Source: an uncultured Granulosicoccaceae bacterium (GTDB lineage Bacteria; Pseudomonadota; Gammaproteobacteria; Granulosicoccales; Granulosicoccaceae). Taken from it: a DNA stretch of 64,000 nt. Location of the stretch: assembly GCA_937998875.1 (NCBI GenBank), contig CALLBO010000004.1:1-64000 (forward strand), in the 5' to 3' direction. The translations under genes and the position numbers were made by a program. Below, one piece after another: positions 1 to 64,000 of this stretch (position 1 is its first letter; the number at the start of each line of letters is the position of its first letter). The notes under the pieces were generated by a model that did no database searches, was not told the DNA's origin, and saw only the letters and a list, made by a program, of their open reading frames with translations.

Positions 1-82
1 TACGCGGATCGTCTTCACCCTCAATGGGCAATTGCAACTGACCGCTCGTGTCTGCTTTAACAACTCGACGTTTTATCCCCAT
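1..82 (-). CDS. 5' end of a CDS running off the left edge (MGIKRRVVKADTSGQLQLPIEGEDDPR...), product unknown
   Basis: Open frame from ATG at 82 (minus) to the window edge, 27 codons without stop; too short for the ORF track. Confidence 0.35.
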   Translation of the reverse strand, partial: MGIKRRVVKADTSGQLQLPIEGEDDPR

Positions 83-145
83 CTGAATTGCTCTTTATTG
101 CCTCAAGCAATAATCGCAAAAATTCAGACCTTTGGCGACACCCTC

Positions 146-590
146 ACATAGGGGGGATAAGCTTGCGCATCCACCAATGTGCAACACGTCAGATACCTAA
201 TTTCCCTGTCTGTTTGGCGATTTAATTCGCTGCAAATTTTTAGAGTTTGTTGTGACTGTTTGGTGGATGCGCTGTCGCTTATGCCCCCCTACGAAAATAT
301 AGCAGCATCAGTTACGTGCACTCTGATAAACGGTTTGCAAGTTTTCTATAGCTCGCATATCTCATCGGTACAGAGTGTCACGTAGGGGGGATAAGCTTGC
401 GCATCCACCAATGTGCAGCACGTCAGATACCTAATTTCCCCGTCTGTTTGGCGATTTAGTTTGCTGTAAATCCGTAGAGTTTGTTGTGACAGTTTGGCGG
501 ATGCGCTGTCGCTTATGCCGATCTACGAAAATATAGCATTATCAGTTACGTGCACTCCGACAAACCGCTTTGCGTGTTTTCTGTTGCAAA
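146..590. repeat. Two direct copies (~234 bp apart) of a type-A palindromic BIME-like repeat
   Basis: GTAGGGGGGATAAGCTTGCGCATCCACCAATGTGCAGCACGTCAGATACC ... TTTGG(T/C)GGATGCGCTGTCGCTTATGCC..CTACGAAAATATAGCA appears at 146-293 and 381-527; the ~60-bp downstream tail is also repeated. Confidence 0.9.
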
Positions 591-635
591 CAGATTATAC
601 GCAGCAAGATGAATGACCTATTTATAAACAGCCAG

Positions 636-1958
636 TTAACTGTTGATAAAATGCAATTTGTCGAACTGACATCGATAGTCAGCGACCTCTTCTGCCAGTT
701 GTTCCGGCGTATCAGACAATAACGCACGTGCAAACAACCCACCCAGGTGTGCACAGTGCTCTGTTGTCACACCAAATCGAACAATATCCGGGGTCCCCAC
801 TCTAATACCGTTTAAATCATTATGTACTCCGTCATCTGGCAGGCCGATACCACAAACCAGAAAGCCTGCCTTACGCAGTCGTTTTGATGCGGCCTGTCCA
901 CCACCATACCGATGAGAGCAAATTGCGAACTGATGTGATTGAGTGGCTCCCTTCGAGGTAGTGTAGATATCAATATCTTGTTGCTGCAACTCAACTGCAA
1001 GCGCCTGTGATACATCAATCATTGTTTTGGCGTAGGCGGTGCCATGGTCACGCCAATCGAGCATACTCATCGCAAGCGCTGCAGACTTGGCCGCATCAAA
1101 GTTTGCAGTCATACCCGGAAACGCGATGGCATCAATTTTCTGCATAAGGTCTGCATCATTCGACACGATGAGCCCACCTGCGGGACCACCCAGACTTTTG
1201 TAAGTACTCATGGTCATTAAGTGCGCACCCTCGTGTATCGGGTTGCTCCACATACCACCGGCAATAATTCCACACTGATGCGCTGCATCGAACATGAGTT
1301 TTGCACCCGCCTCATCTGCGATTTCCCGTACCGTTGAAACCGGATGTGGCAAAAGATTCAGACTGCCACCGAGTGTGATCAATGCCGGTTCGATCTGTCT
1401 TGCCAGACCCCTCAAACCATCTACATCAATTGTAAAAGACCTGGCATCAACGGGTGCCTCATGGATTGATAAGCCGAATAATCCCGCACACCCATCAATA
1501 TGATGAGTCACATGACCACCGATACTCGCCGGTGGTACGATGATGGTGTCCCCCGGTTTACAACACGCCATAAACGCATACAGGTTCGCCATTGCACCGG
1601 AAGCCACGCGAATTTCAGCAAACTGCGCGTTGAAAACTTCAGCGCACAACTCTGCGGCGATAACTTCTATTTCTTCGGTGGCCTCAAGACCGGTTTCGTA
1701 TTTATCTCCGGGATAACCAAGTGATGGACGCGACGACAAACCGGATGCAAGCAATCTCTCGGCACGCGGGTTCATGACATTGGCAGCGGGATTCAAATTA
1801 AAACAATCCCGCTCGTGGATCGCCTTATTTTGCTGCGCCAGGGCTTCGATATGATCAGCCAGCACCTCGCTATCTGTTGCAGATGCATTATCCGCATAGC
1901 TCTGCACCAGTTTTTCAGATGCCTGTGAGACCCAGTGTCTTTTTGCCAGTGATGTCAT
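636..1958 (-). CDS. Serine hydroxymethyltransferase-like fold-type I PLP enzyme (divergent)
   Basis: 440 aa; PLP-Lys motif STYKSLGGPAGG, GYPGDKYETG, GGHVTHH; canonical LIASEN motif absent. Confidence 0.8.
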   Translation of the reverse strand: MTSLAKRHWVSQASEKLVQSYADNASATDSEVLADHIEALAQQNKAIHERDCFNLNPAANVMNPRAERLLASGLSSRPSLGYPGDKYETGLEATEEIEVIAAELCAEVFNAQFAEIRVASGAMANLYAFMACCKPGDTIIVPPASIGGHVTHHIDGCAGLFGLSIHEAPVDARSFTIDVDGLRGLARQIEPALITLGGSLNLLPHPVSTVREIADEAGAKLMFDAAHQCGIIAGGMWSNPIHEGAHLMTMSTYKSLGGPAGGLIVSNDADLMQKIDAIAFPGMTANFDAAKSAALAMSMLDWRDHGTAYAKTMIDVSQALAVELQQQDIDIYTTSKGATQSHQFAICSHRYGGGQAASKRLRKAGFLVCGIGLPDDGVHNDLNGIRVGTPDIVRFGVTTEHCAHLGGLFARALLSDTPEQLAEEVADYRCQFDKLHFINS

Positions 1959-3514
1959 TTATTAAAACTATCGATGTTAATACTGGTTTTGGAATGCGAT
2001 AACAAATCTTGCATTTGAGTCAACAGTTCTTCGGCATTGTTGGCTAGTGCAGCAATGTAACGATCGGGCCGAACCCACACAGCTTCCGCATTAAGCTCAT
2101 CCAGCACAGCATTCAACTCAGTATAATCCTGTGCTGACACCACAAAAATACAGTCCGTTAGATTGCGTTTTAGATTTCGTCTTGTTATCAGTGTGTGTAC
2201 AAAGCCTACAACATCATCAAATTTCATTCGATTTTCATTCAACAATACTTGTAAAAATGGGCGCCCTACCGGATGATCTTCCTTATCGCTCAAACCCGGC
2301 AGGTAGTGGCTTGCTCCCAGCTTTGGTTGAATTGATTTGATTGTAGAGTTTCCGTGCTTCTGATTATTCGCCATTTGTAATGCACTTGCCTGATCCATTG
2401 TATTGATCAGGCCACCAAGCCGAATAGCGGTTTCGATGTAGGCTTGTGCGTGCGGACTCCTTTCTTTCTCATATGTATGAAGTATGGAACCGTCCGCTCC
2501 ATTTTGTATGATTAATGAGAGTTTCCAGGCAAGGTTTGCAGCATCTCTGATACCTGTACACATCCCCTGACCCATAAAAGGCGGGGTTAAATGCGCGGCA
2601 TCTCCCGCGATACACAGCCTGCCTTTATGCCATTGTCGGGCAATTGCAGATCTAAATGTATAAATAGCACATCTCTCAATTGCTGCGTCTTTTGGTGTTA
2701 TCCAGCGCGACAACAATTCCCATACTTTCTTTTCAGAAGAAATCTCTTCATCCGTTTCACCATCCAGAACAGTGATCTCCCAGCGTCTGCGACGACCAGG
2801 GCTCCTGCAATACGTCATTGGTCTTTGTGGATCACAAAATTGTATAGAGTGATCACCCAGATCCGGCCTTGGCCTTTCCAGCATCAGATCGACGACGAGC
2901 CAGCGCTCACAAAAACCAAAGTCTTTCATACCATCACAAACAAATTGCCTGACCAGAGAATTTGCACCGTCGCAACCGACGACATATCTGCTTTTTAATT
3001 CAAGTTTCCGGCTTGTGGCTTTGTCTTCACAGCCAAGCGCTACATGGTCTGAGTTTTCATTGATAGCCTCAACCTGACATCCGGGTAGCTCTTGAACGTT
3101 ATTCCGATTTTGCAGTTGTTCCCGCAGTAGTCTTTCCAAATCCGGTTGATGTAGTCGATAGCTTGCATTCCAACCGTGCGAGGTAATGCTTTGATCTCTT
3201 GGCCAGTCAAGCAATACCCGGCCGCGACTATCCTGAAATTTCATACCAGGGTTTATGCACGTATATCGAGATAATTCATCAGCGACTCCAACGGTCTGGA
3301 AGACACGCATAGTTTCATCATCAAAGTGAACGGCACGAGGCAGATTATAAATCGTCGCTTCACGATCAATTACCAGTACCTGCAGTCCCTGACCTGCAAG
3401 CAAGTTCGCGAGCGTAGCTCCAGTTGGACCGTAACCGACAACGGCTACATCGAAAATTTTATCTTCAATACCCGCTTGCGGTCTGCTCACGTCTGACTGT
3501 ATAACCACGGGCAA
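1955..3514 (-). CDS. FAD-dependent aromatic hydroxylase, MhpA-like
   Basis: 519 aa; GYGPTGATLANLLAGQGLQVLVIDRE FAD motif; GDAAHLTPPFMGQGMCTGIRDAANLAWKL motif. Confidence 0.85.
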   Translation of the reverse strand: MPVVIQSDVSRPQAGIEDKIFDVAVVGYGPTGATLANLLAGQGLQVLVIDREATIYNLPRAVHFDDETMRVFQTVGVADELSRYTCINPGMKFQDSRGRVLLDWPRDQSITSHGWNASYRLHQPDLERLLREQLQNRNNVQELPGCQVEAINENSDHVALGCEDKATSRKLELKSRYVVGCDGANSLVRQFVCDGMKDFGFCERWLVVDLMLERPRPDLGDHSIQFCDPQRPMTYCRSPGRRRRWEITVLDGETDEEISSEKKVWELLSRWITPKDAAIERCAIYTFRSAIARQWHKGRLCIAGDAAHLTPPFMGQGMCTGIRDAANLAWKLSLIIQNGADGSILHTYEKERSPHAQAYIETAIRLGGLINTMDQASALQMANNQKHGNSTIKSIQPKLGASHYLPGLSDKEDHPVGRPFLQVLLNENRMKFDDVVGFVHTLITRRNLKRNLTDCIFVVSAQDYTELNAVLDELNAEAVWVRPDRYIAALANNAEELLTQMQDLLSHSKTSINIDSFNK

Positions 3515-4446
3515 TCAATCAAGTGGGGAGCACGATTACCACTACTTGCTGTATCAAGGCGCATATTTCTGAAAGCTTCTTTCTGGGTGTCACTCATATA
3601 GAGTCTTTCGTGGCCCCAAAAGCTGGGTCCAACATTGGTTTCGTGTGGTCGCCACGTGGCAGGATCAATGATGCGCCCACCCCAGCCACTTTCTACAAAG
3701 AAACCCGATGGCGTGTGCGCGTAGAAGCTTGTCATGTAGTCGTTGGTGTGACGGCCAAGTGTGTAGGCGATACGATTTTCTTCAAGGCCTGCCAGATCAT
3801 AACCCTGACCAACATCATCAAGATTTTCATACTCGACCATAAAATGATGGAAGCCTTTTCTATTGGACCCGACTATCGCAAAGCTATGGTGACGTCCGTT
3901 GAGATGAAAAAAGTATAGCGGCAACGGCTTTAAGCCGTAGTCACTTAAATGAAAGCCGAGAATATCTCGGTAAAAGCGCACAACAGGTTCCACATCAGAT
4001 ACATAAAGTACCGCATGCCCCATTCCATAGGGGCCGGTTTTGAATCCGTCGATCGGTCGACCCGGTATAAACGGGTCACTAACGGTAAAGGGTTTCCAGA
4101 CAAGTTCCACCCGATATCCAGCGGGATCGGTGAAGTAGATTAACTCTTCGACGAGGCGTTTATCCGAGAGACTCGTCGACCCTCTTTCTACTTTATGCCC
4201 CGCGTCTTCCAACCGGATGGCATAGGCTTCCAGATCTTCGCGGTGATCAACTTCCCACCCCAGATAGGCCAGTGTATCACCCGGTTCATCAGAGACGATC
4301 AGACGCTGCGCCCGATCATCCATTCGAAAGGCGATATTCTTTCCACCCTGGTCAAGCAGCTGCATGCCAAGCAGCTTGCCCGCAAATTGCCGCCAGTCTT
4401 CAGTTTGGTCGGAAGATATACCCAGATACGCAAGCGCTGAAATCAA
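3487..4446 (-). CDS. VOC-family extradiol dioxygenase (2,3-dihydroxybiphenyl dioxygenase type)
   Basis: 319 aa; two VOC modules; GMGHAVLYVSDVEPVVRFYRDILGF, HHFMVEYENLDDVGQGYDL, PSGFFVESGW. Confidence 0.82.
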   Translation of the reverse strand: MISALAYLGISSDQTEDWRQFAGKLLGMQLLDQGGKNIAFRMDDRAQRLIVSDEPGDTLAYLGWEVDHREDLEAYAIRLEDAGHKVERGSTSLSDKRLVEELIYFTDPAGYRVELVWKPFTVSDPFIPGRPIDGFKTGPYGMGHAVLYVSDVEPVVRFYRDILGFHLSDYGLKPLPLYFFHLNGRHHSFAIVGSNRKGFHHFMVEYENLDDVGQGYDLAGLEENRIAYTLGRHTNDYMTSFYAHTPSGFFVESGWGGRIIDPATWRPHETNVGPSFWGHERLYMSDTQKEAFRNMRLDTASSGNRAPHLIDCPWLYSQT

Positions 4447-4654
4447 ACCGGTTCTCCAGAAGGTTGATATCAGTATACCGGTGTCGAGCTAGACCAGTTT
4501 ATTCATGAATATGGTGAGCATAGCTCGCAGAGCATTGGTTTCACAGGGTATTTTCTTCTCGCGTGGAATACCTACTGATATTCGCAAGAGAAAAAATTCG
4601 CTGTGGAATCAAGGATCAAGCGGGATGCCGTCATTTTCATGAATAAACCGGGCT

Positions 4655-4817
4655 GGGAGTCTGCGCGGTAGAAGTCCGCGTAGCGAGAATGAGCCATGGC
4701 GAGGACGTTTTTACGATCATTGAGGCGCATAGTTGTTCATACATAACGAAAATGATCGATAAAATGCACCGTCAGGGCGCATTCGCAGTAGTGGACGTTC
4801 TGCCGCGCAGACTCCTA
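4655..4817. mobile_element. MITE-like element with ~24-bp imperfect terminal inverted repeats
   Basis: Left end GGGAGTCTGCGCGGTAGAAGTCC (4655-4677) matches the reverse complement of the right end GGACGTTCTGCCGCGCAGACTCCTA (4793-4817); complementarity continues inward (TTTTTACGATCATT / AATGATCGATAAAA). No internal gene. Confidence 0.6.
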
Positions 4818-4839
4818 GGGTTCCAGGCAGTTTTTATAG

Positions 4840-5256
4840 TTAGTCATAGCTCTTATGATAGCTGCGGCGTGCCCCAGCGCGCTGTACTATCACACCGATA
4901 ATTTCGCTGAAATCAGATGCCGTGTCTGCCGGTGCATAGTGTGAATTGAGCGGATGTAGCGTCCATCCTTTGTCATTCTGTTTCAGTTGCCGGAAGAAAA
5001 CGTTGTCGGGTTTTTCCGCCAGTACATAACTGCCGTCAGTAGCGCGCCCGGTAGGATCGATAATTATTATACAGCCCTCGTTGAATTCGGGCTCCATGCT
5101 GTCATCAAGGACTCTGAGTGCAAACGGCTCCGCGTCTGTGCAGGTGCTGGGCTCATCTGCCAGGTTAACAGCACTCTGACTACCACCCAGATTAACCGAA
5201 ACCTTTGCGTTCTTTAAAAAACGTATGGGTCTTTCAGTCATTCTTTCATACGCCAT
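4840..5256 (-). CDS. S24 (LexA-like) peptidase-domain protein without HTH
   Basis: Start re-assigned to ATG at 5256 (MAYERMTERPIRFLKNAK), overlapping the upstream gene by 19 bp; DDSMEPEFNEGCIIIIDP and HPLNSHYA typical of the S24 fold. Confidence 0.75.
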   Translation of the reverse strand: MAYERMTERPIRFLKNAKVSVNLGGSQSAVNLADEPSTCTDAEPFALRVLDDSMEPEFNEGCIIIIDPTGRATDGSYVLAEKPDNVFFRQLKQNDKGWTLHPLNSHYAPADTASDFSEIIGVIVQRAGARRSYHKSYD

Positions 5257-6377
5257 GGCATGAGCACGTCTGCAACACCAATCCCTAGAGCTTTGAAATA
5301 ACCCATGTCGTCCATCCGGTGATACTGAACTCTCATGGTTAATGCACTTCCAACCACGATGAAAAATGCCGCAACGAAAGAGCCAAGTGCGAGGGTAGAA
5401 ATTCCACTGATTGACTGCCCAACGGTACAACCCAACGCGAGCACGCCACCAAACCCCATTAACAAACCACCGGTAAGATGATTGATCATGTCAGAACGAT
5501 CGCTAAATGTCTCGATGGCAAGTGTCCTGCTGAACAGGGCATACAAAAAAGAGCCGAATATTACACCGAGTACAATAGCGATTCCAAAGTTAATGGTTGA
5601 GCCGGTAAAAGTCATTAGGTAGCTGAGAGTGTTACCTGTCGGAGCGATAAAACTCATTGCCTCAACCGGTATGGGATCAAAGTCATCCACCCCGACAATG
5701 CCAGTGGTGACCCACGCAGCAATAATAATCAGCCCAATCACAATACCGGCAACCAGATTCTCGCGTGCCTCCCAGATAGCTTTTTGTCTTAGCGCCCAGC
5801 CGATTAAAAGAGCGGCAACTATAAAACCGATGATCCATCGCAGCGTATTGGTTGCCTCAAACCCGAACCAACCGGCAAACACAGATGCCAGCCCCTGATC
5901 TGCAATGCCTTGCTCGGCAAGATCTATAGTCATAGGCTCAATTGCCGCTACACGCAGCAAAGCCAAAATTCCGCGTAACGTCATGTAAGCCGATACTGCC
6001 AATACCAGCAATACCACCAGGGATTTCAGATTGCCGGTACCTACACGCACTAAAGTCCGCTGCCCGCAACCACCACCTAGCGTCATACCGACACCGAACA
6101 ACAAGCCGCCGATAATGTAGCCACCCAATCCAAAGTTGGTAGTTCGATAAATGCTGCTGCCTATATCGACAAGCCCTGTCAACTCCAGTATTTGTGCACC
6201 TGCAACTGCGATACCCATGGCGAGTACCCACGCCCCGAAGCGCCCTTTCAACCCCATATTGACCCAGTCACTGACAGCGCCCATCGTGCAAAAGTTTGTC
6301 CTATTAGCAACAGCACCAAAAAGTGCCGCCAATACAAATCCAATACCCGTGACCAGATGGATGTTGGTAAATTCCAT
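5238..6377 (-). CDS. YeeE/YedE family sulfur (thiosulfate) transporter
   Basis: 379 aa polytopic; three conserved Cys motifs NFCTMGA, GGGCGQR, LGCTVGQ. Confidence 0.88.
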   Translation of the reverse strand: MEFTNIHLVTGIGFVLAALFGAVANRTNFCTMGAVSDWVNMGLKGRFGAWVLAMGIAVAGAQILELTGLVDIGSSIYRTTNFGLGGYIIGGLLFGVGMTLGGGCGQRTLVRVGTGNLKSLVVLLVLAVSAYMTLRGILALLRVAAIEPMTIDLAEQGIADQGLASVFAGWFGFEATNTLRWIIGFIVAALLIGWALRQKAIWEARENLVAGIVIGLIIIAAWVTTGIVGVDDFDPIPVEAMSFIAPTGNTLSYLMTFTGSTINFGIAIVLGVIFGSFLYALFSRTLAIETFSDRSDMINHLTGGLLMGFGGVLALGCTVGQSISGISTLALGSFVAAFFIVVGSALTMRVQYHRMDDMGYFKALGIGVADVLMPWRMKE

Positions 6378-6479
6378 AGGGTTACCCTGCCGTTTGTTTA
6401 GAGACCACGCGTTTCATTCAATACCGTGCCAAAAGTGCTAAGACCTGCCAGACGAACTGTTATGCAGATCAGCTGGCAA

Positions 6480-6710
6480 TTAGGATTTTTTGAGTCGGTA
6501 GATAAAACTGTCACCGTCTTCGGTAGACTCAAGCAGCTCGTTGCCGGTTTGTTTAGCAAATGCCTCAAAGTCTTTGACCGACCCCGGATCGGTGGCGACA
6601 ATGCGAAGGATGTCACCGGAGTTCAGCTCTTTAAGCGCTTTTTTGGCGCGCAGTATGGGCATGGGGCAGTTCAAACCGCTGGCATCAAGCTCTTTAGTAA
6701 ATTCGCTCAA
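6480..6710 (-). CDS. TusA-family sulfur carrier protein
   Basis: 76 aa; LDASGLNCPMPILRAKKALKELNSGDILRIVATDPGS. Confidence 0.92.
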   Translation of the reverse strand: MSEFTKELDASGLNCPMPILRAKKALKELNSGDILRIVATDPGSVKDFEAFAKQTGNELLESTEDGDSFIYRLKKS

Positions 6711-6737
6711 CTTTATTCCTCGATTGCAGCATCGTTA

Positions 6738-6959
6738 TCAGTCATGCTCACCCATGGGTCTGGGTGGTCGTTTTTGTTTCAGCAGACGTTCCGCCTGACC
6801 TGGAGTCTCGGCAAACATCATCCGGTAGGTGGTGCCTTTCGCCACATTAGGTGACGTGCGGCACTGACGTAAATAATCCTTCGCTTCGCGGTAGCCAGAA
6901 TGAGACTCCAGATGCGTAAGTTGTTGAAAAGGATTGATTTCAAAAACATGATAGGCCAC
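6738..6959 (-). CDS. Small hypothetical protein in the yeeE/tusA operon
   Basis: 73 aa, same strand, 27 bp upstream of tusA-like gene; MAYHVFEINPFQQLTHLESHSGYREAKDYLRQCR... Confidence 0.65.
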   Translation of the reverse strand: MAYHVFEINPFQQLTHLESHSGYREAKDYLRQCRTSPNVAKGTTYRMMFAETPGQAERLLKQKRPPRPMGEHD

Positions 6960-7103
6960 TTCGACAGAGTATTACCGCGCTGACGCACAATCAATATCCC
7001 CTAAGAAATATGCCCAATTTCCCCAACCTGATGATACAGTCTTCAATGATATCAAACGTTGGCCCGCAATTCCCGCAAGCCAGCTCCAACGCGCACCCCG
7101 GCA

Positions 7104-8174
7104 ATGCAATCACTTAGTACTTCCCTGTTGATCAACAACCGTCGGTGCCTGGTGGTTGGCGGCAATCCAGAAGCCATTGCACTGGCAAAATGGCTGCACC
7201 AGCACAGTGCACAGGTAACCTTGATTGGCTCTGCGCACATCGATTTACCAGACATTCATTGCCTGCACAAAGAAGTTCACGAAAATGATCTGCACAACTG
7301 CTGGCTGGTAGCTGCGTGTAGCGAAGATCGGGTCATTAACGATCAGGTTCGAAAGTGGAGCGAAGCGCGAAACTGTTTTTGCTACTCGACTGATAACCCC
7401 GACAGTAGTAGCTGGCAGATAAATCACCCCCCTGCCAGTGGCCCGCATGTAGCGCTTGTGGGCGCGGGCCCGGGGGACCCTGAGCTGCTCACATTACGTG
7501 CGCTCAGACTTCTTCAACAAGCCGATGTGATTGTATACGACAGACTCGTTAGCAAACCTATACTTGCCTGCTGCAACCCGAACGCAGAGTTTATCTATGC
7601 GGGTAAAGCAAAATCTGATCACACGCTGCCACAGGAAACGATTAACCATTTACTGGTAAGGCTCGCTCTAAGGCCTGCCAATGTTGTCCGGTTAAAAGGT
7701 GGCGACCCGTTCATTTTTGGTCGCGGTGGTGAAGAAATAGAAACGCTTGCAGACCACCAGGTTCCATTTGAAGTGGTTCCAGGTATTACTGCAGCAAGCG
7801 GTTGTGCGGCTTTTGCAGGCATTCCGTTAACGCATCGCGACTACGCGCAGTCATGTGCATTTGTGACAGGGCATCTGCAAAACGGGGAGATCAACCTGGA
7901 CTGGCAGGGACTGGTACAACCTTATCAAACAGTGGTTGTGTATATGGGATTAACCGGTCTTGAAAAAATCTGCTCTTCACTAATTGAACATGGCCGAAGT
8001 GCACAGACACCCGCGGCGCTAGTTCAACAAGGTACGCAGCCGCAGCAGAAAGTGTTTGTTAGTACGCTTGAGAATCTGCCTGCGCTCATAAAGGAGAGTC
8101 AAGTGAGCGCACCTACGTTGATGATAATTGGTGAAGTGGTTAAGCTGCGAGAACGACTGGACTGGTTTGCCTGA
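7104..8174 (+). CDS. cysG: Siroheme synthase-like: uroporphyrinogen-III C-methyltransferase fused to a short N-terminal Rossmann domain (central domain absent)
   Basis: [79 protein letters not shown]-terminus [33 protein letters not shown] resembles CysG. ORF track start 7059. Confidence 0.88.
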
Positions 8175-8242
8175 GTATCAGAATCTGCACCCGAATCTGC
8201 ACGGTGGCCAGGTGATCAGAGCACCGGTTGCTCCATAACTAG

Positions 8243-8452
8243 TCTTAGAGGGATAAGCTTGCGTATCCATCAACGTGCAGCACGTCAGCCACGCTAATAC
8301 CCGGACTATCTAGCGATTTAATTCGCCGTAATATTCGCAGCGCTCGTTGCAAAGTTTGGTGAGCGCAAGCTTATCGCCCTACGAAAACAGAACATCATCA
8401 CTACTTGCATTCCGACAAACGGTTTCGTGTAGTTTTTCTGTTGCTCAAACAT
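8243..8452. repeat. Diverged type-A palindromic repeat between convergent cysG-like and hppD
   Basis: TTAGAGGGATAAGCTTGCGTATCCATCAACGTGCAGCACGTCAG ... AAGCTTATCGCCCTACGAAAACAGAACATCATCA... same plan and tail as the copies at 146-590. Confidence 0.8.
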
Positions 8453-8465
8453 TGATCATTGAGCG

Positions 8466-9569
8466 TCAACTACTGCCAGTAGGCTTTAACTCGCCGGAGC
8501 TTATCTGTTCCTGCTCAATTGATTCAAACAAGGCTTGAAAATTACCCTCGCCAAAGCCGTCATCTCCCTTGCGCTGAATAAACTCGAAAAATATCGGACC
8601 GATAACAGTTTTTGAAAATATCTGCAACAGAATTTTAGTCTCCAGACCATTCACAACACCTTCACCATCAATCAGAATGCCGTGCTTTTTCATACGGCCT
8701 ACCGGCTCTTCATGATCAACCACCCGCTCATGGCTCATCTCATAGTAACTGTCAGGCGGAGCAGGCATAAAGCGAATCCCGCGTTCATGAATCTCATCTG
8801 TCGCATTATATAAATCTTCAGTACCAACGGCGATATGTTGAATACCTTCTCCTTTGTACTTTTTAAGATAGGAAACAATCTGACCGGTTTCACCACGGTC
8901 TTCATTGATCGGGATACGAATCTTTCCACAGGGAGAGGTCAATGCCCGGCTATATAAGCCGGAATGCTTTCCCTGTATATCAAAGAAGCGGATTTCTTTA
9001 AAATTAAAAAGGTCTCCATAGAATTCAAACCACAAGTCCATGTTGCCTTTGTAAACATTATGGGTGAGATGATCAAGATAGTAAAAACCAACACCATGCG
9101 GTTTGGATTCACCAATCCAATCAAATTCTTCATTATACGGCGAGGTATCAAAGTACTGATCGGTAAAATAAATCAGACTACCACCGATGCCTTTTATTGC
9201 TGGCCACTGTACTGACTTGCCATCTCCCTTGTACGGCTCCGCACCCATACTGATAGCATGATCATAAGCTAGTTCAGCATTTGCTACACGCCAGGCCATA
9301 GACGACGCGCACGGACCGTGCTCTTTTGAGAATTCGCTGGCGAAGCCTTGAGTGTCTGTATTGATAAGATAGGTAATGTCACCTTGTTGCCATAACTCTA
9401 TGCTGCGCTTCTTGTGATTAGCAACATGGGTGTAACCCATACTGGTAAACAGCGAACGTAATTCATCCGCATCGGGATGGACGAATTCTACAAATTCGAA
9501 GCCATCAGTACCTGCCGGATTTGAAGGAGTGATGACTGCTCGTGGTGCGTTGTGCGGGAACGGACCCAT
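8466..9569 (-). CDS. hppD: 4-hydroxyphenylpyruvate dioxygenase
   Basis: 367 aa; NPAGTDGFEFVEFVHPD, YLDHLTHNVYKGNMDLWFEFY, GIQHIAVGTEDLY, FSKTVIGPIFFEFIQRKGDDGFGEGNFQALFESIE. Confidence 0.95.
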   Translation of the reverse strand: MGPFPHNAPRAVITPSNPAGTDGFEFVEFVHPDADELRSLFTSMGYTHVANHKKRSIELWQQGDITYLINTDTQGFASEFSKEHGPCASSMAWRVANAELAYDHAISMGAEPYKGDGKSVQWPAIKGIGGSLIYFTDQYFDTSPYNEEFDWIGESKPHGVGFYYLDHLTHNVYKGNMDLWFEFYGDLFNFKEIRFFDIQGKHSGLYSRALTSPCGKIRIPINEDRGETGQIVSYLKKYKGEGIQHIAVGTEDLYNATDEIHERGIRFMPAPPDSYYEMSHERVVDHEEPVGRMKKHGILIDGEGVVNGLETKILLQIFSKTVIGPIFFEFIQRKGDDGFGEGNFQALFESIEQEQISSGELKPTGSS

Positions 9570-9706
9570 TGCGGTTTTCCTTTTAAACTATTGCGTTAAC
9601 TCAGTATAGCCGCTACTGACCGGTTTAGGTGGGTATCACAATTCGGTAACTGACAATGCAGAGGTTGTTATACTTGACCCAATCAGCAAGAGCGTTATTC
9701 ATGCGG

Positions 9707-10546
9707 CTATTGAGACAATGGCGGTTCAGTCACTCCGGTTAATGTCACCCCCATAGGACCACGGGGAATCACCAGATCTATCAGCTCACCGTTACGGTTA
9801 ACCTGAATACTGACAGACTCGTTACGTACTCCACCCGTCGTGCCGCCGCGTAAATCACGAAATTGAAAAACGCGATCATCGGCGTAGCGTATGATCGTGT
9901 CACCCACCTCAATGCCACTCAGGTCCGCAGCTGAGTTTTCAATAACACTCTCTATACGAACACGATTGTCTCTACCCTCCGCAACGAGTAGTTTGTCGTA
10001 ACCTTCATCACCAAGCGTTTCACGTAGCTGCCTGCCGTCTCTGAGCGCGTTTGACTCATCACGAAAGCGATCAGTATTGATCCAGCCTTCCCTGATGGCC
10101 TGGTCTCGCAGCTCCAGTCGTTGCAGCTGATTGTCATCACGAATGGCCTGTATTTCAGCTACAGTGGCGGGTTCGAAAATTGAACTCAGTATTTCGGTCT
10201 GCTCTTCTTCAGTGGGGTTGTCACCCGGAAGTAACTCCCGTAACCGTACTTCTGCAAGGTCTGCTTCCAGTGCTTCAATCCGGTTCTCTGCCGCCTCGAT
10301 ACGCTGAATCAGTACCTCAGCGTCTCCGAACCCGGTATCTGGCGTCATGTCTGTCACGGCCGTGCTCTGTGGCTCATCAACAACCGTGAACGGGGAAACA
10401 GGTGCTGCCGCGCGAGCTACGATCTCCGTTTGCGCCACCTCCGGTACACCTGACGCCCCCTTTGTATCGAGGTAACTGAAGCCGGCCATAGCCACAACAC
10501 CGACGGCCAGTCCGACAATAAAAATCAGAGATTTTCTAATGTGCAT
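9707..10546 (-). CDS. Membrane-anchored/secreted PDZ-domain protein
   Basis: 279 aa; N-terminal TM/signal, coiled-coil, C-terminal ENSAADLSGIEVGDTIIRYADDRVFQFRDLR PDZ segment. Confidence 0.75.
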   Translation of the reverse strand: MHIRKSLIFIVGLAVGVVAMAGFSYLDTKGASGVPEVAQTEIVARAAAPVSPFTVVDEPQSTAVTDMTPDTGFGDAEVLIQRIEAAENRIEALEADLAEVRLRELLPGDNPTEEEQTEILSSIFEPATVAEIQAIRDDNQLQRLELRDQAIREGWINTDRFRDESNALRDGRQLRETLGDEGYDKLLVAEGRDNRVRIESVIENSAADLSGIEVGDTIIRYADDRVFQFRDLRGGTTGGVRNESVSIQVNRNGELIDLVIPRGPMGVTLTGVTEPPLSQ

Positions 10547-10839
10547 GGGACTCCGGCCCTACCAGTAACGGATCTATCATGAGAGCTGCCGCAGACTTTT
10601 TCAACCGTGGTAACTCACCTACTTGTCCGGTCACGCAAGTGCGGAATACGCTGTTTGGACACCTTAGTTGGCTAATACAGTTGGTAAGTAATTAAATTCA
10701 CGATCGTTAGACCAACCTGACTCATATTAACCGGCACGGAGTGGCACGATGGGTTCATCACCACCCTCATCAAGCAGAATTTGTGGCAGACTGGCAGCTC
10801 AATCTGCCGAAAAAATTCAGCGCGGTGCGCTTTCCCTTC

Positions 10840-11790
10840 ATGTCCCTGAAACTATTCTCCCACGCGCAGGAGGACCGGCCGCTGCTCGCAATTGTCCTAC
10901 TGTTGATCGCGACATTCAGCCTCGCCCTGCAAGATTCGCTGATGAAGCTGATGGCCAGCGAGACGAGTTTCTGGCAAATACAAACACTACGTGCCCTCGG
11001 CAACATCGCGATTTCAGTGCTCCTAGCATGGTTCTCGGGCGGGCTGATGCTGCTCAGGCCGCGAAACCGGAATGGTGTTCTCCTGCGCTCCGCATTCCTT
11101 GCCATCACTATGTTTTTGTTTTTTTCCGGCGCACCGCTGCTGTCGATTACCGAAATGGCGGCCGGCTTATACACGTATCCGATTTTTGTCTGCCTGCTGG
11201 CAGGCCCTGTACTCGGTGAGCACATCGGCTTGTGGCGTATGGCAAGTATAGTAATCGGATCAGTTGGCGCGCTGATTGTAATCAGCCCGTGGAAGGACGG
11301 ATTCAATGTTGTCCAACTACTGCCTGTCAGTGCAGGATTTTTCTTTGCCTGCAACCTGCTAACACTAAGACGCGTATGCCGCCATGAAAGCACACTGGCA
11401 CTGTCGTTCGTTGCAGGCATCATATTCTTAGCCGTAGGATTGTCGGGGGCAACCCTGCTTTCGCTATGGCAGCCAACATCCCCGGGCCTCAGTGCAATGC
11501 CCTACGTTACTGTTGGCTGGCCCGAACTTACCTGGCTGGTGGCAGGTTTTGCACTACTCGCATCAGCATTAAATCTCACCGGCAACATCTGCATGACACG
11601 CGCCTATCAGACAGCTGACGCCAGCCTGCTCGCACCGCTGGATTTTGTATACCTAATATTTGCAGCGTTCTGGGGCCGTCTGATTTTTAATCAATGGCCA
11701 TCAACAGACACCGTTGCCGGCATGATGTTGATTATTTTCGCGGGTGTTACCATTGCATTGAGAGAGCACAGACTAAAAGCAAAAAAGTAG
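10840..11790 (+). CDS. DMT-superfamily (EamA) transporter
   Basis: Internal start MSLKLFSHAQEDRPLLAIVLLL; ten-TM pattern with two EamA halves. ORF track start 10741. Confidence 0.82.
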   Translation: MSLKLFSHAQEDRPLLAIVLLLIATFSLALQDSLMKLMASETSFWQIQTLRALGNIAISVLLAWFSGGLMLLRPRNRNGVLLRSAFLAITMFLFFSGAPLLSITEMAAGLYTYPIFVCLLAGPVLGEHIGLWRMASIVIGSVGALIVISPWKDGFNVVQLLPVSAGFFFACNLLTLRRVCRHESTLALSFVAGIIFLAVGLSGATLLSLWQPTSPGLSAMPYVTVGWPELTWLVAGFALLASALNLTGNICMTRAYQTADASLLAPLDFVYLIFAAFWGRLIFNQWPSTDTVAGMMLIIFAGVTIALREHRLKAKK

Positions 11791-11809
11791 ACAACCCGGG
11801 TACAACGCT

Positions 11810-12679
11810 ATGACTAATAAATCAGTAGGGATTATCGGTATTGGCCTGATGGGCCATGGTATCGCAACAAATATTCAGAGACATGGCTGGTCAATCGGTT
11901 TTTTAGAGCATGATGGCAATCAGCCTACTGAAAATCTGACAGATAACGGTGCTATCGCGTATCAATCTCTTGCGCAGTTAGCACAGGCCAGTGACATTGT
12001 TATTCTCTGTGTAACCGGCAGCCCTGAGGTAGAGAAAATTCTTACCGGAGCTGAAGGCCTGTTGCAGCACATCCGGGAAGAGACAGTTATCATAGACTGC
12101 TCCACTGCAATACCAGCTTCTACAATCGCCATGGCAGCACTGGTTGAAAACGCCGGTGGAAAATTTATAGACGCACCAATGACACGCACCCCCAAAGAAG
12201 CCAGCGTGGGTAGACTCAACCTGATTGTGGGTGCTACGCCGGAACTGTTTCGTCAACACTTACCGCTATTGGAAACTTTCGCAGAAAATATCGTTCATGC
12301 AGGGGATGTGGGCAGCGGCCATACACTCAAGTTACTACACAACTATGTGTCACTGGGTTTTTCAACAGTCTTAGCCGAAGCTACTGCTACTGCAAAAAAA
12401 TCAGGAGTGGACCCTGCCGTTTTTCATGACGTGCTTGCCAAAGGCGGCGGATCAAGTGTAGTGCTTGATCGCATGGAACCTTTTATCGTCAACGGTGAGG
12501 TAGGTAATTTTGCTTTTACACTTGCAAATAGCGCCAAAGATCTTGGTTACTATACTCAAATGTGCCTGGACCTTAATGCCACGGCAACGGTGGCAGAAAG
12601 CATCAACAATACACTGGAGAAACAGGTCGATGAAGGCAACGGCAAAGCCTTCGTACCGCAACTTATAAATTTTTTATAA
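11810..12679 (+). CDS. NAD(P)-dependent beta-hydroxyacid dehydrogenase (3-hydroxyisobutyrate dehydrogenase family)
   Basis: 289 aa; VGIIGIGLMGHGIATNIQRHGW; FIDAPMTRTPKEASVGRLNLIVGA; GSGHTLKLLHNYVSLG. Confidence 0.9.
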   Translation: MTNKSVGIIGIGLMGHGIATNIQRHGWSIGFLEHDGNQPTENLTDNGAIAYQSLAQLAQASDIVILCVTGSPEVEKILTGAEGLLQHIREETVIIDCSTAIPASTIAMAALVENAGGKFIDAPMTRTPKEASVGRLNLIVGATPELFRQHLPLLETFAENIVHAGDVGSGHTLKLLHNYVSLGFSTVLAEATATAKKSGVDPAVFHDVLAKGGGSSVVLDRMEPFIVNGEVGNFAFTLANSAKDLGYYTQMCLDLNATATVAESINNTLEKQVDEGNGKAFVPQLINFL

Positions 12680-12723
12680 GGCCAGGGCATCCACGGTAAC
12701 CACCACACCAAAAGGCAGTTGGA

Positions 12724-13611
12724 TTAAATCAACAGGGCCGGCAGAGTGTCAACAAACGCCTGCGCTGCCCGAGACATGCTTCTGTCTGGGTTACGAACCA
12801 GCGCCACTGAGTAAGATACATCAACACCGGGAGTATTTAGCGTCGTCAGTGAGTCATCACCCTCAGACAACGGTAGACATGCCCATCCCATGCCGATAGA
12901 GGCCATAGAGCGTGTAGTAGGAAAATCAGAAACTTCCATCGCCGGCTTTACTTCAACATTGTTGGCGATCATCAACTGATCCAGTGTCTGCCGAATAGCA
13001 GAATTTTTTTGTGGAAGAACCCCGGGATACAAGGCTAAATCCTGAACGGTTACGCTCTCTTTCATGGCCAACGGGTGCGAAGCGTCTACAACGAGTTTCA
13101 ACTCCTCTGTCCAGATATCAACACCTGCAAGGCGTGAGTGAGTGCTTGAAAATGAGGATTTCTCACTCACTGTGCACAGCGTCATATCAAGCAGCCCACC
13201 TTCTATTGCATCAAGTGATTCTGCAGACTTTACAAATTGAAGATCTATGTCAACATCCGGATAGGCCTGCTTATAACTCTTCAATATCGGCGCAAGTCGA
13301 TCAAGACTGACATACTCTGCAACCCCGATAGATAGCTTACCCCCCACTTCCTTACCGAGGCTCAAAATTTCACTTTCTATACGCGCCACTTCAGAACTTA
13401 TCTTCAATGCAGAAGGAAGAAGCACATGCCCAGCTTCTGTTAAATGAACTCTTCTTCCAACACGATCGAACAATCTCGATGCCAATTCAGACTCGAGTGC
13501 GGCAATACGCTTGCTCACAGCGGGTTGCGTTAATTTCAGACTTTCAGCAGATCTCGAGAACGATTTCTTATCTGCCACTTCTATGAAAGCCTGCAGGTTG
13601 TTGATATCCAT
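12724..13611 (-). CDS. LysR-family transcriptional regulator
   Basis: 295 aa; MDINNLQAFIEVADKKSFSRSAESLKLTQPAVSKRIAALESELASRLFDRVGRRVHLTEAG. Confidence 0.95.
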   Translation of the reverse strand: MDINNLQAFIEVADKKSFSRSAESLKLTQPAVSKRIAALESELASRLFDRVGRRVHLTEAGHVLLPSALKISSEVARIESEILSLGKEVGGKLSIGVAEYVSLDRLAPILKSYKQAYPDVDIDLQFVKSAESLDAIEGGLLDMTLCTVSEKSSFSSTHSRLAGVDIWTEELKLVVDASHPLAMKESVTVQDLALYPGVLPQKNSAIRQTLDQLMIANNVEVKPAMEVSDFPTTRSMASIGMGWACLPLSEGDDSLTTLNTPGVDVSYSVALVRNPDRSMSRAAQAFVDTLPALLI

Positions 13612-13865
13612 AATAAGCTCACTTAAATAAGTATAGTTATATACACTGCTTTCCTATCCAGAAACCAGAACCACCATCTACAACGGTAAGTCATGCACGC
13701 TTTTTACCAACACACATAACTATGCTTACAAATACTTAGCCTATTGATACGCTGCACTACGAGTTATAGCAGCTACTCAATGCGTAGTGAACACTTAAGG
13801 CACCTACATAAAACACCTACGTAACACTACCGATCATCACACCGGACACTCCCCTGGAAGATCTT

Positions 13866-14486
13866 TTACAGAGATAGCCTGCCAACAGCACGCCGCAACT
13901 GGTTTATGTTCCGCACGCCAAGTTTTTCAAGTATTCTTGATCGGTGATGCTCAACAGTGCGGTAACTAATACCTAAAGCACGAGCTATAACTTTACTGGA
14001 CAGTGGACTCTCAGCTTCTATCAGTAAATCAAAGATATAACGTTCTCTGTCAGTCAATTTACCGATTCGTTCAAATATTTCATTCTCCTTTCTTATACGA
14101 ATTCTCTCATTTGCGTCTTTTGTTATAGCTTCCTCGATACTTAAAATCACCTCCTCCTTACGGAATGGTTTTTGAAAAAACCCTATCGCTCCTCCACGAA
14201 TAGCTTTAACAGACTCTGCAACACCGCCATGTCCTGTAACAAATATCATGGGGATGTCATATTTACGTCGGACTAGCTCCGATTGCAGCTGCAAACCGTC
14301 CATCTCTGGCAGACGTAATTCAGTCACAAGACACCCATGTTCGCTTTTGAAATTCGCGAGAAACTCTTTCGCCGAAGAGTACTCCCTGACTTCAAGATCT
14401 TTTTCCTCAAGTGCGGGAGGAAGTGAGCCCAGCTCAGACTTATTTTCATCCACCAAAAAAACAATTGGCTTTTCTGCCTTTAGCAC
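13866..14486 (-). CDS. Orphan FixJ/NarL-type response regulator with atypical receiver (Asp to Glu)
   Basis: 206 aa; receiver IVFLVDENK...CLVTELRLPEMDGLQL...MIFVTGHG...FFQKPF and LuxR HTH LTDRERYIFDLLIEAESPLSSKVIARALGISYRTVEHHRSRILEKLGVRN. Confidence 0.92.
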   Translation of the reverse strand: MLKAEKPIVFLVDENKSELGSLPPALEEKDLEVREYSSAKEFLANFKSEHGCLVTELRLPEMDGLQLQSELVRRKYDIPMIFVTGHGGVAESVKAIRGGAIGFFQKPFRKEEVILSIEEAITKDANERIRIRKENEIFERIGKLTDRERYIFDLLIEAESPLSSKVIARALGISYRTVEHHRSRILEKLGVRNINQLRRAVGRLSL

Positions 14487-15091
14487 CTATCAAACCTCAT
14501 CCATGTTCACTCAGACACATGGAATGCAATAGTGATCACTCGAATAAAAATGTGCAAGGGAATGACGGGTGGGGTTTAGCAATAAACGCATGGCACTTCG
14601 ATAGCGAACGAACATAACCTTCCACCCGGTAGTTTCCTTCAAAAACTACAATTGCCACTTCCTTGGCGGGATTCTGTCGCACCCTGCAACCTTAACACCG
14701 TGAGTTCAGAAAATAAACTTTCCGCGGAAGGTGAACCGAGAGACTCTTTCGCAACCATATTTACTATTAGTAAAAGCAACTGTAACGCTGTTGAAACTAA
14801 ATCACTTACCCTTGCTACCAGTGTTTATAATATAGGTACATACTATTTCTAATGGTTCTAGCAAAGTGAATATTTGGCGGGTTTGATAAAGATAAGGCAT
14901 GCTTAACGCACAATCTCAGGAACTAGTGTGGTGTTTATCCGACACTACAAATCTGATTCAAATATTATTGTAACCTTGATTTTTACGAATTCCAATCTGT
15001 CTATAACGCATCTAGGTAACAAGGAATTACGGTATTGTAGAAGTACTGCGGCAACAGGGCGACAGTAAACTGTGGCTTTTCTTGCTTTCCT

Positions 15092-16864
15092 TTACAACGC
15101 CGCGCCGATAACATCCATTCGCGGCATCAACTCCAACAGGTGTCGAGAATACTCATGCTGCGGGTTTGTAAACAGCGCTTCAGCATTTGCAATCTCGCAA
15201 ATAGATCCGTTGCGCATTACCGCAACCCGATCGCACATTTGCCGTATCACTGGCAGATCATGAGAGATAAATAACAGCGTCAACCCTAGCTCATCCTGTA
15301 GATCTTTGAGAAGGTTAAGAATTTGCGCTTGAATCGATACATCCAGCGCAGAAGTGGGCTCATCACAAATAAGAATTCTGGGTCTGGATGCCAGAGCACG
15401 AGCAATCGAAATACGTTGCCGCTGACCACCTGAAAACTCATGCGGGTATCTTAGTGCTGCATCTTTGCCCAGGCCTACATGCTCGAGAAGATCATGTACC
15501 AGACGGCGGGTGTGTTTTTCATTATCCGATTGCTTATAGAAACGGATGGGCTCCGCAACAATATCAAGCACTCGTAACCTGCCGTTCAAACTACTGTAGG
15601 GATCCTGAAAGATCATCTGCAGATTTAACCTGGCCGCTTTTATGCGTGGGTCTTTCTGATCACCCAGAACACTCTGGCCCACAATTTCCACAGATCCTGA
15701 GTCCGGTTTGTGCAACCCGGCTATTAGCCTTGCAACCGTAGATTTACCAGAGCCGGATTCACCAACCAGCCCAAAAGATTCTCCCTGTGCGATGGAAAAA
15801 CTGACTCTATCCACGGCCTGCAACATGCGCCGGTTGCGCTTCAAAATCGCACCCTGAAGTTTGAACGCGAGACACAGGTCTCTGACTTCAATAGCGGGTG
15901 CATCTTTATTAAAAGTTGCTGGTGTCTGTTGCAGCTGACTTTGCTGACCCAGCCAGTGCGTATTGATATCTATGCGGTTTAACGTATCTGCCGCATCGCC
16001 GCTGCCATCAATGTAATCCACGCTGTTAAATCTGTGCAAGCGCTTGTCCGGTCGCGGAACAGCAGCAATCAGGCTTTTAGTATATTCATGCTGAGGATTC
16101 CCGAGAATTTGCCTGACGTCTCCCGTCTCCACAATGTTGCCACTGTACATAACCGCCACCCGGTCTGCGATATTGGCAATTACGCCGATATCATGCGTGA
16201 CAATAATTACTCCAAGGTTACGTGACTTGCACAACCCGCGAATCAGATCGAGTATCTGAGCCTGCACGGATACGTCAAGTGCCGTAGTCGGCTCATCAGC
16301 GATAATCAGATCCGGGTCACCAGCAAGCGCCAGTGCAATCACCACACGCTGCCGCATACCACCAGAAAACTGGTGCGGGTAAGACCTAAGTCTTGCTCGC
16401 GCTTCCGTGATACCAACTGATTCTAATAACTCTTCAGCACTTTTCTCAGCTTCTGACTGGCCAATGCCCTTGGTTTTACGAATTGTCTCTATCAGCTGCT
16501 CACCAATGCGTAGCAACGGGTTTAATGACGTCTGGGGATCCTGAAAAATCATACCGATTTGATCACCCCGTATACGACGCATCTGATCTTCAGTTTTACC
16601 GCGTAACTCGTCTCCTTTAAAGCGGATGCTACCGGCCGTAATCTGCCCTGGTGATTCGAGCAGATCAATCACGGCGTTACCAATGGTCGATTTGCCGGCG
16701 CCTGACTCACCCACCAGACCCAACACTTCACCAGCAGCCACTTGTAACGACACGCTTTTGGCGGCGTGTATGTTGCCACGACGGGTCAGGAAGTCGACGT
16801 CCAGATTTTCTATTTCGAGAAGTTCTGACACGACGTTACCTGAGCTTCGGATTGAGTGCGTCAC
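15092..16864 (-). CDS. Dipeptide-type ABC transporter, fused dual ATP-binding protein (DppD-DppF/GsiA-like)
   Basis: 590 aa; two Walker A ([18 protein letters not shown]) and two signature motifs ([16 protein letters not shown]). Confidence 0.93.
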
Positions 16865-17771
16865 GCATCCAATCCCCTAGCAGATTAACCGCAAACACTA
16901 AAACCACAAGGGCAATGGCCGGAAATAGCGTGATCCACCATAACCCAGAAAACAAATACTCGTTGCCCACCCGTATCAATGTGCCCAGGCTTGGTGTCGT
17001 CGGTGGAATACCCTGACCCAAAAAGGAAAGTGTGGCTTCGGCGATAATCGCCAGCGCCAATCCAATGGTGGCTATCACCAATACTGGTCGTAAAGTATTT
17101 GGCAGCACATGTCTTAAAATAATCATTCGCTGTGGCAGGCCAATTACCCTTGCCGCCTGTACGTATTCTTTTTGCGATTCAACCAGTGTGGCACCGCGTG
17201 CAACACGTGCAAACTGCGGCCAGTCTGTCAGACCTATCGCAATGATCACAACCCAGATCGCAAATTCTTCCCGCATTTCGAGCGGCAGTATCGTGCGACC
17301 GATTCCGTTAATCAGAATCGCGAGCAGAATCCCTGGAATGGTGAGCTGGACATCCGCAATACGCATGATAATGGCATCGGTAACACCGCCGAAATAGCCA
17401 GACAAAACGCCCAACGTCACACCCAGCACCATACCAAGGGCAACGGCTGCCAAACCAACAAGTATGGATAAACGTCCGCCATACAAAATAGTAGAGAGCA
17501 TATCTCTACCCTGATTGTCAGTACCGAGGAGATATTGCGATTGGCCACCCTCTACCCACGAAGGTGGAAGCTTACCATCCCATAGTGAAATCTGTGCCGG
17601 ATCAAAAGGATCAAACGGAGCAATCCACGGTGCGAGCATTGTTGCAACGATACAAGTGATCGTTATCAGTGCTGCGATTATGGCAGTGGGTGAGTGAAAG
17701 AACGACCAGGCTATATCGTTATCAATCAGTCGCTTGAAAAAACCACGAGGTGCGGTAGCTTGTGTATTGAT
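16836..17771 (-). CDS. Dipeptide-type ABC permease (DppC-like), probable non-canonical start
   Basis: ORF track 16836..17639 begins inside the protein; in-frame extension INTQATAPRGFFKRLIDNDIAWSFFHSPTAIIAALITITCIVAT|MLAPWIAPFDP supplies TM1 but has no ATG/GTG/TTG. Confidence 0.8.
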   Translation of the reverse strand: MNTQATAPRGFFKRLIDNDIAWSFFHSPTAIIAALITITCIVATMLAPWIAPFDPFDPAQISLWDGKLPPSWVEGGQSQYLLGTDNQGRDMLSTILYGGRLSILVGLAAVALGMVLGVTLGVLSGYFGGVTDAIIMRIADVQLTIPGILLAILINGIGRTILPLEMREEFAIWVVIIAIGLTDWPQFARVARGATLVESQKEYVQAARVIGLPQRMIILRHVLPNTLRPVLVIATIGLALAIIAEATLSFLGQGIPPTTPSLGTLIRVGNEYLFSGLWWITLFPAIALVVLVFAVNLLGDWMRDALNPKLR

Positions 17772-17772
17772 G

Positions 17773-18744
17773 TCAGCGCCCTGCCATTCTTATACGAGGA
17801 TCAATAAAAACGTACAGCAAATCTACTATCAGGTTAACCACAACGAAAACCAAAGCCACAAAACACAGGTAGGCAGCCATAATCGGGACATCGGCAAAAT
17901 CGACTGCCTGAATAAACATAAGACCGGTACCGGGCCATTGAAAGACGGTTTCTGTAATTACCGAGAACGCGATAAGCCCTCCAATATTAATACCGATGAT
18001 AGTGATGACCGGTACAAGTGTATTTTTTAGTGCGTGCACAAAATTGATTGATCGCTCAGACAATCCGCGTGCCCGGGCAAACTTGATGTAGTCCGTTTGC
18101 ATGACCTCAAGCATTTCAGACCGCACCAAACGAAGTATCATAGTTAACTGAAATAGACTTAACGTCAGCGCGGGTAAGATGATCGAACGCCAGCCATCAA
18201 CCGATAAAAAGCTTGTTTTCCACCAACCAATTTCCACCAGGCCAGCACGTCCGGACGACGGTAGCCAGCGAAGTGTAACTGCGAACAGATAGATTAGGGC
18301 AATACCGATGATAAATGTCGGCAACGAAACGCCTACCAGTGATGATGACAGGATCGTTTTAGACAACCACCCATCTCGTCTGATACCTGTATAGACACCT
18401 GCGCCAATACCGAGTATCAGAGCTATCACTGCCGATACCGCAACCAATTCAAGCGTAGCGGGCAAACGTTCTTTAATCAACTCATCTACTGGACGTCTGA
18501 CCCGGTAACTCAGACCGAATTCACCCCTGACTGCGTTACCCACAAAGCGCACATACTGAACAATAATAGGATCATCGAGTCCGAGATTTTCTCGTATTCG
18601 AAGACGGTCTTCGCGTGTTGCTTCCTGCCCAACCATATTGTTGACAGGATCACCTACGAAGTTGAAGAGAGAAAAAGAGATCAACGAGACCGCGGCCATA
18701 ACCAGAATTGACTGACCGAGACGTCGAATAATATAGGCAAGCAT
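17773..18744 (-). CDS. Dipeptide-type ABC permease (DppB-like)
   Basis: 323 aa; MLAYIIRRLGQSILVMAAVSLISFSLFNFVGDPV; KFARARGLSERSINFVHALKNTLVPVITIIG. Confidence 0.93.
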   Translation of the reverse strand: MLAYIIRRLGQSILVMAAVSLISFSLFNFVGDPVNNMVGQEATREDRLRIRENLGLDDPIIVQYVRFVGNAVRGEFGLSYRVRRPVDELIKERLPATLELVAVSAVIALILGIGAGVYTGIRRDGWLSKTILSSSLVGVSLPTFIIGIALIYLFAVTLRWLPSSGRAGLVEIGWWKTSFLSVDGWRSIILPALTLSLFQLTMILRLVRSEMLEVMQTDYIKFARARGLSERSINFVHALKNTLVPVITIIGINIGGLIAFSVITETVFQWPGTGLMFIQAVDFADVPIMAAYLCFVALVFVVVNLIVDLLYVFIDPRIRMAGR

Positions 18745-18790
18745 ATAGGTTTTATTATCCCACCTTGAACAAGCGCGTAGAACAGCACCA

Positions 18791-18822
18791 CAAAAAAGGG
18801 CAGTGAGAAGTCACTGCCCTTT
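18791..18822 (-). terminator. Intrinsic terminator/attenuator between SBP gene and permease genes
   Basis: Minus strand reads AAAGGGCAGTGA-CTTC-TCACTGCCCTTTTTTG: 12-bp stem, U-rich tail. Confidence 0.75.
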
Positions 18823-18833
18823 CAGGTATAGCT

Positions 18834-20399
18834 TTACTTCATTACCGCGAAGCGAGGACGGAAGGCATCGTCAGAGGCGATGGGTGCATCGACTTTTTCA
18901 GACATGCCCCATGCAATCACCTGGTGATGGATTGGAATGTATGGCATATCTTTTCGAACTTCAGTCCACGCCTCGTCAATCATATTCGTGCGTTTATCAG
19001 CATCAGTCTCGGAAGCGATCATTTTGGTGATCTCGTTGACTTTCTCATTGTTGTAACCCGCCGCATTCCACGAGCCTTCTACGTCTAGCAGATAAGAGAA
19101 AACATAGTGGCTATCAAGTGTTGGTACACCCCAACCCAGCATGTAGAAGTCAGTTTCACGATTCTGTATCTTCGGGAAGTGCTGTGATTTTGGAATTGCT
19201 TCCAGATTAACCTTTACGCCAACCTTTGCAAGCATCGCAACTGCTGCCTGGCAGATTTTCTCATCATTGTTGTAGCGATTGTTCGGGCAATCCAAACGTA
19301 CTGAGAAACCATCTGGATAACCTGCCTCTGCCAACAAGGCTTTTGATTTTTCCAAATCAAATGGAATCTCTGCATCCTGATCAGGTGTGTTACCGAGAAC
19401 ACCAGGAGAGGTGATCATGCCGGCCGGAAAGCTTAATCCTTCCATCACTACACGCTGAATTGCTTTACGATCAATAGCGAGATTCATAGCTTCGCGAACT
19501 TTAACGTCTGCGAACGGGTTTTTACCTTTCACATCGGAAGTACGCAATTCTTCTACACCTGCATCCATACCGAAGAAGATGGTTCGTACCTGAGGAACAG
19601 TGATTGTCTTAAGACCGTCTGCACCTTCAATTCGTTTTAGATCCTGAAGCGGCGGATCGAGAACAAAATCAACTTCGTTTGAGAGCAGTGCTGCAACACG
19701 AGTGGCCGCATTTCCTATTGGACGATACTCAAGGCGGTCAACATTGCCCGGGAATTCTCCCTTACCCCACCAATCACCGTTTGCTTCCATGATGGTTTCT
19801 TCATCAGGAGCTCGCGATACAAGTTTAAATGGTCCGGTACCGTTAGTATTGCGTACCGCGAAAGTCTCTTCACCATCTGCAAAGTTCTGTGGATTGACAA
19901 CGTCGTTTGCTTCAGCCCAACCCTTATCCATAATATACAGGGAGGTTAGCTGGTTTGGCAGAATTGGGTTTACACCATTCGTCACAAGTTCAATGGTGTG
20001 ATCATCAACAACATTGATTTCAGTGACTGATTTAATCTGCTCTTTATAATCCGACGCTTCGTGTCTGGCGCGTTCGAAAGAGAAGACAACATCTTCTGCA
20101 GTGAAATCTTCACCGCCGTGAAACTTCACGCCTTGGCGGAGCTTAAAAGTCCATACGTTGTCAGCAAGGTCCCAGGATTCTGCCAACTCAGGCAACAGGG
20201 TCATTTCAGAATCACGAGTCACCAGCGACTCATACATCATGCCGTTCATGGCGATAGTCGGGGATTCATTCTGGGAGTGCGGATCAAGTGTGAGTGCGTC
20301 ACCCTGGCTGGTCCAGCGAAGTACATTTTCTGCCAGTACCTGCCCGGAGGACAAGGCCATCGCAACAGCACTTGCGACAAGAATTTTGCGGTTAGTCAT
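18834..20399 (-). CDS. Dipeptide/oligopeptide ABC transporter substrate-binding protein (SBP family 5)
   Basis: 521 aa; signal peptide; LRWTSQGDALTLDPHSQNESPTIAMNGMMYESLV; NFADGEETFAVRNTNGTGPFKL. Confidence 0.93.
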   Translation of the reverse strand: MTNRKILVASAVAMALSSGQVLAENVLRWTSQGDALTLDPHSQNESPTIAMNGMMYESLVTRDSEMTLLPELAESWDLADNVWTFKLRQGVKFHGGEDFTAEDVVFSFERARHEASDYKEQIKSVTEINVVDDHTIELVTNGVNPILPNQLTSLYIMDKGWAEANDVVNPQNFADGEETFAVRNTNGTGPFKLVSRAPDEETIMEANGDWWGKGEFPGNVDRLEYRPIGNAATRVAALLSNEVDFVLDPPLQDLKRIEGADGLKTITVPQVRTIFFGMDAGVEELRTSDVKGKNPFADVKVREAMNLAIDRKAIQRVVMEGLSFPAGMITSPGVLGNTPDQDAEIPFDLEKSKALLAEAGYPDGFSVRLDCPNNRYNNDEKICQAAVAMLAKVGVKVNLEAIPKSQHFPKIQNRETDFYMLGWGVPTLDSHYVFSYLLDVEGSWNAAGYNNEKVNEITKMIASETDADKRTNMIDEAWTEVRKDMPYIPIHHQVIAWGMSEKVDAPIASDDAFRPRFAVMK

Positions 20400-20651
20400 T
20401 TGATATGATTCCTCATTGGAGTTTCTCTTCTCGGCTATTCGTGATGTCAGATTCGGGTCAGTATCCGATAGGACACTACTGTCAGCCGATTGCTTCCATT
20501 CTTACACATTTTCCGGATTCGAGCAGTCAGCAATCGACATGTCGAGAGAATTTCGACCGGATACACAGGCTCCGGCACATTGGATACCGGCATTTGTCAC
20601 CCGGGGTTCAAATTGGTTTACCCTGTCGCACACAACACAGTGAGAAGAACA

Positions 20652-22043
20652 ATGGCTGGTACCCGCGAAAATGCCATCACCCGCGCTGATAGCTACATTG
20701 ACAACGGTGATTTTGAAACCGAGCTGGCACGCCGCGTCGCTATCAGAACCGAAAGTCAGTTGCCGAATAACGCCCACTCGTTGAACGACTACCTACAGCG
20801 TGAAATGGTTCCGGCATTCGAGCAAATGGACTTCACCTGCACAGTATTTGACAACCCGGTGGTCGGGAATGGCCCGGTGTTACTTGCGGAGCGGCATGAG
20901 TCTGACGCGTACTCGACGGTGTTGGGCTACGGCCATGGTGATGTCATCATCGGTCAGGAAGATCAATGGCAAAAAGGCATGGGACCGTGGAAGTTACATC
21001 GCGACGGCGACACGTTATACGGACGCGGTACCGCAGACAACAAAGCGCAACATACCATTAACATGGCAGCGTTACGCTGTGTATTAAAAGAAAAAGGTCG
21101 TCTCGGTTTCAACGCAAAGATGCTCATAGAGATGGGCGAGGAAGCAGGCTCTGTCGGACTACGTGAAATTATCACTGCTAACAAAGACAGTTTCAGCGCC
21201 GATGTGTTTATAGGATCAGATGGTCCGAGAGTAGATCCCGCAACACCTACACTGACGCTAGGTTCACGCGGTGCTATTAACTTTGAGCTTGTTGTTAATT
21301 TACGGGACGGCGCACATCACTCAGGCAACTGGGGTGGATTAATTGCAGATCCGGCTATTATTCTGGCTAGCGCACTGGCAAGCATTACCAGCAACAACGG
21401 GCAGATACAAATAGCGGATTGGCTGCCTGAACGATCGGATGCAGTGAAAAAAGCACTTCGTAATGTTGAAGTAACGGGCGGCAACAATGCACCGGCAATA
21501 GACCACAACTGGGGTGATCCCAGTCTTACACCTGCTGAGAAAGTCTATAGCTCAAACAGTTTTGCAATATTGGCTATGTCGAGTGGCAACATCGACAAGC
21601 CGGTCAATGCCATTTCTCCAACGGCAAAGGCGCACTGTCAACTGCGTTACTTTGCTGGAACCAATGAAGCGCAGATCTTACCCGCACTTCGCAGGCATCT
21701 CGATGACCACGGTTTTGAGCAAGTATTTATTAACAGTAAACCTGAAAAAAACGGTGCACGATTCTCTGCGGCAAGAACCGAACCCGACAACCCGTGGGTA
21801 GTGTTTGTTGCAGATTCCATGAAACATACTAACCAGCAAGCTCCGGTTATTCTACCCAGCATGGGTGGTTCGATATGCAATGACCTGTTCACTGATCTGC
21901 TCGGCCTGCCTGCCATCTGGATACCACACTCTTACGCAGGATGCTCACAGCACGCACCGGACGAGCACGTTCTACTGCCCCTATGTCGCAATGCAATGGC
22001 AACTATGACAGGAATTTACTGGGACTTGGGTGCAGCGGTGTAA
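20652..22043 (+). CDS. M20-family metallopeptidase
   Basis: LYGRGTADNKAQHTINMAAL; MLIEMGEEAGSVGLRE; SMGGSICNDLFTDLLGLPAIWIPHSYAGCSQHAPDEH. ORF track start 20490, internal ATG at 20652. Confidence 0.9.
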   Translation: MAGTRENAITRADSYIDNGDFETELARRVAIRTESQLPNNAHSLNDYLQREMVPAFEQMDFTCTVFDNPVVGNGPVLLAERHESDAYSTVLGYGHGDVIIGQEDQWQKGMGPWKLHRDGDTLYGRGTADNKAQHTINMAALRCVLKEKGRLGFNAKMLIEMGEEAGSVGLREIITANKDSFSADVFIGSDGPRVDPATPTLTLGSRGAINFELVVNLRDGAHHSGNWGGLIADPAIILASALASITSNNGQIQIADWLPERSDAVKKALRNVEVTGGNNAPAIDHNWGDPSLTPAEKVYSSNSFAILAMSSGNIDKPVNAISPTAKAHCQLRYFAGTNEAQILPALRRHLDDHGFEQVFINSKPEKNGARFSAARTEPDNPWVVFVADSMKHTNQQAPVILPSMGGSICNDLFTDLLGLPAIWIPHSYAGCSQHAPDEHVLLPLCRNAMATMTGIYWDLGAAV

Positions 22044-22165
22044 CCCCATCGGGCCACCTAGTTCCGGCATTCTTAATAAAACCACAGCCCTGAGCGTTGT
22101 TAGATTTGTGCGAGCACGCCAAACACCTGACTACAATCGTTCAATGAGCTATTAAACGATAACCT

Positions 22166-23767
22166 CTACACTAGTCCGGACTGCTCGCGCGTTGCCATAA
22201 ACTCAATATCCGGCCATCTTTCCAGGGTCATTTGAAGATTCACTCTTGTGGGCGCGAGATATACCAGCTCGTCAGCATGATCAATAGATAGATTCGCTGC
22301 CGCTTTGGTTTTGAAGTCCTTGAGCATCTTTTCATCAAAAACCTTAACCCAACGTGCCTGTTGTACACCCACAGTTTCAAACTGACAGTCTACCTTGTAT
22401 TCATCCTGCAAACGCTGGGCGACCACATCAAACTGAAGTATCCCTACTGCGCCCAATATCAGATCATTGTTGTTGATCGGTTTAAATAGCTGCGTAGCGC
22501 CCTCTTCGCACAACTGGCCAAGCCCTTTCTGCAGAGCCTTCATCTTCAGTGGATCCTTAAGTACCGCGCGACGGAATAATTCCGGAGCAAAATTCGGTAT
22601 GCCGGTAAATAGCAAATCTTCGTTGATGGTAAACGTATCACCAATTCTAATTGTGCCATGGTTGTGCACGCCGATAATGTCGCCACTGAAGGCTTCATCA
22701 AGACTGCCACGGTCAGAGGCAAAGAATGTCAACGCATCCGAAAATTTGATATCTTTTTTGATTCGCACATGCTTTGCTTTCATGCCCTTTTGATATTTGC
22801 CGGAGCAAATGCGTAAAAACGCTATCCGATCGCGATGCATCGGATCCATGTTTGCCTGAATTTTAAAAACAAAGCCGGTAAAGTTTTCTTCCAGCGGATC
22901 AACCTCCCGGGTTAACGTTTCACGTGGCTGTGGCTTGGGCGCGTGCTCTACAAAGTCATCCAGTAATTCAGCGATACCAAAGTTGTTGATGGCAGAGCCG
23001 AAGAACACGGGGGTTAATTTACCCTCACGATACTGCTCAAGATTGAATTTGTTGCTGGCACCTTGCACCAGTTCTATCTCTTCACGAAATTCCTGAGCCA
23101 TATCTTCACCGATGATCTCATCAATCTTCGGGTTATCCAGCCCTTCAACAACCTCACCTTCCTGTACCTTGCCGCCATGCGTCGGTGAATAAAAATGTAC
23201 AGTATTTCGAGTCAGGTGATACACGCCTTTAAAACGCTTGCCCATACCGATGGGCCAGGTGATCGGTGCACAGTTGATGTTGAGCATCTGTTCGACTTCA
23301 TCCATCAGATCAATCGGATCACGACCCTCGCGGTCCAGCTTGTTGATAAATGTCATCACCGGTGTGGTGCGCAGACGACAAACCTCCATCAGCTTTTCTG
23401 TTCTGGGCTCAACACCCTTGGCTACGTCTATCACCATCAAGGCAGAGTCCACTGCTGTCAGCGTCCGGTAGGTGTCTTCAGAGAAATCTTCATGACCCGG
23501 GGTGTCCAGCAGGTTGACGATGCGGTCTTTATACGGAAACTGCATCACCGATGATGTCACAGAGATACCACGCTCCTGCTCCATCGTCATCCAGTCAGAG
23601 GTGGCGTGGCGCGCTGCTTTACGGCCCTTGACGGTCCCTGCCAGCTGGATAGCACCGCCGAACAACAGAAGTTTTTCAGTCAGTGTGGTTTTGCCTGCAT
23701 CCGGATGTGAAATAATGGCAAATGTGCGACGCCGGTTTATTTCACTGGAAAGGTTGCTGTCAGCCAT
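22166..23767 (-). CDS. prfC: Peptide chain release factor 3
   Basis: [48 protein letters not shown]; start at [21 protein letters not shown] track start 23878. Confidence 0.95.
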
Positions 23768-24022
23768 AAAGTTACGTAGATCTGTCTGTTTGGTGCGGTG
23801 CAAACGAAGCCCGGTATTGTAGCTTATCTGGCTCGCATTTATCCCGTTATAGGCCGTTACTTGCACTGTTAAGAACAACCCGCGCCTTCAGGACTCCGGA
23901 GGATAACCTCCCGGATACCTCGCCATAATCATTATTAAGCCCGGGCCAACCCGTGGACCAGATTTGACCACCTACTTTATCGTGTTAGATTTGTTAATTC
24001 AGGTACAGCGCGACAGTGCACT

Positions 24023-24556
24023 TCAGATATCATCTGCGGTTTTTATAATCGTCAAATCGCGAGACAGGACGAGCGCATCTTCCCGATTACGACGGTTGGT
24101 CTTGCGCGATTTTGCATTTGTACCGGGTCGCAATCGATAGTAGTTGTCGCGACGACCGATTTCCACAAACCCCAACGACTCATAAAGTGCTATCGCGGCA
24201 TGATTCGATTCGCGTACCTCCAGAAAAATCACTTTCGCAGCATGTACCATGACTGTAGCTATACACTGCTGCACAAGGGTTCTGGCATAGCCCTGGCCTC
24301 GATGGGCCGGGTCAACACAGATATTCAGGATATGAGACTCTCCTGCACCACTGCTGGCAAAGGCATAACCGCGTATCTCATCTGCCTCACAAAGTGTCAG
24401 TGCGTGGTAGCCTACTTCAAGGCAATTACGCATCAGGTCTTCAGACCAGGGGAAATCGTAGCAAGCCCGTTCTATGCGAAGAACCTGAGGGAGGTCATCT
24501 GTACTCAAGGTACGAATCGACAGCGTCTGCTCGGTCATCGCCTCGGCCACATACAA
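24023..24556 (-). CDS. rimI: Ribosomal protein S18 alanine N-acetyltransferase
   Basis: GNAT motifs HILNICVDPAHRGQGYARTLVQQC, FLEVRESNHAAIALYESLGFVEIGRRDNYY. Confidence 0.92.
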   Translation of the reverse strand: MYVAEAMTEQTLSIRTLSTDDLPQVLRIERACYDFPWSEDLMRNCLEVGYHALTLCEADEIRGYAFASSGAGESHILNICVDPAHRGQGYARTLVQQCIATVMVHAAKVIFLEVRESNHAAIALYESLGFVEIGRRDNYYRLRPGTNAKSRKTNRRNREDALVLSRDLTIIKTADDI

Positions 24557-24656
24557 TAGGGGCCACCGTACAATTCTGATGCTCGCAGGTGCAAACGGAT
24601 AATTCTAACGTTGAACTCGATTTCGCAGGTATAGAAACGCAACTGCACGGCACCCG

Positions 24657-25283
24657 TTACGCCTGAGTCAGCCACTGACGCAACTGCTTAAGATCTTCCC
24701 AGGCAGGACGTTTTAATTCCGGGTTATCCAGCAGAACCTGCGGATGAAAACTCACAACCACGAATCCCTTCAAAGACGGCACTTCATGTCGGACTCCGCG
24801 AACCGGCCGCAATGATGTCGGATCACCACCGGCATTTATCAACATAATAATTGCTTTTGGATTTACAGATGCTTCCAGCTGACTAACGGGTATTGCATCA
24901 TCTGCCACTGAAACTCCAGCATGCAACCACATCGAAGAATCCAGCCCGATTGCATCAAACATGGAGCCGAGCAGTTTTCGGCATTCTCCGGTCAAATTCA
25001 GCTCTTCAGTGATCAGCAGCAGTTCAGCGGGCTTCGCAGGTTCACTGCAACTCACCCGCCAGTTTTCAACATCAGCTGCAAGCTTTGAGACCGAAAGATC
25101 GGTTTGCGTGTCAGGATCAGAGCTCAATGGTGCCGCACGCGACTCCGCTGCACTCCCGGAAACAGAAGAACCGACCACCGCCGCAGCGTCAAACGAACTG
25201 TCGCGATCTACCCATAGATCAATACCCATGGCTTTCAGATATTGTCGGTCTATCCCGGATTGATCATTTTGTTTTTCAGGCAT
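24657..25283 (-). CDS. Putative HolD-like (DNA polymerase III psi) protein
   Basis: N-terminal QYLKAMGIDLWVDRD like HolD LQQLGITQWSLRR; C-terminal LLDNPELKRPAWEDLKQL; position next to rimI and prfC as in E. coli holD-rimI-yjjG-prfC. Confidence 0.6.
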   Translation of the reverse strand: MPEKQNDQSGIDRQYLKAMGIDLWVDRDSSFDAAAVVGSSVSGSAAESRAAPLSSDPDTQTDLSVSKLAADVENWRVSCSEPAKPAELLLITEELNLTGECRKLLGSMFDAIGLDSSMWLHAGVSVADDAIPVSQLEASVNPKAIIMLINAGGDPTSLRPVRGVRHEVPSLKGFVVVSFHPQVLLDNPELKRPAWEDLKQLRQWLTQA

Positions 25284-25304
25284 GCGTGATTACGGCTAAT
25301 GAAT

Positions 25305-26075
25305 CTATTTTTGAGATGTCTCGACACGACGTTTGCGACGTCTGAACCATCGAAATAACTCAAACACCGGGCCCGACAGTGCATAGACAACAAAACCTGA
25401 AAACAGCACTCCCGGAGGATCAAGCGAGGTAAACACAAACACCAATACCAACATCAGCAAAACAAAAAACGGTACACGTTTGTTGCTGCCAATATCCTTA
25501 AAGCTGTAGTAGCGAAAATTCGAAACCATCAACACTGCTGAACAGATAGTTACACACATTGCCAGCAGCGTTAACTGACTGCCGGTATATCCATTGTCGT
25601 GAAATACCCATACGGTGCAAACCAGAACGGCAGCCGCTGCAGGACTTGCGAGGCCCTTAAAAAATCTTTTATCTACTGTCCCAATCTGGACATTAAATCG
25701 CGCCAGCCTCAATGCTGCACAGGCAGTGAACAAAAATGCCGCAACCCACCCGGCCTGCCCGAATCCTTGTCTTGAGACATTGTGCAACGACCACTCATAC
25801 ATAATGAGTGACGGGGCCAGACCAAAAGAAACCATGTCTGACAGACTATCGTACTCTGCACCAAAGTCGCTCATGGTGTTAGTCAGACGTGCAATCCGGC
25901 CATCGAGTCCGTCAAGCACCATAGCTACCAGTACGGCAATCGCTGCATGCTCAAACCGATTGTTGATTGCCGCAATAACCGCATAAAAGCCTGCAAACAA
26001 AGCTGCGGTAGTGAAGAGATTTGGCAGGAGATAAATTCCCCGGCCCCTCTTGTCTTGTTCTTGTGATGTGCTCAT
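25305..26075 (-). CDS. pssA: CDP-diacylglycerol-serine O-phosphatidyltransferase
   Basis: 256 aa; DGLDGRIARLTNTMSDFGAEYDSLSDMVSFGLAPSLIMYEW (CDP-alcohol phosphatidyltransferase motif). Confidence 0.93.
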   Translation of the reverse strand: MSTSQEQDKRGRGIYLLPNLFTTAALFAGFYAVIAAINNRFEHAAIAVLVAMVLDGLDGRIARLTNTMSDFGAEYDSLSDMVSFGLAPSLIMYEWSLHNVSRQGFGQAGWVAAFLFTACAALRLARFNVQIGTVDKRFFKGLASPAAAAVLVCTVWVFHDNGYTGSQLTLLAMCVTICSAVLMVSNFRYYSFKDIGSNKRVPFFVLLMLVLVFVFTSLDPPGVLFSGFVVYALSGPVFELFRWFRRRKRRVETSQK

Positions 26076-26244
26076 CTGTCCTCAGACCGCGAGTTTACTA
26101 TTGCCTCACTACACATTGCAGCAAGTGATGTGAAAGCCGATGCCCTGAAATTAGATCGACAATGTATGCACGATGCAATCAGCCATCCCTGGCTGATGCT
26201 CAGTGCAGCATGAGGTCGTGCTCAAGGCCTCAAGATAACCGGGA

Positions 26245-26745
26245 CTACACCTTCAGACCGCGTTCGCCACGGGCGATTCCAGTGGCCCCTGAGCGAACTA
26301 CCTCAAGGATCTGATCATCTCCGATTGCTTTGATGAATGAATCCATCTTTTCGATGCCTCCGGTCAACTCAATGGTAAACGTACTCTCGGTTACATCGAC
26401 AACCTTACCCTTGTAAATGTCAGCAAGTCTTTTGATTTCATCGCGCTGTGCCGCAACAGCTCGCACCTTAATCATCATCAACTCGCGCGCAACGTGTGCC
26501 GTTTCGGTTAAATCAACCAGGCGGACAACATCAACGAGCTTGTTAAGCTGTTTGGTGATCTGCTCAATCGTTCGATCATCACCGCTGGTCACCACTGTGG
26601 TGCGCGACAGAGTTGGATCATGGGTTGGAGCTACTGTTAAAGACTCAATATTATAGCCGCGCATGCTGAACAACCCTGCAACTCGGGACAATGCACCTGA
26701 TTCGTTCTCAAGCAGCATGGATATTATATGTCTGTTGGCTGCCAT
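26245..26745 (-). CDS. ilvH: Acetolactate synthase small subunit
   Basis: 166 aa; HIISMLLENESGALSRVAGLFSMRGYNIESLTVAPT. Confidence 0.96.
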   Translation of the reverse strand: MAANRHIISMLLENESGALSRVAGLFSMRGYNIESLTVAPTHDPTLSRTTVVTSGDDRTIEQITKQLNKLVDVVRLVDLTETAHVARELMMIKVRAVAAQRDEIKRLADIYKGKVVDVTESTFTIELTGGIEKMDSFIKAIGDDQILEVVRSGATGIARGERGLKV

Positions 26746-28466
26746 TAGCTCAGCACCCCTGTTTTAGGGTGCATACGCATCTCATGATGTCCTTTACCCG
26801 CTTCGATCATCGGATAAACGTTTTCTGAAGCATCTGTTTTGAAATCAAGAAAAACCAGTTTGTCTTTCATGGCGAATGCTTCGCGCAGCGCACCCTCAAC
26901 GTCAGATGGTTTATCGATCATCATGCCAACATGATTGTAAGACTCAGCGAGCTTTACAAAGTCAGGCAGTGCGTCGACATAGGAGTTCGAATACCTGCCT
27001 TCATAGGCAAACTCCTGCCACTGTCGCACCATACCCAGGTAACCGTTGTTCAGATTAACAACCTTGACAGGTAGGCCGTACTGCATAGCGGTAGACAGCT
27101 CTTGAAGACACATTTGAATACTTGCCTCACCGGTCACACAAGCAACATCAGCTTCAGGAAAGGCGAGTTTAACACCCAGTGCTGCCGGCAATCCAAAACC
27201 CATCGTACCCAGACCACCGGAGTTGATCCAACGACGCGGCTCATCAAAATCGTAGTATTGCGCTGCCCACATTTGATGTTGACCAACATCAGACGTCACG
27301 TAGGCATCACCATTGGTCACTTCACAAAGTTTCTGCACTACATACTGTGGCTTGATCACTTCGTCAGAGTATTCATAACCCAGACTTTTCACATCGCGCC
27401 ACTGATCAATTTGCTGCCACCAGGCTGCAATGTCTTCGGGGTTCGCACGCCGGCTGTCTTCAGCCAGCAACTCGAGCATACGCTTCAATACAACTTTTAA
27501 ATCGCCCACTATCGGCACATCAACGCCAACATTCTTGGAGATTGATGTCGGATCAATATCCACATGAATGATTTTTGCGTCGGGACAGAACTTTTCTACC
27601 TCACCCGTTACACGGTCATCAAAACGCACACCTACCGCAAGCAACACATCGCAGTGGTGCATGGCCAAATTGGCTTCATAAGTGCCATGCATTCCTAACA
27701 TGCCGACAAACTGCTGATCAGAGGCCGGGTACGCACCAAGCCCCATCAGGGTGTTGGTCACTGGATAACCAAGTTCGCGGGAGAGCTGCCGGAGTTCTTC
27801 ATGCGACTCACTCATTAACACACCGCCACCCGCATAGATCATCGGCTTTTTGGCTTGCGCGAGCAATTCCACTGCTTTGCGCACCTGCCCGACATGACCG
27901 CCGCTGACCGGTGCATACGAACGCATTGAAATTTCCTTCGGGTATTCGTAAGGAATTTTTACATTGGGCGCGGTGAAGTCTTTCGGAATATCTACAACCA
28001 CAGGCCCTGGTCTGCCGGTCGTCGCAACATAAAAGGCCTTCTTCATCACTGTGGCAATTTCATCCACGCTTTTGACCATGAGGTTGTGTTTGACACACGG
28101 ACGAGTACAACCAATGGCATCGACCTCCTGAAAAGCATCCGTACCAATATATTTGGAGGTCACCTGTCCCGTGATGATCACCATCGGAATAGAGTCGAGG
28201 TGCGCAGTTGCGATACCGGTAATGGCATTCGTCGCACCGGGGCCGGAAGTCACCAGCACGACACCCGGCTTGCCGGTAGCACGCGCGTATCCATCGGCCA
28301 TGTGGGTTGCACCCTGCTCATGGCGCACTAGTATGTGTTGCACCTGTTGTTGTCTGAATATTGCATCGTAAATATGCAGTACCGCGCCGCCCGGGTAGCC
28401 AAAGACGTACTCAACGCCTTCGTCCTGTAACGACTGAATGATTATCTCACCGCCGGATAATTCCAC
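26745..28466 (-). CDS. ilvI: Acetolactate synthase large subunit
   Basis: 573 aa; [13 protein letters not shown], ThDP-binding core, [20 protein letters not shown]; one-base junction with ilvH. Confidence 0.95.
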
Positions 28467-28906
28467 TGTGATTTCTACCTGTCAGATCTGGTTGGGGAAA
28501 AGTTCATAAGCGTTGCTGGTCAATAGCTATTCCGCTCGCACAGAAATACTGTACAAAACTACAATTGTGCAAAGCCGCTGCGCGCTATCGACAACCGGTG
28601 TGATGGGTGAGACCGGTGCTGTTACGCTCTATTTCAAGTGGGCCATCGGTCGCTGATCAACACGGCCTGTTCCCACGTTTCGCTCGGAATTTACGAAATG
28701 CCCGGCAATTCATTGTCGCCGAACACTGAATATGACATTTCAGCTGATCAGCGTCTAGTGGTGTTTGCCAAATTTATATCAAGCCGAGCCTCGCGCACAT
28801 TTCTGAGCGCTAATTTTCGGTTTTGAGGTGTTAAGAGCGTCGACAGTCACAGCTTGATACACTGTTTGCCGATAGCAAACTTAAGAGACGCAGCGCTGTC
28901 CTGAAA

Positions 28907-30361
28907 ATGATGAATACACGTTATTACACGAGCCTTCTTACCAGCACACTGCTTGCCTGCAGTGTGACGCTGAGTACCGGATCTTCTGCTGCATACCCCA
29001 AGCTCAATCTGCCGCAGATGGGTGAACCGGCCGATCAGGTCATGTCTCCGCGAGATGAAAAAAGAATCGGTCGCAGCTACATGCGGCAGATACGCACCCA
29101 CCTGCCACTAGTGCGCGATCCGGAAATTAATCACTACGTTCAGCGACTTGGCAAAAAACTGGTTTCGAGCCAGCCCGGTATCAACGCCGACGACTTCACA
29201 TTTTTTATTGTCGATAACCACGAAATAAATGCTTTCGCGCTTCCAGGTGGCTTTATAGGCATCAACAGCGGCTTGATAACGGCGGCCGCAAACGAATCCC
29301 AGCTCGCTAGTGTGATGGCACACGAAGCTGCGCACGTCATGCAACGTCACATTGCAAGACTTCACGCGAGTCAGGGCAATCAGGGCGTCAAAACTGCAGC
29401 TGCGATCATGGCGGCTATTCTGATTTCGCAAACCTCGGCCGAAGCGGGCCAGGCAGCATTGCTGACGGGTCTGGCCGCCAGCCGCCAATCAGCAATCAAT
29501 TTCACTCGCAGCAACGAGTACGACGCCGACCGGCTCGGCATCAAACTGCTCTCGGACGCTAACTACAACCCGCGTGGCATGGTGGATTTTTTTGAGGTAT
29601 TGCGTAAACGCACCGCACTCAATATCACCGAACAACTTGAGTTTCTGCGCACCCATCCGCTGACCAACAACCGTATTTCAGAGGCGCGCAACAACGCCGA
29701 GCGCCTCGAAAACCCGGTGGGCATTCAGGACAGCACCGACTTTCAGTTTCAACAGATGAAAATGCGGGTCGCGCATTCAGACAATCCGCAAATAATGCTT
29801 CGCGCGCTGAAAAACGGCCACATCAGCAACAGCGAATCTACCAGACTCTACGGCCAGATTCTGTTGCATCTCGACGCCGGCAGTGCCGGGCAGGCAAAGG
29901 CGCTTGCAGAGCAACTACTGTTCATTCAACCCTACAACAGTGCCGCCAAGCTAGCAGCTGCCAGAGTCGCACTGCAAACGAATGACTACGATCGTGCAGA
30001 GTCATTGTTGAAATCAATATCTGATATTCAACCGGACAACTACGCAGCGCTTGAATTGCTCATCGAGACTCTGGTACCACAGGGTAAAACCGACGTTGCC
30101 GAGCGCTCCATTCAGCAATATCTCCGCAGTACCTCAAGTCCGGTGCCGGATGTCTATCGCAAGTATGCAACTGTGCTGGAGTTAAAGGGCCAGGTGACAG
30201 CCGCACACGAGGCAATGGCTGATCATTATTTCTCGCTGGACGAAACCCGCGATGCGATGGGGCAACTCGAACTGGCGCTTAGATCAGCCGATGAAGAGTC
30301 CAACGCTTCGTCAAGGGTAGCCGCGAGGATTCAGCAGGTTCGCAGAGCGCTGGGGGAATAA
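28907..30361 (+). CDS. M48-family periplasmic metalloprotease with TPR (BepA-like)
   Basis: 484 aa; signal peptide; MAHEAAHVMQRH zinc motif; NEYDADRLGIKLL; C-terminal TPR-like repeats. Confidence 0.9.
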   Translation: MMNTRYYTSLLTSTLLACSVTLSTGSSAAYPKLNLPQMGEPADQVMSPRDEKRIGRSYMRQIRTHLPLVRDPEINHYVQRLGKKLVSSQPGINADDFTFFIVDNHEINAFALPGGFIGINSGLITAAANESQLASVMAHEAAHVMQRHIARLHASQGNQGVKTAAAIMAAILISQTSAEAGQAALLTGLAASRQSAINFTRSNEYDADRLGIKLLSDANYNPRGMVDFFEVLRKRTALNITEQLEFLRTHPLTNNRISEARNNAERLENPVGIQDSTDFQFQQMKMRVAHSDNPQIMLRALKNGHISNSESTRLYGQILLHLDAGSAGQAKALAEQLLFIQPYNSAAKLAAARVALQTNDYDRAESLLKSISDIQPDNYAALELLIETLVPQGKTDVAERSIQQYLRSTSSPVPDVYRKYATVLELKGQVTAAHEAMADHYFSLDETRDAMGQLELALRSADEESNASSRVAARIQQVRRALGE

Positions 30362-30396
30362 GAATTAGACTGTGACTTATGTACTTCTACGTTTCT

Positions 30397-30826
30397 CGTA
30401 GGAGGATAAGCGCAACCGCTGCCAGGCTTTCACTTAAGCACTACCGTTGCACGCCATCAATATTCGATCACTCTCATGGCGCATCCACCGTGTCACACTA
30501 GAAATCGATTCTGAGCTTGCGTGTAGCCGACTCGATAGAAATTCATTGGCTCTTAACTTTTAATGTACACAGACCTGCTCAACCTGACGAGCGTGGCATT
30601 GGTGGATGCGCGTTAAGATCGTGCAAGCATTGAAACAGTTCAAACGATAGGTTTGTGCGTCCACCTCAACCGCAGATGAAGCTTATCCCCCCTACTTTGA
30701 TTGTAATACGTGCGCTTCAGCACCTCGTTCTCGTAGGGGGAATATGCGCACCACGCCAAACCTCGCCCTATAAGCCTGTACGCTTGCGCGCCGTCACTAC
30801 TTGAACAGACTCACGCGCATCTACCA
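30397..30826. repeat. Type-B palindromic repeat, L-R-L arrangement, between convergent M48 protease and pckA
   Basis: Outer-left CGTAGGAGGATAAGCGCA (30397), inner-left GGCGCATCCACC, inner-right TTGGTGGATGCGCGTTAAGATCGTGCAAG (~30599), outer-right GCTTATCCCCCCTAC (30681-30695), second left half 30732-30826. Confidence 0.85.
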
Positions 30827-30863
30827 GTGTCACGCTCGAATAGAAGCATTAAAGTTGAAGTAA

Positions 30864-30886
30864 AGCGCTTGCAGAACGCAAGCGCT
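30864..30886 (-). terminator. Hairpin downstream of pckA, probable terminator
   Basis: AGCGCTTGC AGAAC GCAAGCGCT, 9-bp perfect stem just past the pckA stop; weak T-tract. Confidence 0.5.
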
Positions 30887-30900
30887 GACAAGATTACTTT

Positions 30901-32526
30901 TTAAAGCTGCGGTCCTGCTGCGACCAATGACTTGCCTTCCGGGGTATCTGTATATCGTGCAAAGTTGTCAATAAACTGCTGTGCAAGATCACGTGCTTTG
31001 CCATCCCATTCAGCCGCGGTGCTATAGGTCTGGCGGGGATCAAGAATGCCGTCGGAAACACCTTGCAACGACACAGGCACCGCCAGATTGAACACCGGCA
31101 CATCGATAGTTTCTGCGTCATCGATTTCGCCGCTTAAAATGGCATCGATAATGGCACGCGTATCTTTAATAGAGATGCGTTCACCGGTGCCATTCCAGCC
31201 AGTATTTACCAGATAAGCTGTCGCACCGGATTGCTCCATTCGCTTTACCAGCTCCTCTCCATAACGAGTTGGGTGAAGTGTTAAAAACGCTGCACCAAAG
31301 CAAGCAGAGAAAGTCGGGGTCGGTTCGGTAACACCCCGCTCGGTACCTGCAAGCTTGGCGGTAAACCCAGACAGAAAATGATACTTGGTCTGCTCAGGTG
31401 TCAGGCGTGATACCGGTGGTAGTACACCAAACGCATCTGCAGAAAGGAATATAACCTTGTTGGCGTGTCCGCCCTTGGAAACCGGTTTCACGATATTGTG
31501 AATATGTTCAATCGGGTATGACACCCGGGCGTTTTCAGTTTTAGAGGGATCATCAAAATCAATTGATCCATCATCGCGAACCACTACATTTTCAAGCAAA
31601 GCATCGCGTTTTATTGCGCCGTAGATGTCAGGCTCAGCCTCTGCACTAAGCCGAATGGTCTTTGCATAGCAGCCACCTTCATAGTTGAAGACACCGTCAT
31701 CATCCCAGCCATGCTCATCATCACCCAACAACTGACGTTTGGGATCTGCTGACAATGTGGTTTTACCTGTTCCGGACAAACCAAAGAACACGGCAACATC
31801 CCCGTCACTGCCCATGTTAGCCGAGCAATGCATTGATGCGATGCCTTTCTGCGGTAGCAGATAGTTCATTACGGCAAACATGCCTTTCTTCATCTCACCG
31901 CCATACCAGGTGCCGCCAATCAGCTGCATCTTCTCGGTTAGATTAAACGCGATGAAATTATCTGAATTGAGGCCGTGCTGCTGCCATTTCTCATTGATGG
32001 TTTTTGCACCATTCATGACAACAAAATCCGGCTCGTAGCCTGCCAGCTCGTTTACAGAAGGACGAATAAACATGTTGGTGACAAAATGAGCCTGCCATGC
32101 GACTTCCATGATAAAGCGCACTGCAAGACGGGTATCTTTGTTGGCACCGCAGTAGGTATCAACGACGAAAAGCCGCTTACCGGAAAGCTGCTCTGTCACC
32201 GCGCCGTGCAGATCATTCCAAACGTTCTGATCAATAGCCTGGTTATCGTTGCGTCCCTGATCCGACCACCACAGCGTGTCGCGAGTGACATCGTCTTTGA
32301 CAATATATTTGTCCTTCGGGGAACGTCCGGTGAACTCACCCGTATCGACGGCAACTGCCCCGAGATCGGTGACAACTGCACGTTCAAAACCCTGAAGATC
32401 ATCCCTTGTTTCTTCAACAAACAGAGTTTCAAAGGATGGGTTGTGGACGACTTCAAGGACGTTATTGATGCCATAAACAGACAAATCAACGGCCTCGCCC
32501 AGCTTTTTCGCGGCGCTACTCGTCAT
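30901..32526 (-). CDS. pckA: Phosphoenolpyruvate carboxykinase (ATP)
   Basis: 541 aa; [39 protein letters not shown]. Confidence 0.96.
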
Positions 32527-32843
32527 TTAGCTCTCCTGCAAGATTACTAAAAAATATTGTTATTTTGCACAATAGCTTTTTCCCGCAATCAAAACAACCG
32601 TGCCGGTAACAGCGGTACGACCGGAAATTGTTGTAAAAACACCTCGTGCTTATGGGTAATGGCGACAACAAACCAAATAACTAAACCAGCTCGATAATCC
32701 CGGCCTTACGGATTCGACTTGTACCCCTATAAATCCGGATAAATAGAACTAGATGTCAAAAAATGCATAATGCGGGCCGCAACTATTCACTCGGCATGAA
32801 ATATCCGGATACTATTACCCAACTTTGCTAATGAAGTACCGGA

Positions 32844-33527
32844 GTGACTATGTATTTGAAAATGATTGTCAGCACAATTCTCATAGGCACACTGCCTGGT
32901 TGTGCATTTTTCGAGGATCCGTTAGACACTCCCGAAGCCCCCATCCCTTTGGAATCCAGCCCTTCTGCAACCACGCAGAACGAGCGACTTAAAGTACCGG
33001 CACCCCCACCGTTACCCACTGCATCGCAAGACAATTCCGCATCTCAAGACAACAGTGAAAAGCCAGTCTCAGCCCCATCAAATGTAATCTGGTTTACCGT
33101 TTCGAGCATATTCGAAGTTCCGGAAAATGTTTCAAACCTCTCTTTCGTGCACTTCACGGATCGCAGTAGTCGACGTGAGAAAGCACTATGTGAAGCGTTA
33201 CTTAACCGACACCCGATTACCAGTCCGGCCGACGTTCCAGCAAACGCACGTGATCTGATTGTCTGGCCGATTGCTGAAGGTGCATCTGCTGACAACTGCA
33301 GTGCCATGGTTGAAGCTCACGAGCCGCTCGATATCAGCAGCCAGACAGCCGCTACCGTCAATTCGAATGGACCTTACGTCCTGACCCGCAATTCGCAAAG
33401 TGAGAAACAGATGATTTACGATTTCTCAGCGATTCGGACAACTAATCTCGCAAAAGAATTAGATGAGTGGCGAAAAGTACTCAGCTCAAGCATCGAAAAC
33501 TGGCCACCAGTGATTAAACCCCGATAG
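32844..33527 (+). CDS. Hypothetical lipoprotein
   Basis: 227 aa; signal peptide with lipobox TLPGC; Pro/Ser-rich linker. Confidence 0.6.
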   Translation: MTMYLKMIVSTILIGTLPGCAFFEDPLDTPEAPIPLESSPSATTQNERLKVPAPPPLPTASQDNSASQDNSEKPVSAPSNVIWFTVSSIFEVPENVSNLSFVHFTDRSSRREKALCEALLNRHPITSPADVPANARDLIVWPIAEGASADNCSAMVEAHEPLDISSQTAATVNSNGPYVLTRNSQSEKQMIYDFSAIRTTNLAKELDEWRKVLSSSIENWPPVIKPR

Positions 33528-33579
33528 GGGTATCGGCCAGGGCTGACTGAGTTACCGGACTGCCGGGGCAACCTGTTCG

Positions 33580-34197
33580 TCAGGCTGCGTTTTTGAAGTC
33601 ATCAACTAATTGCACGTGCGTCATGCCGGAAGAGCTTTCTGTGCGAGGATCAGTGGACAACGCCAGTACTTCCGCAACCAGCGCAGCACGCTGCTGCTGA
33701 ATCGTTGCAACCCTCTGCTCTGCCTGCACCAGCTTGTGTTCCTGCAGTGCTACAGTCATGGCAAAGTTGCGGTAGCTTTCCTGCAGGAGTGAGAGCCCGT
33801 CAGCAGATTCGGCAGGGACAAGCTCGTCCATCGAGGTCAACCTCGACTCCGCCTGGTGTAACTGGTCTCGCGATCGATCGAGGCATATCTCAAGACTCTG
33901 GCAACGCTCCTCCCATTTCGCATAATCTGCAACCAGCGCTGCGTCCTGTTCCTGAAGAATGACCAGGCGATCAGCATGATCCTGTTCAGTATCATTACGA
34001 CACAGCAGGTGCACATTATTCTGCACAACACTACTATTATTTTCAGCAAACCGCTCGCGAGTATCTTGCAGAGAATCACTGTCTGCGCGTCGACGAGCAG
34101 CGGATATCCAACCAGGTAACCATCGCATCACTAGTGGTCGCAATACGGTGCTGTGTGTTTGTAGCTTATCTGAACCCAACGGTATGGCTCCGGTCAT
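33580..34197 (-). CDS. Hypothetical coiled-coil protein
   Basis: 205 aa, long Gln/Glu/Arg-rich heptad-like segments; no recognised family. Confidence 0.5.
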   Translation of the reverse strand: MTGAIPLGSDKLQTHSTVLRPLVMRWLPGWISAARRRADSDSLQDTRERFAENNSSVVQNNVHLLCRNDTEQDHADRLVILQEQDAALVADYAKWEERCQSLEICLDRSRDQLHQAESRLTSMDELVPAESADGLSLLQESYRNFAMTVALQEHKLVQAEQRVATIQQQRAALVAEVLALSTDPRTESSSGMTHVQLVDDFKNAA

Positions 34198-34344
34198 ACT
34201 GGTTAATGCAATAGATCTTCGGGCTACGCTTTAGTTATCAATAATGACTGTCGCCCGCGCGGACGGGTGTAGCGGCAGATTGACCGGATACTTTAGTCGC
34301 GGCCCGATACCCTTGATATACTCAGTGCATCCAGAAATCCAGAC

Positions 34345-35331
34345 TTGCAGCACACCAGCCCGGAAGCCAACACCACAATGCTCTTTTATTTTTTCCTCCT
34401 TGCTGTGGTCGCGATTTATCTTGCAGGTCCGAAAGTTTCCATTGATACCAGCTACACCATACCCGTCTTGCCGGATGATCTTGACCAATACCTGGAACAA
34501 TCTGAAAGTCAATTTGACGATCTCACACCGGGGACAGAGAAGATCATCCACTGGGCAAACCCCGAACAAAAAGAACAAACTCCCATAGCATTTGTTTATT
34601 TTCATGGTTTCTCGGCAACTCGGCAGGAAGCCATGCCAGTACCGGATCTGGTCGCACAACATTTTGACAGCAACATCTTTTACACAAGACTGACAGGCAA
34701 CGGCCGAAGTGCCGACGCGGTAGCTGAGGGTAGTGTGAATACCTGGGTCAACGATGCCAGTGAAGCAATGGCAATCGCCAAACGACTGGGGCGCAAAACC
34801 ATAATAATAGGTTGCTCGACAGGCGCATCGTTAGGTTGGAGGACTGCATGCCAGGAAGACTTTACTGCACAGACAGAAGCTTTGGTGTTTTTCTCACCCA
34901 ACTTCGGACTCGCTGATACCAGAGGAACACTGTTAACAAAAAGGTGGGGAAAACAACTGGCAGAGGCAATTATCGGCAAATATCGGGAAAGCGAGCCCGT
35001 ATCCAGTGCACATGAGAAATTCTGGGCCCTTCGCTATCCGAGTAAAGCGCTTTTACCGATGATGGGGATCGTCAAGGTCGCGAGAAAAATTAAACCCGCT
35101 CTCTGGAAGAAACCTGTTTTTATCGTCTACTCACCATACGATGACACCGTAGATGCAAACAAAATCCAGAAATTTTATCAAAAGCTAAACTGTCGAAAGC
35201 GCATACTTGAGATTGATGACCCGAAAGCGCCGAGTCAACATGTCATTGTAGGTGACATTCTGGCGCCGCAAAATACAGAACGTGTTACCGAAGCGATTAT
35301 CGATTTTATAGAAACAGACGTATTGCAATAA
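34345..35331 (+). CDS. Alpha/beta hydrolase, membrane-anchored
   Basis: 328 aa; N-terminal TM; FVYFHGFSATRQE, IIIGCSTGASLGW nucleophile elbow, PYDDTVD, SQHVIVGD. Confidence 0.78.
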   Translation: MQHTSPEANTTMLFYFFLLAVVAIYLAGPKVSIDTSYTIPVLPDDLDQYLEQSESQFDDLTPGTEKIIHWANPEQKEQTPIAFVYFHGFSATRQEAMPVPDLVAQHFDSNIFYTRLTGNGRSADAVAEGSVNTWVNDASEAMAIAKRLGRKTIIIGCSTGASLGWRTACQEDFTAQTEALVFFSPNFGLADTRGTLLTKRWGKQLAEAIIGKYRESEPVSSAHEKFWALRYPSKALLPMMGIVKVARKIKPALWKKPVFIVYSPYDDTVDANKIQKFYQKLNCRKRILEIDDPKAPSQHVIVGDILAPQNTERVTEAIIDFIETDVLQ

Positions 35332-35365
35332 GTTACTACATCACCTAAAACACAAAAAACGCGCT

Positions 35366-36028
35366 CTACTGGTTTTCAAATGAAGTAAGCCTGTCATCCA
35401 TATCACTTAGAATAACAAGATTTGTAAAGCCGCTACGCGGCATCACAAATAGTGAACATGGATGCGTCACAACCTGAGCAACTTTTTTAGCTGCAGATGG
35501 CTTTATCTGTCCGATTCTAAGTAATGCATCCTGTCCCTTTATTTCAAGCTTATCGCCGAGTACTGATACACCTACCCCTCTACTACCGGCAACACCAAAA
35601 TCCACTAACAATGCACCCTGTTTACTGAAGTCGATTTGAGCAGTTACCCGCTTTGCCTCATCCTCTTTCAAAGGCGATAACCAGTCATCCAGCACCACCT
35701 CATCAGTGAACCAGATAAATCCGCCTCGCGACAAAGCTTCACATCGATCAGTCTGAAAGATTGCCCTGACAGGCATGCTCGTCGCCGTTTTCAGGGTTGC
35801 TGCAGATTTCTGCACTGCGACCGAAGGGTTGTTATTGCCACTACGGCCGCTGTTTAAAATAACGTTGCCACCACCCTTAACAGACGGTGCAACTGGAGGA
35901 GCAGGTAACGATTCTGTTACCGTTTCCAGTTCAGGTGCCGGTTCAAGCACACCGCAGGCAGATACCGCAACGGCGATCAGTGCAGACACAGATACTTTCA
36001 ACAGGCAATTCATGGACTCAGCTCGCAT
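35366..36028 (-). CDS. Hypothetical lipoprotein
   Basis: 220 aa; signal peptide and lipobox (AVSAC); no recognised domain. Confidence 0.6.
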   Translation of the reverse strand: MRAESMNCLLKVSVSALIAVAVSACGVLEPAPELETVTESLPAPPVAPSVKGGGNVILNSGRSGNNNPSVAVQKSAATLKTATSMPVRAIFQTDRCEALSRGGFIWFTDEVVLDDWLSPLKEDEAKRVTAQIDFSKQGALLVDFGVAGSRGVGVSVLGDKLEIKGQDALLRIGQIKPSAAKKVAQVVTHPCSLFVMPRSGFTNLVILSDMDDRLTSFENQ

Positions 36029-36126
36029 ACCAGTTACCAGCCTATTCTATATTAAAACCAAACCCCGGTGAAACCATCCACCAGATTGCCGCTATAAACA
36101 CGATGCCCTCCGGCATCGAGTTAGAC

Positions 36127-37506
36127 TTAAGTTTCCGTCACCGCTTTGAGAACATCATGCTGGGTGATAATTCGCATTTTATCGCCACCATCCGGCACCA
36201 TCACAGCGGGGTTATCACGATTTATAATTGACGCCAGAACATCGAGCGTTGTGTCTTTGGGTACAATTTGAAACGGCTCGCCCATCACATCTGATACGGA
36301 CGTTTCTTTTACCGACGGATTCTCCATGATCATAGCCAGCAACCTGGAGTCTATTAAGCTACCGACAAAGCTTCCGTTATCAGACACTGGCGCTTGTGAA
36401 ACATTGGCCTGTGTCATCTGCAGTACAGCCTCACTCACCGTGGTAGAAACATCCACACTTAACATGGCACGATCCTGATCGAAGGACCCGATAATATCTC
36501 TTGCAGTGGCATAGTCCCGTTCTTCAAGGAAACCGTGATCTTTCATCCAGCTATCGCTATACACTTTGCCAAGATAACGGGTACCGTGGTCCGGCAAAAT
36601 TATAACCAGCACATCATCTTTTTGAAGATTGTTTTCTGCCGCCCAGTCCAAAGCACCCGCAACCGCCGAACCGCAGGACCAGCCGCAGAATAATCCTTCC
36701 TCACGTGCAAGCCTGCGAGTCATGATTGCAGCGTCTTTGTCTGTGACTTTGACAAAGTGATCAATCAAATCAAAATCTACGTTCTTTGGCAGTATATCTT
36801 CACCAATCCCCTCGGTCATGTACGGATAGATTTCGGATTCATCAAACACACCAGTCTCTTTGTACTTTTTAAATACAGAGCCATACGTATCGATACCAAC
36901 TGTAACTACATCACGATTCTGCTCTTTTAAATATTTAGCAACGCCACACATACTTCCGCCGGTTCCGACCCCGGCAAAGTAGTGGGTGATCGTACCGTCA
37001 GTATCTTCCCAGATCTCAGGACCGGTCGTTTCGTAGTGTGCCTGCGAGTTAGACAGGTTGTCGTACTGATTCGGGTAAATGGAATTGGGATTATCCAGGT
37101 GAGCCTGCTTTGCGACCGAATAGTAGGAACGCGGATCGTCAGCGTCGACGCTGGTCGGGCAAACAATAACCTCAGCACCTACAGCCCGCAAAATATCTAT
37201 TTTTTCCTGCGATTGTTTATCAGCCAAGGTAAAGATACATTTATATCCTTTGGCAATTGCCGCTAGCGCCAGACCCATGCCGGTGTTGCCGGATGTGCCC
37301 TCGATTATCGTTCCACCAGGCTTCAAGGTGCCGGCTTTCTCGGCATCTTCAACCATCTTGATCGCCATACGATCCTTCATGGAATTACCGGGATTAAAGT
37401 ACTCAACTTTAACCAGTATCTGACATGGCAGATTTGCACCGATTTTGTTGAGCTTTACCATTGGGGTATTGCCAATAGTATCGATAATATGATCGTGCAC
37501 TTTCAT
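36127..37506 (-). CDS. Cystathionine beta-synthase (PLP domain plus CBS pair)
   Basis: 459 aa; IDTIGNTPMVKLNKIG, NPGNSMKDRMA, EGTSGNTGMGLA; C-terminal CBS domains. Confidence 0.9.
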   Translation of the reverse strand: MKVHDHIIDTIGNTPMVKLNKIGANLPCQILVKVEYFNPGNSMKDRMAIKMVEDAEKAGTLKPGGTIIEGTSGNTGMGLALAAIAKGYKCIFTLADKQSQEKIDILRAVGAEVIVCPTSVDADDPRSYYSVAKQAHLDNPNSIYPNQYDNLSNSQAHYETTGPEIWEDTDGTITHYFAGVGTGGSMCGVAKYLKEQNRDVVTVGIDTYGSVFKKYKETGVFDESEIYPYMTEGIGEDILPKNVDFDLIDHFVKVTDKDAAIMTRRLAREEGLFCGWSCGSAVAGALDWAAENNLQKDDVLVIILPDHGTRYLGKVYSDSWMKDHGFLEERDYATARDIIGSFDQDRAMLSVDVSTTVSEAVLQMTQANVSQAPVSDNGSFVGSLIDSRLLAMIMENPSVKETSVSDVMGEPFQIVPKDTTLDVLASIINRDNPAVMVPDGGDKMRIITQHDVLKAVTET

Positions 37507-37530
37507 TGTGTTGTTCCGGTGAACATTGCG

Positions 37531-38739
37531 TCACTGAAGTAGTTGTGTGATTGATTCCAGAAGATGATCTATATCAGCGCTCTCGGTAAAATACCCCGGG
37601 GATACACGAACAGCACCACCCGCCTCTGCGGTACCAAAAGCACTATGGACTGCAGGTGCGCAATGCAAGCCGGCACGAACGCAAACATGAGCATCAGCAT
37701 CAAGCATCTCAGCCATTTGTTGAGCCGGCATACCGTCTACCAGAAAGCTGAGTGTCGCCACATATTCGTTTTGTTCTGCTCGCTGCCCCATCAGCCTTAC
37801 GCGCTCGACTGATGCAAGATGATCCCATATTTTTTTAGAGTGTGTGGTTTCTGTCTTGTGTATGTGATGTCTGGCCGCCTTACAGTTAGCTGCGTGATCG
37901 ACTGTCTTTTCTTCCAACACAGACTGTCCAAGCGCTGCAAACCATTTTTGGGCAGCATTAAGCCCAGCCACACCCGGTATAGATATCGTGCCAGCTTCCA
38001 GCCTGTGCGGATAAGTGTCCGGTTGAAATGCAGAAATAGAATCCATACCAGTACCCCCAAAACGACTGGCTTGCAGTTCGACATTTTCAGCAACGATCAT
38101 CCCGCCGATACCCATCGGCCCGAACAGACCTTTATGGCCAGTGAACGTCAGAACGTCAATACCGTCTGCCATATCAACATCCAGAACGCCAGCGGTCTGT
38201 GCCGTATCAACAATCACCAACACACCATGTTGTTTCGCAACTGCGGCAATAGCGCCAAGATCCTGCACAATGCCAATCACATTGGATGCATGGTTTACAA
38301 CAATTGCTTTAGTTTTCTCGGTGATACCATCGGCGACCGAATCGATACCGATTAGACCCGACTCATCTGGATTAAGTACAGACACCTCGACACCCATATC
38401 ACGCCGCATGTGATTGACCGGACGCAGTACCGCATTGTGATCAAGCTGCGATATCACGATATGATCGCCAGTGCGCAACAAGCCCTTCAATGCCACGTTC
38501 AATGAGTCCGTCGCATTTTGAGTGAAGACCACCCGATTCGGATCACCAGTGAAACCGAAAAACTGCGCCAGCATTTTTCGGGTAGAGAAAATCATTTGCT
38601 CGGCTTCGATGGCGAGCGTGTGTCCTGACCTTCCCGGGTTTACCCCGTGGGACCGAAAAAATCGATCCATAAACTCGTAAACCGGTTCAGGCTTGGGCCA
38701 GGTGGTCGCCGCATTATCAAAATAATAGTTATCTTTCAT
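37531..38739 (-). CDS. Class V aminotransferase / cysteine desulfurase-like protein
   Basis: 402 aa; YFDNAATTWPKP, FTGHKGLFGPMGIGG (PLP Lys), VRAGLHCAPAVHSAFGT. Confidence 0.88.
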   Translation of the reverse strand: MKDNYYFDNAATTWPKPEPVYEFMDRFFRSHGVNPGRSGHTLAIEAEQMIFSTRKMLAQFFGFTGDPNRVVFTQNATDSLNVALKGLLRTGDHIVISQLDHNAVLRPVNHMRRDMGVEVSVLNPDESGLIGIDSVADGITEKTKAIVVNHASNVIGIVQDLGAIAAVAKQHGVLVIVDTAQTAGVLDVDMADGIDVLTFTGHKGLFGPMGIGGMIVAENVELQASRFGGTGMDSISAFQPDTYPHRLEAGTISIPGVAGLNAAQKWFAALGQSVLEEKTVDHAANCKAARHHIHKTETTHSKKIWDHLASVERVRLMGQRAEQNEYVATLSFLVDGMPAQQMAEMLDADAHVCVRAGLHCAPAVHSAFGTAEAGGAVRVSPGYFTESADIDHLLESITQLLQ

Positions 38740-38748
38740 AAAAGGATC

Positions 38749-40404
38749 TTAGACTATGCTGGCAGCGCCATCACTACGCGGATCGCTCGCTCCTTCAATC
38801 AATCCATTTGGATGCCTTACCAATGCACCGGCATGGCCCATTACCTCATCAAAATCACCAATTATCTCGACGTCATGACCGGCTTTTTTAAGCTGGTCGT
38901 AGACCTCCGGTGAAAACCGGTTTTCTATTCTCAGATTTGTCACATCACTACCCCAGGTTTTACCGAGCAACCATCGCGGTGCGGTGATTGAATGCTGCAG
39001 ATCGCAACCGCCGAACACATAGCGAGAGAATATCATAGCCTGCGTCTGCGGCTGCCCTTCGCCACCCATCGTACCGTAGGGCATGACACGCCCGTCACCA
39101 AGCAGGGCGAGCGCCGGTTGTATCGTGTGAAACGGCCTGCGACCGGGCTTAAGACAATTATGGTGACTTTCGTCAAGGCTAAAACTCGTACCACGGTTCT
39201 GCCACGTAATACCTGTGGAAGGCAGTATCACCCCTGAACCAAATTCCCAGTATATGCTTTGAATAAAGCTGACCGACCTGCCTTCTTTGTCTATAGCACC
39301 AAGCCAGACGGTATCTCCACCGGCAACTGCATCCGGCCAAGGCTGCGCGACTTTTCTGTCGATACCCGCAGCGAGTTCATCAAGTAGGGATTCTGTCAGG
39401 AAATCCTCTGCCGGTTTGACCATATAGGCTGGATCACTAACGTACTTATCGCGTATTCTAAACGACTGCTTGGTTGCTTCTATTAAACCATGTATGTAGT
39501 CAAAATCATCTGTAGTACCGGTTCGTAGACGCCCATAGATACCAAGCAACATCAGCGATGCAAGCCCCTGCGTTGGTGGTGGCAGGTTATAAATCTTATG
39601 TCCGCCAACATCTAACGACAGAAGTTTTACAGCAAGCGCTTTGTGATTTGCAAAATCATCCGCCACCAATGGCGAGCCTGCAGCAGCCAATTCATGAATA
39701 ATTGTTTCAGACAATCTACCTGTGTAGAAACTCTGCAGTCCGTCACTGGCCAGCTCGCCAAAGGTTTGCGCGAGAGCCGGTTGTTTATGTAGCTGACCTT
39801 TCGCGGGTGGCACGCCATTACTCAAATAAGCATCTGAGAAACCAGAAACATCGGCCAGCTCAGGCAACTTCGCAGCAGCATTGTTAGCAAGCGTAGCAGC
39901 AACCGGCACACCTTTTTGAGCATGATGGATCGCATCTTCAAACAATCGCGATAGTGCAAGTGGCTTACCCCACTTTGCACTGTGCCGCAGAGCCATGTCC
40001 CACCCGGAGACCGCACCCGCCATGGTAAGCGCAGCTTCAGAACCACGCCCCGGTATCATGTTATGGCCAGCTGTTCTATAGCGCTCAACATCTGCTTTGC
40101 TACCGGCCGCACCACACGCATCTATCCCGACCGGCTCTGAACCCGGTTCATGAATGATCCAGAAATTGTCTCCCCCAAGGCTATTCATATGCGGGTAAAC
40201 CACCGCAATCGCAGCCGCCGCGGCTACCATTGCCTCTACCGCATTACCTCCGTCCGCCAACACTCTGCTGCCTGCTTCAGCCGCCAGGTGATGAGGGGCT
40301 ACGACCATGCCGTTGTATGACTTGCGTGTGTGAAGCATTAAGGTTGCACCGAAATAGCGTAAGTATGCACTATTGTAGGCTGCCATCAAAAAAACGGCGT
40401 TCAA
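38749..40404 (-). CDS. Gamma-glutamyltransferase family protein
   Basis: 551 aa; MVVAPHHLAAEAGSRVLADGGNAVEAMVAAAAA; GDTVWLGAIDKEGRSVSFIQSIYWEFGSG retains the candidate catalytic Thr. Confidence 0.88.
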   Translation of the reverse strand: MNAVFLMAAYNSAYLRYFGATLMLHTRKSYNGMVVAPHHLAAEAGSRVLADGGNAVEAMVAAAAAIAVVYPHMNSLGGDNFWIIHEPGSEPVGIDACGAAGSKADVERYRTAGHNMIPGRGSEAALTMAGAVSGWDMALRHSAKWGKPLALSRLFEDAIHHAQKGVPVAATLANNAAAKLPELADVSGFSDAYLSNGVPPAKGQLHKQPALAQTFGELASDGLQSFYTGRLSETIIHELAAAGSPLVADDFANHKALAVKLLSLDVGGHKIYNLPPPTQGLASLMLLGIYGRLRTGTTDDFDYIHGLIEATKQSFRIRDKYVSDPAYMVKPAEDFLTESLLDELAAGIDRKVAQPWPDAVAGGDTVWLGAIDKEGRSVSFIQSIYWEFGSGVILPSTGITWQNRGTSFSLDESHHNCLKPGRRPFHTIQPALALLGDGRVMPYGTMGGEGQPQTQAMIFSRYVFGGCDLQHSITAPRWLLGKTWGSDVTNLRIENRFSPEVYDQLKKAGHDVEIIGDFDEVMGHAGALVRHPNGLIEGASDPRSDGAASIV

Positions 40405-40560
40405 CCCGAATCCACGTTTTCACAGGATTTGCCAACCTCGTCCGATCGAGGTAACTATTTCTATACTTACGGTTTAGCAAAAGCACACTCACAATCGCGC
40501 GCAAACCGGCATCATACTCGCACATGTGGTTCGTCCGTAAGGCCAGCACCGGGAAGTAAA

Positions 40561-42411
40561 TTGAGTCTACTAAAGCAAAAGCGCTTCGCACCCTACTTTT
40601 TGACGCAGTTTCTGGGTGCATTCAATGACAACGTATTTAAAAATGCGCTGGTGATCCTGCTTACTTACAAGATCATCTCCGAGCACAGCAGCATCCTGGT
40701 AAATCTTGCAGCGATCATATTCATCCTGCCGTTTTTTCTGTTCTCGCCATTATCCGGACAAATTGCAGATAAATTTGAAAAAAGCTTCTTGATCAGAAGA
40801 ATCAAGTGGGTAGAGATCGGCATTATGTGTGTCGGTGTGCTCGGACTCTACCTTAGCTCTATTCCCTTGCTGCTGTTTGTCTTGTTTCTCATGGGTTCTC
40901 AATCAGCGTTTTTTGGACCAATCAAATACAGCATCCTGCCACAGCATTTGCGTGAAGATGAATTGATGAGCGGCAACGCACTGGTAGAAGCAGGTACATT
41001 TCTCGCCATCCTGTTTGGGACTATACTTGGCGGTATTCTCGCGAGTTTTGAGCAATATTTTTTACCTGTCTCGATTGCAGTTCTCTGCTTTGCCGCACTC
41101 GGCCGCCTCACAAGTCAATTCATTCCAGAAGCGCAGGCCGAGCAGCCGAACCTTCAAATCGATCGCAATCTGTGGCGCGCAGGCAAGAGTATTTTTTCCG
41201 TACTGGCGTCAGACAGAGCTGTTTTCTATACCGCTTTTGGCATTTCATGGTTCTGGTTTTTCGGCGCCACATTTCTCACCCAGATCCCGATATTCTCGCG
41301 CGAATTCTTATTTGGCAGTCCATATGTTGCAACTTTATTGATGGCTATGTTTTCAATCGGTATTGGATTAGGTTCTTTGATATCTTCCAAACTATCAAGG
41401 GGCAGAGTTGAGGTCGGGCTGGTACCGATCGGTGCATTTGGCATGACTTTATTCGGTGCTTATCTGGGTTTTATGGATTTTCCCTTCAGTTCAGAAGAGA
41501 ATTCAATCGGTGATATGTTCACGTCATTTGTCTATATCAAAGCACTCCTCGCACTGGTTTTGCTCGCTGTATCCGGAGGACTTTTTATCGTTCCGTTGTA
41601 CGCAAACATACAAACCAAAACCCCTATTGAGTATCTGTCCAGAAATATTGCAGCCAGCAATATGCTCAACGCACTGTTTATGGTGCTGGCGGGGATCTTC
41701 GCTATTATTTGCTTTAAGCTTGGCAACAATGTTCAAAGCCTGTTTGTCATTGTTGCTTTGATGAATGCCGTAGTCGGGCTGTTTATTTTCAACCGTGTTC
41801 CGGAATTTACCATGCAATTAGGTGCATGGCTTCTCATGCACTCGATCTATAGAATCGGCAAACATGATCTTGAAAATATTCCTGAAGAAGGTGCGGCCGT
41901 ACTTGCCTGCAACCATGTCAGCTTTGTTGACCCGATAGTCATCGGTGCTGTCAGCCCCCGGCCGATGCGCTTTGTGATGTATCACAAAATATATAACCTG
42001 CCAATAATCAACCGCTTCTTTAAACAGGCTGGTGCAATTCCTATCGCGCCAATGAAAGAAGATCCGGAGCTACTGGAAAAGGCTTATGACAGTATTGCTG
42101 AGGCTTTGGAAAATGACGAGCTTGTTGTTATTTTTCCGGAAGGTGGCTTGACACCAGACGGCCAACTACAGGAACTCAAGCCAGGCATCACCAAAATTCT
42201 TGAGCGCACACCGGTACCGGTGATACCGATGGCAATCGGCGGATTGTGGGATACGTGGTTCTCACGTGTTAAAGGCCGTGCCATGAAAGGCTGGCCCAGA
42301 CACTGGCTGAAAAAGATAAATGTATATACCGGAAATCCCATACCACCTGCTGAAGCAAACATTGACCGCCTTAGCACCGAAATTTTAGCGCTACGCGGTG
42401 AAGAGCTTTGA
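40561..42411 (+). CDS. MFS transporter-PlsC acyltransferase fusion (LplT/Aas-like, no AMP-ligase domain)
   Basis: KRFAPYFLTQFLGAFNDNVFKNAL (LplT-like), C-terminal CNHVSFVDPIV and FPEGGLTPDGQL acyltransferase motifs; likely TTG start at 40561. ORF track start 40429. Confidence 0.88.
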   Translation: MSLLKQKRFAPYFLTQFLGAFNDNVFKNALVILLTYKIISEHSSILVNLAAIIFILPFFLFSPLSGQIADKFEKSFLIRRIKWVEIGIMCVGVLGLYLSSIPLLLFVLFLMGSQSAFFGPIKYSILPQHLREDELMSGNALVEAGTFLAILFGTILGGILASFEQYFLPVSIAVLCFAALGRLTSQFIPEAQAEQPNLQIDRNLWRAGKSIFSVLASDRAVFYTAFGISWFWFFGATFLTQIPIFSREFLFGSPYVATLLMAMFSIGIGLGSLISSKLSRGRVEVGLVPIGAFGMTLFGAYLGFMDFPFSSEENSIGDMFTSFVYIKALLALVLLAVSGGLFIVPLYANIQTKTPIEYLSRNIAASNMLNALFMVLAGIFAIICFKLGNNVQSLFVIVALMNAVVGLFIFNRVPEFTMQLGAWLLMHSIYRIGKHDLENIPEEGAAVLACNHVSFVDPIVIGAVSPRPMRFVMYHKIYNLPIINRFFKQAGAIPIAPMKEDPELLEKAYDSIAEALENDELVVIFPEGGLTPDGQLQELKPGITKILERTPVPVIPMAIGGLWDTWFSRVKGRAMKGWPRHWLKKINVYTGNPIPPAEANIDRLSTEILALRGEEL

Positions 42412-42453
42412 TTTTTGTCTAAGCATCTAATACGTCATAAAATACCATGCATA

Positions 42454-42855
42454 TTAAAGCACCAGGTAATATCCCAGTGCAAAGAGCACCATGAGTGTTA
42501 AAAACACAACAAGCCCACCATACAGAGAATTCACACGTCCAGGTTGATCTTCTCCTGTCATCATAGCCCTATGCTCTTCAGTCAATTCTATGCCACACTT
42601 TTTACAATGCATATATGTATAAGCCAGAAACTCACTGCAAGCCGGACACCTTATTGTCTCATCGTTATAACGGTGTAGCGGTGCCTTAGCCTTGGAAAGG
42701 CCCTCACTTGCCACCGCTTTCATTTTTTCCACCTCTACATGGTTGAATAATTTGCCGCACCATCTGCAATAGTTATCACCATGCGCCACCCACTCATCAC
42801 AGCTGGTGCAATTGAAAATATCGCGTTTACGTAGCGGCCTGTAAAATATCATCAA
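42454..42855 (-). CDS. Double zinc-ribbon protein with C-terminal TM helix
   Basis: 133 aa; CTSCDEW...CRWCGK and CPACSEF...CKKCGIE; C-terminal GGLVVFLTLMVLFALGYYLVL. Confidence 0.65.
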   Translation of the reverse strand: MMIFYRPLRKRDIFNCTSCDEWVAHGDNYCRWCGKLFNHVEVEKMKAVASEGLSKAKAPLHRYNDETIRCPACSEFLAYTYMHCKKCGIELTEEHRAMMTGEDQPGRVNSLYGGLVVFLTLMVLFALGYYLVL

Positions 42856-42938
42856 AGCAGACTACCCCCGGAAATCACATTGGAGATCACAATGAAGTTC
42901 CCCCTGAACCACCACAGGACCAATGTGTCAACCAACAA

Positions 42939-43763
42939 TTAACGCATACTCCTCAATACAATCCTCGTAGCTTCACTTACCGGCTGCTGCGTCTGCTTAA
43001 GTAGTTTTATACGATCAAATTGATTGTCATCGTTGCACACAGCCTGTCGCAATGCATCACCAAATGCCATGCGCAGCTCCGTGCCAATGTTATACTTACA
43101 AATATTGGTGGTCGTCGCGAACTCTCTGCGCTGATCAGCCGGCACACCGGAGCCACCGTGAATAACCAAAGGCACACTGGTTTTTGCCTGTATTGCATGC
43201 ACACGGTCTTTGTCTAAGCCATCAGACTTTTCTGTTTGCAGATGGACATTGCCAACAGATATCGCCATTGCATCCACACCAGTCGATTCTGAAAATTGCG
43301 CTGCCTCATCGGGATTGGTGCCTGCAGACTCCTCACCATCTGCATAGCCGACAAATCCTATCTCCCCTTCACAGGATATCGATGCGGCATGCGCAAGTTC
43401 CGCAACCTCAGCTGTTTCATCTATATTTTGATTCAATGGTTTTCGTGATCCATCATACATTAGTGAGGTGAATCCACTATCAAGTGCTTCCCGGCACTCC
43501 AGCAGTGTATAGCCATGATCGAGATGGGCAACAACAGGTATTGTTGCCTGCTCGGCAAGATATCTAAACATTTTTCCAAGCACCGGTAACGGCGTATGTT
43601 CGCGACAGCCCGGCCCCGCTTGTAGGATTACTGGCGCATTCTCGGCTTCTGCCGCTTCAACATAGGCGCACATGTCTTCCCAGCCAAGACACACCAACCC
43701 TGCTACTGCATAGCCTTCATTTAGCGCTGGCTGTAATACTTCTGAAAGTGTCGCTACTGTCAT
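42939..43763 (-). CDS. Class II fructose-bisphosphate aldolase family protein (IolJ-like)
   Basis: Start re-assigned to MTVATLSEVLQPALNEGYAVAG at 43763; VVAHLDHGYT, LVIHGGSGVP zinc/aldolase motifs; ATGA overlap with iolB stop. Confidence 0.85.
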   Translation of the reverse strand: MTVATLSEVLQPALNEGYAVAGLVCLGWEDMCAYVEAAEAENAPVILQAGPGCREHTPLPVLGKMFRYLAEQATIPVVAHLDHGYTLLECREALDSGFTSLMYDGSRKPLNQNIDETAEVAELAHAASISCEGEIGFVGYADGEESAGTNPDEAAQFSESTGVDAMAISVGNVHLQTEKSDGLDKDRVHAIQAKTSVPLVIHGGSGVPADQRREFATTTNICKYNIGTELRMAFGDALRQAVCNDDNQFDRIKLLKQTQQPVSEATRIVLRSMR

Positions 43764-44602
43764 TTGAACTTCGCGATCATGTCCTTGATACCCGGGATGG
43801 TTTCTATCTGATAAGCATGAGTAGGTTGAAAGTATTGAACCAGAGACCGCTGAGACAAGCCGCCAAGAATCGTAAAGTAATACATCTCGTAGCCAGGTAA
43901 TACGGCACACGGGTGATAACCGTTATCAAGGCAGATAGTCGATCCATCTACGATGTGATAGGCATCACCGGGCTCGTTATCCACTCGTTGTAGCATTTGA
44001 ACACCGGAGCCGTGATTAGGCTTAAATCGAAAATTATAGGTTTCATCGTGACGAGTTTCATCAGGCAGACGGTCAGTATCATGCTTGTGCGACGGAAAAC
44101 CGGACCATCCGCCTGCACCGACAGTAAATAATTCACTGACAAGTAAGCGCCCCACTTTGTCGTGCTGCTGCTGACCAAGAATATGTTTGATCTTCCGATG
44201 CGTTTTTGTATCATCAGAACCGTATTGCACCCGGTCAATACCATCCACCCGAACATCGAAAGGCTCAAGCACTTTGTCGTACTTTGCACCGGCAATAAAC
44301 GTCTCAGTGCTATCACTAACGCAGGATATTGTAACTTTCGCGCCAACTGGTATGTAGACACCCTCAGGCTCACCATCCCAGACATCCTCTCCACGATTAC
44401 CGAGAGACTTAAACCCTACGCCTTCAACTTCGACATCGACGGTACCGGTTGCCGGAACAATACAGGTTTCATAGCCAGGAACCTGGTACTCGAACGCTTC
44501 ACCCTTTTTGAGCTTTACGATATTAAAGTAGTTCAGTGGAACGGTTTCATTGTCTGCATCAACAATAGCCTGATTCTTGTTATCAAATGGAGCAATATGC
44601 AT
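43760..44602 (-). CDS. iolB: 5-deoxy-glucuronate isomerase
   Basis: 280 aa; GAGGWSGFPSHKHD, ETYNFRFKPNHGSGVQMLQR, DNGYHPCAVLPGYEMYYFTILGG. Confidence 0.93.
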   Translation of the reverse strand: MHIAPFDNKNQAIVDADNETVPLNYFNIVKLKKGEAFEYQVPGYETCIVPATGTVDVEVEGVGFKSLGNRGEDVWDGEPEGVYIPVGAKVTISCVSDSTETFIAGAKYDKVLEPFDVRVDGIDRVQYGSDDTKTHRKIKHILGQQQHDKVGRLLVSELFTVGAGGWSGFPSHKHDTDRLPDETRHDETYNFRFKPNHGSGVQMLQRVDNEPGDAYHIVDGSTICLDNGYHPCAVLPGYEMYYFTILGGLSQRSLVQYFQPTHAYQIETIPGIKDMIAKFK

Positions 44603-44662
44603 AGCGGGTTCCCGAATAGTAAAACCTGAATAGTAAAATATAAACTAAGTAAAGTGTTTTCG

Positions 44663-45643
44663 TCACGCAGTGAGCTTACTTGCATTAGCAGCCAAAAATT
44701 CATCAAGCTGTGTCGGTGTGGGCATAGCCGGAGCACACCCAACACGAGACACAACAATAGACGCACAGGCAGAGCCGCGCAGTACAGATTCTTTTAGTGG
44801 ATAACCATTGGCAAGTGATGCGATGAAGCCACCCATAAAACTGTCACCGGCCCCTGTTGGCTTTAGTGCTTCAGCCGGATAGATGCCGGTTTGGAATTCT
44901 TCATCAGACGTAATGGTGATCGCACCCTTCTCTCCCATTTTATAAACGACAACGCTCGCAGTGGAATGTGCGAGCTCGCGTGCCTTATCAAGCCCCTGAT
45001 CATAGTCTCCTGCCATAAATCCAAACTCGACATCATTGCCAATGATGATGTCGCACATGGCACCGGCGCTGGAATACACTTCAGCGGCTTCATCTGCAGA
45101 TGCCCAGCTGTAAGGTCGGTAGTCAACATCAAAAATTAATCCCAGCCCTTTAGCTTTTGCCTGCTCAAACGCATAAAACGCAGCAGTACGTGAAGGCTCG
45201 GCAGCCAGCACGGTACCTGTTGTAATGAGTGCACAATAAGGAGAGAAGTCGATCGTATCGATGTCTTCTTTATTCATTTGAAAATCTGCAGCACCGTTGC
45301 GGTAAATAACCGTTTGGTGATCCTCAACCCGGCTTTCTGATACGGCCAGAGAGTTACGATACTCCCCATCCTGCGGCCGAACATAAGTTGCGTCAACGCC
45401 ATACTGCTCGAGTTGTTTGATACAAAACCGCCCGACCGCATCATCTGATACACAGGTAACCAACGACGTTTCGCCGCCATGCTTCTGGATGGCAACGCAG
45501 ATGTTCGCGGAAGATCCGCCAAGACTTGCAAAGAACTGCGTTGCATCCTCCGTTTTCGTCCCAGCTGGCTCCGGGTAGAAGTCCATTCCGGCCCGGCCGA
45601 TCACAACAAACCGGTTACCTGACAAGCTCGATAAATTAAACAT
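44663..45643 (-). CDS. iolC: 5-dehydro-2-deoxygluconokinase
   Basis: 326 aa PfkB kinase; VIGRAGMDFYPEPAGTKTEDATQFFASLGGSSANICVAI; LKPTGAGDSFMGGFIASLANG. Confidence 0.93.
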   Translation of the reverse strand: MFNLSSLSGNRFVVIGRAGMDFYPEPAGTKTEDATQFFASLGGSSANICVAIQKHGGETSLVTCVSDDAVGRFCIKQLEQYGVDATYVRPQDGEYRNSLAVSESRVEDHQTVIYRNGAADFQMNKEDIDTIDFSPYCALITTGTVLAAEPSRTAAFYAFEQAKAKGLGLIFDVDYRPYSWASADEAAEVYSSAGAMCDIIIGNDVEFGFMAGDYDQGLDKARELAHSTASVVVYKMGEKGAITITSDEEFQTGIYPAEALKPTGAGDSFMGGFIASLANGYPLKESVLRGSACASIVVSRVGCAPAMPTPTQLDEFLAANASKLTA

Positions 45644-45667
45644 GGCAGAGCCTTAATCGAAAACGCA

Positions 45668-47566
45668 CTACACACCGCGCCGTTGTTTATCTCTTGAAGA
45701 CTCCCAGTCTTCATGTGCGGCTCGAACTTTATCGTTATCTGAAACATGCGGAGTGCCGACTTCCCACCAGGTATGACCCTCAGTGGTCCAGCCATCGAAG
45801 GCATCTACCTGCATTACAATGACAGATGTCTTGTCAGATGCTTTAGCCCGCTTGAATGCCTCGCCCAGTTCTGCAGGATTCTTCACTGTCTCTGCATTGG
45901 CACCCATTGATGCTGCATGCGCCTCAAAATCAACTGCAAACGGTTTGTCTACTGTCGGGCAGTCCTTGATCAGATTGTTAAAGCTTTCATTGCCCGTGTT
46001 ATTTTGTAGCTTGTTAATGACAGCAAAACCGCCATTGTCGAGCACCAAAACGATGACCTTTTTGTTGCTCAATACAGACGAATAGATATCAGAATTGAGC
46101 ATTAAGTAAGAACCGTCACCTGTGAATATAATGGTGTCTCTATCAGGCTCGTTCTCTGACTGGGCAATTCGTGCACCCCAGCCACCGGAGATTTCGTATC
46201 CCATACAGGAAAAACCAAACTCGACATCGACCGTGCCGGTTTTAAGTGTGCGCCAGTTTGCGGTTACCTCCGCCGGCAATCCACCAGCTGCTGCAACAAC
46301 TCGATCAGATGGATCGCATAAGTCATTCACTACACCGATTGCCTGGGCATATGAGTTTGGGCGATTGCCATGGGAGACATTCATCGCTACATACTTATCC
46401 CATTTTGCACGCTCTTCACGAGCAAGTGTTGTCCAGTCTGATGGTGTCTTGTAGCTATTCATCCCTGCACTCAGGGCCGCATCAAGCGCATCAATTCCGA
46501 GCTTTGCATCTGAAACTATTGGTAGTGAACGATGCTTACTGGCATCGTGCCGTGCCGCGTTAAGCGATATGAACTGTGCTTCCTTGGAGAAGGCCGTCCA
46601 TGAACCAGTAGTAAAGTCCTGTAATCTGGTGCCTACCGCCAGTATCACATCCGCTTGTTCTGCAATATTGTTTGCAGAATCAGATCCGGTGACTCCCAGA
46701 GGACCGGTATTTAATGGATGTGTCGATTCAAAGTTTGCGCGCCCGGCAATTGTCTCAACGACAGGTATCTGATACTTCTCGGCAAACCGGGTAACTTCGT
46801 TTATCGCTTTCGAATACTGCACACCTCCACCGGCGATGATCATCGGTTTTTTGGCAGAGCTTAACAATGCAACTGCATCTGCAATTTCATCTGCATCCGG
46901 CCCGATCCGTCTGATGCGATGCACTTTCTTCTCAAAGAATACTTTCGGGTAATCGTAAGTCCAGCCCTGTACATCCTGTGGCAAGCCAAGAAACGCAGGC
47001 CCGCAATCAGCAGGGTCAAGCATGGTTGCAATTGCCGCGGGGAGTGACTGGATTATCTGTGCCGGGTGGCAGATGCGATCCCAGTATCGGGTGACCGGTT
47101 TAAACGCATCGTTAACGCCGAAGGTAGGGTCGTTAAAATTTTCCAACTGTTGCAAAACCGGGTCCGGCAAGCGGGTGATAAAAGTATCGCCGCATAACAT
47201 CAACATGGGTAATCGGTTGGCATGCGCAAGCGCGGATGCAGTTAGCAGGTTTGCGGTACCGGGGCCTGCCGATGCGGTGCAAAACATCATGCGTTGCCGA
47301 AGATGATATTTTGCATACGCTGCTGCTGCAAAACCCATGCTCTGCTCGTTCTGTCCGCGGTACAGTGGCAACTCGTTGCGGTGCTCGTGTAGTCCTTCAC
47401 CAAGACAAGGCACATTGCCATGGCCGAAAATTCCGAAGCCACCACCAAAGAGCCGCTGCTCTCGATCATCAATAACAATAAACTGTTGAGCCAGCCACTT
47501 AACAACGGCCTGAGCCAGCGTCAACCGGAGTGTTTCTCCCGCGCTGGCATTGTTATCAACACCCAT
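45668..47566 (-). CDS. iolD: 3D-(3,5/4)-trihydroxycyclohexane-1,2-dione acylhydrolase
   Basis: ThDP enzyme; ETLRLTLAQAVVKWLAQQFI, GHGNVPCLGEGLHEH, GYEISGGWGARIAQ, DNGGFAVINKLQ. ORF track start 47686, internal ATG at 47566 preferred. Confidence 0.93.
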   Translation of the reverse strand: MGVDNNASAGETLRLTLAQAVVKWLAQQFIVIDDREQRLFGGGFGIFGHGNVPCLGEGLHEHRNELPLYRGQNEQSMGFAAAAYAKYHLRQRMMFCTASAGPGTANLLTASALAHANRLPMLMLCGDTFITRLPDPVLQQLENFNDPTFGVNDAFKPVTRYWDRICHPAQIIQSLPAAIATMLDPADCGPAFLGLPQDVQGWTYDYPKVFFEKKVHRIRRIGPDADEIADAVALLSSAKKPMIIAGGGVQYSKAINEVTRFAEKYQIPVVETIAGRANFESTHPLNTGPLGVTGSDSANNIAEQADVILAVGTRLQDFTTGSWTAFSKEAQFISLNAARHDASKHRSLPIVSDAKLGIDALDAALSAGMNSYKTPSDWTTLAREERAKWDKYVAMNVSHGNRPNSYAQAIGVVNDLCDPSDRVVAAAGGLPAEVTANWRTLKTGTVDVEFGFSCMGYEISGGWGARIAQSENEPDRDTIIFTGDGSYLMLNSDIYSSVLSNKKVIVLVLDNGGFAVINKLQNNTGNESFNNLIKDCPTVDKPFAVDFEAHAASMGANAETVKNPAELGEAFKRAKASDKTSVIVMQVDAFDGWTTEGHTWWEVGTPHVSDNDKVRAAHEDWESSRDKQRRGV

Positions 47567-47646
47567 CCTGTCATTCCTGTTAAGTGAACTGCCGGTCAGT
47601 GAACCGAGCAATTCTTGTTGACGATTCGCGAACCGCGAGGATAACA

Positions 47647-47660
47647 TGCAACCGGTTGCA
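47647..47660. promoter_or_regulatory. Candidate LacI-family operator between iolD and iolE-like genes
   Basis: Perfect 14-bp palindrome TGCAACCGGTTGCA, identical to the one at 60612-60625. Confidence 0.75.
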
Positions 47661-47787
47661 ATATAAATATCACACCGGACTCCCAACCCGTTCCGGACTA
47701 TCCTGTTTCCTGACTACAATCTACAGCGACGCTTGTCGTCTTTGGGCTGTGATCACAACAGAATCTAATTTTACAGATCTAAGAACC

Positions 47788-48681
47788 ATGACCATCAGAA
47801 TCGGAAACGCACCCTGCTCCTGGGGAGTCGAATTTGCTCAGGACGACAGAAATCCAGCCTGGCAAACTGTATTAAAAGAATGCGCGGACGCGGGCTATAC
47901 CGGCATTGAACTCGGTCCGGTCGGATTCATGCCTGAAGACCCGGCAGTCCTTGGGGATGCATTGGCCGAGCACAAGCTGGAGCTGATCGGTGGCGTTGTC
48001 TTCCGTCCATTCCATGATCCGGGTCAATGGGACGATGTACTCGACGGTGCCCATCGCACCTGTGCCGCCCTGAAAGCACATGGAGCCGAGCACTTTGTAC
48101 TCATCGACTCCATCTCAGAACGACGCGCACCGACTGCCGGCCGCGCCGCAGAAGCCGAGCAGATGGATAACGATGAATGGAACGCTTACAAAGGCCGGAT
48201 AGAAACCGTTGCGAAGATCGGTCGTGACGAATACGGACTGATTCCCGAGATACATCCACATGCCGGTGGCTTTATGGATTTTGAACCGGAGATCGAACGC
48301 CTTCTTGAAGAAGTAGATGCTGATCTATTGAAGATTTGCATAGATACCGGCCACTGCACTTACGCAGGCTTTGATCCGGTTGCCTTTATGCAACGTCACA
48401 TGGATCGCATCACCTATGTGCACTTTAAAAGTACCGATGCCAAGATCAAACAACAGGCAATCGCTAACCGTACCGGGTTCTATGATGCCTGCGGCCAGGG
48501 CATCTTCTGCAATCTATCTGAAGGCGAAGTGGACTTCCCCAAGGTACGTGATCTACTTGCAGAAAAAGGCTACACAGGCTGGTGCACAATCGAACAGGAC
48601 TGCGACCCCAACCTGGACCCTGATCCGGTGGGTGATGCACGTGCGAATCGTGAGTACCTGCAATCTATCGGTTTTTCTTAA
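47788..48681 (+). CDS. iolE: Sugar isomerase/epimerase TIM-barrel protein, myo-inosose dehydratase-like
   Basis: MTIRIGNAPCSWGVEFAQDDRNPAW; PEIHPHAGGFMD; CIDTGHCTYAGFDP. ORF track start 47584. Confidence 0.85.
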   Translation: MTIRIGNAPCSWGVEFAQDDRNPAWQTVLKECADAGYTGIELGPVGFMPEDPAVLGDALAEHKLELIGGVVFRPFHDPGQWDDVLDGAHRTCAALKAHGAEHFVLIDSISERRAPTAGRAAEAEQMDNDEWNAYKGRIETVAKIGRDEYGLIPEIHPHAGGFMDFEPEIERLLEEVDADLLKICIDTGHCTYAGFDPVAFMQRHMDRITYVHFKSTDAKIKQQAIANRTGFYDACGQGIFCNLSEGEVDFPKVRDLLAEKGYTGWCTIEQDCDPNLDPDPVGDARANREYLQSIGFS

Positions 48682-48716
48682 CCCAACTCCCCCTCAAACT
48701 TTACGTAGCAACTAAC

Positions 48717-49874
48717 ATGGCAAAACTCAACTGGGGTATCGTCGGTGGTGGCGAAGGCAGTCAGATTGGCCCGGCACATAGATTAGGCGCAGGCCTGGAT
48801 GGCTTATATAACTTCACCGCCGGTGCGCTCGATCACAGACCTGAAGAAGGCAAACGCTACGGGCAGGAACTTGGCCTGGATGCAGATCGTGCCTACGGCA
48901 GCTGGCAGGAAATGCTTGCAGGGGAAAGCAAACGATCCGACCGCATCGATCTGGTGACAGTTGCCACACCTAACTCCACGCACTTTGAAATAACCAAAGC
49001 CTTTCTGGAAGCAGGTTTTCATGTGTTGTGTGAAAAGCCGATGACCATGACAGTTGATGAAGGCGAAGAGATTGTAAGGGTCGCTAAAAGTACCGGTCGT
49101 ATCTGTGCCGTTAACTATGGCTATACGGGCTACTCACTGGTAAGACATATGCGTGCAATGGTAGCGCGTGGTGATCTTGGCAAAATTAGACTGGTTAAAT
49201 GCGAGTTCGCACACGGACACCATGCTGATGCCGCCGATGCAGACAACCCCAGAGTCAGATGGCGCTATGACCCGGCCCAGGCAGGTGTTTCTGCACAGTT
49301 TGCGGACTGCGGTATCCACGCCATGCACATGGCAAGTTTTATCACTGGCCAGGAAGTCACCAGGCTGTCGGCTGATATTGTTTCCTGTATTGCATCACGT
49401 GAACTTGAAGACGATGCGCTAGTTAATTTCCGTATGGACGGCGGTACCGTTGGCAGACTATGGACGTCTTCCGTTGCTATTGGCAATCAGCATGGTTTGT
49501 CTATTCAGGTGTTTGGGGAGAATGGTGGCTTGCGCTGGGCGCAGGAGCACCCTAATCAGCTGTACTACATGCCGTTGAATGAACGATTGCAGATAATCGA
49601 GCGTGGAGAAGGTGATCTATCACCGGAGGCGGATCGCACCAGCCGCGTTACCGTCGGGCATGCTGAAGGTATGCCATTGGCTTTTGCCAATATTTATAAG
49701 GATATTGCTGAAGCTATCAACGCTGAGAAGGAAGGTCGGGCGATGGATCCTGCAGCTAATCTTTATCCTCGCGCTGAAGATGGGTTGCGGTCTATGGCGG
49801 CTGTCGGGGCTGTTGCTGAATCTGGTGGCGCTGATGGTAAGTGGGTTGATGCTCGGCCGCCTATGTTTAGATAG
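48717..49874 (+). CDS. Gfo/Idh/MocA oxidoreductase, inositol dehydrogenase-like
   Basis: 385 aa; WGIVGGGEGSQIGPAHR; EAGFHVLCEKPMTMTVDEGEE. Confidence 0.87.
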   Translation: MAKLNWGIVGGGEGSQIGPAHRLGAGLDGLYNFTAGALDHRPEEGKRYGQELGLDADRAYGSWQEMLAGESKRSDRIDLVTVATPNSTHFEITKAFLEAGFHVLCEKPMTMTVDEGEEIVRVAKSTGRICAVNYGYTGYSLVRHMRAMVARGDLGKIRLVKCEFAHGHHADAADADNPRVRWRYDPAQAGVSAQFADCGIHAMHMASFITGQEVTRLSADIVSCIASRELEDDALVNFRMDGGTVGRLWTSSVAIGNQHGLSIQVFGENGGLRWAQEHPNQLYYMPLNERLQIIERGEGDLSPEADRTSRVTVGHAEGMPLAFANIYKDIAEAINAEKEGRAMDPAANLYPRAEDGLRSMAAVGAVAESGGADGKWVDARPPMFR

Positions 49875-49905
49875 TCGATAGACATATGTCCTCAACGAAT
49901 TTTCG

Positions 49906-50806
49906 CGTAGGGGGATAAGCTGACCAACCGCTAGACTTTGCCCTTAAATTCGTTACGAGTACATACAACCAATACTTGAACAATCTCAAGGCGCATCCAC
50001 CCTTTTATCTATACGGACGTGTTCAGCTTGACGAGCGTGACATTGGTGGATGCGCGTTAAGGTCGTGCAAGATTTCACAACCTTCCACTATAATATTTCG
50101 AGCCCACCACTACCACGGATGTGCTTATCCCCGCTACGTTGATATGTGATATGCGTAATTCTACAAGGTCCACGTAGGGGGGATAAGCGCACCAATCACC
50201 ATAACCTGCCCTTAAACTCCTTCCGTGTACACGCCACCAATACTTGAACAGCATCAAGGCGCATCCACCATTTTATCTATACGAAAGTGTTCAGTTTGAC
50301 GAGCGTGACATTGGTGGATGCGCGTGAAGGTCGTGCAGGATTTCACAACCTTCCACTATAATATTGTGAGCCCACCACACCACGGATGTGCTTATCCCCT
50401 CCGTTGATATGTGATATGCGTAATTCAACAAGGTTCACGTAGGGGGGATAAGCGTACCAATCACCATGACCTGCCCGTAAACTCCTTCCGTGTGCACGCC
50501 ACCAATACTTGAACAGCATCAAGGCGCATCCACCATTTTATCTATACGGACGTGTTCAGCTTGACGAGCGTGACATTGGTGGATGCTCGTTAAGGTCGTG
50601 CAAGATTTCACAATCTTCCACTATAATATTGTGAGCCCACCACTACCACGGATGTGCTTATCCCCGCTACGTTGATATGTGATATGCGTAATACAACAAG
50701 GTCCACGTAGGGGGGATAAGCGCACCAATCACCATGACCTGCCCTTAAACTCCTTCCGTATACACGCCACCAATACTTGAACAGCATCAAGGCGCATCCA
50801 CCATGT
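49906..50806. repeat. Tandem array of a ~267-bp type-B palindromic repeat (three units plus a half unit)
   Basis: CGTAGGGG(GG)ATAAGC starts at 49906, 50173, 50438, 50706 (spacing 267, 265, 268). Each full unit carries GGCGCATCCACC and TTGGTGGATGC(G/T)CGT(T/G)AAGGTCGTGCA(A/G)GATTTCACAA and GGATGTGCTTATCCCC; the last unit ends at GCGCATCCACCA. Confidence 0.95.
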
Positions 50807-50831
50807 CCCGCCTCAACCTAATAAAAAGAAA

Positions 50832-52091
50832 CTAACTCCAGAATTCAATAATCGAATCTATAGTTTCACGCTGCTTGGCGATTTTAATTTCTTTGGAGCC
50901 ATGACAACTAATCACTTTGGGGAACTGGCGGCTGCAGTGCCTTGACCAAAGTGAAAACGTGTTAGCTCCTGTGTCTTGTACAACCAGCAAATCACCTGCT
51001 GCGGGTTCCGGTAGTTTTACAGAACGTCTTATAAAATCGCCACCAAAACAGAGTGGCCCTGCGATATCACATTTAATGGGCGGTCCATCTTTCGGGTTTC
51101 CATCTTTGTCTAGCAGAAACATCTCATGATGCCAGTCACCGGGGTTGTAGCACTCGCGAAGGAACATGTCTGCTCCCATATGCGTGATCAGGTTTGTGTT
51201 TTTACCGGCCGGCTTTACGTATTCTATGCGGCTAATGCCCCACCCTGCGTTGGCGTGAACGTAACGGCCGAATTCTGTAATCAGTGAATAAGTACCATCG
51301 AACAAACGTGGTAACGCTTCGCGCAGCGCAGATACGTAGGGTTCAATTTCAAAGGCTTGTTGATCATGATGGTAATTGACTGGAAATCCTCCACCAATAT
51401 TTAGGGTTCTGATTTTCGGTGCGCCGCAAAGTGTATTAATTTCATCAGCAAGCTCAAGAATCTTTCCAATGCCGTTGATGGTCGGGCTGAAGTCTGCAAA
51501 CTGAGACCCCAGGTGGACATGCAGGCAGTCAAGCTCATTAAATTCACAGCATGCGGCGATTATGGCTGCGCGATTAGATATCGGTTCGCCAAACTTTGAC
51601 TCACTGGTACCTACATTCATATAGCCGATAGAATCACTTGATACTAAAGGGTTTACCCGTAGACCTAGTCGTAGATTGCCTCCTGATCTCGGGAATCTGG
51701 ATAACTCGGATAAAGAGTCGCAGTTGATCCGAAGATCGGGGAATTCATTCAGTAGCTGTTGAATCTCTGATTCTGTTTTTGCCGGTGAATCGAAGACAAT
51801 CCTTTCAAGAGCAGTACCCGCGTGCTGTGCAAGCATGACTTCGGGCAAAGATGCGGCTTCCATACCTGCGCCGAGTTCGTGGATGTATTTGAGCACTGAG
51901 ACCAGTGGATTGGACTTTACAGCGACAGCGTGCAAACTATCTTCTGGAAACGCTGCAACCAACCGTTGATACCGGTCAGCTATAAACGACAGATCCTGAA
52001 ACAGTACAGCGGAATCGTTTTCATCGATCAATCCACTTGACATCGCCTCATGCCAAACCCTGACAACGTGATCCTGACTTGCTACCTCCAT
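50832..52091 (-). CDS. Fold-type III PLP decarboxylase (diaminopimelate/ornithine decarboxylase-like)
   Basis: 419 aa; LHAVAVKSNPLVSVLKYIHELGAGMEAAS, HLGSQ, LNIGGGFPV, GPLCFGGDFI. Confidence 0.85.
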   Translation of the reverse strand: MEVASQDHVVRVWHEAMSSGLIDENDSAVLFQDLSFIADRYQRLVAAFPEDSLHAVAVKSNPLVSVLKYIHELGAGMEAASLPEVMLAQHAGTALERIVFDSPAKTESEIQQLLNEFPDLRINCDSLSELSRFPRSGGNLRLGLRVNPLVSSDSIGYMNVGTSESKFGEPISNRAAIIAACCEFNELDCLHVHLGSQFADFSPTINGIGKILELADEINTLCGAPKIRTLNIGGGFPVNYHHDQQAFEIEPYVSALREALPRLFDGTYSLITEFGRYVHANAGWGISRIEYVKPAGKNTNLITHMGADMFLRECYNPGDWHHEMFLLDKDGNPKDGPPIKCDIAGPLCFGGDFIRRSVKLPEPAAGDLLVVQDTGANTFSLWSRHCSRQFPKVISCHGSKEIKIAKQRETIDSIIEFWS

Positions 52092-52254
52092 TTTTTAGAT
52101 CTCTTTGGCTGGCAATACAATGGCTGAGATGCAGTGTAATCAATTTCCATCAGATAATCTTAACCGAAAAAGCCGCAACTCTAGTCCCCGGGAGAGCAGG
52201 TCAAGTAAAAACAACAGGCCGGCGCGTCAAGTATGCGCGACTAAACAGCGATAC

Positions 52255-52310
52255 TTGACCAGTTTTTTGAAATCTTCCGGATCCGGAACGTAGCGCCACA
52301 TATGGCAAGT
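52255..52310. repeat. Dispersed repeat motif shared with 58762-58816
   Basis: TTGACCAGTTTTTTGAAATCTTCCGGATCCGGAACGTAGCGCCACATATGGC vs TTGACCAGTTTTTTGAAAATCTTCCGTAGCCGGAGCGCAGCGCCATGGATGGC. Confidence 0.7.
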
Positions 52311-52369
52311 CAGCGTGTAAACCAATCACGTCAATCAAAATACAAAAACGCAGACCGGTACTCAGAACC

Positions 52370-52660
52370 CTATTCCCAAATCCGCATCTCCCGAACCCTA
52401 TCCACCGGCAAATCGTGTCTTCTACTCTCAGCATTTGCTTCGGCTCGACCAATCCCGATATCTCGTAAAATATGATCCGGCAAATCCGCAAGCTCTTTAC
52501 GTTCCTGCATAATGTCAGAGTTCAGCTGCCGTGTAGCCCACCAAACACGGAATGTACTGGTGACAGAAATCCAAAGCGCTTGTGGCAGACTACGGTGTTC
52601 AAACACGTCTTCACAAGAAACTGCGCTATAGCCATTGCGATACATGATCATCTCCATCAA
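52370..52660 (-). CDS. DUF1127 domain protein
   Basis: 96 aa; RKELADLPDHILRDIGIGRAEANAE. Confidence 0.85.
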   Translation of the reverse strand: MMEMIMYRNGYSAVSCEDVFEHRSLPQALWISVTSTFRVWWATRQLNSDIMQERKELADLPDHILRDIGIGRAEANAESRRHDLPVDRVREMRIWE

Positions 52661-52777
52661 TATTTGTGAATGTGATCTACTCTCTGATCACATATATTGA
52701 CTGTAGCTGCAGAGCGACCTGTAGCGTAAATGACTTCTTTTGATACCCCTGTTCACCGGGATTGATAGGTAGCGGAT

Positions 52778-53632
52778 ATGAAAGCTTTAAGAAATCTTGA
52801 CCTCAGTACGTTACGGAGTTTTGTCACTATTGCCGAGACAAAAAACATGACCAGAGCTGCCACGCGGCTACATCTGACTCAGTCAGCTATCAGTATGCAG
52901 ATAAAGCGTGTTGAAGAGTCATTAGATCTGACGCTTTTTGAGAGAACGAAAAAAGGCATGGAAACTACCAGCGCCGGTGAGCATCTGCTGCACTATGCAA
53001 AACAAATGGTCGAGCTTAACGATGAAGCATGGAGTCGCCTGACCGCTTCAGAGTATGAGGGTAGAATAACGTTGGGAGTACCCGCGGACATCATCAATCC
53101 GCAGGTGCCCAATGTATTGCGTGCTTTCAGCCAGGCATTTCCAAGAGTACAAATCACCCTGACCTCTTCACTGTCTCACGCACTACTCGATCAGTTCAAC
53201 AATGGCGCATTCGATGTCGTGCTGACCACTCTCAGACAGCCTGATAACAATGGAGAAGTAATAAGCACTCAAAGACTTCTCTGGACAGGCGCTATCGATG
53301 GCACAGCATGGAATCGTCGTCCGCTGCCAATTGGATTTTCGCAGGGCTGTGCTTTTAGAAACGATGTGCTCGAGGCACTCAATGCAAATGGCATTGAGTG
53401 GTTTGATGTTGTCGCTGCAGAGGACGAGATTGCCGGTATTGCCACCATTTCTGCAGATCTATGCGTTGGTGCTGAACTCGAAGGAAGTGATTTATACGGA
53501 CGAGAGTTCATAGACCATGATGATGCTCTACCCCAGCTGCCTGACTACTCCATTGTTATGTATCGTGCAGAAAGATCACCTGACTCACCTGCAAGCGTAC
53601 TGGGCGACTATCTCAAGGAGGCATACAGGTAG
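52778..53632 (+). CDS. LysR-family transcriptional regulator
   Basis: 284 aa; LDLSTLRSFVTIAETKNMTRAATRLHLTQSAISMQIKRVEESLDLTLFERTKKGMETTSAG. Confidence 0.95.
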   Translation: MKALRNLDLSTLRSFVTIAETKNMTRAATRLHLTQSAISMQIKRVEESLDLTLFERTKKGMETTSAGEHLLHYAKQMVELNDEAWSRLTASEYEGRITLGVPADIINPQVPNVLRAFSQAFPRVQITLTSSLSHALLDQFNNGAFDVVLTTLRQPDNNGEVISTQRLLWTGAIDGTAWNRRPLPIGFSQGCAFRNDVLEALNANGIEWFDVVAAEDEIAGIATISADLCVGAELEGSDLYGREFIDHDDALPQLPDYSIVMYRAERSPDSPASVLGDYLKEAYR

Positions 53633-53681
53633 TTGACCTGCAATACCGAGGGCTAACCATATACGGGGCTACTAGCCCAGA

Positions 53682-54551
53682 CTATTCAATCGGCAGACAA
53701 ATTTCAGTTAGCAACTCTGCGGGTGAAGTATCTTGTGGTGAATTTAAATAAATTTCACTACAGGGCTGATCCCTCACCGTAGCATCAGCAGACGCCAGCC
53801 ACTTATAATACAACCACTCATAGCCCTGGCTTAACAGGGCGTATGGGCCTTCATGAGTTAGCACCGCAAAATTCCCGCCAGGGTAATAGTATACCTCGAG
53901 ATTATCGGGCACCTCGACGTCAGGCGACATGACAATGCCTGCAAAGCTTTTTAGTTCTGGTTCATCAGTACAATCCGGATCGGCGAGATATAAACCTGTC
54001 ATTTGTGGAATAGGCGGCATGATCCCGGCTATTGCACACTGCGCCATTACGTTTTCAAACGTCACACCAATTGTCATATAGTCACCACGGTGCCATGCGC
54101 CAACCAGCCGCACTGCAGGTTTTCGTTTTATCTCGACAAACTGAGCCCTTATATCGCCAGCATCCGATGAGTTGTCTGACAGTTTCGGATTCCCCCGCGA
54201 ACCTGCCTGCGTATGGCGAAATTTTCCGGGAGATATTCCGTAGAACTGTTTAAACGTTCGGGTGAAGGAATGAATTTCAGGATACCCTACAGAAGCACCA
54301 ACGTCGGCTAACGGAATGTCGGTTCTTATTAGTGTTGCTGCGGCATTATGCATACGACAACGCTTAACGGTGGCGGCTGCAGATTCCCCGGTGATTGCCT
54401 TATAGATTCGATGCCAGTGATAAGGAGATAAATGAGCAACCTCCGCCAGACGATCACTAGTCAATGGCGCTCCCGGATTATTGTGAATGTATTCAATCAC
54501 TGATCGTATTCGTTTCTGATATCTCGACCAGTTTGTGGCTGAATCATTCAT
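53682..54551 (-). CDS. AraC-family regulator with GyrI-like effector domain
   Basis: 289 aa; IEYIHNNPGAPLTSDRLAEVAHLSPYHWHRIYKAITGES; C-terminal VRLVGAWHRGDYMTIGVTFENVMA. Confidence 0.9.
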   Translation of the reverse strand: MNDSATNWSRYQKRIRSVIEYIHNNPGAPLTSDRLAEVAHLSPYHWHRIYKAITGESAAATVKRCRMHNAAATLIRTDIPLADVGASVGYPEIHSFTRTFKQFYGISPGKFRHTQAGSRGNPKLSDNSSDAGDIRAQFVEIKRKPAVRLVGAWHRGDYMTIGVTFENVMAQCAIAGIMPPIPQMTGLYLADPDCTDEPELKSFAGIVMSPDVEVPDNLEVYYYPGGNFAVLTHEGPYALLSQGYEWLYYKWLASADATVRDQPCSEIYLNSPQDTSPAELLTEICLPIE

Positions 54552-54575
54552 ACTTTACTCTCCTGTCCTGCGCCG

Positions 54576-54893
54576 CTACTGCCCGCTTACTTTACCAAAT
54601 CGAGCGTAAAAGTAAGCAGGCAAGGCACAACTCAAACCAATGGTAAGATTCAACGCAACAAACAAATAGGGAGCAGGCATATTTAAATCTTTTCGCTTCT
54701 CACTAAACATAAACAACCAGAAAGCGACTGAAGCAATCAGCAAGTCGGCAGTAAACCCACCCGCGGCACCATTTACAAATAGCGACTTAACAAAAAGTGG
54801 AATATTCAAACCTTCCTGTTGAAAAAAGTCAAAGAAGAATAAATACGGAATAACCGCACCCAGGATAGCCAGTACCAGATAAATATTTCTCAT
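54576..54893 (-). CDS. DUF2834-like small membrane protein
   Basis: 105 aa, three TM segments; LFVNGAAGGFTADLLIASVAFWLFMFSEKR. Confidence 0.8.
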   Translation of the reverse strand: MRNIYLVLAILGAVIPYLFFFDFFQQEGLNIPLFVKSLFVNGAAGGFTADLLIASVAFWLFMFSEKRKDLNMPAPYLFVALNLTIGLSCALPAYFYARFGKVSGQ

Positions 54894-55007
54894 GCTCTAC
54901 CCACCTTTTGAGTCTCTCACACACAACAACTGCAATTCTCACGCTTTGTTTCTCATCCACCACGGTTCATAGATGCTTGCAACAATACACTTGTGAGCCT
55001 CAACGCT

Positions 55008-55240
55008 GACGAGCGTTGCACTGGTGGATGCGCGTTTAGATCGCACAAGTATTAAGACGGTTCAGACCTATAGTTTCTGCGCCCCCCCACAACCGCGGAT
55101 GTGCTTATCCCCCTTACGTTTATTTTGACATTTGTACTTTGAACCCCGTACACGTAGGGTGCTTACCCACTGCCAGACTTTCCCGTAAACCCTTTGTGTG
55201 TACGCTACCAATATTTGACCAGACTCAAGGCGCATCCACC
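55008..55240. repeat. Solitary type-B palindromic repeat in R-L order
   Basis: GACGAGCGTTGCACTGGTGGATGCGCG ... CCGCGGATGTGCTTATCCCCCTTACG ... CACGTAGGGTGCTTACC ... TTTGACCAGACTCAAGGCGCATCCACC. Confidence 0.85.
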
Positions 55241-55322
55241 GCCGCACTCTGCAAGTGCGATCGTATCTAATCGCCTCTCAGGTTTCGACAACGGCACATC
55301 AAACCGCAATTATTTGAGCAAG

Positions 55323-55790
55323 TTACTGCGGCACATCCGGTGCGAACATCGCCAGAATCTGCGCCTCCGTCATGCGTTGACGTTTCGCTTCATCAGCAAA
55401 CCGATACCAGCCAGGTTCACCATCAACATATACTTCATGATCAAACACAAGCACACTTTGATCCTCTACCGTACCGGCAGACAGAATGTATTCACCATCA
55501 GGCACCTCAGGTCTTGGCTTCAGGTGATAGTACAGGCTGGAGCCGCAGGTCTTGCAAAAGCCCCGGGCGGCCCATTCTGATGATTGATATTCCGATATCT
55601 GTTCTGCACCCTGAAATTCCACCTTGCCCTGAGCATGCGCAGACATAAAAGGCCCGGCGCTCCATTTTCTGCACATGCTGCAATGACACGCGCCTGCGCC
55701 GGATTTAAGTGTCGCCTGGTACGTTACGGCTCCACACAGGCATCCACCTGTTACCGGTTCCGCTACGTTGGTACTTTTTTCGCTCATCAT
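55323..55790 (-). CDS. GFA-family (DUF636) protein
   Basis: 155 aa; GGCLCGAVTYQ, CHCSMCRKWSAGPF, FCKTCGSSLYY. Confidence 0.92.
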   Translation of the reverse strand: MMSEKSTNVAEPVTGGCLCGAVTYQATLKSGAGACHCSMCRKWSAGPFMSAHAQGKVEFQGAEQISEYQSSEWAARGFCKTCGSSLYYHLKPRPEVPDGEYILSAGTVEDQSVLVFDHEVYVDGEPGWYRFADEAKRQRMTEAQILAMFAPDVPQ

Positions 55791-55988
55791 CCACTCCCGG
55801 ATATCATTGCCCTAACCGAGATTCTATTGAAGCACATCGCAGGTTAACAAATCCTGCTGACTTTGATTCTGAAGGTCTTCCAGTCTTCGGTGGATTGCAA
55901 TTTCTGATTGAATAGCCGGTCAAACAGCGACAAACTCACCGCATAGACAAACCGCCATCCATAAAGCAGTAATCCACAGCGAATAATA

Positions 55989-56936
55989 ATGACCAACTCA
56001 GACGATCAAATCATCTATCACGCCTATCCTCAATCACCGGTTGCTGAAAAAGTCCGGGTCGCGTTCGGCGTTAAAAATCTGAGCTGGCGCAGTGTTGAAA
56101 TACCACGATTACCACCCAAGCCACTACTAACCACGTTAACCGGAGGATACAGGCGCACACCGGTTATGCAGATTGGTGCAGATATCTATTGCGATAGCTT
56201 TTGCATTATCGAAGAACTGGAGCAGCGATTCCCGTCAAATAGCTTCTACCCTGACGCTGAAGCCGGCCTTGCGCAGTGTCTGAGTCGCTGGACAGATGGC
56301 GCGTTGTTCGAGCTGGCCGTCAAAATAGTACTCGGCTCCGCAGGCGATGCATTGCCGGAAGATTTCGCAGAGGATCGCGGCAGACTTTACCTTGGCGGTG
56401 ATAACTGGGCTGAAAACCTAAAGCGGGCCAATGCGCAGTTACCGCATCTTGTGGCGCAGCTGAGAGTCTATTGTTCATGGCTTGATCAGGTACTGGGTGA
56501 CAACCGTAAGTATCTGCTGGGCAATGATGCAACCGCCCTTGATGCACAAATCTATCACGTGATCTGGTTTATACGGGGACGTTTTGCAGGTGGTGAAGCA
56601 TTGCTGTCTGAATTCCCCAATCTGGTTCGGTGGGAAGAAAGTATAGAATCGCTCGGCCACGGCTCGTCAACAACACTGACTGCAGAAGAAGCTATAGAAA
56701 TCGCCGCTGCAACGACTCCGAAAACAAAGAATTATGTACAGGATAACGACCCGCAGGGACTACAGGCCGGTATGCAGGTAAGTGTCGGGCCGGATGTCGA
56801 AAGCGGTGAACAGTTTGTTACTGGTACTGTCAGATACGCAGATATACATCGTATAACAATTATAAGAACATGTGACCAAACCAATACAGAAGTCTGCGTT
56901 CACTTCCCTCGAACGGGCTATCGTATCGAGGTGTAG
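55989..56936 (+). CDS. Glutathione S-transferase family protein with extra C-terminal domain
   Basis: 315 aa; thioredoxin-like N-term YHAYPQSPVAEKVRVAFGVKNLSW, GST C-domain, then ~60 aa extension QAGMQVSVGPDVESGEQFVTGTVRYADIHRITIIRTC... Confidence 0.82.
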   Translation: MTNSDDQIIYHAYPQSPVAEKVRVAFGVKNLSWRSVEIPRLPPKPLLTTLTGGYRRTPVMQIGADIYCDSFCIIEELEQRFPSNSFYPDAEAGLAQCLSRWTDGALFELAVKIVLGSAGDALPEDFAEDRGRLYLGGDNWAENLKRANAQLPHLVAQLRVYCSWLDQVLGDNRKYLLGNDATALDAQIYHVIWFIRGRFAGGEALLSEFPNLVRWEESIESLGHGSSTTLTAEEAIEIAAATTPKTKNYVQDNDPQGLQAGMQVSVGPDVESGEQFVTGTVRYADIHRITIIRTCDQTNTEVCVHFPRTGYRIEV

Positions 56937-57020
56937 CATTTCAAAAGTTCGCTGCAGCGCGGAAAGGTTTAGGCCAGCCTGTCTACACTCACACAGACAT
57001 CAATCGATGCATGCAGTCGT

Positions 57021-57082
57021 CTATACTGGCAGTTGCCTATACTGGCAGTCAACTATACTGGCAGTTGCCTACATTGGCACGG
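57021..57082. repeat. 16-bp tandem direct repeats at the 3' end of the AKR gene
   Basis: CTATACTGGCAGTTGC / CTATACTGGCAGTCAA / CTATACTGGCAGTTGC / CTACATTGGCACGG (last one overlaps the AKR stop codon). Confidence 0.85.
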
Positions 57083-58076
57083 GGGTATCGGGATGGAGCA
57101 ACTCTGCTGTTTTTAAATCACTCCACAGAGATGCAGGTATATCCAGATTCCACCAGTTAAAAATATCTTCGACTTCACCACGTGAACGCGGGCCGGGTAT
57201 TACCGTTGCAACCAATGGATGCGCAACCGGCATTCGAAGAGCCGCAGCAGGAAGTGGAACGTTGTGTGATAAACATACTTCTTCGATTTGCTTAGCCTTA
57301 TCGATCACATCTGCAGGAGCTGCCGAATAGTTCCAGGTGTTGCCACCGGCCAGAATACCTGAGTTAAACGGGCCACCCAGTATAATCCCTGTGCCTGCTT
57401 CATCACAGGCAGGCAATAAGTCATCAAGCGGACTTTGTTCCAGCAGCGTGTAACGACCAGCCAGTAAGAAAGCATCCCAAAATCCATGCTGCATCGCTTG
57501 TATGCAAACCTCTTTTTCATTAACACCCAAACCAATCGCTTTGACATTACCGTTGCGACGCAATTCATCAAGCGCTTTATAACCACCAGTCATGGCGTCT
57601 CTTAATAAGGGCGCGTTATCCTCTGCCCCATGTTGAAACTCACCAATGTCATGCAACAGCAGTGCATCAATATGATCAAGCCCGAGCCGCTGAAGACTGT
57701 CTTCATAGGACCGCATAACCCCGTCATACGAATAATCATAAGTCTGTTTGAACGGGAACGATCCGGGCCACTCAACTGCTTCATGCTCCGGTGCCGGACC
57801 GGGCGAAAACAGCCGCCCTGCTTTGGTTGATAAGGTCCATCCGGTCCTGTCACGAAGCGCATCACCCACATAATGTTCCGAGCGACAAAAGCCATAAAAC
57901 GGCGCTGTATCGACGAACGTCATACCACCGTCGAGTCCAGCTTCGAGCGCACCTCGATTGTCTTCTTCTGATACGGCACGATGATTACCCGCCATTGCCG
58001 CGCAACCGAGCCCGAGTTCTGAAACCTCAAGACCACTTGTCCCCAACAATCGGGTTTTAATTTTGTTCACTGACAT
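57069..58076 (-). CDS. Aldo/keto reductase (aldose/L-fucose dehydrogenase-like)
   Basis: MSVNKIKTRLLGTSGLEVSELGLGCAAMAG; FVDTAPFYGFCRSEHYVGDAL; HPLVATVIPGPRSRGEVEDIF. ORF track start 58112. Confidence 0.9.
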   Translation of the reverse strand: MSVNKIKTRLLGTSGLEVSELGLGCAAMAGNHRAVSEEDNRGALEAGLDGGMTFVDTAPFYGFCRSEHYVGDALRDRTGWTLSTKAGRLFSPGPAPEHEAVEWPGSFPFKQTYDYSYDGVMRSYEDSLQRLGLDHIDALLLHDIGEFQHGAEDNAPLLRDAMTGGYKALDELRRNGNVKAIGLGVNEKEVCIQAMQHGFWDAFLLAGRYTLLEQSPLDDLLPACDEAGTGIILGGPFNSGILAGGNTWNYSAAPADVIDKAKQIEEVCLSHNVPLPAAALRMPVAHPLVATVIPGPRSRGEVEDIFNWWNLDIPASLWSDLKTAELLHPDTPVPM

Positions 58077-58482
58077 CAATAAATACCTATCGCCAAATGT
58101 TATTCGCTTCACTCAACAGCGGAACGGATAACACTGATCGTTACCGTCAACATGCAGTTCTGCTGCAGTTAAATCCTGTAATAGCTCGTGTGTGATTGAC
58201 GCCAGTTTTTCTATCGGAATGCAACAGGAGTCTTTGATATCTATTACTGGCTGACAGGAAGACTGGCCGAACCACTCAGGACTCGTTGCATGGCTAACAT
58301 ACCACCAGAGAGCAATTATTTGATGTTACCAGAATACTGTAGACACAGCCGAATTCGAGGTGACCAAACTCGTAATTGTTATCTGAAATCTCGCGGTAAC
58401 TACAAAATTGCGGCATAGCATCTTGATCAACTCTAACGACCCAAGGTATGTTTGTTACCTCACAACCGCTGACCACAGGCTC

Positions 58483-58632
58483 ATGAGCAGACGCAGAAGC
58501 AAAAGCCCTTTGAAAAGAACTAAAGAGGCTTTCATAGGGCGGAGATCGTTCTTCAGCGTCTTCGGTATCCCTATAATAATTCTGCTGGTGGTATTCGTCG
58601 TTGTGAAGCTAGTAACAACGATCGCTGCCTGA
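58483..58632 (+). CDS. Possible small single-pass membrane protein
   Basis: 49 aa from internal ATG: MSRRRSKSPLKRTKEAFIGRRSFFSVFGIPIIILLVVFVVVKLVTTIAA; basic N-term then TM. Confidence 0.35.
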   Translation: MSRRRSKSPLKRTKEAFIGRRSFFSVFGIPIIILLVVFVVVKLVTTIAA

Positions 58633-58639
58633 CTCACCC

Positions 58640-59100
58640 CGAACGACCAACCCTCGCCAATACTTAGACGTCCCTACTCTCTCCAGAAGTGCGTTAGCAC
58701 CGACTTTGGTGCTGTAGCTGTTTTGTGCTGTTGCAGTTCGGTGCAGTTGCTTTTTCAAAGCATTTGACCAGTTTTTTGAAAATCTTCCGTAGCCGGAGCG
58801 CAGCGCCATGGATGGCGCGGAGAGCAATGTGTACATGGACGTACCCATAGTCATCAATAATGGGCGCGGCCCGGTGGAGGATGATTTCAAAAAATGCCAC
58901 AGGCACCCGCAGGGCTGATCAACGCGAAAAACACTTTTGGTTACTTTTCGTTTTGAAAAGTGACTCGTACCACCAGGGACTGGCAACGAAAAAATCGACG
59001 GGATCGATTTTTCACAAGCGCGGGATTTGCGCGCAGCCCGCAGGGTGAGTTCCATGGACGGGACGAGTAAACCCGCCATGGATGGCAAGCATATTCGTCA
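58640..59100. repeat. Hairpin-rich intergenic repetitive element
   Basis: GCGCCAT-GG-ATGGCGC, ACTTTTCG..TTTTGAAAAGT, GAAAAAATCGA..TCGATTTTTC; shares a ~55-bp motif with 52255-52310; CCATGGATGGC occurs twice. Confidence 0.5.
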
Positions 59101-59178
59101 AGTAATAACGTCCATACAACTCGTCAAGCCAACTCGTCAAGAAAAAACGTAAAACAACAACCAATCAAACCAAAAACA

Positions 59179-60177
59179 CTAACTCCCCCTCAAAGTACCC
59201 CGTTCCACAACAACAGAGGGAAACAACCGCGCCTCAGGATACCGTTCCGGATCATCGATCATCGCAACAACAAGTTCAATTGACGAACTGATAATCTGCT
59301 CTATAGGTTGTTTAATCGTTGTCAGGTTAATACTCTCCCAACTCGACATCTCCATATCATTCAAACCAATAATACCGACATCTTCAGGCACGCGTTTGCC
59401 ACCATCTTTAAGCGCACTTAGTACACCAATAGAAAGCACATCATCGCCGCAAAAGTATGCCTCGGCAAGCCCGTTATCGGCCAGTATGCGCAACATCTCC
59501 GCCCTACCTGCGTTAAACGAATAAGCTTCAGCAAACGACTGCGAGACTCTAACGTTCGGGTGTTTACGCATTTCACTTCTAAAACCCTCCAGCCGATCCT
59601 GCGTTGAAGTGGCGGCCACCGGACCACCCAGAAAAGCAACACTTTCGTAACCGCGGCTCACCAACTCACGCGCGGCAATACGTCCCCCTTCGATATTATC
59701 AATACCCACAACATGTACTTGTGGTGTTGTGGTATGACGACCAAACGAATGCACCACAGGTATATTCGCATCCCTGAATGCACTCGCAAAATCCGGTGTA
59801 AGCGTTGAGGATGCGACTACCACACCGTCTACCGAATACTGCTTGAGCATCTGCACAGTACGTGCAGAGTCTGTTTCATCACTCAGGTTTACCAGCAGTG
59901 GTCGTAAGCCACGTTCCTGCAAACCGCGGGTAAACAGATCGAATACTTCAAGAAATACCGGGTTATGAAAGTTGTTCGATACAAGGCCAATCAGCCTGGT
60001 TCTGCCAGTGGTCAGGCTGGATGCCAGTGCGTTGGGCGTGTAACCCAATGCACTGGCCGCCTTCTCAACCTTTTCACGCGTCAGTTCAGAAACAGACGCC
60101 CCGTCTGTGAATGCACGTGACACAGCTGAAGGTGATACTCCGGCTTTTCTTGCCACATCTCTTAGGGTCACTGACAT
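59179..60177 (-). CDS. LacI-family transcriptional regulator
   Basis: 332 aa; VTLRDVARKAGVSPSAVSRAFTDGASVSELTREKVEKAASALGYTPNALASSLTTGRT. Confidence 0.95.
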   Translation of the reverse strand: MSVTLRDVARKAGVSPSAVSRAFTDGASVSELTREKVEKAASALGYTPNALASSLTTGRTRLIGLVSNNFHNPVFLEVFDLFTRGLQERGLRPLLVNLSDETDSARTVQMLKQYSVDGVVVASSTLTPDFASAFRDANIPVVHSFGRHTTTPQVHVVGIDNIEGGRIAARELVSRGYESVAFLGGPVAATSTQDRLEGFRSEMRKHPNVRVSQSFAEAYSFNAGRAEMLRILADNGLAEAYFCGDDVLSIGVLSALKDGGKRVPEDVGIIGLNDMEMSSWESINLTTIKQPIEQIISSSIELVVAMIDDPERYPEARLFPSVVVERGTLRGS

Positions 60178-60222
60178 AGCAAAAGCCCTTTTGTAGACAA
60201 ACCAGCAACCCTGCTCAATATT

Positions 60223-60420
60223 CTATTCCGGCCAACCATCAAAAAATAATTGTTGCGCAGACCCGCCCGCAATTGCCGCAAACAGTATCGCCCACAACAT
60301 TGAACCCGCTAGAAACTCAACCAACGCCCAGACTGTGCATACGCCAACCACCGCTACTCTGCGCCACACCGGCAGGAAAAAGTCCACCTGCAGATCAAAC
60401 AGGCCTTTGTTTTTTTTCAT
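60223..60420 (-). CDS. Small membrane protein upstream of lacI-type gene
   Basis: 65 aa; FFLPVWRRVAVVGVCTVWALVEFLAGSMLWAILFAAIAGGSAQQLFF; same strand as the regulator, 45 bp gap. Confidence 0.65.
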   Translation of the reverse strand: MKKNKGLFDLQVDFFLPVWRRVAVVGVCTVWALVEFLAGSMLWAILFAAIAGGSAQQLFFDGWPE

Positions 60421-60611
60421 AGCTCACCGCCTCTGATGTGGTGCCCAGACAACGCGGGCCACCGAAAATTGCCACGATCATGAAGACGCGATACATCGCG
60501 CCTATTCATTCGGTTCATCGACGCCAACCGATTGAACTCTAGCAAATTCAGGCTCTATCGCAATTCTTCTGCGGCAGCACACGCACGAATAGCAAAAGTC
60601 GCCACCTACCT

Positions 60612-60625
60612 TGCAACCGGTTGCA
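60612..60625. promoter_or_regulatory. Candidate LacI-family operator upstream of the sugar ABC operon
   Basis: Perfect palindrome TGCAACCGGTTGCA, identical to 47647-47660. Confidence 0.75.
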
Positions 60626-60708
60626 CAACGCTATTGATTATGATTGAATCAGCGACGAAGTTGTCGAGAAAATGTCGTTAACTCATCCCGCATCACATTG
60701 GAGGCACT

Positions 60709-61650
60709 ATGAACTCAACCCTTAAAAAGCTCGCGCTGGTCGCCGTCGCGGTGGCCGCACCATTCATTGCCACACCCGCAATGGCTGAAAAGTATGTCCT
60801 TGTTAGCCACGCACCAGACAGTGATACCTGGTGGAACACAATCAAAAACGGTATCGCACTGGCAGGAGAACAGGTCGGTGTTGACGTTGAATATCGCAAC
60901 CCGCCTACCGGTGACATCGCTGACATGGCACGTCTGATCGATCAGGCAGCCGCAAGCAGTCCCGATGGCATCATTACTACGCTTGCCGACTTCGACGTTC
61001 TAAAAGGACCGATCTCAGCGGCAGTTGACCAGGGCATCGACGTCATCATCATGAACACTGGCACGCCTGAACAGGCGCGTGAAGTTGGCGCGCTAATGTA
61101 CGTTGGCCAACCGGAATATGATGCAGGTCTCGCAGCCGGTATCCGCGCCAAAGGTGAAGGTGTTACAAAATTCCTTTGTGTCAACCATGCTATTCAACAG
61201 CCAACGGTCGGCGAGCGCTGCCGCGGTTATGCAGACGGTCTTGGTATCGATCTGGGCGATGCCATGATGGACTCAGGCACTGACCCTGCAGAAATAAAGA
61301 ACAAGGTACTTGCTTACCTGTCTGCCAACACAGACGTTGACGGCATCCTTACTCTTGGCCCGGTCTCAGCTGATCCAACATTAGCAGCCCTTGAAGAAAA
61401 CGGTATGGCCGGTGACATTCACTTCGGTACTTTCGATCTTGGTGAAGAGATCGTTAAAGGCATCAAAGGTGGTGTAATCGCATGGGGCATCGATCAACAA
61501 CCGTTCCTGCAGGCATACATGCCAGTTGTGATTCTTGCCAACTGGGATCGCTACGGTGTACTCCCGGGTAACAATATCAATTCAGGCCCGGGCTTTGTCA
61601 CCAAAGACGGTTTGGCTAAAGTTGAAGAGTTCGCAGGTGAGTACCGCTAG
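60709..61650 (+). CDS. Sugar (probably inositol) ABC transporter substrate-binding protein
   Basis: 313 aa; signal peptide; periplasmic binding protein fold YVLVSHAPDSDTWWNTIKNGIALAGEQVGVDVEYRNP. Confidence 0.88.
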   Translation: MNSTLKKLALVAVAVAAPFIATPAMAEKYVLVSHAPDSDTWWNTIKNGIALAGEQVGVDVEYRNPPTGDIADMARLIDQAAASSPDGIITTLADFDVLKGPISAAVDQGIDVIIMNTGTPEQAREVGALMYVGQPEYDAGLAAGIRAKGEGVTKFLCVNHAIQQPTVGERCRGYADGLGIDLGDAMMDSGTDPAEIKNKVLAYLSANTDVDGILTLGPVSADPTLAALEENGMAGDIHFGTFDLGEEIVKGIKGGVIAWGIDQQPFLQAYMPVVILANWDRYGVLPGNNINSGPGFVTKDGLAKVEEFAGEYR

Positions 61651-61672
61651 TCTGTAACTTTTAATCGTACCT

Positions 61673-61703
61673 GCCGATAGCCGGGACACTCCCGGCTATC
61701 GGC
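61673..61703 (+). promoter_or_regulatory. Intercistronic hairpin between SBP and permease genes
   Basis: GCCGATAGCCGGGA CAC TCCCGGCTATCGGC: 14-bp perfect stem, 3-nt loop, no U-tract. Confidence 0.75.
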
Positions 61704-61750
61704 CATCTCAGGCCCTTCCCAGACAGTTCTCTAAAACCCGGAGCGAATCA

Positions 61751-62860
61751 ATGGTAGATGCCGTTCAAGACGAACGAGTACGCCAGGTTTCGAAGTGGCG
61801 CCAGGCACTCATACGACCCGAGCTTGGCAGCATTGTCGGCACCATCGCGGTCTTTACGCTATTCGCATTTTTTGCCTACGATTCCGGTATGTTCAAGCCG
61901 CAGGGCATCCTGAACTGGTCCATCGTTTCAGCTCAATTCATGATCATTGCTGTCGGCGCATGCCTGTTGATGATTGCAGGCGAGTTTGATCTTTCGGTGG
62001 GTTCAATGATTGGCTTCGCCGGTATGATGATCGCAGTATTCGGTATGGTCCTGGGCCTTCCAATGTGGCTGGCCATACTTATAACGTTTGTGATTTGCGC
62101 TGCCATTGGCGCTATCAACGGCATTATTGTTGTTAAAACAGGACTTCCCTCTTTTATTGTTACGCTGGCGTTTTTGTTTATTCTGCGCGGCTTTACTATC
62201 TTTATTCCACAAACCATCGAACGTAAAACCATTATTGGCGGTATCAAAGATGCTGCCGAAGGTGACTGGCTGGCACCTGTTTTCGGTGGAAAAATCGGCC
62301 AACCGATATTCCGATGGTTAGGCGATGCAGGTTTTATCGATACTTTCCAACGCGGTTCTCGCGAAGGCCAGCCTGTCATTGATGGTATACCGATGCTTAT
62401 CGTTTGGGCGATAGCCCTGATTATCTTCGGCCATATTCTGCTTACAAAAACCCGCTTCGGTAACTGGATATTCGCAGCGGGAGGTGACGCAGAAGCGGCC
62501 AGAAATTCCGGTGTACCTGTCGCGAGAGTGAAAATACTGATGTTTGTATTCACTGCTATTTGCGCAACTATATTCGCCACCTGTCAGGTTATGGAATTCG
62601 GATCGGCAGGCGCTGATCGCGGGTTACTTAAAGAATTTGAAGCAATCATTGCTGTGGTAGTTGGTGGTGCGCTACTTACCGGCGGTTACGGATCTGTTAT
62701 AGGTGCTGCATTGGGGGCTTTGATATTCGGGGTTGTGCAGCAAGGTCTCTTTTTTGCCGGTGTCGACAACTCTCTCTACCGGGTTTTTGTAGGCGTGATA
62801 TTGCTCGCGGCCGTCATATTGAATACCTATATCCGACGACTCATCACGGGAGAGCGGTAA
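61751..62860 (+). CDS. Sugar ABC transporter permease (BPD_transp_2 family)
   Basis: 369 aa; GACLLMIAGEFDLSVGSMIGFAGM; GGALLTGGYGSVIGAALGALIFGVVQQGL. Confidence 0.92.
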   Translation: MVDAVQDERVRQVSKWRQALIRPELGSIVGTIAVFTLFAFFAYDSGMFKPQGILNWSIVSAQFMIIAVGACLLMIAGEFDLSVGSMIGFAGMMIAVFGMVLGLPMWLAILITFVICAAIGAINGIIVVKTGLPSFIVTLAFLFILRGFTIFIPQTIERKTIIGGIKDAAEGDWLAPVFGGKIGQPIFRWLGDAGFIDTFQRGSREGQPVIDGIPMLIVWAIALIIFGHILLTKTRFGNWIFAAGGDAEAARNSGVPVARVKILMFVFTAICATIFATCQVMEFGSAGADRGLLKEFEAIIAVVVGGALLTGGYGSVIGAALGALIFGVVQQGLFFAGVDNSLYRVFVGVILLAAVILNTYIRRLITGER

Positions 62861-63684
62861 TGCCCGATAGCGCGATGCCTGACAGTACAACGCCTGGCAG
62901 TACCATGAGAAGCCCAATTATTGAGATGCGCGACATCGAGAAGCACTTTGGCTCTGTGATCGCATTGGCCGGTGTATCGCTCGATGTGTTTGCCGGTGAA
63001 TGCCATTGCCTGCTCGGTGACAACGGTGCAGGTAAATCCACCTTCATCAAAACCATGTCAGGAGTGCATCAACCTACTTCAGGTGAGGTATTTTTCGAAG
63101 GTAAGCCAATGTCTTTCAGTGATCCAGCTGCAGCAATTGCCGCCGGTATTGCTACCGTTCACCAACACCTCGCCATGATCCCGCTGATGTCTGTCACGCG
63201 AAATTTCTTCATGGGTAACGAGCCTGTAAAAAAAGTTGGTCCGTTTAAACTGTTTGACCAACAGCTTGCTAACAAAGTCACCATGGAGCAAATGAGTGCA
63301 ATGGGCATTAACCTGCGAAGCCCTGATCAGGCAGTTGGTACTTTATCAGGTGGTGAGCGGCAAACTGTAGCCATAGCCCGCGCTGTACATTTCGGTGCGA
63401 AGGTTTTAATCCTCGACGAACCCACCTCGGCCCTGGGTGTGAGACAAACCGCCAATGTGTTATCAACGGTAGACAAAGTTCGCAAGCAAGGCATTGCAGT
63501 GGTATTTATCACCCACAATGTCCGCCATGCTCTGGCAGTAGGAGATCGTTTTACGGTGCTCAATCGCGGCAAAACACTCGGTACGGCAAACCGCGGGGAA
63601 ATTACACCTGAAGAACTACAGGATCTGATGGCAGGCGGGCAGGAAATGGTGGCGCTTGAAAGCTCCCTCGGTGGCACTGTTTAG
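62860..63684 (+). CDS. Sugar ABC transporter ATP-binding protein
   Basis: 274 aa; LLGDNGAGKSTFIKTMSGVHQPTSGEV, LSGGERQTVAIARA, LILDEPTSALG; starts at the permease stop codon. Confidence 0.93.
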   Translation: MPDSAMPDSTTPGSTMRSPIIEMRDIEKHFGSVIALAGVSLDVFAGECHCLLGDNGAGKSTFIKTMSGVHQPTSGEVFFEGKPMSFSDPAAAIAAGIATVHQHLAMIPLMSVTRNFFMGNEPVKKVGPFKLFDQQLANKVTMEQMSAMGINLRSPDQAVGTLSGGERQTVAIARAVHFGAKVLILDEPTSALGVRQTANVLSTVDKVRKQGIAVVFITHNVRHALAVGDRFTVLNRGKTLGTANRGEITPEELQDLMAGGQEMVALESSLGGTV

Positions 63685-64000
63685 GGCGCACGTTTAGAAG
63701 ATATTTCACTTAAATATCCTTCCAGACCGCCACCAATAGCCATCACCACTATGGTGAATATTTCATGCATAGAACCGGGATGGCATCTACCTGCCGGGCA
63801 AGTTTGGCTCGAAACCGGAAGATAGGGTTATACTCAGACAAGATGGTTGGAAGTTTTCTCAGGGTTAACCGGGAACTTATGCATCATTAATATCCAGCAT
63901 TCTCCATGCGATACATTGATGCATAGCTGATAACCACCAGCCAAAGAACCGCTTCTTTATGAATCCAATCGACTACACCCCGGTTTCCGGAATGGACTTA

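Follow-up and report, generated by a model that had tools for sequence, protein, structure and literature searches.

REPs are small hairpin-forming DNA repeats that occur in many bacteria and are probably spread by a dedicated transposase; the inverted REP pairs of Pseudomonas, termed REPINs, are roughly 100 bp long. The closest described system to the locus studied here is that of E. coli with its REP/BIME sequences and TnpA-REP (GTAG-3 family, Di Nocera et al., 2013, PMC3733652; TnpA-REP group 2, PMC8266576). Reported loops of GTAG REPs measure 2–20 bp (PMC3733652, Table 1), and the partners in enterobacterial REP dimers have loops of different length (PMC3733652). E. coli TnpA-REP needs GTAG, the bulge and lower-stem positions and does not select loop sequence; the REP apex plays a non-specific structural role, and ablating the upper stem and loop impairs cleavage (PMC8266576). 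In Pseudomonas, the inverted pair is a non-autonomous, RAYT-associated dispersal unit (PMC3116915). REPs also serve as targets of insertion sequences (PMC1525189), as in the case of ISPpu9 (PMC8450116). Since REP survey methods discard repeats with unusual loops (PMC3733652) and the default loop limit of RepRanger is 11 nt (PMC12306157), forms with long loops would be missed.

Here we describe a tandem array from an uncultured Granulosicoccaceae bacterium, located in a stretch of 64,000 nucleotides that was analysed as a whole (the window). Judged by sequence, each half-unit is a GTAG-type REP with an enlarged loop and each unit an inverted pair (BIME/REPIN). The array is a REP/BIME variant, and its long-loop form was not found described in the searchable papers, most subscription journals being excluded. 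It resembles the E. coli system in its GTAG end, GGATAAG...GCATCC lower stem and AA/GC bulge, in its inverted dimers, whose two REP types differ in their loops, and in its tandem arrays and extragenic sites; in addition, a congener RAYT matches the E. coli protein of PDB 4ER8. It differs in that one REP form has a 66–73-nt loop and in that no RAYT was detected in this genome. With the Pseudomonas REPINs it shares the non-autonomous, RAYT-associated inverted pair as dispersal unit, but the unit here spans ~230 bp from GTAG to CTAC and has an expanded loop. As with the insertion sequences in REPs, foreign DNA lies inside or beside a REP; however, the apex segment (66–73 nt) has no recognised insertion-sequence end and is common to many REPs in register, which ruled it out as an insertion-sequence copy.

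Anatomy of the array and other REP sites in the window

The tandem array of a ~267-bp unit described in the original prediction was confirmed by TRF (49906–50804, period 268, 3.4 copies, 91% match, score 1509) and by repeat finding, which placed the unit starts 268, 265, and 268 bp apart. The array occupies most of the 957 bp separating the stop codons of two convergent genes, whose products were named from a reading of their translations.

48717–49874, + strand: upstream neighbour, Gfo/Idh-type oxidoreductase
49906–50803, no strand: whole array, seven long-loop REPs (BIME/REPIN units of 265–268 bp, 3.4 copies)
49906–50002, + strand: long-loop REP 1 (GTAG/head arm 49906–49920, loop 70 nt, tail arm 49991–50001)
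50044–50138, − strand: long-loop REP 2, inverted partner, loop 67 nt
50139–50172, no strand: spacer between units, 34 bp
50173–50270, + strand: long-loop REP 3, loop 70 nt
50312–50405, − strand: long-loop REP 4, loop 66 nt, mutated GTAG end (TCCG, not CTACG)
50438–50535, + strand: long-loop REP 5, loop 70 nt
50577–50671, − strand: long-loop REP 6, loop 67 nt
50706–50803, + strand: long-loop REP 7, complete; the array finishes at its tail arm
50832–52091, − strand: downstream neighbour, decarboxylase-like gene

Of these seven REPs, four are forward and three reverse. They keep the sequence and orientation of a head arm H, CGTAGGGGGGATAAGC, and a tail arm T, GCGCATCCACC, set 66–70 nt apart by the loop; the gap from T to T' is 43 nt and the spacer 34 nt. 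The predicted plan of outer and inner arms and a 34-bp spacer was as stated, save for small sequence corrections in four arms. Specifically, one G is missing from the first outer-left arm (CGTAGGGGGATAAGC), the first inner-left arm terminates in CACCC, the second outer-right arm is GCTTATCCCCTCCG without CTACG, and the third inner-right arm carries GCTCG. The array does stop exactly at an inner-left arm; this is the end of a complete REP, and other arrays here end likewise. The outer-arm core and the inner arm were each found 17 times in the window (expected 2.8 and 2.05, respectively), counts that no shuffle equalled.

Elsewhere in the window, H and T are joined through only two bases, GTAGGGGGGATAAGC-TT-GCGCATCCACC. 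This fused REP follows the E. coli plan, in which GTAG precedes a stem that contains GGAT/ATCC, has an AA/GC bulge and is capped by GC/GC. Of these features, the long half-units retain the GTAG end together with the lower stem, the AA/GC bulge and both GC pairs that close the stem. GTAG (as CGTAG) directly precedes the hairpin in most copies of either form and is lost in some, e.g., 50312–50405, and the bulge (GATAAGC/GCGCATC) is present in both forms. The short form, with a loop of 2–6 nt, lies within the described range of 2–20 bp (PMC3733652) and the long form with the same arms, at 66–73 nt, outside it; the array units are therefore filed as a REP variant and not as ordinary REPs. Thus, the earlier statement that no named family has this plan stands for the loop (2–20 bp in PMC3733652, Table 1) and fails for the affiliation, which is with the GTAG REP superfamily. 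The proposed pair of inverted REP-like hairpins (a BIME) with loops expanded to ~60 nt is supported, as the same arms occur TT-fused as an ordinary GTAG-type REP at >100 genome sites and RAYT genes adjoin short-loop REPs in congeners.

Four further REP sites were located in the window.

30396–30826: second long-loop element, REPs 30396–30490 (+), 30600–30696 (−), and 30732–30826 (+), between convergent genes
55022–55241: third long-loop element, REP 55022–55118 (−) and degenerate REP 55153–55241 (+)
146–526: short-loop REP dimers of the ordinary form, two units 234 bp apart (head arm, TT, tail arm; partner loop GACA)
8243–8383: one degenerate short-loop REP dimer, between convergent genes

All five sites fall outside the selected ORFs of ≥120 aa, and three of them sit between convergent genes. 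A short tandem repeat was also seen at 57013–57079 (16-bp unit GCAGTCGCCTATACTG, 4.2 copies).

The outer arms form near-perfect inverted repeats ~230 bp apart and could be taken for the terminal inverted repeats of a DDE-transposon MITE, with the inner arms as a coincidental sub-terminal palindrome. We consider this hardly credible, given that the same outer and inner arms are directly fused as a ~30-nt hairpin at >100 sites, also next to RAYT genes, that mixed short-long dimers exist, and that inspection by eye revealed no target duplication at the array ends. Integron attC sites, CRISPR and retrons were considered from the layout alone and abandoned after discovery of the short form.

Distribution and probable origin of the long-loop form

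Genome counts were derived from pattern and model searches. In the genome of the array, the short fused form gave 121 matches (≤3 mismatches, TT/CT fusion) with loops of 2–5 nt, and the reversed-pattern control gave none. The exact pattern of the long-loop arms was found 24 times in this genome and 16 and 17 times in two congeners, including a few overlaps of neighbouring REPs (controls 0). A covariance model, as proposed in the original prediction, was trained on 49 long REPs and run over 57 genomes with strict filters. At least 30 full-length long-loop matches with loops of 66–71 nt, two of them hybrids, were obtained in the own genome. Among the matches listed, full-length members (89–101 nt, E ≤1e-9) occurred only in this genome and in G004 and G005; those in the other congeners and in G017 were ~30-nt short-form matches. 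Several full-length members were absent from the training set (G005:C54, E 7e-16, C198 and C143; G004:C63 and C38; own C23), and the long form is therefore a family and not a product of the search pattern. Confinement to the window, which the original prediction had named as a possible outcome, was thus not found: the 121 short and at least 30 full-length long matches are dispersed extragenic copies, and the long form occupies about eleven separate loci in the own genome.

The distance from a head arm to the nearest T in the fetched loci was bimodal, at either 2–6 nt (~160 arms) or 66–73 nt (~58 arms); the few other distances are explained by weak matches to the head arm or by neighbouring REPs that overlap. 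Exact-pattern searches of 14 congeners revealed no loops of 9–51 nt, and the range of 6–36 nt gave only two, both of 6–8 nt. Short REPs were found in about a dozen of the 57 related genomes and reach another genus (G017); exact short REP loci in a GTDB scan belonged mainly to MAGs of uncultured Granulosicoccaceae (Gammaproteobacteria). Because the long form is confined to three genomes while short REPs range wider, long-loop REPs are probably derived from a short-loop ancestor. The simplest history would comprise such an ancestor and one long-loop origin in the lineage of the three species.

Nearly all loci examined have the order H-T...T'-H' of an inverted REP pair, and some of these dimers join a long REP to a short one. 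Units are short-long on own contig C110 (H-2-T-56-T'-70-H'), long-short on C41, and long-long on C80 and in the window. Short dimers are uneven too, with a TT loop facing a GACA loop, in which they resemble the enterobacterial REP dimers (PMC3733652). In each of the two hybrids on C41 (L014:1621–1715 and L014:1317–1411), a whole short REP precedes an additional tail arm, placed at the long-loop spacing of 67 nt; these hybrids may preserve traces of recombination between the two forms.

One long-long unit of G005 lies at the same place past the orthologous gene (86% nucleotide identity), with a longer centre (93 vs. 43 nt). Hence, the insertion after this gene probably predates the split from G005, and tandem growth in the own genome may be later. 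In other congeners, the available stretch downstream of this orthologue contained no REP and did not align visibly past the stop codon. G004 carries two short-long arrays on one contig, ~10 kb apart, that show 86–92% identity inside the repeats and have unrelated flanks; most of their ends coincide with REP boundaries. On sequence comparison, these arrays show dispersal of long-loop units, by RAYT or by recombination. In general, long-loop arrays occupy different loci with unrelated flanks. The arrays on G004 contigs C2 and C34 resemble two dispersed copies, but each lies at the end of a contig and the two may represent a single locus; they were therefore left out of the evidence for mobility. 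A precise empty site for the long form was not recovered (the C80 flank returned only repeat matches), so the long form may have moved by transposition or by recombination of repeats.

At three G005 loci (L119:83–98, L124:819–834, and L127:624–639), the head arm breaks off at an identical position and continues into one common sequence (CCATATA/GGGATAAGC); the contigs end within ~130 bp of the cut. One insertion sequence targeting this REP would probably account for them.

Sequence and fold of the loop

The loops have strongly diverged, and mean column identity over the whole REP is 59%. The alignment shows two common, weakly conserved loop blocks, NNATCC just past the head arm and roughly TGCACGNTATCAATACTTGCAC ahead of the tail arm. 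Across the alignment, 96% of cells preserve the eight arm pairs, a value matched by shuffles because the columns hardly vary, and arm conservation is inflated, as many copies were found by an exact pattern that favours intact arms. Within whole arrays, pairwise differences affected 11% of arm sites and 21% of those elsewhere in the unit, a rough comparison given non-independent pairs, gaps and some approximate unit boundaries. Homology to the loop was found almost only inside long-loop REPs of the fetched loci. The loop was no better than shuffles as a carrier of an IHF site (2.59 vs. 2.49 mismatches in shuffles), and neither was its 5' end as a decayed tail arm.

The original prediction had implied a structured or small RNA; an mRNA-stabilising or terminating 3' element with a selected fold would be a related case. 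The lower folding energy of a single unit compared to shuffles (−83.6 vs. −65.2 kcal/mol, z −3.95) and the location of three of the five window REP sites between convergent genes agree with such a role, but palindromic DNA folds well on either strand anyway (z −2.63) and there was no Rfam match. The consensus fold of the 49 long REPs is the arm stem alone, with no conserved fold inside the loop. Compensatory changes, which were to be sought according to the original prediction, were found in none of the eight pairs. We therefore regard an RNA function, for which no support was found, as very improbable. The lack of compensatory changes does not weigh against a DNA element recognised by a protein; near-invariant stem pairs and the absence of a conserved loop fold fit protein recognition of DNA better than RNA.

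The long-loop REP might also be a functional second partner and not a damaged one, its near-constant loop length of 66–73 nt and two blocks being kept for use by a RAYT or a host protein. Possible uses include differing roles for the dimer ends or avoidance of the destruction that a long perfect palindrome faces. We consider this doubtful.

RAYT transposases and possible mobility of the long form

The search for a RAYT gene suggested in the original prediction had a divided outcome. None was detected in the own genome (assembly 92% complete) by PF01797 or by the cognate RAYT, the latter without a positive control, and RAYT genes were found adjacent to short-loop REPs, or enclosed by them, in G004 (two copies, one at L089:677–1195), G010, G011, and G017. 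All four RAYTs checked matched NF047646, REP-associated tyrosine transposase (157–194 bits, cut-off 80), and that of G004 matched E. coli TnpA-REP (PDB 4ER8, E 1.5e-43). G004 carries long-loop REPs and several RAYTs together; the REPs flanking the RAYTs are mainly short-loop. The own genome and G005 both have many REPs and no detectable PF01797 RAYT, for which transposase loss or assembly gaps are possible reasons.

We consider it likely that the array is a tandem BIME/REPIN of long-loop GTAG REPs whose apex segment entered once and which were mobilised, we infer, by an E. coli-like RAYT. The repeats would be, or have been, non-autonomous and mobilised in trans as single-stranded DNA. The enzyme would read GTAG, the lower stem and the bulge and treat the apex as mere non-specific spacing; an insertion there could then be tolerated and spread. 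Tolerance of an enlarged apex is plausible by analogy, because the E. coli enzyme does not select loop sequence and the apex role is non-specific. The segment would have been acquired by a common ancestor of the three species and later drifted in sequence with little change in length, and tandem growth would have followed locally by recombination or replication slippage between units. Against this reading stand the lack of a detected RAYT in the own genome, the mainly short-loop REPs that flank the RAYTs found, and the impaired cleavage of an E. coli REP after ablation of its upper stem and loop (PMC8266576). Should the cognate RAYT tolerate an apex of 68 nt, cargo could travel in REP hairpins, a point directly relevant to substrate recognition by TnpA-REP and to why REP dimers so often pair unlike partners.

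Alternatively, a REP may have lost its mobility on taking up the apex insertion, and copies would have arisen only via tandem duplication and recombination between arrays (gene conversion), with no transposase acting on the long form. The lack of a detected RAYT in the own genome, the mainly short forms flanking RAYT genes, the local growth of the array (one unit in G005, 3.4 here) and the divergence of most long forms, by which recent spread is not evident, are consistent with such dead elements. We nevertheless consider them unlikely, since the long form occurs at about eleven separate loci, divergence in the arms is about half that in the remainder of the unit (11% vs. 21%, a rough figure), and GTAG and the unpaired AA/GC bulge persist in most copies, with the bias of exact-pattern finding towards intact arms.

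Strong matches to Y1 transposases (E <1e-35, open frames of 155–166 aa) were additionally seen in G006, G011, and G003 (L060, L058, and L055). Two of them have an internal stop, and they look IS200-like, unlike the RAYTs.
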